A stretch of DNA of 64,000 nt, taken from positions 186,001 through 250,000 of the forward strand of contig OU612068.1 in the NCBI GenBank assembly GCA_914767715.1. Direction: 5' to 3'. Each line of letters opens with the position of its first letter. The stretch's first letter is position 1. This document shows, piece after piece, positions 1 through 64,000 of the stretch. The notes beneath the pieces were generated by a model. It did no database searches and was not told the origin of the DNA. It saw only the letters and a program-made list of their open reading frames with translations. The position numbers and the translations under genes are program-made. The DNA is from Membranipora membranacea. Lineage: Eukaryota; Bryozoa; Gymnolaemata; Cheilostomatida; Membraniporidae.

Positions 1-360
1 TTGTAGGTTGTATGGGTGGTATGATACCACATCTCGATATATGACTAGTTATGTTATATTTGTAGGTTGTATGGGTGGTATGATACCACATCTCGATATA
101 TGACTAGTTATGTTATATTTGTAGGTTGTATGGGTGGTATGATACCACATCTCGATGTATGACTAGTTATGTTATATTTGTAGGTTGTATGGGTGGTATG
201 ATACCACATCTCGATATATGACTAGTTATGTTATAATTGTAGGTTGTATGGGTGGTATGATACCACATCTCGATATATGACTAGTTATGTTATAATTGTA
301 GGTTGTATGGGTGGTATGATACCACATCTCGATATATGACTAGTTATGTTATAATTGTAG

Positions 361-8189
<7,829 letters not shown>

Positions 8190-8435
8190 GCCTTACAATC
8201 TCATCACTCACTACTACTTCTGGGGTAAGAGCACTATCCTTCTCTCTCTCTCTATCTCTCTCTCCCATCTATAAGCTGATCAATAAGCTAATATATATAT
8301 AGAGTGTATAGTAATATAGTACATAACAGATGATATTCACAACTTTGAAAAGTACAGTATTTCCCTAAACCGACTCACTGACCATGCGCTATTCTTCAAA
8401 ATGATTAGCGGTTGTGATATCCAAACGCTCATATC

Positions 8436-8441
8436 AATAAA
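8436..8441 (+). terminator. Candidate TNPO1 polyadenylation signal
   Basis: AATAAA about 250 bases after the TNPO1 stop codon, the first canonical hexamer downstream. Inferred from position only. Confidence 0.4.
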
Positions 8442-10063
8442 TGAGGTACATTAGAAAGGATACAAGATATGACAACTTCCATGGGTCTGGGTATATTTGT
8501 AATTCATTGTAAAATTCAAAATTGTAATTTGAATCGTCAAAAGTGATAAACAATGTGACAGCGATTGCACGTACAGGGAGAGGACAATTACAAGAATTTT
8601 TGTTAAACCTTCGTTTGCCAAAATATTGTTTATTGTAGCAAAAATATCGAACAAAATTTAATAATAATGTGTTACTAATAGGAAATGCTTTATTATAAAA
8701 CTCCTTGTGATAAACTCATGATAAAAACATTAGAGGTGCAAACACAATAAGCATTGTAAACCTAGATCATCAATTAGCCGATAGGAAGTCAATAACCAGT
8801 AGAACCAGAACACTGGCCTTGTGAACCTCCCATCAGCTACAGAATTAGTGTCTTACACAATCGAGCAAGCTTAATAAACACTCCGACTTCCTTATACGGT
8901 GTACACCCCCCTCTCTCACCCCCCCCCCCCATCTTAGGCTGATTATATAAGCAGAGGGCATACCACACAAGATTACAGTATGATTATTACGTTATCCACA
9001 GACATGAGTTTCACATTGAGACCGGTTGCCTCAGTGTGCAGCGATAAATGTCTATTATGTATATTTTTCAACATTGGTTATGAATTCTTGTTTATAGTAT
9101 TCTAAGCTTTATTGTGGTTCAGTGAAGACTGATAGATGTTTTCTGTTTTGGTTGTCACCTCATTACGTTTTTCACAAGAGCCCAAATAAAAACCTTTTTT
9201 TTCTTCCTCGCTTTTTTAGATGAATAATAATAATTTAGAAAATCTACTGGAGTTGAGATTGTATATTCTCATGGCTTTTAGGTAACTGTGGGACTAAAGG
9301 GAACTGCTGTGGCTGTGGCTAGCTGGGAGCTTCTACAGCTGCTGCACATAACGGGTACAGCTTCTGAGAACTACGGGTTGTTCTGGGTATGGCAGACCCT
9401 TCATCTCTTGACTTAATCATCAGATGGATGAGAACGCCATGAACCGTATCACCGGGGGTACGGCGGTACATTACAAGAATACAGCCAGTTAGAAATGTCC
9501 TCAAAGACTGTTATGTGAACAACGTTCAGATGAAACGTTCAAGGAATGCTTGAGAGAAACACACAAAGGAAGTATGATAACATCAGGATATCACGGATAT
9601 AGAATGAGTCATAATACTGAGTCTAGTCATCACAGAGTGTATCTATTTTTTATAGCAGTAAATAGATTGCAGGTTTCTATTTTATCTCAGCTAAGTATTG
9701 TATCACATCACTCACTAGAATATCTGTGAGCTGTATAACTGATATAGTTAATACGCTGTGGCTGTGATGGATGGTATAGCTTGTGATTAGCACACTTGTA
9801 TTATTTTTTGTATCAAGTTTTACTGCTTCTGGCCAAATGTACATCAAGTCCATAGATACCTGTGATAATTACTGGGTCTCACAATGATACTCCATTCTAA
9901 ATTTTACACAGACACGAAACTGCTGAACCGACTGAAATTCTCTATAAACGCAAGTAGCATTATAACATCTACAAAATCTATCAGGCTGAAACTGCTGTTT
10001 CTTCAATTTTTTTGGATTAAATGGTTGGGCTGAGTTAATTTTGTTCTATCATCACTATACTGA

Positions 10064-10095
10064 GGGAGGGCGGGTGGGGATGGGCGGTGGGTGGG
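10064..10095 (+). other. Potential G-quadruplex
   Basis: Seven runs of three or four G within 32 bases (64-66, 68-70, 72-74, 76-79, 82-84, 89-91 and 93-95 after 10000). The first four are separated by single bases, which matches the strongest class of quadruplex motif. It lies in an otherwise AT-rich intergenic region downstream of both the TNPO1 and Ig-gene 3' ends. Confidence 0.7.
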
Positions 10096-10763
10096 ATACC
10101 TGTGGGTACTTTGTGGGGTAACTGTTAACCATCACACGTCACTACATTGTCATCGTCTATCATCAACTGCAGTACTCTTTTTTTCAAATTAGGTCAAACC
10201 ATAACTTGTTATCGCTGCCATCGAGATTTTTGTGAGAGAAGGAAACCGCTGATAACATGTGCTGTCTAAGGTTTACTCTGATTTGGCACTAGCATTGAAT
10301 CATTTTTGCGTCATGCTCGATTCTTTTTGTAATATCTTGTTAAGTGAATCCAATCAACTAACTATGCTGCTTCGTTAACTAATAAATTACCTGACCAAAT
10401 CTTTGCCTTTTAAGACTAGGCTTTTTGCAAGGACACACCATTTTTAAATACATTGATCATGTATAAAATGCTACCATCAACAACACTGATTCTGCAAAGG
10501 GTTTTTTTTTTCTCAATACAGCATTCTTTGCTTCTAAGCTGAATTAAGAAAAAATAAAATGAAAAAAAATCGATATCATAATGATAGTAACATCATATTG
10601 CTGATGCTGTCGACTCTCTGTATAATGTTGAGTGGTTGCCAAGGTTTGGTATTTCTCGCAAAGTTGTAAATTTTTAGGGGACAAACCTCATAACTTTATC
10701 ATTTTAATATCATGTAAAGGAGACTAGGAGCAAACTATTGAGCAAGCAAAAGTGTCTATCATG

Positions 10764-10769
10764 TTTATT
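10764..10769 (-). terminator. Candidate polyadenylation signal of the Ig gene
   Basis: AATAAA on the - strand, about 150 bases after the proposed stop codon at 10918-10920. It supports 10918-10979 as the terminal exon. Confidence 0.4.
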
Positions 10770-10917
10770 GCATTAAATACGGTGTATACATTTATAACCG
10801 TGTATACATAAATACAGTGTATACATATATAACGTGTTTCTATGTCATCTCCCGTCTCAGTGAGAAGTCTCAGTGAGAAGTCTCAGTGAGAAGTCTTTGT
10901 TAGTTACTCCGTCATCT

Positions 10918-13900
10918 CTATATCATGTAGCGGTAGACCACACACAGAGTAGACACTGGTGCCTTCACCTCATTGTAACCTGCAGCAGCAGCAGCACTGT
11001 CTCTCATTTATTCTTTATTGGTGCAGTTATCTGCTCCCAAAAACTCTGTAGCTTTTTGTACTTATTTTCTGTAATAAAACAGTACGCTATCATGAATACA
11101 GTTTATTTATAGCTCAACGTAGGTTAACATCAGCTTACTTTACCCTGCATGGCCTCACACATTCACACTCTCATAGTAAGCCGCAGCAGTCATGTACCCA
11201 TTGATATATGAATGTATATCAGTGTGTGTACCCTTTATTTGGTATTTCCAATACCAAATACTCTACAAATGTAGAGTATTTTTTAATTTGGTATTTGAAA
11301 TTGTTGGAAACACAGTACGCTGTCAACCCGCTCTTAGATAAGAGACTTTCATGCTGAATTAGGTGAGGGTTCTAACTAATGTTATCTCAACACCCAACTT
11401 CAAAACTAAAATAATTATAAAGTCTGAATGCAAGGGAACGGCACAACTCTGGAATACCTTTCTTGATGCTTTTATACACTGTTGAAAGATATATATAAAA
11501 AATTTATCAACTGAATATGGAACTTGAAAGCAGTGAACACATTTGTATATGTATAACATTTGGTATCTGCTTCTTTGGAAAGGATTGAGTAAATTGGTGA
11601 GCACTTATACCCTTCGTCATGTGAGGTGAGGTTTGATTTACGAGGGCAACCCATAAAGCTTTATTATTAAGTCTATGGTGCAACCCAATGTCTGTTATGA
11701 TGTTTTCATCCTTTCAAGGGAAGAGTGATGGAATTAGCGATTCTGCAGTTTACTGTTAACAGTTACATGAATGTCAGCACTTACCCACTAGACCTTTATG
11801 TACATCTGGTAGACTTTCGCTCTTCTGTCTAGATAATCGACTCTCCGGCTCCGCTGACTTAGCTCTGATAAACTCCTTACGATGATGGAACACTATGTTG
11901 TTGTACTCGAGAGCTGGTATTATATCCGATGATTTTAGTACTTTGCCGCCACTGAGTGATTTTTTACTTTTTTTCGGCAGTGTCTTGGATTTTTGTTGTG
12001 GAATGGTTTCTATTTTCTCGCATGGTTTTTCAAAAACTTCTTCATTGTCTGAGAGAGACTCCAAATTCCACCAATCCCAGCAGTGTTTGTTCCTCTACAA
12101 TATAAGACAGATTACTTCTCAGATATGATGGCTTCTCCTCTGCTAACTCTCCATGTTCTACATTAGGAAAGCTAAACCACTATTCTACATACTCCATATC
12201 AGTGCAGCAGACTACTGAGCATTGCGCTTATTGTGGGAGAAAAGCATTGTGCCAAAAGAGAAGATACTAGGTACATGAATATGATACTAGTTGGTATAAT
12301 TGGGTTGTTTTACCATCATGAATAAATCGTTGTTAGGATCCATCTCCTGCTCCTCTTGTGACTTCCACTCTGTTATTGCTGCTATATTTGGTTTTCTTGA
12401 TACATTTCTTCTACGCCTTCTCATCACCTCTGTAATATAAGTAACCAAAAACCCTCAAAGATTATAACTACAGGTTACAGGCTTCAAATGTCCCTGACTA
12501 AACGGACATCTCATACTCTAAACCTAATACTAATCCTTGTAAATGCCTGAAAGAAGTTCATTTCCTGCGATCGTGTCGGTGATGAAATGCAAAGTGGCAG
12601 CGTTAGCCACACATATCCAAATTTAAATTTTAGATCTTTGGACTCTGTTTTTTCATTGTAAAGTTAATCACATATAACTTGCTGGGGGAGGAGGGGGGCA
12701 ACAAATACAGAGCCTCTTTTATCCTCTCAAGTCAAGTCTTGATGTTCAAAGAGAGCCGAGGTATTATTGAGAGCCACATTCTTGCTGATCTCATTAACCT
12801 ACATGGTAATGATGTGTTAAACCTGCTAAGACTAGGATTAATCTAAACTAGAGAGTGACTGTTTGTATAAAAGCTTTAGCTCTGTAGGCTGCTGGCCGTT
12901 AATTAGTGATCACTTCTCATAGATAAGCACATTAAATACAAGTTATCAGTCAGCATACTGATGATTCTATAACCTATAGATTGTATGAACAATGTGATTA
13001 GGGTCTAATTATTTTGCCTATCATCCTTACAACAAGCCTAGACTTCTGTTCTGAATTTCCCCAAAATCGAATACAAGTATCTTGTTTGATAGAGAAGAGG
13101 TGTTTCTGTTGCCAGCAAACTCCAAGTCATAAGTGCTCCTGCTGTAAGTTAGTATAAATGATTTCTGTGAGGATGCTTGTTTGTTTGGTGGAATGTAAGA
13201 GGCAGCCCGAGCTCCCCTACTAAGAGTGTATGTGTTCTCACATCCTTACATAGGACAATTAGAGTATATTATTAAATGAAGTATGGTTACCTTTGACGGT
13301 TATGAATCCCATAGTAGAGCAGGATCCCTCACAGTTAGAAGCTATACACCTATACACTCCCTCCTGGGCTCTCGTTATATGTGTGATTATCAGAGAGTAC
13401 TTATTCTGAGTATCATCCTCCTCAAATATAAATCTCTCGTTACATCTCATAATCTCATCATCATCGAGAGTCCAGCGGATATCTGGAGCTGGGAATCCTG
13501 CTATGATCACAGAGAGTGTCACTGTACATCCCTTATCTACCTCGAAAGAGCTCAATCTCACCAAACACTCCGGAGCTGTAATCATACAAATATAACATCA
13601 GTGGATTAAAGTCATCTAAACGCAGAAGCAAATATTACAGGATAATTTCACCTGATCTCATACTTGGATTCCGTGTCAAAATGCCATGGCCAAAATGCCA
13701 TTGGGACAAAATGCCATTGCCATAATGCCATTGTCATAATGCCATGGCCATAATGCCATAGGTGAAAACACCACTGCACAATTTACCAATGCCAAAATAC
13801 CAGTTGTACAAAACGCCAGTTGTGTCAAAATACCAGTGGATATAAAGCCAGATGTGTCAAAATACCAGTGGATATAAAGCCAGATTGGACATAATACCAT

Positions 13901-16900
13901 GCGGGACAACATACCATATCCCAAAATACCATTGCCAAAATGCCAAAATATATAACCAAAGGAGATCAAGCCACATTGTATTTTTTTAGTCACATTACAG
14001 CTGCGGGTTGCTTGATCATAGTAGGGGGTGGTTCAGTTGGTTAGAGCCATCTCCTTCACTGTTCAAGTCTCAAAGTTTCTTCGTTCAATTTCAATGATAT
14101 CTGGGGTTTGTTGGGATCCACAAACTGAGAGCTAGTAACTTGTAATAAATATTTCCCAACCATTCCTTAGAATAATATGGCAATAACTTTGGATTATTAC
14201 CAATTTTTTTTTGAAAGCCAAGTCTTGACTCATCGCTGCCCTAGAGACTCATGCTTACTAATGACATTGATAAGACTACGATGATTGAACATAGAGCAGG
14301 TTATCTCTGTGTTTATTAGTTGTATAAAAAGTTACAGTTACAACTAACAGGAAGGAAAAACTCTGTTCACCCAAAATGAACTTTCACAGTAGGCCATGGC
14401 CATAGTATTCAGCAAAGCCATTTAATAGGGGCTTGTGACTCACAGGATGTTCACAACTTGAATTTCATGTTGTAAATTTAGTATAAATGATGATGGATAT
14501 GGATAAGTTTCTAACATCTCTTCTGACCATATACACATTCAACAAAATTTGTTTTCCTACTCGAGGGTATGAAAGCTACATAGTCTACAGAGCCGTTTCG
14601 TCAAAATGTGGTGTTACTATGCAGAGCTTTTGTTTCTCTTAAATAGTTATATAATGTAACTTCTTTTGATTCCATTTAAAAAGAATGTTGAGAATTTTAT
14701 ATGTTCAACCCAAAAATTTACTGATTTAATTACGATAAACCACCAAAGTTATCTTCCACCTGTAATGGACTGCGTAAAATGCACAGGACACACAATTACG
14801 TCCCATTTACTATTGAAAATCTATCAATAATCATTCAGATAGCACAAGCATTTAAGCTGTAATACACAGCAAAGAACTTGTTATACAGAACCTTTGCCAC
14901 AAAATTAAGAACTATTGGCGAATTAAAAAATTATTTTGTTACCCACCGGACTGAAAACATATTGACAAACTTATAACAAACTATAACAAAACTTGTGTAA
15001 ATTAAATTAAGTAACATAACAAAATGTGTGACTATTGTAGTGTAGAACAAAATTCTCCTATACCGATATGTATGCCAAAATATAACCCACCAGTGTTGTG
15101 ATGCGCAGGTCGGCGTACAGGAATCCTGAAAAAAATTTTGACTAAAGACTAAAGCAAGTTGAGTTGAAGCCAATATTTTTATATTCTTATTAGATCCCGA
15201 ACCAGAATTTGTGAAACCAAAATAATTATTTTATATTATCTATTACTATTATTAAATCCGAACATAAAAATGTGCACCTTAGATTTAAACATTTCAGATC
15301 AACAATTCCTTACGGATGAACACAACTAAAATAAATTTATGTGTTATTATAAGAAATTATACAATAACAAAATTGTTACAGAAATATCTGACACCAACTT
15401 TCAATGGAAAACCAAGCTCATGCATTGATAATGCCAGCAACAAAATTAGTGCCAGAAAGCATCAACGTCCTACTATCAAGAAACCTTGGATGACTAAGCA
15501 GTTATTTACACTCACCAAAGAGGGTACTAAACTTCACAAAATAAGCAAAAAGCATTCAAAAACCATAGAGGAAATTTAAAAATCATTGTAACAAATTTGG
15601 CATTAGATGGGCGCAGTACAACTAACACAATCAATATTATAATGGAAAAACTTTACGGCCATTTTATTGATGGAAGAATCACCCAGGGTTTAATTTTATA
15701 TCTTTCAAAAGCTTTTGATACAATAAATCACAGCGTTCTAATAAGTAAACAGATATTTTTTTCAGATATTATCCCCCCTCATAGCGACTGTAGGAAAATT
15801 ATCTTTTAAATAGAAAACAGTTTGTATTGGTAAATGAATTAAGTCGGTTTACTGCCTGTCATGATCGGTGCACCCTAGGGTTCGTTCTCGGCCAGCACTA
15901 TTTATAATTTATAATGTTGACCTTTTAAATGTATAACCTGATCTAAATTGAAATTTTTTTGCTGACAATACTAATAATTTTAGCACTGAACCTGAAATTA
16001 CGAAGAGCAATTTTACCTCAGATAAATGAATGGTGTATCACCAACTGTCTTGTCATAAACTATGAGAATACCTTTTTGAGACCTCGAACAACATTTTTGA
16101 CCAGAAGATTTACAGCTCATATTCCTGAACTTTTTTAGAAGAAAGAGGAACAGCATAACTATCTATGAACATTTTAGAAGCCTGAAAAAGGAATTAGATT
16201 TAACCCTGATGATGATACAAGCACTCGGTCCAGCCATTGAGCAGAATCTAGAATTAGAGTTCTGGGGCCACGCAAGTGTCAGCCAGATAGGACTCTGTGT
16301 GACATCAAGGGAATTAAACCAGGGGTCACAGTTCTCATATTTTTGAAAAGCTAAAAATCATGCCATTACAAATGCTTTGTGAATATAAAGTTTTGAAACT
16401 TTTATTTATTTCATACTCAATTCAAAATATTTTCAATATGATAACAAACCATGAATACAGCGCTTGATCCAACAAACTTGAATTTATGAAAACCAATAAC
16501 AAGCGAGGAGAGAGGTCCATGTTAAGAAATTGCATAGGCTTGTTCAAAAAGTTCATACCGGAGGTGTGGGTAGGGCCAGAGTGCAATCATGCTAGCCTTC
16601 ATGACGCCGGTAATAGCATCAGAAAAGACCAGTCAAAACCCTTCAAGCCAAGACATAAAGTTGGTCAAATTTAGAGAGTCAATTAACTTGGCATAACCCA
16701 CAGAGTTGGCGACTTGACGGCGCAATATTTGGCTGCAATTTCTGCAACACACACTAGCCTTCAGTACAATGGGGCCCAACTACCCCAAGCGAAAAAAATT
16801 CAAATGTAGAAACTTCGAGACCTGAACAGTGAAGGAGATGGCTCTAACCAACTGAACCACCCCCTACTCTGATCGAGCAATCCGCAGCTGTAATGTGACT

Positions 16901-19583
16901 AAAAAAAAGAACAACGTGGCTTGATCTCCTTTGGTTATATATTTTGGCATTTTGGCAATGGTATTTTGGGATATGGTATGTTGTCCCGCATGGTATTATG
17001 TCCAATCTGGCTTTATATCCATTGGTATTTTGACACATCTGGCTTTATATTCACTGGTATTTTGACACAACTGGCGTTTTGTACAACTGGTATTTTGGCA
17101 TTGGTATATTGTGCAGTGGTGTTTTCACCTATGGCATTATGGCCATGGCATTATGACAATGGCATTATGGCAATGGCATTTTGTCCCAATGGCATTTTGG
17201 CCATGGCATTATGGCCGGGTACCCATACTTGTCATATATACTTATTATTGCACATAACAATTCAGGCTCGAGTAGTAGTTCCGACGGCCTCCAAAGGACT
17301 TGTTGTTATCTGCATGTTAGACTGCATCCCCTGACCTGACCTGAGACCAGGCTAAGTGACCAGTTACAGGTTACCACCCTCAACGGCCCTCACCGGCCCT
17401 CAACAGCCAAAACAATAAGTACACAGAAAATTGACGGAATTTAATTACTTTTATTTCACTTATAGATCCCGATCATATCAATAATTCGATTTCAGAGTAT
17501 GTTGATTAATTTAAAGGCGCCAAATTTGTTAAATTTTAATTCCGTTAATTTATTAGAATGTTTCGAGTCAGGCTGCTAATTTTAATCCTAATTTTAATCC
17601 TATGTATATTTCTATCCTGTATGTATAGTATGCTGAAGATATAGAGCCTCTCTCTATCTATTCTGTATGTCTTATCAGAGAGAATGAATTAACATCTTCC
17701 TAATCCTATGCTGCTGTTTTTCTGATGTGTTACTTACAAAAATATTCAGGAATAAATTTAGAAGTATCATCTTATATTGATGCGGAGGGTAGAGGAACAA
17801 TAAATACCATCAAACATTAGCACGTGTATAAGTGATCGATGAGAAGATGGCCTGATGTATATCTTACCAGCATGCTGTTTATGGTAAAGTATAGTATAAT
17901 AGTTTGTTTACATATTTTAAACAAAGCCTGCTTTGACAAGGTTTTGCTAGAGACAGCTTGTAAAGACAGTCTTATGTTATGCCTTTACACTTGTCACAAA
18001 AAAAGCAATCGACTTCCATACACGTGTTCGGAGGTAACAAACTTGTTTTTAATCAAATCCACTCCGATAGTTAACAGTTTTCCGCTAATTACGGCCACTA
18101 GTGCTGTGAAATGACATAGATCCTTGACGTAGACATTGGGATAGCGCAATGAACAGCAACGACACCAAACTATACGCTGAGGCAAATCTTCAGGGGAAAC
18201 TCCTAATCTGGTGGCTATATAATACATTATATATAATATTATCTGAATCATAAGGGGCATGTGTGCCTAACACATTACTACATTGTATGTACACGGTACA
18301 CTTACTATGGTCTTATAAAACCTCTACAAACATATTGTGTTTGTAATCTTTTCGAAAGTATTGCAGAAGATGTATTCTACTATTAGTTTAGTCAAGGAGT
18401 TTAGTTACTTCTAGCTCTCCTTGGTTTAGTTAGTAATAAGCGACCCTTATATATTACTGCGCTATTAATCAGGCTAGGTCAGAGTTCTCAGGCTTTATTA
18501 ACTCATTGGATTTACAATGCTGCGCCTAATGGATGCATTTTTCAAAACCAAAACAATATGACCTGACTGCAATCTCATACTTTTAAAAGTCCAAAATAAG
18601 ATTCTGATGAAGATTCCAACTAAACCTGCTTACTGATTACGCATTAATGTGCGTAGCAACTGATAGAGCAGATTGCCAAAGCTATCAGGGAATGGTCGTC
18701 CGATCCCTCCAAGGTTTCCCCTATGAAGAACAATGCAGTTGGGATAGTCCAATAGTCGTTATTATTCTATATGCAGCTGAAGATTGATTATAGGAGGCCT
18801 CATCACAATATAACTGGTGAAGAATTGTCCGTTCCATTGTCATGTTGTCTTATCGCCACTTGTACTCCTCTAATAGGCTCTTTCCAGCATATTTCTTATT
18901 CCCCGGGGGCCGTCGGAGGGGGGCGTTGGAAGGGGAAGAGTCTGGGGAGCTCAGACTAATTCATATATATGCTTTTGGCACAGTCATTCAGTCATGGCAA
19001 CAGGGTAAAACCATTGATATGAATATATATCAGTGGGTATAACATGCCAGTCTAACAAGGTAGTTTTATGTTGTCCCATTCACTTTTGTGTGTCTGTACA
19101 CAATGTCAAAACAAGAGGTGAGACTGCATCATAATCTCCTCAGATAATGATGTTGGACTAATTTTCTAAATAAAAAATCAAATCTAAAAAATAATGCCGA
19201 ATTTATGGTTCTAATAGCAAAACAGTTACAGAAAAAGGAAGATAATTCTATGGAGAGTGTCTCTCAAGTTTTCCTTTTTGATGCACCAAGAAGGGTATCA
19301 AGTGAACATTGATCTGATATGAATGCTTTGTCCTCCCTGATCAGACCCCCCGATCAGACCTCCCTGCTCTGACCTCCCTGGTCTGCCCGATCCCTGATGT
19401 GACCTCCCTGATGTGACCTTCCTGATCAGACCTCCCCGATCTGACCACCGATCCCTTATCTGACCTTCCTGATCTGACCGATCCCTGATGTGACGTACCT
19501 GTGAAGTTATCTGAAGACGAGCTGCTGTTTCTCTTACTATTAATCACCAGTGGCATGACGCTCTCCTCTTCTGTGAGCACCAT
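10918..19583 (-). CDS. Single I-set Ig-domain protein, unknown family
   Basis: Proposed exons on the - strand, 5' to 3': 19583-19499, 13575-13291, 12429-12314, 12094-11785, 10979-10918. Splice phases agree at every junction and the sum is 858 bases: 285 codons plus TAG. The second exon is a clear intracellular-type I-set Ig domain: GFPAPDIRW in strand C, then YRCIASN in strand F. The usual B-strand Cys is Val (VTLSV), so the canonical disulfide cannot form; this is common in titin-like muscle Ig domains. No signal peptide or transmembrane segment. The N-terminus is Ser-rich (NSSSSSDNF). After the domain come an Arg cluster (MRRRRRN), an acidic stretch and a Lys/Ser-rich tail. The middle exons are well supported; the first exon (ATG at 19583) and last exon rest on phase, splice motifs and a nearby polyA signal. 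Further 5' exons are possible. The ~5.9-kb first intron carries the foldback element. No family assigned. Confidence 0.6.
11243..11300. repeat. Hairpin-forming inverted repeat
   Basis: 'aatactctac' and 'gtagagtatt' pair around a 4-base loop, with outer 'taccaaat'/'atttggta'-like arms. It lies between the last two exons of the Ig gene. No known function. Confidence 0.5.
13667..17223. mobile_element. Foldback-like transposon with long inverted repeats
   Basis: The left arm (13667 to about 14080) is the reverse complement of the right arm (about 16808 to 17223). Each arm is about 410 bp of short degenerate sub-repeats built on 'aatgccattg' and 'ataccagt'. The ends read GATTCCG... on the left and GGTACCC... 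on the right as inverted, and both sides are bordered by an exact 8-bp direct repeat CATACTTG (13659-13666 and 17224-17231), a good target-site duplication. The inner end of each arm carries a tRNA box-A-like segment (GGTTCAGTTGGTTAGAGCC at 14031-14049 and its complement near 16840). The 2.7-kb centre holds decayed non-LTR reverse-transcriptase fragments and no transposase. Long arms of sub-repeats are typical of Foldback elements. It sits in the first intron of the Ig gene. Short open frames across the arms are repeat artefacts. Confidence 0.8.
15316..16070 (+). pseudogene. Decayed non-LTR retrotransposon ORF2 fragments
   Basis: Broken frames with reverse-transcriptase signatures: KKPWMT linker-like sequence (about 15478), RSTTNTINII then LYLSKAFDTINHSVLI (15612-15750; motif A normally reads D-x-SKAFDT), and FADNTNNF (about 15955; FADDT-like motif C with the second Asp changed to Asn). 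Several stops and frameshifts. Lies in the centre of the foldback element. Confidence 0.75.
18040..18214 (-). other. Possible orphan coding exon
   Basis: After a tatatag acceptor (18215-18216) an open - strand frame reads TRLGVSPEDLPQRIVW, then a Cys-containing CRCC and KDLCHFTALVAVISGKL. Composition looks protein-like and less AT-rich than its surroundings. No strong phase-matching donor leads to the Ig exon, so it is not included in that gene. It may be a missed exon, a decayed gene or chance. Confidence 0.25.
19328..19498. repeat. Degenerate tandem repeat of GATCTGACCTCCCT type
   Basis: About ten imperfect copies of a 10- to 15-base unit built on 'ctgatctgacctcc'. It starts directly downstream (on the - strand) of the splice donor of the proposed first exon of the Ig gene (donor 19497-19498), so it occupies the start of that intron. 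Confidence 0.7.
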
Positions 19584-21034
19584 ATCCTTGTGTCTGATTT
19601 ACAATAAGAGTTTCTCAGCCTGACAGCCTGACAGCCTCCCCTCTTATCATACAGGCACTAACGTAGTCGTAAAGCACTAATGGTAGCGGCGGCGGAGGCA
19701 GCTGCTGTTCTTAGTGAGAATTCTTGTGTAGGCTGATTGCGTTGTGTTACACGTTATGATTTGGCAGCTCAGGCAGCTCTGCTTTATCTAACAGTATATC
19801 AATCTGAGCATCAGATTGGATGCACGTATAGAATGTACAGAAGAAGGCGGATATTTATCATTACAGGCTGTCTAATTAATCGTAAGGCTAATATTATCTA
19901 CTCTCAATTATTAGTGCAATTTGCTAATAAGACGATGTGTACGATTGCAGTAATAGAATAGAGTAGTTTAGAAATAATGTGAGATGAGCCTCAGATGAGT
20001 TTATTATGTCTATGAGGTAAAGCTTTGTGCTCTGCTGCTTATAATATTGCATCTAAAAGTGAAGCAAACATATTTGCGCGTACAACGACCCAATTAACAT
20101 TTTACTCCAGGTCGGTTTATGATTGTTGGAATGTAAAAGTTTTCTTATAACTATTGCATTAGTGGCAATAAAGTACTCGTAAATGTCATTATTTCTTATA
20201 AGCGGAACTGAGATACTCAACTCCAAAACAAAATGCTCACATTATTTGTCACCCCAACATTAGTCTGCATTCTGGCTAGTAAACATCGCCCTCCCCCCAC
20301 CGGTATCTGCTCATGAACATTTTTCCTATCACTTTATTTTTATAATCCTATGAGTGGCAACATCAACGCTGTATGGAGATGGAATAAAACATTGTTAACA
20401 AAATCCAGACTTGAGATAGATTTCATTTAGTTGAGCTGTTGATGAGAATAGGGCAGAAGTTGGTCTCCTCCTGACAGCGATCGAGGAATTGCAGCAATGC
20501 AATATGCACCTCTTACAACATCAAGACCAAAGAAAATTGAATATTATAGTTATAGATTTGATAGCAACGAGGAAGGGAGTCTTTTCATTGAAGCTAGTCG
20601 TGTATTTATGTCACTTCCATGACTTAAAATGAGATAAAGCGATTGTTGAAAGTTCATTGTCATTTTTGATGCCACATTATGTAAGGGCTCAAATGTTGTC
20701 TTGGTTGTTGGTAGCAAGGGTTTCTCGCCCTAGTTAGTAGAAGTATTTCATAATCAATAATAAAATACCAATACAAGTGCCTAATATTCTGCATTGCATT
20801 GCATCGCTGACAATGTGATGCGATGTGGCAAAATTTGATAATATCAATCTGGGATCTGACTTTGGAGTTGCCCTTCCTGTTTAAAGAAAAGACAACTGCA
20901 ATAATATTGATACAAAAAGATGTCTATCTTGTTACTCTCTGCTGAAGGGAGGTATGTAAATCACCATCTGTATGGCAGCTTTGAGAGAGAAAAATTTTGA
21001 TCAGTCATTGTGATAAATTTCCACTAATATTATC
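19584..21034. other. Intergenic / divergent promoter region, Ig gene and SEM1
   Basis: About 1.45 kb between the divergent starts of the Ig gene (-) and SEM1 (+). It contains a 'cagcctgacagcctgacagcc' direct repeat near 19617 and a GC-richer patch at 19680-19720. No gene or recognised motif. Confidence 0.4.
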
Positions 21035-24000
21035 ATGGCAGCAGAACAAAAGAAACAAAATTTGGACTTATTGGAGGAGGATGATGAGTTTGAAGAGTTT
21101 CCTGCCGAAGGTAAGATATAAGGATATGAGCTGACCAAGATAATCCAATGCTTTTCTGCGTATGTATGTATATTTATAATATATATATATAATTAATATT
21201 TATATACGAGGGCCCCTGGGACTTACATGTCTTTACTTTGCCAATGTCCACTATCAACGACCCAAAAAACACCAAACAGGGTAAGACACAAAAAAAAATT
21301 TTGTGTCTCACCCTGTTTGGTGTTTTTTGGGTGGTTGAACCGATTTCTTGAACCTAAACCGATTTCTTCGACAAATCAATAGGATGTGCTACCTCATCTG
21401 AGGTAAGGAAACTGAGGTAAGGATAGTGGACACATTGGCAAAGTAAAGACATGTAAGTCCCAGGGGCCCACGTATATATATACTCTACTTTATACTAACT
21501 AATGTAATTTAATAATTTACTACTTAATTTCACTCTACACTACCACAGCAGAGATAATACCTGACTACACACAGTCTAGCCGTATCTCAAAGACAACAAT
21601 AGGCCCCTCTTTTTGTTTTGTTTCAAAAAACAAAACGCAAAAGGGTCCTTTACTCCGAGTCCTTGCTTTAAGATAAGACCACTGAGGTCAAGAGTCAGGG
21701 ACAGACCTGGGTCCAAGTCATGGTAAGTCAAGTCATCGTCAAGTCAAGTCAAAGTCACGACTTGACTTGACTTAACAAAATTATGACTTGACTTGATGTC
21801 GAAAACAAATAGACAACACTTGACTTGACTTAACGAAAAATTGACTTTGACTTGACTTGGGAGTTGTCCTGACTTTGGTCAAGTCAACATAAGTCAATGT
21901 GTGAAATTTTATAACATAATGTAGAAAGAGATATAGGAAGGATAATCATAACTGAGAACCCCAACTCTGAAACCCCAACTCTGAAACCCCAACTCTGAAA
22001 CCCCAACTCTGAAACCCCAACTCTGAAACCCCAACTCCGAAACAGAAAACCCAACTTCTCAGCTATGGGTAAGTAGTCAGAGTTCCTGCCTTACATATTA
22101 GTTGTCTTCTCTTGTTGTCTTGTAATCAGTAAAATGAAAAAGGTATCCCATGATGCAATATTAATATAGTCTGATCATATAGTGCAGGTTTATTCAGAAG
22201 ACTGCTTGTATCATCATCAACATCATCATCATCATCAGACAGAAATCCTTCTAGTCTAAGGATGTTTCACACTTTTTCTTTTTGTGCTTCTCACAACAGC
22301 ATGAAACATTTCATTTGTCATCATTGACACAATAAAGGTACATATATACAATGAAGTAACAATGCTGAATTGCGTACACACCCATACCATCTTTCGTTTG
22401 TGGGGAGGGGAGCAAATCCCGATTAGTAGAGCAACTCCTGAGGACCTAACTAACTCCTCCACGATTTGGAGTCACCCGGGATTGAAATAAATTCCGAGTT
22501 GATTTTCACTGTTAATGAGCGTGACTTTGCCATCAAGTCACCCATCTTTGACTTGACTTGACTTACAAAAATCATGACTTGACTTGATGGCAAAAAAATA
22601 GACACCAATTGACTTGACTTGGTGTAAATGTGACTTGACTTATGACTTGACAATGACTTGACTTGCGATGACTTGGACCCAGGTCTGGTCAGGGAGAATG
22701 GTGGAGTGAGTAATCAAGTCTAGCGCTAGTCACACGTAAGTTAGTAGTCTCCATCCACTCACACCAAAGGGTGGGACACTAACTCCTTGCTCACATCAAT
22801 CAAGAACAACATGTTTTAAGGCCTCATCATGACTTACCCCAGCAAAGTATCCTGTGTGCGATCATCAGGGTGTCCGTCAATTATAGTCCACAAGTGTTGC
22901 TGTGCCCAGTCATTGCTATCACTTTGCTCAGAATCATGCTTTATTGGTCTTTCAAGCAGGCAAATTCGTTTGTTAGATAAGGTTTGACTTAGCAGTGAGC
23001 GGCTCAGCGCAATCAGGAGTGCTTATGGCAGCTGTCATTTGTAAGACACTTGCAAGTTGGACTGTGCTTTTGCTATGATATTAGGTATGGGCCGGTTACG
23101 ACCATATGCTCTTAGTTATACATAGTTTGCTATATATTACATATACTCATATATTATATAGACTTATATAACACATTACATACACTTATATATATTATAT
23201 AGACTGGGGTAAGGATGAAGAGGATGAGATGGATAAGAAGATATGGGAGGATAACTGGGATGATGATAATGTAGAGGATGACTTCTCTGTACAACTCAGG
23301 TATGTCTGAATATCGTCACACCACATCGTCATAATATCGACACCACATCGTCAGTCAATAATACCACTATGTCTCACTCATTGATATATATTCATGGATT
23401 AGTGGAATATATCTGATCCTGAACAAGCATGACAATATATGTATGTTTGCTTGAAATAATTTCTCGTATTTGACTGTTCCAAAAGTTCAGTAATTGCTAC
23501 AGCTGACCCCTTGTACACATTGATCAAATATATTTCCTGTGTTTTCACCCTGACCACATGATATACTATTGCATGTATATCTCTGATCGAAATTGCGTGA
23601 ATTAATTCACTTAGTAAGAGTACCATCACACAAAAATTGGTGTGACGACCTGTGTTCAATTTAAAAAATTAGGTGTGGGTACATGTTAGGTACTGCTACT
23701 AAATTGACTCAAACAATCAGAGATACATGTATATCGATGTCAGTGTGCTTGTTGTGTTTTAAAAGTTCATAACTGGGACCATCAGTCAGTACATGACGTT
23801 AAAGCTACCAGAATTTCAGCTAGATCCAATTACTGACACAAAGCTACATGCTGATGAAATTTCTCATAAACATACTGTGTATTTTACGACTATGCCATGT
23901 ATTCATATCAATGGTCTCACTGTTAATTATATCACAAGGTGCATGTTAATAGCATGGAGATATGAATGGACCAAGTCTTACAAGCTTATGTTTCTGTTGT

Positions 24001-24051
24001 AGACTAGAGCTGGTGAAGCAGGGACACAAGGTGGAACCAATGCAACAATAA
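21035..24051 (+). CDS. SEM1: 26S proteasome subunit SEM1/DSS1
   Basis: A small, intrinsically disordered acidic protein, a subunit of the proteasome lid; family members also act in the TREX-2 and BRCA2 complexes. Exons 21035-21110, 23203-23299 and 24003-24051 give 73 aa (human 70). Both family hallmark blocks are present: [14 protein letters not shown] in exon 1 and [15 protein letters not shown] in exon 2, the two acidic/aromatic segments that bind partner proteins. The C-terminal helix follows ([10 protein letters not shown]). Start: the only ATG before the acidic block, in context 'tatcATGG'. Intron 1 (2.1 kb) contains two MITEs; intron 2 carries a dispersed repeat. Convergent with CCT5, 256 bases between stop codons. 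Confidence 0.95.
21210..21469. mobile_element. 260-bp MITE with long TIRs, SEM1 intron 1
   Basis: It begins GGGCCCCTGGGACTTACATG and ends as the inverse complement; the near-perfect TIR continues through TCTTTACTTTGCCAATGTCCAC, over 40 bp. A second internal palindrome is centred near 21296 (caaacagggt...accctgtttg around a run of A and T). No clear target-site duplication. Superfamily unknown. Confidence 0.8.
21702..22687. mobile_element. hAT-like MITE with 8-bp target duplication
   Basis: The TIR begins CAGACCTGGGTCCAAGTCA, with the exact complement at the right end. Both sides are flanked by GTCAGGGA (21694-21701 and 22688-22695), a perfect 8-bp target-site duplication. The subterminal regions are dense with CAAGTCA / TGACTTG repeats in both orientations, like the clustered subterminal transposase-binding repeats of hAT elements. 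The interior has a 14-bp tandem repeat and no transposase. Non-autonomous, inside SEM1 intron 1. Confidence 0.85.
21957..22043 (+). repeat. 14-bp tandem repeat inside the hAT-like MITE
   Basis: About six copies of 'aaccccaactctga', nearly identical, the last with one change. Confidence 0.9.
23553..23668 (-). repeat. Dispersed repeat, copy 2 (SEM1 intron 2)
   Basis: Inverse-orientation relative of 2013-2135. Moderately diverged, with several substitutions and small indels. Confidence 0.6.
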
Positions 24052-24307
24052 CTCTTACATTATCACTGCCTTTACTCATGTATCATGTACATTGTATATA
24101 CTTTTGTGCACAATATAATAATTTAAAATGAATTACAAGTAAAATATAGAAGTTGATTGTATTGTCCAAAGAAATAATAGTTACAAATAACATCAGTTTG
24201 TTCACAACAAGCATAACTCCACACGTCCAAGTTAAGAGCTTGGCAAAAAAGGGTGACACAGAAATGTTACGTATTGAGCTGCACAAGTTTAAAGTAGAAT
24301 ATTTTAA

Positions 24308-29224
<4,917 letters not shown>

Positions 29225-29461
29225 GGTGATGGAAGATGTCAACTAGGATAGTTAGTATTTTCAGATGTTCCTTCAGCTTACTCAGTCAGTCCTACTATGA
29301 AGAAAAAAGCTATGGCGTCTGTTTACATCCGAACTTTCTCGCCTGGTCCGAGAATTTCATGCTGTTGCCAAGGAGATATAATGCTTTTGTTGGAAATCAC
29401 ATGGGAGATTTTTTACAACTATATCAGTTGCAAACTATCCTGAATCACAGAACTACATAAC
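29225..29461. promoter_or_regulatory. Bidirectional promoter, CCT5 / SPMIP11-like, with possible RFX half-site
   Basis: Only 237 bases separate the two start codons. At 29363-29376 the sequence GTTGCCAAGGAGAT matches one half (GTTGCC) of the RFX X-box used by ciliary genes; the second half is poor. The arrangement is seen directly; the X-box is inference. Confidence 0.4.
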
Positions 29462-30761
29462 ATGGCTTTCTTTGGATTAACACAAATAGGCTATCAAAAC
29501 AAAGTAAGACAGTATACTTTGAGACCAGATTATACAACAGAACAATGGATGAGAAGGGAGCAAAAGCCAGGTGGAACAGATATAACCCCCCTACCACCTA
29601 TTGCAGGTTATGTTCCTCCAAGAAGATCTATAGTACCTAAAAGTCAAACATCAGGATATGGAGCTGGACCTGGTGTACAAGGAGAAGAATCATGGAAAGA
29701 GCATATGAGACTGAGGTTTAAACACTGCAGAAATCCCAAAGGTAAGTCACTGAAGGACTCTCAGGAATTTTGCAGCAAAGTTACCTGCGACAAGTATAGA
29801 AGGAAACAAATGTCCCTGTATATACTTATGTACTGCTGGTCTGGTGGGCAGAAATATTGCAACAAGGCATGCATTGAGAGGACACTTGATACCCAGCTTC
29901 TGTGTTATATATTTCCACCAACTGGCCACAGACTTTTTCTAGGACAACTCTGGTATTAAATATTTGATTCTTAAATCTCATTAATGAGCTTAAACTAAAG
30001 CATTAACAACCCTTAAGAGTACTAAGCTTATTGCGAGCAATGCAGGCTTTATTGCAGGTAATACTATTAGTGGACGAGATTTCATTTGAGTTGATCCTAA
30101 TATTGCTCTGTACTATCATGAAGTGTAGATGAAAAAACTGAACTGAAGCTTTAGTCACCATGAAAAGGTGCCAAATCTAAATTGACCATTGATTTCCCAC
30201 ACATGCTAGTATTCTGTGTTAGCAACATATACATGATATACAAAAACAAAAACAGCCGCTGTATATTGATTCACAATTATCTTTTTTAAAGATCCAATCC
30301 AGTTATACAGCCGGCCGATCACCACAACTCAGGATGTAGCAGCATGGCGAAAAGATGAGCCTTTACACAAGCGAGAGCCATGGACGTATGTCCCTCGGCA
30401 TAGCCATGTTAATAGTGAGATGACCAAGTAAGCACTTGCATAGTATTTCTCCAATCATCCAATTCAATACAATCTAACCCATCAAATATCCTATTCCTGC
30501 TAAAACCATTGTATGGCTGTATGTATGTATATGTAATTCATTATCCCATGTTTGATAAAACTAAGATTGTGAAAGCCTGCCAATATCACAGATAAAATAT
30601 GATGCAAAATATAAAAAGGTCGTTATGTAAAAAATGTGGTAGTAAATCTTTTTTTTACATCTATATTGGTCTTTATATGCTGCCATTAACAATGCATTTT
30701 GATTTTTTCCAGGTTTGTTCATGATATGCAGCTAACCAACAGGGAGTTCTCTCTTTATTGA
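29462..30761 (+). CDS. Sperm microtubule inner protein, SPMIP11/TEX49-like
   Basis: Exons 29462-29741, 30292-30427 and 30713-30761 join in frame to 154 aa. The start MAFFGLTQIGYQN and the end FVHDMQLTNREFSLY match my recollection of SPMIP11 (TEX49), a protein found inside the doublet microtubules of sperm flagella. The middle exon (RPITTTQDVAAWRK then PWTYVP) looks like other microtubule inner proteins, with scattered Trp, Tyr and Pro and little regular secondary structure. No signal peptide or membrane segment. Reading past the first donor would give a 165-aa ORF, but the GTAAGT at 29742 and the matching downstream exons argue for splicing. That this is a real three-exon gene is well supported; the family name is less certain. 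Confidence 0.75.
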
Positions 30762-33425
30762 GGAGTTCCCAAATTAAAAACATCAAAAAGAAGACTAAAT
30801 CATCTCAATGACTGTAAATATCACGACACGGGTCACATCAAGGTCACACTAAGGCCATGTCAAGGAGTGACCAAGAAACTGCTCACAAGCTGTGCTGATT
30901 ATATGTGATTCTTCCATTCTGATCAATATATGCAACTAACAGAACAATTCATATCATTGTCACCAAAGAAACCATTCAGTGAGATTATTCTCCATTATAG
31001 TTTCTCTTTATTTGACACTGACACCAGGGCCCTGCTGACACAGCGCTGCAGTTTTAGTGAGGAGATTTACTCTCTTATCTTATAATCTGAGTGCCTTTTG
31101 TAAATACTGACATTGTTGAAATTGAAATTCATTTAGTGCTGTTATCATAGTATGATTATGATAGTAGTATTTAGATGGTGCTCAAACAGCATTATACTAA
31201 AATACTAATAGTAATATACCATTATACCATTATACCACAGTCTCAATGATCATCAAGATGACTGTTGTGTGACATAATAAGCAGAACCCTACAAAAAAAT
31301 TATCAATCTGCATATGCTCCCACTGCAGAATTGATTAGATATCAAATTCCTGAAATGGCAAAAGCATAAAATCAAGTTCAAAATTGAGATAAGGATTCGA
31401 GCTCATTTATGTAGTAATGACCCTTTTTTAGTTTATTATCAGGTATGAGTGCGAAGACAGCATTACACTCTTTCTTATGTACAGTCAGACAAATCGTGGA
31501 AATGTTGAAAAAAAAATTTCATAGTAGAATATTGGCCAGTATTATCACCTTCCGCTATTTCGAAAACGCTAAAAATGACTTTCCAGGTTTTCCAAAAAGG
31601 CCGAAAATGGTATTACTGTACCATATAAGTGTTTTGTGTCCATATTATTGGGAAAAATTTTTTTTTTTCAAAACATGGGAATGATTGTTTTTAGAGTTTT
31701 TATCTAACTATAAGAACAAAATGATAATCCCCTGCAGAAGAAGAAGAAGAAGAAGAAGAAAAACCTATCTAGAACCAGGTAGTAACAGCCTGTTATAAGA
31801 AAAGAATGGTTCAGATTACAAATAATAGAGATTTGCTGGATGACTGATGGTAGTCTCTTTTGCTCTTCCATCACACATTGATGATGCTAAAACTTATTAT
31901 TCTCCAAGTATTTCATTGCAAAGAATTGAAATTAATTGATGTCAGCAGGAAAAGGTCAAAGTCTGTGCTTTGCATAAAATTATTCAAAGTTGAATAGATA
32001 ATAGGGATTATTAATAACAGTATTGTTATGTATTGTATACTGTCAAGTTGATTAGTGAGCAACAAAATGTGATCTGCAAAGAATTTTAGTTTTTCCATCA
32101 TTTGTGGAAAAGTTATCCCTAGAACATTCAAATTATATGTGGAACGATAACAGCACATCATGTGACATGATGTCGTCGAAAATATGTTTTTTGAGATCGA
32201 GAGACATCAACAGCACTCCATTTGCATATCAAACAATATGATTACCTGGAATTATTTTTAGTCATTACTATGCCTTACAACCAATTTTTCATCAAAAGAT
32301 ATTGAAAGTAGATATTTCTTTTAAATAAATTTGGTGCCAATTTGTTGAGACACAGATTTTAGTTCGGTGCAGCGGATACAGTTTGGTAGTTGGGGATGTT
32401 GGTCTGCTGCGGGAGATACCCATACTACAATATGCTAGCAACTAGGAGTACAGCTCCTAGCTGTCACTCCCCTGCATGAAGTCCTAGGCAAGCTCATAAA
32501 AAGATGTTGGAAGTTTGTCCCCTCTGATCTGGCGGTCAGCTAGACCAAACCAAAAAAAGCCAAATCATATTTTACATTTATTGACTGCCACCAGTGAGCA
32601 ACTACCGACAAGATGAGCCCTAATGCAGACAAATCCATGGGTCTTGCTCACTTATTGATGGAACAATTTAAATTCTGAGTTAAAATTATTTAAAAGGCCC
32701 CTTTTTTGTTTTTTTTGCGACACTTAAAAGGAACCTTTGATATTTTTCTGACAGTTTGAGAACAAGCTTGTCTGATTGAAAGTGAACGATATTTTTGAGC
32801 GATGCGTTAGTGTAGAGATAATTTGCTTTAGAGAGCATCGCCCCACCTGCTTAGACATCCGCTGAGACAAAATTCTCTAGTCTAGTCCTTAATGGTGCAC
32901 GTCAACTGTATCTGACTTTATTATTGAGAGATCCCGCACTGTCAAGCAAGGGCAATCAGTATTTTCAAACTAGTAAAAGTATGTTAGTTGAAGATATTCT
33001 TCATCATTATTTGGCACATGCAAGGGATCTTTAATTTTTAAGAGCTCACACTCTTTTATCTGTCAACATCTCTGGAGAGAGAGCAAACATATTTTCTTAT
33101 CGATGAAAACAGACATGCAAACAAAGTTGTCTTCTCATATCTATGGAAATTTCATTTATAAGCCCGCCTCTTTCAGGTAAAATGACCAATCAAAATCTCT
33201 GTTTAGTTCAGTGCAGGGCAGATTTTCATATGGCATTGTTTACAAATGTATGACAACCACTCACCTCTAAAAAAACTTTTTCATTTTTTTATCAACAATT
33301 CCTTATTCAGACTGACTGAGGACATTTACTAAAACCTGATACCTTATATACAGGGCCTGTCTATATGAACATAGCCATTCATCACTGTCTGACCCTGTGA
33401 AAAGCTGCATGTTAAGGACAAAGTA
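30762..33425. other. Intergenic, SPMIP11-like to CCDC13
   Basis: AT-rich, with short ORFs of no recognisable content and a (GAA)n microsatellite at 31737-31763. No supported gene. Confidence 0.5.
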
Positions 33426-36400
33426 ATGGCTGATAATGATGAAGAAGCTTTGAAAAAAAAGTTTGAGCAGCTTCAACTACAGCAGCAGCAAAAACTTCAG
33501 AAGAGAAAAGAGAAGAAACAGAAGCAACAGGATGATGCTAGAACAGAAGCACTGGAAGCTGAGAAGACAACAGCCTCAGCTTTTGGAGTTGATGATGAAC
33601 TTGATCTTAAGGTAGGCCAGAGATAGATAACTCAGGCAGGCAAGGGTCAACTGGTTCATTATTAATATTTTACCCTCAGCTAAGTAGAGTTGTCTCAGCT
33701 GATGATTCTTAGCTCCTAGCGCCGACTTCAGCGTCGTGACTTCCTATTTGGTCAAGCTATTCAATGCAGATAGAAATCATCTGAAAATTATCAATACTTC
33801 AGCCTTGGCATTCTACCCAAACTAAAACTCATATACTTCAAGCAATGAATTGCTTCAAGGCATCATTTAGTAAATGAAATAAATACCTAGTCAGATATGG
33901 TGGGCGTCTGGCTCCACTAGGGCCCATTGGTTGACAGAAACAAATTATATGCCTATCTCCAACTTCATACTGGTTAGGTGAGTCAATACTGGAATACTGG
34001 AATGATGCCACTTAGATGTGGGTCATATCAATCTGCACAACTTACAAGTAAAGAGACGGGAGAAATCAGAGTACCCACTATCTCTGACCTGAATCTTCAT
34101 ATTAAGTTATTGTATAAGGAGTCTCATGAGCTTATTTATAATTGTAGACAGAGGATCCTCTCCCTAAATCAGCCTCATACCTCTCAACAGAATTAGTCGA
34201 GCATCTCAACGAACAGATCAGAGTAAGAGTGAAGGATTAACTGGCTGATAATCCGATAATATCATACAGCATGATAATTTGTATGACTTGGTTCAACATT
34301 ATACCCAGAAGATATGTGTTATGAGTCTTGATCAAAAGCATTGATAAAGCCATGCAAGGTGTTAGAGTTGGCTCTAACTCCTTGAGCAGCCATGTATGTA
34401 TGTATGTATAACATTAACGGGCATACATTACATCGTGGGTTATAAACTTAGTAGTCAGCCACATCAAACTCATGATTTAACGATACACTTGTCAGTGTGT
34501 TTTAGCTGTTTGTGTTGCTGGCTTGGACTGTGACAGATAACTTGTGTTTTGTTTGCAGGAATTGAAAGATGAGAATGGGCGACTGTTTAAGTTACTTAGT
34601 GAAAGAGATTACGAGATTAGGCAACTCAAAAAGAAACGAGAAGAGGATAAAATGGCATTAGCAGGTCAGTGCTCCTTTTGTATTGTCATCTCATATCTGA
34701 TAAACATACATTATAGTTCAATTATAACTGCAAAATGTTATAAGATTAGTTATTGTCTGATAATATAGAAAAACCTAATGTAATAACATCCAGTCGGCCT
34801 TATGACGTTGCATGTTGTCAAGAGTCTGGCACGGAATCAGTAGATTTTGTAGTGGAGGTACTGTATATAGTATTAAGTGTCAACAAGGGGTCAACAAGAG
34901 GTCAACAAGTTGCCTTTAAAGTGCCTCGACCGTATATAAGGGCCAGTCAATGTAAAGCGATCACCCAGCCATATCAAATTCAAATGGGGTTAGCAGCGTT
35001 CAAATTCCTCCTGCTTTTTCGGAATTAAGAGGAGAAGCAGTGAATTATTTTTAATGGGAATCAGACAAGCTGATGCGGAATTGTGTGATACACATGCCCA
35101 ATAAATTTTCATTCCAATAATGGCATTGGAAAGTGGTGAAAATATGACTGATGTCATACGAAATTGCCCAGTTCCGATGATTTCAAATCATCCGCTTCAA
35201 AATATACGAGCTCTTATTGGTCAATTTTGACGTTATGATTTATGGTTTTAGAGGTTGCCTAGATACTGTTGTCAAGATTGAAATTGACCGTTGTAATTAA
35301 ACCCTATAATCCCAAGTGTGATGAGCCAACACAACAATAGCTATATCATAGCTTCTATTCAACTTTATTTATGGGTGTCTGCGAATCACAATTTCTTATA
35401 TAACACACTTGACCACTTGAGAATGCAACCTGGACTGGCTGTTAGAGGCGGAGACCAAGGCCATTCTCCGCCTCTAATTACATTGATCAGCCAATGGTCT
35501 TGCCTGTCACTTCACATGATTAATCCCCTTGCACCCCCTTCGATTCCTACCTCTTTAACTGTTATTTTTATACTTTATACTCTATAAATAAATAAATAAA
35601 TAAGTGTAATACACTAATACAGTAATATGTGTAATTCAGTAATATATGTAATACACAAGTACACTAATACGTGTATCTCTGTTATATTATCACAGGCTCC
35701 TCATCACTATCCTCGGATACGGCAGCCGTTAAAATCGTCGAGCTCTCTAAGAAAGTTAGAGAACTTAATGCTTCATTGGAAACTAAAAAAACTGAAGCCA
35801 AGCAGCTATTTGGTCGATGTCGGCATCTAGAAAATGAGGTTAGCATGTTAAGCTTCTAAGTTAAGTTTTCGCAATTATAGACCGTCTTCAATGGCCTTGG
35901 TCTTGGATGAATATATATAAATGTTTGACAACTATGACATTCAAACTTAAATCGGGGCAAATGTTACTCAGGGCTCATCTGACTTGAGGGTCATGTCACT
36001 CAGGGCTCGTATATCTCAAGGCTAATATCACCGGTAGAATACATAGTGTCCAAGCATGGCACTAACAGTTATTTCAGCATCAAAATACCAGAGATGTTCT
36101 TCCCGTAGCTACTATAAATTCTATGACATATTTTCTAAAATTACAGCTCGGCCGTGAAGCTTTGGTAATTTGTAGCCTCTATCATAATTATATTTTAAAC
36201 AGCATGATATATTCATCTGTGTACATCAATTATTCTTAATATGATATATTTAGTGTCTCACACAATGTTATTTTAATTCACAGCAGTGAAGAAATCTTAG
36301 AGCACAGCGATATTATCAGTTCTTACTATATTTGTATCAGGGAGTAATGTAGCTCTCAGCTCTGTATGACAGCTGAGAGGAGCTTGTAGATCTCATCATC

Positions 36401-39400
36401 AACTTTGCTTATTTTGAGATGCATGAATTACTATGGTGTATAACTCTATGCACCATTTATGTGCAAAAATTAATAATATCGGTAATGTATTGTTATATGT
36501 ACATCTTATTATGTCTGTGTTACAGTTAGCCAGTAAGGATAATAAGACAACTCCCAGACTGAATACAGTGACTCACCCTGACGATGTGTCACCACGAAGT
36601 CGAAGTCTCAACGAAGCAGAGCAAAAACAGCTCAACGATAAACTTAGAATATCTGAACAGAGAAACTCTGAATATCGTAACCAAGTACAGGGTCTAAAAA
36701 CAGAAATCAAGATGGCTCAAAAGGTTAGTGCTGATCCAGTGTTATCAGGCTACAGGTTGAATTCTGAGATTGTCTCCAGCACTTTTATTACGATGGTTGA
36801 TGACATAATATGATATATATATATATATATATAAAATACACCTTTACTCCCAGGTTATAACTAATGAAATAGGTGAAGGAGTAAACTTTCATGATCTGCT
36901 CAACGCAAACAGCAACTGGAGAGGACGAGCTCAGCAAATACTCGGCCTGCAAAAAAAGGTATGTCTGGCTGACCTTGACATACATATGTATTCGCCATCA
37001 CGAGACTGTGGTTAGTCCTGTAGAAACCTCTTAGCAGCAAAGTAAACTTGGGAGGTGTTATGGGATCAGTTCCACCTCCCCTCCCCTTCCTGCATTACTT
37101 ACAATGTAAACAATACAGTCTGTAAGCATATATGTAACTGTATTGTAGTAATTTTTCATATTACTTGAGAGTTATCCTTTCTTGTAAATCAATTTCGTAA
37201 ATTTTTAATCAACCTCACACCACTATTTCCTGATCAGGTCGGTGAGCTGAAGCAGCAGGTAGATCAGCAGGACCCACTACAGAGCTCTCGTGACAGTGGA
37301 GGTAGGAATGCTGATGGTGACTTGGAGGCAGAGTTTATGGGCGCTAAGCAATCTAAAGGTGCTGATATGAAACACAGAGAAGCTCTGAGAAGACTGGAGA
37401 AAGAGAAAAGGGAGGGTCAGGAGGTGAGAAGCTCCGTACAAAGCTAAACCTTCCTGTTTCTATTCTTTGTCATATAGTTTTCAAATTTGGCAATGTTTTA
37501 GGAGCACCGGCTCATCTCTTTTAGGAAAATTTTTGTTGTCATATTACCTGAAAGCATGAGGACCTGAAGTTCATAGTGTGTAATTATGATGCCGTATGAG
37601 ATTGCTGTTTGTATAGTGTGTAGAGGATCTCCCTGACATATCATGTCTGGTATTTTTCAGAGAGCCACAGCGGAATTGAAAGCCTTAGAAGGAGATTTTA
37701 GCAGCCTTAAACAAAAACTTGACGCCAGTAAAGCCCGGAATAAAGTTTTATCCAATGAGAATAAGTCATTCAAGGCAGAGATGCAGAAACTGGTAGACAA
37801 AGGAAGCCATGATGATGAGCTCATATCTGCTCTCATAGTGAGTGAGATGTGACGTTATGTGAGATAGTGCTGTTATGTCTTCTGAGATGTGACGTTATGT
37901 CATGTGCCAACTGTCTTGGCTTTCTCTGAGTGTGATCTGGTACATGGCAGACTTGACAATGATCTGACATATTCAGATAATGATTTATGTAAATGATTAT
38001 GACTTTGAACGACACACCGTATGTGGTAGGCTCCCTCCCTACACCTAGGACTATGTCGGGTTTACTATAGACCCCCCTCCCTACACCTAGGACTATGTCG
38101 GGTTTACTATAGACCCCTCTCCCTACACCTAGGACTATGTCGGGTTTACTATAGACCCCCTCCCTACACCTAGGACTATTTTACAGGCTCAGCAGGCTAA
38201 TATGAAGACAATGATAGAGCAGCTCACTCATATACAGAAAGAGAATCAGTCCTCACAGCAGAGTAAGATGGAGGCAATAACAGCTAAAACTCAGCAAGAG
38301 AATAACATGATAAGTCAGCTTAAACATATAGTATCAGAGAAAGAGGGAAAAGTTAAACAGCTAGAACAGGAACTGGTACAGCTAAAACAAGCGGTGAGTC
38401 TCTGTGTCAAACAAGCGGTGAGTCTCTGTGTAAAACAAGCGGTGAGTCTCTGTGTCAAACAAACGGTGAGTCTCTGTGTCAAACAAGCGGTGAGTCTCTG
38501 TGTCAATCAAGCGGTGAGTCTCTGTGTCAAACAAACGGTGAGTCTCTGTGTCAAACAAGCGGTGAGTCTCTGTGTCAAACAAGCGGTGAGTCTCTGTGTC
38601 AAACAAACGGTGAGTCTCTGTGTCAAACAAACGGTGAGTCTCTGTGTCAAACAAACGGTGAGTCTCTGTGTCAAACAAACGGTGAGTCTCTGTGTCAAAC
38701 AAACGGTGAGTCTCTGTGTCAAACAAGCGGTGAGTCTCTGTGTCAAACAAGCGGTGAGTCTCTGTGTAAAACAAACGGTCAGTCTCTGTGTCAAACAAAC
38801 GGTGAGTCTCTGTGTCAAACAAGATGCGAGTCTCTGTGTCAAACAAACGGTGAGTCTCTGTGTCAAACAAGATGTGAGTCTCTGTGTCAAACAAGCGGTG
38901 AGTCTCTGTGTCAAACAAACGGTGAGTCTCTGTGTCAAACAAGCGGTGAGTCTCTGTGTCAATCAAGCGGTGAGTCTCTGTGTCAAACAAACGGTGAGTC
39001 TCTGTGTCAAACAAGCGGTGAGTCTCTGTGTCAAACAAGCGGTGAGTCTCTGTGTCAAACAAACGGTGAGTCTCTGTGTCAAACAAACGGTGAGTCTCTG
39101 TGTCAAACAAACGGTGAGTCTCTGTGTCAAACAAACGGTGAGTCTCTGTGTCAAACAAACGGTGAGTCTCTGTGTCAAACAAGCGGTGAGTCTCTGTGTC
39201 AAACAAGCGGTGAGTCTCTGTGTAAAACAAACGGTCAGTCTCTGTGTCAAACAAACGGTGAGTCTCTGTGTCAAACAAGATGCGAGTCTCTGTGTCAAAC
39301 AAACGGTGAGTCTCTGTGTCAAACAAGCGGTGAGTCTCTGTGTCAAACAAACGGTGAGTCTCTGTGTCAAACAAACGGTGAGTCTCTGTGTCAAACAAGC

Positions 39401-42400
39401 GGTGAGTCTCTGTGTCAAACAAGCGGTGAGTCTCTGTGTCAAACAAACGGTGAGTCTCTGTGTCAAACAAGCGGTGAGTCTCTGTGTCAAACAAACGGTG
39501 AGTCTCTGTGTCAAACAAACGGTGAGTCTCTGTGTAAAACAAACGGTGAGTCTCTGTGTCAAACAAACGGTGAGTCTCTGTGTCAAACAAGCGGTGAGTC
39601 TCTGTGTCAAACAAACGGTGAGTCTCTGTGTAAAACAAGCGGTGAGTCTCTGTGTCAAACAAGCGGTGAGTCTCTGTGTCAAACAAACGGTGAGTCTCTG
39701 TGTCAAACAAACGGTGAGTCTCTGTGTCAAACAAGCGGTGAGTCTCTGTGTAAAACAAACGGTGAGTCTCTGTGTCAAACAAACGGTGAGTCTCTGTGTC
39801 AAACAAACGGTGAGTCTCTGTGTCAAACAAGCGGTGAGTCTCTGTGTCAAACAAACGGTGAGTCTCTGTGTCAAACAAACGGTGAGTCTCTGTGTCAAAC
39901 AAACGGTGAGTCTCTGTGTCAAACAAGATGTGAGTCTCTGTGTCAAACAAACGGTGAGTCTCTGTGTCAAACAAACGGTGAGTCTCTGTGTCAAACAAAC
40001 GGTGAGTCTCTGTGTCAAACAAGCGGTGAGTCTCTGTGTCAAACAAACGGTGAGTCTCTGTGTCAAACAAGCGGTGAGTCTCTGTGTCAAACAAACGGTG
40101 AGTCTCTGTGTCAAACAAGCGGTGAGTCTCTGTGTCAAACAAACGGTGAGTCTCTGTGTCAAACAAGCGGTGAGTCTCTGTGTCAAACAAGCGGTGAGTC
40201 TCTGTGTAAAACAAGATGTGAGTCTCTGTGTCAAACAAACGGTGAGTCTCTGTGTCAAACAAACGGTGAGTCTCTGTGTCAAACAAACGGTGAGTCTCTG
40301 TGTCAAACAAGCGGTGAGTCTCTGTGTCAAACAAACGGTGAGTCTCTGTGTCAAACAAGCGGTGAGTCTCTGTGTCAAACAAACGGTGAGTCTCTGTGTC
40401 AAACAAGCGGTGAGTCTCTGTGTCAAACAAACGGTGAGTCTCTGTGTCAAACAAGCGGTGAGTCTCTGTGTCAAACAAGCGGTGAGTCTCTGTGTCAAAC
40501 AAACGGTGAGTCTCTGTGTCAAACAAGATGCGAGTCTCTGTGTAACACAGATCATACTCTCCAGAGAACAGGTGATTGACACCTATAGTTCTCAGAGATC
40601 CCTGGACAATTTTAGAATATTACTGAATTTTACTGATAGAAAACATCATTGATGTTAGAAGGATGAGAATGTTCCAGTAGTATAGTTGTCGGTGATGTTG
40701 AGATTATGGGATTTCTCTGAGTTTGATATATGAGGGATTTGCGAGAGCTACTGGTTGTGGTATATGGGTAGGAAGAAGCCAGGGCAAATCCCACAAGCTA
40801 GAGCGGGAATTTGAATCTGGGACCTCTCGCTTTATAGCTAATGTGATCAGTTTCGCTATTGAAGCTTCTCACCATATTATGCTCTCAATTAAACTCTCAA
40901 TTAAAATAAATATAATTTCAAAATTTGAATTGAATTCAAGATTATATTATCAATTTGCAGAAGATTCAGGAGTCACAGATGAACAGCGTGACCTCTTTAT
41001 TTGAGCGACCGCCGACTCAGCAGTCTGCCAGGAGCGCCCGATCAGACCGACCAGATCGACCAGACAGCAGAGCTAACAACCAGCACTCCTCTGAACAACT
41101 CAACTCTAACAGTCAAACTCAGCCCGACGGTCAGACTCAGGCCGCCCCCTCCTTCCCCTCATATGATGATGACGGTGATAGTGATGAAGAAGGGGAGATA
41201 ACCACTAATAAAAGTAGAGTTACCTCCTCCGGTCCTCGTGTCTCATCTAGACAAGGGTCAGCCAGAGGTCAGTATCCTAATAACAAAGTCATAGAGTTAC
41301 ATGATTATCTAGTCAAATATTCAAGGCTATAAAGGTCAATCAAGCTTAGTTATTTGGTTATAGGAACTGTGGGTTGTATGCACTGTGAGTTATAGGCGTG
41401 CCTTGTCACATATGAACCTCAAACAGATCAAGGAATGTGTAGATTAAGGACATTTAATGAGCATCACAGTTACTAGCTTACTGTCATGAGAAGCCAACAC
41501 CAGTGTTGTCCTCACCATTCTGTGGAGATGTATATAGTATAAAGCCTGATATCCAGCATTGAAATCCATATCTGGAATAGCATAATTATCTTTCTTTTGC
41601 CAAACGAAGGGCTTGCAAGAATAGCCAGTCCTTAGTAGCATTTCTAGGAATGCATAAAATCAGTAACGATCAAGGCGTTTTTTTACTTTTCGCAGTTTTG
41701 TAAACAAGACAATTCCCAGGTTACATTCTGCATGCTAGTAAGGACAGCATAGACATCGATAAATAGATGCCTAATCAGTTTTTGCGGTTTCGTTATTACT
41801 GGTTCACCAAAATCAGTGGTAGGGATTTATAGCTTCTTATGTTATGTTTTTCAGCTGGTCCATTAAGTTCATTCTAAATCATTCTTGAACAAATCCCTAC
41901 CACTGATTTTTTATATACAGGAGATTCACGAAAAGTGGAGCGACTCCCAAGAGCGGCTTAGGTTTCTACTGGCTCTATTTCTATGAAGGACAGCCAATCA
42001 AATCATTATCAGATCAGCTCGTTGAGTGTTTTAATTGGATAGGGTTATGCTAATACTTCCATTCTATGAGAAGACTGTTATATTCTGTGCTGATATCCTT
42101 TCTATTTGTGATGATAAAACTCAAGTTGTCTCCTCTCTGAGCACTTACCTCAGAGAGAAGACAACTTTAGTTTAGCTATGTTATTATTTACAGTGAAATC
42201 AGGCAAACAGATAAATGGCGGATCACAGAGGCCGACATCTAATAGCGGTAGAAAATCAGGAGCCGGAGAAACCAGGGCGAGATCTGGTAAAGGTTCCTCC
42301 AGACCTGGTACTGCAGTCAGGTGAGAAATCTGAGCTCACCGTCAAGATTTATCAGTTTAACTTCCCCTCCGGTAGCTGTCTGTCATGGCTTATAACTTGG

Positions 42401-44287
42401 CTGCAGCTGTTTTTTATCTGCAGACATCACATAACATAACAAAAAAGTCTACGATTATCAAATAGTCTTCACTATAAATAAAGTTTCTATGTTAAAACAA
42501 TAACACCAGCAAAGATATCGATAATGATATGATATATCAGACTTTTCTACAGTCTCGATCAATCATAGCAGTTTGTTATTGCCGTTATATTCTATGCAGC
42601 TGGATAGTAAGCTCAGCTTTAGACTTATTTAGCTATATCTCTAGTATGATATGCTATCACATCTCTCACATTATATTATATGTTTTATGTTTTTAGTAAC
42701 AATAAAGTGGAGATGAGTAGCAGGGAGAGAGAGACATACGAAGCTCATCTTCTGGAGCATAAGAGTTTAGCTCAGGCCTCTCAGGTAGAGAGAGATAAAC
42801 TAATGGAGCTTCTACAAGTCACACAGAGAAGGTATCCACATATCCTCCTAATACTCTGTCTGTATACTATAATCCCTTATCAGAGAAATATAACTCTTAG
42901 ACAAGCCAAAACCTCAGGGATTATTAACATTGTTGTGTAAATTAATTCATTGTTATTCTTATTACTGATTTAACGCCAAATTTTGCCTGATCTCTGTTTG
43001 TATTGTATGATTTAACGAACAGCGTAATCTAGTTTACAATGAAAAGACAATCCTGAATATCAGTTTAACTTAAGTCCAGTTTACACTTATTAGATTCTAG
43101 GATCTCACACTATAGGCCATCCGACTCTTTCTGATATGTGTTTAGATGTCATTTAGGAAGTTGGTGGATGGCACCCATCTATGAAAGACATGACTGTTAA
43201 TCACTGCTTGTAACTTAAATATGAAACAGCAAGTATCAGAACTACTGTAATGTAATGGTGATGGTGATCTGTGATATAAAGCGATATTTGATGATAATTA
43301 ACAGGTTAGATGAAGCAAACGATCAGACTTTAATGTATCAGAATGAGATGAAATCTCACAAACAGAACGCAGTTCAGCTCGAGAAAATAATCGGGAAGAT
43401 GAGACTGGAGGGATCTCAGAATAAATCAACATCAGGTCAGTTAGTCAGTCAATCAGCTGCTCTCCCATCTGGCTGTTATACTTAGAATCTCATATCGGAC
43501 ACATTCCTGCTATATTTTTAAACTCTGACATCATAGAAGACTTTTACTGCTGTGATAAAGTCCAGCTATATATTAATATTACAATGTCCTTGTAGATATT
43601 TCATCACACGTTGATAAGAAATGTAATAATTATTCAAGATAAGTCAGGTCAGTTTTCTGCTGAGGTACAAAGTTCAGAATCCGTATATATGAGGTGTATT
43701 ATCACGTCTACAAGTCCTTCAAGTACAAACCTAATCATACCCGGCTACTATCAATGACTAAACATTCTGTACCCTGATCTATTGAACTATAGAACGGTCG
43801 TGTGACAAACTCTCATCTCATTGATATTTTTGGTCCGCATTTTTTTACATAGAAATTTTCACAAGGTAAATAACTTTACAAAGCCTTCTTACTTTAAGTC
43901 CTCTGTCAAACTTTATTTGTGATTATCTCATGGGCATGTCTTCTTGTAATTTTAACTTTTATTGGCCCTCATTTGAAATTAGGACAAAATTAATATTTAG
44001 TTGTTGTAGGAGTGTCGAGGAGACGAGAGAAGACTAATACTAGCGGTAATTTCTCACTGGGTAGTATGACAGATTTACGAGGGGGAGGCCAGGCTGAGAG
44101 AGTCGATGAGTTAGAAACCTCGCTATCTATACAAAGAGATGAAAATGAGGCTCTAAAAGCAGCCTTAGAGAGTACGCTAAGGGCGAAAGAAGAGGACCTA
44201 AAATTATATAATGACATGATAGAACAAACTAAACTTGTATTTTTACAAGGACTACGTCAGATAAAATCTCAGAAGCAGTCCAGCTGA
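33426..44287 (+). CDS. CCDC13: Coiled-coil domain-containing protein 13 (CCDC13)
   Basis: A centriolar-satellite/ciliary coiled-coil protein needed for cilium formation in vertebrate cells. Exons: 33426-33611, 34148-34222, 34559-34664, 35696-35838, 36526-36723, 36854-36958, 37238-37423, 37661-37837, 38187-38393, 40961-41267, 42194-42320, 42697-42831, 43305-43435, 44010-44287. Total 2361 bases, 786 aa (human about 715). Conserved blocks: DENGRLFKLLSERDYEIRQL in exon 3, WRGRAQQIL in exon 6, SRNKVLS-like ARNKVLS and KGSHDDELI in exon 8, and the C-terminal ENEALKAAL then FLQGLRQIK. Glu/Lys/Gln-rich heptads run almost throughout. The region encoded by exons 10-11 is a low-complexity Ser/Arg/Asp linker and accounts for the extra length. 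The donor of exon 9 was taken as the first copy in the 24-bp array; because units are 24 bases, any other copy would keep frame and add 8 residues per unit. Confidence 0.93.
35442..35477. repeat. 13-bp perfect hairpin in CCDC13 intron 3
   Basis: TTAGAGGCGGAGA and TCTCCGCCTCTAA separated by 10 bases. Confidence 0.8.
38039..38180 (+). repeat. 42-bp tandem repeat abutting the acceptor of CCDC13 exon 9
   Basis: Units begin 'ctacacctag' at 38039, 38081, 38123 and 38164 (spacings 42, 42, 41). The last, partial unit runs into 'ttttacag' and exon 9 at 38187. Each unit contains 'ggtttactatagacccc', a pyrimidine-containing, branch-point-compatible segment. Confidence 0.9.
38388..40547 (+). repeat. 24-bp satellite, 90 units, each spanning a splice donor
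   Basis: Ninety head-to-tail 24-base units, consensus 'caa(g/a)cggtgagtctctgtgt' then 'caaa', run from 38388 to 40547 with no phase slip. The first unit overlaps the end of CCDC13 exon 9 and its donor (GCG|GTGAGT at 38391-38399). About 85 units keep an exact GTGAGT; two read GTCAGT and three have 'gatgcgagt'. The commonest variable site is G/A in 'caagcgg' versus 'caaacgg'. Because 24 is divisible by 3 and the unit has no stop in the relevant frames, it is open through its length in the exon 9 frame (Q-A/T-VSLCVK repeated) and in two - strand frames. The 816-, 714- and 539-codon open frames here are products of the repeat. Confidence 0.98.
41809..41910. repeat. 20-bp inverted repeat, CCDC13 intron 10
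   Basis: AAAATCAGTGGTAGGGATTT (41809-41828) is exactly complementary to 41891-41910, with a 62-base loop. May be a tiny MITE. Confidence 0.8.
42124..42167. repeat. Hairpin just upstream of CCDC13 exon 11
   Basis: AAGTTGTCTCCTCTCTGAG pairs with CTCAGAGAGAAGACAACTT with one mismatch or bulge. It ends 26 bases before exon 11 (42194), so it could affect acceptor access. Shares GTTGTCTCC with the hairpin at 24821. Confidence 0.7.
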
Positions 44288-45004
44288 GTTCTATCTTATA
44301 ACATGTGCTACTTCAGTATTAATCCCATCACTATCACAGCTATCCCAGTATAAATCTGTCCTCTCTCACTGCTACCCCGGTATAAATCCGTCCTCTCTCA
44401 CATGCCGTACATGATTTATTTTCCTCAGCTATTTTCTATTCTTTGTCACATTGAGTCATGTTTTTATGAGATTTCACAAACACTCAATATAATATCAAAT
44501 ATTCAATCATCTGATGAGTCTTCAGTAAAGATTTTAGTGATGTGCGAACTGTGTAGATGTATATGATATATACCACTAATATTTGCGATAATAGCTGTCT
44601 CTATATCACCATATCAGCTGCCTCGATCAAATACAAAATATACTGACAAATTAGAATGCCTACTCTCACTCACAAGCTGTCAAAAACATAAGTACTCTGG
44701 GTGTTTTATCAAGGAGTTGGTTTTATAATCATTATCTCAAATTTGGCTACAAACATACCAGGCATTTACGTCAACATTATTCAGCGGGTTATATCTGTCA
44801 GTAAATTCATGATTTTGATTTGTTTTACATTTTACATGTCTCCCAAAAAGAAGCTAAACGAGTATTTTCGTGATCAGAGTGAATGGTCACAGACGTGAAG
44901 GAAAGACATAAATTACTGGAGTCAAAATTTACCCTTAATTTGTTCATGTCTGAAAATAAAACTGCCCTAAAGCCAATCTTCTGGTTTTGATTGGCTTGGT
45001 GGGG

Positions 45005-45037
45005 CCAATGAACTAAACTAAAGGTTTAGTTTATTGG
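45005..45037. repeat. 33-bp palindrome, copy 1
   Basis: CCAATGAACTAAAC ... GTTTAGTTTATTGG, nearly perfect. A relative lies at 45488-45520, and a further 8-bp hairpin (AGCCAATC/GATTGGCT) at 44971-44996. Confidence 0.85.
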
Positions 45038-45487
45038 TGGGGCAGCCAAACAAATCAATAATTGGATTCCATTTTATTAGCAAGTTCTTATCCCACATTG
45101 ATATAGAAAGCAGACAACTCTCTTATCATTCGTGGGAATTCCGGATGGTCATATGATGCATGACGATGTGTAGCCTTAGAGTTGCAACTTGATTACAGCC
45201 CTCAAGAAAACACTCATTGTAGCTATCGGAAATAATAAATGTAAATGTGTACCTCAAGGCTAAGTCCAAAGTCCAGTGAGTGATGCAGTTGTTTGTTGGA
45301 AATAAAAGTGTGATTCTTTGTGTCAGCAGCTCACAACACTCTGAACATTGAGAAGGAGCACTCATAAGGAGGAACTTCACCATTTCAACTAAAAGTAAGT
45401 AACTGCACCATCTGTCACTCATTCAGAAGATCAATTAAGGATTAGAGGAACTAAAACTGAGAGTTAAAATTCAAATAGTCGGTAGAA

Positions 45488-45520
45488 CCAATGAACTAAA
45501 CCTAAGGTTTAGTTCATTGG
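45488..45520. repeat. 33-bp palindrome, copy 2
   Basis: CCAATGAACTAAACC paired with GGTTTAGTTCATTGG around a 3-base centre. 483 bases from copy 1, same sequence family; contains CCAAT/ATTGG at both tips. Confidence 0.85.
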
Positions 45521-45961
45521 ACTGGTAGAACAAGTAGTAGTAGGTAGTTGACTGGAAAAAAATAAAAGCTTTTACCTAGAGAATAAAAAGGTGTCTTGTT
45601 GTGAAGAGACTGAGAGTAAAACTATAAGTGGTGTGGCTCAATCCTGTGCCTCATGATGCTGATTTTTCCGTCTTTGCTGAAATAACTCAAAGCATTGGTA
45701 CTGGGGCAATTCACCAAATTGAGTTAACACTTTAATTATACCACTGTCTGATATTCTGCCTAGTTGTTGGCAATGTATGTATGATTCAATTTGTATTAAA
45801 AGTTATTATACAAATATCGAATCAACAACAGAACTCCCTTGATGATATCAATAATAACATGATTAAAGGGAAGTCAGATATTGCCAGTTCGGTCCTTCTG
45901 ATTATATCGATCAATTGACACTGATATAAAATCATTTGATTATTGTATTTGTTTACAGTTT

Positions 45962-48900
45962 ATGTATCGGAAGCATCTGAAACAGCAACAAGAGATGGCC
46001 GAGCAGCAACAAGTGATCAGCAGAGTATCTAACTACCCGCTGGTAAAGGATACATGGAGTAAAGTATCCGAGGTGTACCAGAGAGGTAAAGATGGTAGCC
46101 GTATTATCAGATTCTGTGGAGGTGTGGCCGAGACGAGCGCCAGCCTCGCATACATGGCTAGTCAGCCTGTCCTCGACAAGCTACCAGGTAAGGTATATTA
46201 TGAGATGTATCACACCCTGATCACACAGATTACTTATCATAATCCAAGCACATAATCTAAATAAAATGGAAAAGTTGACATTACAGTCCCTGCTTAAAGA
46301 AATCGTTCTGTCATAAATCATTGCTAAATAGCTGCACTTCCTAGAGCTGGGAGTTGGGTTTTAGTTAGTGAGTAACAGTAACAGTCCCTCAATAGTTTTG
46401 ATTGTTGACTGACTCGAGGGCCATCTGGCAGGGAGAGGGTGAATAGTTTGGGGCCTCAAACTAGAGCACCACTGATGTGACAGTTGATACAATAAAGTCT
46501 ATTTTATAATATTTAATAATAATTCTCCTGCGGTAATTGTAGTTGGTGCTGTGAATGACTACGCTCTGAATAAACTGGAGAGTTTAGAGGAGAAATATCC
46601 AGTAATAGTTAAGCCTACTGAAGAGATGGTAAATATCACATACACAGATTGATAGTCAGGAGTATAATCACATTGCATGCTTCTCTTATCACTATGTGTT
46701 ATAAAAGTCCAAAATTCATTGTATGATGAAAGTTTGAACTTCCTTCACACGTTGTTGGGTTAGTTGTGTACTATAATGAGATTAGGAGTTATTCGAGCAT
46801 TTATTATGAACTTTGTACCTCATTAATCATTCATGAGATGATCAATTATAATTGTTATCCAGCCCGCTGCTTGTTTTTTCTATCATTGAGCTCACGATTG
46901 GGTATTTTCATGACTAATAGTGGAAAAATCCAGGTCAGATTTCGTGTTAATTATCAGGTGACCGGTTATTTATGATAACTTGTATAATGGAGGATGTCCA
47001 CTTAGAGCCTCTCTGCTATCTACTAGCTGTTGTTTATGGAAGCTTACTGTGTATTTACATTAATTAGGTGGATGCTGTAAAGTCTTATTCTACCACCAAG
47101 CTTGAGGAAGCAAAGAATTACAGCACTGATAAGTTTAATCAGCTGGCTGATATAGCTAGACTGAATGCTGTTATCGGTGTAGCTGATATCGTTGTGGACT
47201 CTCTGCTACCACCCGTACCAACCCAAGAAGAGAGTAATGCTGCAGATACTCCAGCTAAAGCTGAAGATGTAAGCTTGTAGATCTGAATTGTTTTGCCACC
47301 GCACAGTAGGAATATGGGGACAGGAATTGTTGAATATAAGATCACTGTGGCTAACGCTGTTCATCTCCCTTTTCATAAGATTTTAAAATTCCAATTACTG
47401 CCACAAAACTTTAGCTTTAACCTGACCTGTATCAACTGATAATTATAGCAGTATTGATTTACTATGACACTGCTGTCACTGCTCGTGATACCTAAGAGCC
47501 ACACCCAGGTGTGACCAATCTCCTTATAACAGTCTTATGTTGTATAGTCTGATAGAGTATAGTCTTATATTTTATAGTCTGATATTGTATCGTATGTATA
47601 TATTGTATTCTGTTTTGTGATCAGGTTGTAGCTCTACCTGCCGAGGCATCTACCAGAGTTAAAATGCTGAGTGATAAGGTAAAGAGGAGAGCTTATGATA
47701 ACGCTATGGCTAAAGCTGGAGCTCTACAGAAGAGAAGTCAGGCAGCTGTAGAGAAACTCATCCATACCATCGATCTGGTCAGTAGGCTATTTATTATAAG
47801 TCGTCTCCCCTACAGCTGCTGGTCAGCTCTGAGGGTGATGTGTGTATACAGGTCACATGCTTGCTGTGTATACAGTGTATGTTAGGCTTGTATTATCGTG
47901 TCTGTCTGTCTGTCTGTTGTATAGGACCAGCATGTCTAACTTACAGGCAAGATAAAAATCTAGTAAACAACAGCTGCAAATTGATATTATATGGATACTG
48001 CAGTTATGTATATCATGGGTTTATTAAATCAATGACCCCCTCATATCTATGTTATAAGTAAGGCTGTACTACTAGTTTGGATATTGCTCGTTTAGTGACG
48101 GCGTCTCGTTTCTGTTATAGATTGATTTCGCTCAGGAGAATATTCGTAGCCTTAGAGTAGATGATGTGAAGGATAAAGTGAAGGCTGTATATGAGGAGGT
48201 GACTGAGGAGGGAGATGAGATGGAACCTCTACCTGCTGATGCTGTGAGTAATATGTACAATACATACAATACATACTACAATATATTTATATACTATAAC
48301 TATGTATATAAATATACTCAAGCATATTATAAGATATGTTTTCAGTATCATGTATCAATGACTTTATTGTCCACCTACCAGCTATTTATTGTACTGATGG
48401 TATAAATTGGTTATTTTTTGTAGTCGGTTGAGAGGAAAGCTATCGCTACCGCCCGCGCCCTGACACTCCGAGCCAGACAATCCTTCAGAACAATCTCAAA
48501 CCTCGCCTTCGCCCTGCCCGCCGCCACCCGGACCCTCGTCACTGATGCCTATAACTACACTGATAGCATGTACCACACCTTCTCTAAGACTGAATCATTC
48601 AAGGACTTCTCATCTGATGTTATCAGACAGCTGAGAGAAAGACTAACCTTCCTGGAGGAGACGGCCGCTAACATCACTAACTATGTACTTCAGGCTGCAC
48701 CTCTACAATGGCTGGTAAGTTTGACTTGCTGTATTAGAATATGGGAGTTACCCTCTCATTGAACATGTGATCAAGGAGAGGGTAACTCATAATTATACAC
48801 TCTAATTTGCCATTATCTTTAATGCTTGCGCTAAAATCAATTACAAATTAAACCTAATTATGCGAGGGTCATTCATAGATATACATATCCTAGCATGACG

Positions 48901-49481
48901 AGAATTATTGATTGTGCTGCATGTGCCTGTCTCTTTTACCCGTGGTTAGAGCTGTATCTCTCTTACCTGTTGTAGAGCTGTATTGATTGTTGATTGTATT
49001 AGTTATGGGTTAATTCTACTTCTTGTCTTTCTCCATATGATTTACTTTCATTTCCATGAATCTAATGAGAATCATTATCCCTGTACTAAATATTGTGACA
49101 CCCCGCTCGGGTTTACATACAACACACTAGTTGTACGATGTTATGGCCTGGTTGATGGTTTTATTGTACACCTATCTGTTAGCACGCTAGCACGTTGTCC
49201 TTTATTTGTTGTGTTAGGCTAACGGTATGAGAGCTGTAAGTGATGCCCCTGATACTGATGTGTCCACTAGCGATAGTAAGTCTAACAGAGATTCTATGAG
49301 CGCCTCACCAGTCGTAACTCGAGATGAAGTTAAACACTCGGCCGCCGCCTCCTCATCAGCTGAAGGTGATGAGAGTGATAGAACTACTGATATATCTGAA
49401 GATGATTCTATTCTTAACTCCACCGCCAACTCCACCGCCAACTGCACCACTAACTGGGATGATAATGATGATGTGGAATGA
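45962..49481 (+). CDS. PLIN: Perilipin (PAT-family lipid-droplet protein)
   Basis: Coats cytosolic lipid droplets and controls lipase access. Exons 45962-46187, 46543-46628, 47068-47268, 47625-47777, 48121-48243, 48424-48714, 49218-49481: 447 aa in this form. The N-terminal PAT domain is clear: VISRVSNYPLVKDTWSKV, then GGVAETSASLAYMASQPVLD, followed by LNKLESLEEKYPVIVKPTEE. Exons 3-5 encode amphipathic 11-mer-type helices (DAVKSYSTTKLEEAKNYS and similar), the lipid-binding region. Exon 6 encodes the four-helix-bundle-like C-terminal part with QLRERLTFLEE and LQAAPLQWL. The last exon in this form is a Ser/Asp-rich acidic tail. Start: ATG at 45962 follows the acceptor directly in a weak context; ATG 45995 (gagATGG) has a better context and would remove 11 residues. 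Family is firm; which vertebrate paralogue is closest cannot be told. Confidence 0.88.
48745..48788. repeat. 13-bp hairpin in perilipin intron 6
   Basis: GAGTTACCCTCTC and GAGAGGGTAACTC form an exact stem with an 18-base loop, starting 30 bases after the exon 6 donor. Confidence 0.8.
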
Positions 49482-49679
49482 ACTCCTCCTGATCCCTCTG
49501 ATTAGATTTATGATTAATCTTTCTTAGCTTGCGGCTTTTAACTTTCCATACAATCTTATATTCTATGATGCGTTTGACTTGATTTACTGTTGTATTTTTC
49601 CCTCTATTATATGGATAGATGCACACTAGTAGTGAACCCTCCTGTCTTTTTCATTTTGTAATGGTGATAATTTTTACAG

Positions 49680-49787
49680 GCTGTTGATATCCGAGTGGAC
49701 ACTCTGGGAATGATTGAGCCTCCTGAATATACCTACGGGTGGACAGCTGGCTTCCCCTCCCACACTAACGGCCACAGCAGAACTTAG
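49680..49787 (+). other. PLIN: Alternative terminal coding exon of perilipin
   Basis: After 'tttttacag' the frame reads AVDIRVDTLGMIEPPEY, TYGWTAGFPSH and a TAG at 49785-49787. A perfect donor GTAAGT at 49236 would turn exon 7 into an 18-base microexon (49218-49235, ANGMRA) joined in phase to this exon, giving 401 aa with a Tyr/Trp-containing C-terminus instead of the acidic tail. Exon 6 could also join it directly in frame. Needs transcript evidence. Confidence 0.6.
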
Positions 49788-50841
49788 ACTCCGTCATATT
49801 CTCGGTTTTCACTGTCTGTCCCCAGTTTCCCACTTTTGTGTTAAATTAAATATAAAATCTTCTTAAATATATCATTTTAAGAATCAACACATTTAATAAT
49901 TATTGTGAAGTTTTATGCAGATAGCTCTTGTGACAAACATAAGATGTGAAATCAAACTCTGTTATTTTATCTTCATCATTGTCAAAATAATGTTTTAAAT
50001 TTGTTGTTTTTTTATGCACATTGTCGTTCTGTTCATTAAATCTTAAAGCAAGCTTTAACCGAGGTGTAGTTAATTCTGATTAGTCCATTCTGCCGATTAC
50101 AGTGGATGTAATGTGGCCTTTCTTCATATGAGCAATATTAGTGATAGGTAAATATGATAAAGATAATGGTCTCGCAGAGAGCATACTTTTAAACATGACT
50201 GGTGAAATGCTTCCTGATAGGACAACTACTAACCACACAAAAAAAGCGCTGACCGTGTCCATCATATGAAGTACTGTATATTATTATAATAGAGAATATA
50301 GTCAGCGTCACTGATCACTGATTAAATCTTATCTAGCCCTCTAGACATGCCAACTGAGGCGTAATATTATATATGTAGTTCAAGTGTATGATCATTTTTT
50401 ATGATTATGATCATATTACATATCAGCTGACATGAATCAAGTCCTACTAAATTGGCTAGTGGTGAAATGCATCATTTGATTTTATTTGCTTTGATATTCA
50501 TATTCCCATCGGCTCAATCAATATGCTGTATGTATACAAGACATGAAACACAAGTTGAGTTGAGGTGATAAAAATTATGAGTATACAGATATCCTTGTTT
50601 TGCATAAAGAGATTTGTCACAGATGGAAATTGGTTTCTCACAAAAACAACTAAAAGAAAGGTTTGGACAAATGGATAAAAAAATTTATTCATCGACTGGA
50701 AATTATGAAGATAAGTAGGTGGTTTGTTTTAGATAAGTTTTGTTGGGGATACTTAATAGCAAAGATCTGCCATCTCAGCATTTTTAGAGAGTTATCTTCT
50801 ACTGTTTAAAGAGGAGGCAATCCTAGTTACTAGTTCAAATG
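49788..50841. other. Convergent intergenic region, perilipin / alpha-tubulin 1
   Basis: AT-rich, about 1.05 kb between convergent stops. Contains the candidate tubulin polyA signal (AATAAA on -, 50684-50689). No gene seen. Confidence 0.5.
50684..50689 (-). terminator. Candidate polyA signal, alpha-tubulin 1
   Basis: AATAAA on the - strand about 155 bases after the stop at 50842. Confidence 0.5.
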
Positions 50842-53187
<2,346 letters not shown>

Positions 53188-55236
53188 GATGGAAATAATA
53201 CCAGATTTTAACAGCTGGAGCAAGAAAGCATAAGAAGATAACCCGCTCTGTCACTCAGTCAATGAGATCAGCAGGCGTAATAAGCCCACATACAGACTCT
53301 GAACGACTTTTATATCTGTTAGGCGTCGTCTATGGTTATTGTCTGGAAACCCGGCAACGTAGTCAATAAACAGCGAAATTAAGAATTAAATATGAGGCTA
53401 TCATGAAATGTTTACAAATTCTGTAAGAAATCTGTGCTTTCCAGGTAGAGCTTTGACCAATTATATAATCTATGCCTGACAATTATAAATAGTTGATAGT
53501 TTACAGGGAGCACGCAACCATTGTCATTCCTTTACTCTGATGCGCTGTCTGTACTTTGATTTTAATGGGTTAACTATTATTGCCACTCTTTAAAAATTCA
53601 AACTGAACCACTGCTCTGTATTATTCTTTATTCTTTGGCAAGTTGAGAGAATAGGAACCTGATGTTTGCCCTAATTGAATTCAATTAAAAATCTTCATAT
53701 TTGCCCAAAGTTTAAATGATTATGCAAAAAAAGTGGTGAATATATCTGTCGAACACTTTGTGTATTGTATGTTGTACAAGCAAACGACGCCCTTGCTTGA
53801 TATGTATTATAGATAGATCAAAAGATCGAGCCGCACAGATTCTCAATGAGCGGTGACGTTATTGGAAACGAGACTAGCACAAGTTTTTAGGTGTCGTGAT
53901 TGACAACAATCTGACATTCAAACAACACGTTGATCACCTCGTGAAAAAGACTAGACCAATAATATATACACTGATAGACCTCAAACGATCTGGAATGCCT
54001 ATCAGTGCACTGAAACATTTTTACATAGCATGCATCCGTCCCATTCTCCTGTATGCTTCTCCCTCCTGGTATTCCATGCTCTCTCAGCAACAAAGAATGA
54101 GGATCCTGCGTGTAGAAAATTTGGTACTCAAGGTTCTTGATCCGTGTGGTCTCGATTACAATAACCGAACAGCGAACATTGAGATACAACAAGTGCTTGA
54201 TCTCCTCAACCAGTCGAGCCAAGAGTACATGTGTAATATAGAAAATAACACAGAGCACTGCCTTAATGGTGTGATGGCAAGTTACAAACCAACAACTGCT
54301 CCTCGAAGGTCAACTCGACTGGCCCAGAAACCAAGACCAAGGGCACGCACCGCACTGAGGGCAAACTCTCCATTTTTATGTTACATGTGAGCTTTTGTTT
54401 CTCTTTTTAATTTCAATATGCAAAATAGTGCAAACTTTTTTCGCATTTTTCTGATTGAAGATCATTGGTAGATTTTTTGATTTTATTATCAAAAGATTTG
54501 TGATCAATAAATAAAGCCCGATATATATATAATATACGAATTTCTAGGATCTGATACATTGCTCTAAATAGATGAATCTTATTCTACTACTGTAAGCATC
54601 AACAGAATAGCAATACAGTTAACTTTTTTTTTTCACGAAAGAAGCCAGGTAACTGCTGCTCTAAACTGAAAAATGCTAATATCATTACTGATTTATGTAT
54701 GACACCAAATTCTCCATGACAGTAGTAAGAAAAGAAACTATCATAACATCCAGCAACCAACAACCAAAATTATGGAAAGCCGTGATTTTAGCCAATTATT
54801 TTGTCTCACAGTATAATGATGTTCACAACAACACAAGGCCATGTGCTTAGAATTGATGAGAAAAAGACTAGCTTTATTTTAATGGTTGCTTTATAACTGA
54901 CAGAATATGTCAGTGCTTGATAGATTACACCGTCATCCAACCACAAGCCTTATACTTACTTATATATACACTCCACGTGGTCTCCACACATGAGCGCATT
55001 CAATACTGATCATCATGACTAAGTTACTGTGCGCCTGTGTTTGATTTGATAGCAGCTTATGATGATAATATAACCACCGCCTTCCCGCTTATATTTATAT
55101 CAGGTCATTAGCTATCAGCTTCATTTACTTGCTGCACTCCTAACCAAGTGGCTGCAAGTGATACCGAGTTCTACTCTACACATCACTGTAACTGTATATA
55201 CTGTTCTTATTCTGTACAGAAACTACGCAAACAATC
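53188..55236. other. Divergent intergenic region between alpha-tubulins 1 and 2
   Basis: About 2.05 kb holding both promoters in principle, and interrupted by a non-LTR retrotransposon fragment (53833-54400). No tubulin promoter element was recognised. Confidence 0.5.
53833..54400 (+). pseudogene. 3' end of a non-LTR retrotransposon ORF2
   Basis: The frame at 53896-54390 reads FLGVVIDNNLTFKQHV just after a stop, then LKHFYIACIRPILLYASPSW, the C-terminal segment found after the reverse-transcriptase palm and thumb in CR1/Jockey-type elements. A basic tail (RRSTRLAQKPRPRARTALR) follows before the stop at 54388-54390. The upstream RT and endonuclease are missing: a 5'-truncated insertion. About 165 codons remain open, so it is relatively young. 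Confidence 0.8.
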
Positions 55237-58200
55237 ATGGTAGGTGGGTGGTCTTTCTACTGTATAATATCCAGATATTCTATTGAGTTCTAATGTGTGT
55301 CGCTGCTTCCATTTTACTGATGATCTAATTAGCGATTCAAATCGATTTGAGCGACAGACGCTTTACCCAATGAGGGAGTTCATTGCTTTACCATCTCTAA
55401 CATACCTTCTGTACAAGATCGATAGCTGCAGCCAATATTGGCCTGTTACCATAACACTGATGGGCGAAAAAAGTCATGAAAACTTAGTTTAATGGAGAGT
55501 CTTCCTCTTCATTGCCGCCATTTTGTATTTGTATTTTCTCACATTGCATATATATGTTATATTTTGACAGCGAGAGGTAATTTCTATCCATGTGGGTCAG
55601 GCCGGAGTACAGATGGGTAACTCATGCTGGGAGCTCTACTGCCTAGAACATGGAATTCAGCCAGATGGTCAGATGCCTTCAGATAAAACTATCGGTGTGG
55701 CTAACGACTCATTTAATACTTTCTTCAGTGAGACAGGATCAGGACATCACACACCCAGAGCCATATTCGTTGATCTAGAGCCCACTGTAGTCGGTAAGAT
55801 ATAACCTTAAATAGTACTAGAGCAAGCTGTGATTTATTGGGTTTGAGTAACAGGCAGTAGTGTATAGGCAGGTCGGGTTAGGTGATGACGGCCCGCCCGC
55901 GGGTAGGATAAATGGTGGTGGATGCTATACTCGGGTCATAATCAAGGTTTGCAGGAATACTGATAACACATGTGACACTAAGGTGACCACGCTGTGATAG
56001 TTTGATTGTGTTTTATGTACTGTTTCCATGATCGTATATCAACATATATGACACCCAAGCATTTCTTAGCTACCCACAAGGTATAGTTATTCCATCATGT
56101 GTTGATCATGCTGACTCGTATTCGGTATGACGTCCGTCTCTGAGGATCAGATTGTTGGCGGCCATTTTAATTGTTTTACCACCTGTTCTCTTGAGTTCCT
56201 GGATCAAATCTACCTCAAACTAAAGCTAGCTAAATACTAAGTGACTATTTGGTCTATCTTCACTGTAAGCTGACACCAGGATGCTCCCATCCATTTTCTC
56301 GCACTCTATCTTTACTCTCATCATTAATTACAACACTGAGGAACATAAGCATGTTTTTATTTGTAACTAATTTACAGATTTATGTTATAATTACATACCC
56401 TAGTTAACTAATCATCACAAGGGCTTTATTATTCCAAGCAAAATTCTGTCTGCTGGTAATTATCTCTCTTATTAGGATGGTATGGGTAGCATTATGCCAA
56501 ATTAGCAAACGCTTTCATGGTGGTGGCGTGTGAGAAGGATCTGAGAGCCCTCATACGCCCCCTCCTTCCCCCATCTGATGCCGCTTGTGTCTTCTGACTT
56601 ATTTGGGTAGCTCCACTTGGGTAGCTAACTTGATGCAGTACAACTCAATGTATGCTGCAACTCCTGAAGCCACATGTTTATCTCACAGATAAATAATCTG
56701 TAGATAAGTTAACCAGTAAGCATTAGTTAGTATCCCAATTCTTCTTCATGACAAATTTTGCCAACACGGAGAGAGGCGGACAATGATTGATTGTATGTAT
56801 TGTATGATCTTACACAATGATGACTCAGAAGAATTAGATTGGCTTCTCTGAACAAAAAGGTTGAATGCTATCATACCATCATAAAATTAGGAAATCATCA
56901 TAACAACATTACATACCAGACATTAAATCACCATCAATAACAGAGACTACTAGTATTATAACCACTCAAGAAAACACCAGCTTCCACACCACAAAAGCTG
57001 CTTCTATTTGACAGTCATTATTTTACAAACCTGACAAGGCTGGTATATGATCTTGATGCCAGCATCACTCTGGTGTCAAGCTATTATAAGTTCACTGTGA
57101 TAGATTATTTGTTGAATCTAAAATAATAAGGGATGTGGTGAAAAATTCCTGGGTGTCATTTTGTTCATCGTTAGCCTGTGTCAGTCTGTGTGAGAAATAA
57201 GATAGGATACTGTATCTTAGGGCCGACTATACTACTATATACTTTATCTGCTCTGTCACTGTGCTTATAATACAATAGAGAGATAGGAGATTATACAGCC
57301 TTATCTCTGTTTGCACATATTCTATAGATGAGTATTTCTCTCCCTCTCTTGAGTCCGGCCATGTTTGATTACTGCTGTATATAGGGCTAAAGGTCCTTCA
57401 ATTATCCCTCTGACCTAGATAAGATTACAAGTGAATGCTTAGATCCCAAAATAAGTCCACCTGGTGGCCATTTTATCCTGATAAATAATAGCTGGTAAAT
57501 TTAAAAACCTCAAATAAATGTGGCGACATGTGCAGCTGCTTGGTGTGACCCTGCCTTCTATTTGTGTTACAGATGAGATAAGGACAGGTTCATACAGATC
57601 TCTGTTCCATCCGGAGCAGATGATCACCGGTAAGGAAGATGCAGCTAACAACTACGCGAGAGGTCACTACACAGTGGGTAAGGAGCTCGTCGACAAGGTG
57701 CTCGATCGCATCAGGAAACTGGCCGATAACTGCTCTGGTCTGCAGGGATTCCTCATGTTCAGATCATTCGGAGGAGGTACTGGTTCTGGATTCTCTGCCC
57801 TCCTCATGGAAAGGCTCAGCGTAGATTACGGTAAGAAAGCTAAACTTGAGTTCTCTGTCTACCCAGCCCCTCAGATATCCACAGCTGTAGTAGAGCCTTA
57901 CAACTCGATCCTCACCACTCACACCACACTGGAGCACACCGACTGCGCCTTCATGGTAGATAACGAGGCTATCTATGATATATGCAAAAGAAATCTTGGA
58001 GTTGATCGTCCATCCTACACAAACCTTAACAGACTGATAGCTCAGGTTGTCTCTTCAGTGACAGCCTCCCTCAGATTTGATGGAGCACTCAATGTAGATC
58101 TCACAGAGTTCCAGACTAATCTTGTACCCTACCCCCGAATCCACTTCCCTCTGGCCACTTATGCTCCCATCATTTCCGCGGAGAAAGCTTACCATGAGCA

Positions 58201-58702
58201 GCTTAATGTGGCAGAGATCACCACCTCCTGTTTCGAGCCAGCCAATCAGATGGTTAAGTGTGATCCTCGCCACGGAAAGTACATGGCCTGCTGTCTACTC
58301 TTCAGAGGAGACGTTGTGCCTAAAGATGTCAATCAAGCCATCGCCACCATCAAAACAAAGAGAACCATTCAGTTTGTTGACTGGTGTCCTACAGGGTTCA
58401 AGGTTGGCATCAACTATCAGCCTCCAGCAGTTGTTCCTGGTGGAGACTTAGCCAAGGTTCAGAGAGCGGTCTGCATGCTGAGTAACACAACAGCCATCGC
58501 AGAAGCCTGGGCTCGTCTAGATCACAAGTTTGATCTGATGTATGCAAAGAGAGCTTTTGTTCACTGGTATGTAGGAGAGGGAATGGAGGAAGGAGAATTC
58601 TCTGAGGCAAGGGAAGACATGGCCGCCCTGGAGAAGGATTACGAGGAGGTCGGAGTCGACTCCGCAGATTTAGATGAACAGGACGAAGAGGAGGAATATT
58701 AA
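55237..58702 (+). CDS. TUBA: Alpha-tubulin 2 (divergent)
   Basis: Exons 55237-55239 (ATG|gtaggt), 55571-55793 and 57573-58702; 451 aa. Intron positions match the other two genes. N-terminus MREV rather than MREC. Lys40 kept ([10 protein letters not shown]). The M-loop side and GTP loop are intact (GGGTGSG), but the residue normally His139 is Arg (LMFRSFGGG where the family has FHSFGGG), and T-to-A/S changes follow (GFSALL). The segment after Lys40 is unusual ([11 protein letters not shown]). C-terminus DEQDEEEEY, again ending in Tyr. The exon 3 coding sequence is about as conserved as a functional tubulin, with no frame damage. A 1.8-kb second intron shows nothing recognisable beyond AT-rich sequence. 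Confidence 0.95.
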
Positions 58703-58926
58703 GAGTTATCTCTTCTCTTGTCATGGAGGGACAAACCTTCATTTTATGACACTTGCTTATTATTTCCCATACCATGAAGAGATATCATGATGGCTTTTTA
58801 GCTTTTCTATTAAAACCGTGCACTACATTGTTATGCAATGGCCTATAACATATTTTACTTTTACAATGTACAGTACTAGTATCAAATCTTGTTTGTCACA
58901 AGGTTCTCAAAGTTCTTGAATGCAAA

Positions 58927-58932
58927 AATAAA
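58927..58932 (+). terminator. Candidate polyA signal, alpha-tubulin 2
   Basis: AATAAA about 225 bases after the stop codon. Confidence 0.5.
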
Positions 58933-59181
58933 ATGGAAATCCACGGATGAGTCTGTGTTGTTTCTCTATCAGCAGCTGGTAACGTGCATTTTAAAAAAAA
59001 AATACAATTCAAATTTGTCGTAGCTGCAAAACAACAAGGTCATGGATATTGCGGTTGCACAGTAAAATACTTTTAGCTAAAACTTTTCCATCGAGAGTAA
59101 TCTTACACCGACTGTGCTCCCTCCATGGGAATATTTGACTGATTTGATCAAGTTGTAATATTACTCTTTATGTGAATGGAG

Positions 59182-59400
59182 TAGGTGGCTCAGTTGGTTA
59201 GAGCAAGTGTTGACTCTGGTGGGTTCTAACCCCACTGTGGTCCTTCTTCTACTGGGGATTGGTTGGCCCCCAGGTGTGCTCCGACCTGCCTGGAAACAGT
59301 GAGCTATTGCGGCCTCGCCAATAAGGTACTAATATTTCACCGCCCATGCCTCGGGATGGGCGAGTGATAAGACACCGGATTTTGATCTTTTAATTTTAAG
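59182..59400 (+). mobile_element. tRNA-derived SINE
   Basis: Box A TGGCTCAGTTGGTTAGAGC and box B GGTTCTAACCC are spaced as in a tRNA gene (about 30 bases apart), but the head does not close into a cloverleaf with an acceptor stem. It is followed by about 150 bases of unrelated, GC-richer body. This is the usual head-body design of tRNA SINEs. The box-A-like segment also appears in the foldback arms at 14031 and 16840. Confidence 0.75.
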
Positions 59401-60681
59401 ATCTATCACTTACGATTCAACAACAGCTTTCCTCAGCAGAGATTTGGGTTATATTAAACAAATAGCATGCGTGGTTCAAGCAAACATGTGAAAATTCACC
59501 TGAAATATTGTGTACCTTGTACATCGCCTATCCCCATAGCCTTCCACTGTAAAACATCATGACTAAAATAAGCAACCTGGGAACTCAATATCAAAACTAT
59601 TGAGGCACTCCATGGGTATGATGTCAATTAACGTCTTCAATTAATGTCCTAATTCAGTGATAAATTTGAATAAGAAGGATGATGAGTAATTATTTACGTC
59701 AAAACCAACTTTAGATCATATCAGTGAATTTGTAATTCCATGTGGTAGATAATTAACCATCTATTAAGAATTTGAATATTGGTAATAGAAAACAGAGGAG
59801 CATCAATTAGACCAAGGAGTTAAATTAAATAACTCCTTGATTAGACATAAGGTGCAGCAGTGAGCAGTGCTTGTTGATCTGTACTAAGTTACCCTCCTGA
59901 AGCAGTCTCGTACTCGGGACACTCCCGGAGTCTCCGTACACAGCCTCGTACACAGCCTTGTACCCAGGACAGTCCTTATACAGGAATAAGGTGTGAAAGT
60001 GATTCAGTTCAGGTAAAGATAGACACGGTCTCATGAGTTCCTTAATGTTTTCAAATATAGTTCTTAACCTTGTAAAAAATTCTAATAAAGAATATACATG
60101 TCAGCTTGTGCTGAACCAAAAATAGAATATCACAATCAGAATGAGAGCCGGCGCTCGGAGAACAACTTAGCTGATCAGTCAGTCCGTGTATCTATAGTAC
60201 ACTGCTCTGCTAATATATAATGTATGCTTTGATACAGTTAAAGTTGCTGACAGTGAAGTCGGCCATAAGATGTCTCACTGTAAAAAGCCATGGCTCCTTT
60301 CATCACCTGCAGTAATATTGCAAGATTGTTGTGAATGTCATCCATCTACAAAAAATCTCTACATGTCTCTAAGTTATGTGAGGTTGGCATTTTTGCACCC
60401 ATGTAACTTTGTTATCAGCCGGTCACATTGTTCTCCTATTATCAATCCTTTCTAAAGCAATCAGTGACTGATTGCTCAATAGGCTTGGTGATGAGATGAC
60501 ACATTGCATAGATCATGTATGTAACAGAACTACTCTGATATATAAACTAACATACACTGACAGGCATCTCATTACTTTCCTAGGACTCTGACAGGCACAT
60601 AACAGCCGTACTTAGAGATTCTCTGAGCTATTCAACATCTGATACTCATACCGATACTTTGCGTCAGCACCCAACGTCATC

Positions 60682-63080
60682 ATGGTGAGTTAGATAAACA
60701 TCACGTTTTTAAAAGGGGTAACTATCGATAGCTGCATGTTCAGTTCAGGGAACACCAGAGAGCTGGGGACACAATGGAGAACACTCAACAATTTCCGTAC
60801 AAGAAGTGGATTTTAAGTGGCTGCAACTACGGAATGTTATGAATTTTAATTGCCCTTGTATATATATCAGCTCAGGATTGTTGATTGCTCCCACATTTTT
60901 CAGCTGTCTGTCATTCTGAGTTATTTTCAATATCATAATGGGCCTGATAGTGTCACTTTGAGGTTGACTTGGATTATATTTTGTTGCCCCATTTCTCTGA
61001 TGACTTTGAAACAGGAAGTCAATGTCCTGGCTGGTGGCTCCCACCAAAACCCACCTCAACCTAGCCTTGATCAAGCGGCCATGACATTCACGGGTTTCAC
61101 CCGTGGCCGCTTGATCAAGGCTAACCCCAACCCACTCCAACAGTTGGCTGATTTTACTGTTCATGGACTGGTTCTAACGATCCTATGTATACATTTATTA
61201 AGCTAATCTGTAAATAAACTTGTGTAACATTTGCACCGCATTATTTATGTAACTATTTGATAGTATGTATGTCGCTTATTTTTTACCTGTTCTATTGACA
61301 GAGAGAAATAATCAGCGTACATGTGGGTCAGGCCGGAGTTCAGATGGGCAATGCATGCTGGGAGCTCTACTGCCTAGAACATGGAATACAGCCAGATGGT
61401 CAGATGCCTTCAGATGTTACTCCTGGTCAAGAAAACGCCTCATTCAATGCATTCTTCAGTGAGACAGGTGCAGGCAAGCACGTCCCCCGAGCTGTGTTCG
61501 TAGATCTAGAGCCAACGGTTGTGGGTAAGTTCATCATATTGTAATCTAGAGTTAGACCAAGTTTTAGGCAGCTTTTTATTAAAATTGAAGGTTTAAAAAG
61601 TTAAATAGCTACCAGCATTGCCAAAATTGTCTTATACCCAGAGATCTCAGCCAACACAGGAGTTGTTCTCTCTTTATATAAGATAGCATAACACTTAACC
61701 ACCAAATAATTCACAACCACAAAACATGAAAAATGTATAATGGTGGGACGCGTATGGTTGAGACATAGACTTAATAAGTCTTATTAAGTCTATGGGTTGA
61801 GCATAGTTCTGTTTATTTAATACATGTGTGTGACCACGTTGAATATTAATGTAAACTTTAATGTGATGGAGCTTTTTCTTAGAACCATTTGCTTAGATAG
61901 CTACATTGATGCTGAATGTGAATAGTATCAACAGAAGCATTTTTTGTTTTCAGATGAAATCCGGACAGGGACCTACAGACAACTTTTCCATCCAGAGCAG
62001 ATGATAACTGGAATGGAAGACGCTGCTAATAACTACGCGAGAGGTCACTACACAGTGGGAAAGGAGCTCGTCGATAATGTGCTAGACAGGATCAGGAGAC
62101 TCTCTGACATGTGTTCTGGTCTGCAGGGATTCCTCATCTTTCATTCCTTTGGAGGAGGTACTGGATCTGGGTTCACCTCGCTTCTCATGGAACGGCTCAG
62201 TGTAGATTACGGTAAGAAGGCCAAATTGGAGTTCTCTATCTACCCAGCCCCGCAGATCTCTACAGCCGTAGTCGAGCCCTACAACTCCATCCTCACCACC
62301 CACACCACCCTGGAGCACTCTGACTGTTCCTTCATGGTCGACAATGAAGCTATCTACGACATTTGTAAGAAGAATTTAGGTATCGAGCGTCCAAGCTACA
62401 CCAACCTCAATCGTTTGATCGCTCAAACTGTTTCGTCGACCTCAGCCTCACTAAGATTTGACGGAGCCCTGAATGTGGATCTGAACGAGTTCCAAACTAA
62501 TTTAGTCCCCTACCCCAGAATTCACTTTCCCCTCATTACCTACGCCCCTATCGTCTCTGCTGAGAAGGCCTTTCATGAGCAGATGACAGTCTCTGAGATC
62601 ACCAACGCTTGTTTTGAGAGGGAAAACCAGATGGTGAAATGTGATCCACGTCACGGTAAATACATGGCCTGCTGTCTACTCTTTAGGGGAGATGTGGTAC
62701 CCAAAGATGTAAATGCTGCTATAGCCACCATCAAAACAAAGAGATCTATTCAGTTTGTTGATTGGTGCCCGACTGGATTCAAAGTTGGGATTAATTACCA
62801 GCCACCCAGCGTCGTACCGGGGAGTGACACAGCCAAGGTTTCGAGAGCCGTCTGCATGCTGAGTAACACGACGGCCATCGCAGAGGCCTGGGCTCGTCTA
62901 GATCACAAGTTTGATCTGATGTATGCAAAGAGAGCTTTTGTTCACTGGTATGTAGGTGAGGGTATGGAGGAGGGAGAATTCTCCGAGGCGAGAGAAGACA
63001 TGGCCGCCCTAGAGAAGGATTACGAGGAGGTCGGAACAGATAGTCAGGAATTAGATGATGAAGATGAGGATGAATACTAA
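60682..63080 (+). CDS. TUBA: Alpha-tubulin 3, lacks Lys40
   Basis: Exons 60682-60684 (ATG|gtgagt), 61302-61524 and 61954-63080; 450 aa. N-terminus MREI. The lumenal loop reads [14 protein letters not shown], so the residue at position 40 is Val, not Lys: the alpha-TAT1 acetylation site is absent. The GTP loop GGGTGSG and the Glu254 region (VDLNEFQTN) are intact. C-terminus DDEDEDEY with terminal Tyr. Other departures from the family: [20 protein letters not shown] and a [11 protein letters not shown] segment. No frame damage; the substitutions are conservative enough for a working tubulin. Possibly a cell-type-specific isoform (inference). Confidence 0.95.
61062..61123. repeat. 20-bp perfect hairpin with nested stem, tubulin 3 intron 1
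   Basis: TAGCCTTGATCAAGCGGCCA (61062-61081) pairs exactly with 61104-61123. Inside the loop, CACGGGT and ACCCGTG form a second stem. Strongest small hairpin in the window. Confidence 0.9.
61764..61794. repeat. 31-bp palindrome, tubulin 3 intron 2
   Basis: CATAGACTTAATAA, a single central G, and TTATTAAGTCTATG with an intervening TC; a nearly perfect palindrome. Confidence 0.8.
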
Positions 63081-63256
63081 GCCATAACTTAATATAATAA
63101 TAATATAATAATAATAATAATATAATAATAATAATTATATAATTATTATGGTCTACTTCAAATTTTTTTAATGGTTACTACCTTTTTATTTATTATGTGT
63201 GATATAATAATTAGCGATGTCTTATTCCGCTTAATATTTTTCATATTTGAATGTAA

Positions 63257-63262
63257 AATAAA
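63257..63262 (+). terminator. Candidate polyA signal, alpha-tubulin 3
   Basis: AATAAA about 180 bases after the stop codon, beyond an (AAT)n microsatellite at 63090-63140. Confidence 0.5.
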
Positions 63263-63359
63263 GATAATACAGATATTGTAAAATCAAAAAGGTTTTTGCT
63301 AACTCTTATTCTCATAGCGGTTAAAACCAGATGTTTGACAAAATTAGGAGGTCTTTCTT

Positions 63360-63540
63360 TCAAACATTAATACATATGCTGATAATACAATGCTTATTGC
63401 CCCCCCCCCTGAATTCACAATATTTATAATTTAAAACAATCATGTGACAAAGCTCTTGACATGATGAATGTTGGTACTACACTTGAAAGGCCCAACAAAT
63501 CAAAACGTTTAGGATATGCCATTGATGATACATTGTGATG
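63360..63540 (+). pseudogene. Decayed reverse-transcriptase motif C fragment
   Basis: A short frame reads INTYADNTMLIA (YADDT-like motif C with the second Asp changed), followed in another frame by KSKRLGYAIDD, like the FLGV-ID segment that follows it in LINE ORF2. Too damaged to be active. Confidence 0.55.
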
Positions 63541-63699
63541 ATAACATATCATGTTGATAACACTGCAAAAAAATTTGATCCAATCTTGCCTTGTTACAAC
63601 TAGAACTCCAGCCCCTCAAAGACAGGAGAAAAACCACAGACTCTCTTTGCTGATGAGAATCCTCTCTGATGAAGAAAAACATGAGGCCCTATCCTCAGC

Positions 63700-64000
63700 G
63701 TACGACGAGGTCATCAACAACCGAGCCAACGCCACCATGGTTTGCTTATCGTGCAAACCGCTCAACTCAAGATGCCCTTTTATGCCTCACTACTACCATC
63801 ACAGATTTCATTGACAAGAAAGCTTCAAATTATGCCAGGTGTCTGTTCCTTGACTTTTCTTCTGCATTCAACACAATACATGTTCCAGACTTAATCTCGC
63901 AACTATCACATCTCGACTCCAATGTAACTGAATGGATATACAGCTTCCTAACGAATCGCACCCAAAGAACAATAGTAGATGGCAATATCTCAAAACCCAT
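63700..64000 (+). pseudogene. Non-LTR reverse-transcriptase fragment, cut by window end
   Basis: From about 63738 the frame reads FAYRANRSTQDALLCL, then CLFLDFSSAFNTIHVPDLI (motif A, with the catalytic Asp in FLDFSSAFNT) and FLTNRTQRTIVDG. It is open to the window end. Jockey/CR1-type order. Upstream (63551-63737) the frame is broken. Confidence 0.8.

Follow-up and report, generated by a model that had tools for sequence, protein, structure and literature searches.

Tandem repeats whose units lie at exon-intron boundaries have been described in amphioxus and in human genes. In amphioxus, tandemly repeated exon/intron boundaries in Adh3 and in the globin genes BflGb6 and BflGb9 were named mirages and are reported not to disturb regular splicing (PMC3087553). 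Many of the mirage units carry AG/GT signals, with the Adh3 data and RT-PCR of the globin genes described as suggesting regular splicing, and cluster length is reported to vary, in the case of Adh3 within the soma too (PMC3087553). The polymorphic 31-bp VNTR of human CBS, c.1444_1467+7(16_21), is described as having units that differ by single bases (PMC2630376) and as lying at the exon 13/intron 13 boundary (PMC1395315, PMC5188458). Because this name gives 24 exonic and 7 intronic nt, each CBS copy holds the end of the exon together with its donor. Larger numbers of the 31-bp repeat are reported to accompany lower CBS activity (PMC5188458), and where the intron 7/exon 8 junction of the same gene is duplicated, splicing is reported to occur at the distal copy (PMC2630376). 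In the intron 7 repeats of human F7, normal splicing is described as using the most upstream 5' splice site alone (PMC6627357). The mirages, the CBS 31-bp repeat, and the F7 repeats are direct precedents for the array described here, although an earlier note on this DNA knew of no named system like it. A literature search with narrow terms found no boundary-repeat case from a bryozoan.

The window analyzed here, a stretch of 64,000 nt from the bryozoan Membranipora membranacea (contig OU612068.1), contains an array of this kind in the CCDC13 gene (Table 1). By direct count, 90 units of 24 bp follow one another head to tail without indels, and Tandem Repeats Finder returned nearly the same tract (38385-40543, period 24, 90.0 copies, 95% matches, 0% indels). 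The unit, AAACAARCGGTGAGTCTCTGTGTC, joins the final 9 nt of CCDC13 exon 9 to the first 15 nt of intron 9. Nine unit variants are present, the commonest two making up 45 and 28 copies (73 of the 90), and GTGAGT occurs in 85 units, the other five carrying GTCAGT (two) or GCGAGT (three). With up to 3 mismatches allowed, the unit pattern gave 89 matches, all within the array, whereas 100 dinucleotide-preserving shuffles gave none; no copy was found elsewhere in the 64-kb window at this threshold. The plus strand of the window holds 95 GTGAGT hexamers, 85 in the array and 10 elsewhere, and the minus strand holds 22. Since the unit is 24 nt long, the donor phase is kept in every unit. Each unit adds exactly eight codons (VSLCVKQA-like) with no stop, and the CCDC13 frame stays open across the whole array as far as 40571. 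The 90 copies, the octapeptide frame, and the roughly 85 exact GTGAGT units described in the earlier note are all borne out, the interval given there (38388-40547) being the same array with its phase shifted by 3. Minisatellite is a better term than its "satellite," as this is the only array of the unit in the window at up to 3 mismatches.

Table 1. Coordinates of the CCDC13 gene and of its boundary array in the window (a slash marks a splice boundary)
Feature	Position	Strand	Basis or remark
CCDC13 gene	33426..44287	+	14 coding exons; 786 codons and a stop when the first donor is used; homologs
CCDC13 coding exon 9, 207 nt	38187..38393	+	Gene model; ends at the first, inferred ancestral donor GCG/GTGAGT
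Intron 9 as defined by the first donor, 2567 nt	38394..40960	+	Gene model
Minisatellite	38385..40544	+	90 x 24 bp; consensus AAACAARCGGTGAGTCTCTGTGTC; boundary set by ortholog alignment
18-unit run, first copy	38433..38864	+	Same unit order repeated at a lag of 19 units
18-unit run, second copy	38889..39320	+	Unit-order comparison
In-frame tail, 27 nt	40545..40571	+	Ends at alternative donor CAG/GTGATT, intron side from 40572
CCDC13 coding exon 10	40961..41267	+	Acceptor TTTGCAG/AAG; gene model and homolog alignment

The CCDC13 model was obtained by joining exons at GT/AG boundaries into one open frame from the ATG to the stop codon at 44287, with two of the exons placed from an ortholog. Its other 12 introns are 130 to 1031 nt long, and its other 13 exons are 75 to 307 nt long. 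Its best relative comes from another bryozoan, Watersipora subatra: a CCDC13-like protein, predicted in the database, that matched 93% of an incomplete model with 54% identity (E value, 1e-211) and, when the N-terminal 467 residues of a fuller model were compared, showed 72% identity at 87% coverage. On the basis of similarity along the whole coiled-coil protein, with 16 homologs aligned, including that of Watersipora, the host gene is assigned to CCDC13; Pfam gave two matches, Rab11-FIP3-like and HALZ, both under the cut-off. Use of the first donor (38393/38394) joins exons 9 and 10 as ELVQLKQA/KIQESQMNSV, which aligns with ELLQLKQA/KIQESQMNSV in Watersipora. Because this junction matches, the ancestral boundary is placed in unit 1, and the array is interpreted as the amplified boundary. 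Among the 16 aligned homologs, chosen from 120 listed, the largest insertion at the exon 9/10 junction is 3 residues, in Lingula, with several vertebrate rows aligning poorly just past the junction. No model containing the array was apparent among the best 120 of 455 matches (candidate lengths, about 400 to 1270 aa) or the best 120 of 463 matches (candidate lengths, about 650 to 2080 aa), some of whose sequences were read, and the longest matches listed in the two sets have 855 and 799 aa. The exon that would include the array had no match in the protein database. This insensitive search also missed the Watersipora CCDC13, with which the exon shares its first 69 residues, probably because words from the repeat displace all others. 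The earlier note was right in naming the gene, in numbering the coding exons, with the array at the end of exon 9 and exon 10 starting at 40961, and in describing the unit as an exon end plus its donor, which the ortholog junction now fixes.

Donor strength was expressed as the RNAduplex energy of pairing with the 5' end of U1. In 82 of the 90 units, the predicted energy is -9.4 kcal/mol, the same as that of the first donor, and the weaker units are three with GATGTGAGT (-5.5 kcal/mol), two with GTCAGT (-5.2 kcal/mol), and three with GCGAGT (-1.8 kcal/mol). The donors of the other 12 CCDC13 introns range from -5.3 to -11.1, and of 476 GT sites counted in the gene, with the array left out except for its first donor, 4 match the strength of that donor, which is itself one of them. 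The dozens of equally good in-frame donors that had been proposed thus hold as a prediction, and, because 82 units predict equal U1 pairing, strength gives the first donor no advantage. Folding of 251 nt of the exon end and array was unremarkable (z = -1.56; equal or greater stability in 13 of 200 shuffles). At the end of the in-frame tail, the donor at 40572 has a U1 energy of -8.2, which makes it stronger than those at 7 of the 12 other CCDC13 introns. Outside the array, 63 of the 3412 GT sites on the plus strand of the window are at least that strong (1.02 per kb), so chance would supply about 0.04 such in-frame donors over the 108 nt for which the frame stays open past the array. The array ends sharply on its 3' side, and no decayed units above chance were found in the 150 bp of 3' flank, where the local alignment score of 11 compares with a shuffle mean of 12.1 and was equaled or exceeded by 728 of 1000 shuffles and by 312 of 409 stretches elsewhere in the window. 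A second tandem array (38033-38179; 42 bp, 3.5 copies, 97% matches) lies upstream of exon 9, and each of its full units contains the acceptor-like string TTTACTATAG; a 25-base stretch of this unit has no other copy in the window at up to 5 substitutions. Because this array stops 7 nt before exon 9, repeats are present near both ends of the exon.

The order of the unit variants bears on how the array grew. An 18-unit run (432 bp) is repeated within it, compared with a mean of 6.9 and a maximum of 11 in 500 shuffles of the unit order, and is interpreted as the footprint of a multi-unit duplication. The unit order thus indicates that growth to 90 copies proceeded at least partly by duplication of multiple units. 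Were the array reduced to a single unit, intron 9 would measure 431 nt, which is within the range of the neighboring introns. Variation affects 7 of the 24 unit positions, 2 of the 6 in GTGAGT and 5 of the 18 others, and two adjacent variable positions always change jointly, leaving six kinds of change, of which four alter a residue (K/N, T/A, A/D, and V/A) and two are silent. This variation shows no sign of selection keeping either the donor or the peptide, in a test that is weak because homogenized units offer few independent changes.

The CCDC13 array is like the amphioxus mirages in that its tandem unit spans an exon-intron boundary and in that it shows repeat turnover, seen in the homogenized units (95% matches) and the 18-unit duplication. 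The conserved exon 9/10 junction is compatible with undisturbed regular splicing. The array differs from the BflGb6 case in the cephalochordate, which is described as having 6 and 3 units of 150 to 160 bp in two haplotypes on the acceptor side (PMC3087553), whereas in CCDC13 the donor side is repeated, in 90 units of 24 bp that are all in frame. The donor-side design is shared with the CBS repeat, whose unit length of 31 bp is not divisible by three and which is reported as polymorphic, with 16 to 21 copies (PMC2630376); the F7 unit length of 37 bp is likewise not divisible by three (PMC6627357).

We consider it fairly likely, from the sequence comparisons above, that the array is a near-neutral, boundary-duplicating minisatellite of the mirage type that is removed with intron 9 after use of mostly the first donor. 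The 24 bp that span the end of exon 9 and the start of intron 9 are present in 90 copies, and on this reading the spliceosome would mostly pick the most upstream donor, which is transcribed first and closes an exon of 207 nt. The remaining donors of equal predicted strength would then leave with the intron, giving an ordinary CCDC13 protein and making the array nearly neutral. If a later donor were used now and then, the frame would hold, at eight codons per unit and with no stop, and the array may have grown so long because such use keeps the frame. First-donor use is favored because the junction equals that of Watersipora and the insertion there is at most 3 residues in the 16 aligned homologs, and also because the mirages and F7 serve as precedents and the units show no donor or protein constraint. 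The multi-unit duplication fits this reading too, as does the lack of an evident array-bearing model among the matches listed. The fairly strong in-frame donor just past the array (40572) counts mildly against it. If the animal splices by intron definition, the late donors, which leave an intron of the usual size, would also argue against first-donor use. Because of the distal-copy splicing and the lower activity with more repeats in CBS, neither first-copy use nor neutrality is general.

Many equal donors might instead be used, yielding CCDC13 isoforms that differ by multiples of the octapeptide, which we regard as rather unlikely. The predicted strength of the first donor recurs in 82 of the 90 units, all units are 24 nt long, in frame, and free of stops, and a translated insert need not break the helical rod, as is weakly suggested by an AlphaFold model, run without an alignment on 163 residues (the last 23 of exon 9 and 140 of the array), that is almost only helix (mean pLDDT, 76; pTM, 0.42; range of five models, 35 to 76). 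However, the F7 and amphioxus precedents point the other way, the units carry no sign of protein constraint, and a comparable insertion is absent from the 16 aligned homologs. It is unlikely, though conceivable, that donor choice works as a splice-site "slot machine," in which the unit that ends exon 9 may differ from transcript to transcript, so that one allele would give a ladder of proteins in steps of 8 residues; if so, the unit number of an allele would set the upper limit of the ladder. That the whole array is exonic, with exon 9 extending to the distal donor at 40572 and about 90 octapeptides in the protein, appears improbable. The 795 open codons from 38187 to 40571 agree with this, and the in-phase CAG/GTGATT donor, against an expectation of about 0.04, is the main sequence evidence for it, although mild; 85 upstream GTGAGT donors would nevertheless have to be skipped, and the resulting exon of 2385 nt contrasts with the 75 to 307 nt of the other 13 exons.

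Two further explanations concern the number of units and the nuclear RNA. The unit number could be an artifact of an array collapsed or expanded during assembly, for which the exact internal duplication of 432 bp provides an argument, as does the BflGb6 mirage, which is reported to appear aberrantly assembled in the genome draft (PMC3087553). We consider this very improbable, as the nine unit variants stand in uneven order and without indels. At 2.2 kb, the array is also shorter than typical long reads. Finally, the array might act as a nuclear cluster of U1 sites that titrates U1 or shields the intron from premature polyadenylation, and the 85 GTGAGT hexamers in 2.2 kb, compared with their scarcity elsewhere on either strand of the window, fit such a role. 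We judge it extremely improbable, as the donor hexamer is preserved no better than the rest of the unit. Titration of U1, raised in the earlier note, is rejected as implausible: a mammalian cell contains about a million copies of U1, of which the nascent transcripts of one gene would bind a negligible share.

Other repeats occur in the window away from CCDC13. The region 13665-17225 has inverted arms of 323 nt that are 96% complementary and 2915 nt apart, with CAAAATGCCAT-like tandem repeats and a further pair of 105-nt arms inside, and looks like a foldback or terminal-inverted-repeat element. A dispersed repeat of 167 nt is present three times (24903-25069, 25569-25735, and 27009-27175; the latter two 76% and 87% identical to the first), and its copies apparently lie within introns of a minus-strand gene, presumably that of a CCT-like chaperonin. 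A 59-bp tandem repeat (6.6 copies, 99% match) occupies positions 1-392 and is cut by the start of the window.

The CCDC13 array is an extreme copy-number case of a known kind of boundary minisatellite. Amphioxus and human genes have already provided shorter arrays of this design, and the present one extends exon-boundary minisatellites to a bryozoan and to 90 copies. It also provides a natural experiment in 5' splice-site choice, with dozens of evenly spaced, in-frame donors of equal predicted strength in the same context, which differ essentially only in how far they lie from the exon and the acceptor. The question posed by the array is whether position alone, as the first transcribed donor and the nearest to the exon, decides which donor is used or whether the choice spreads over the units.
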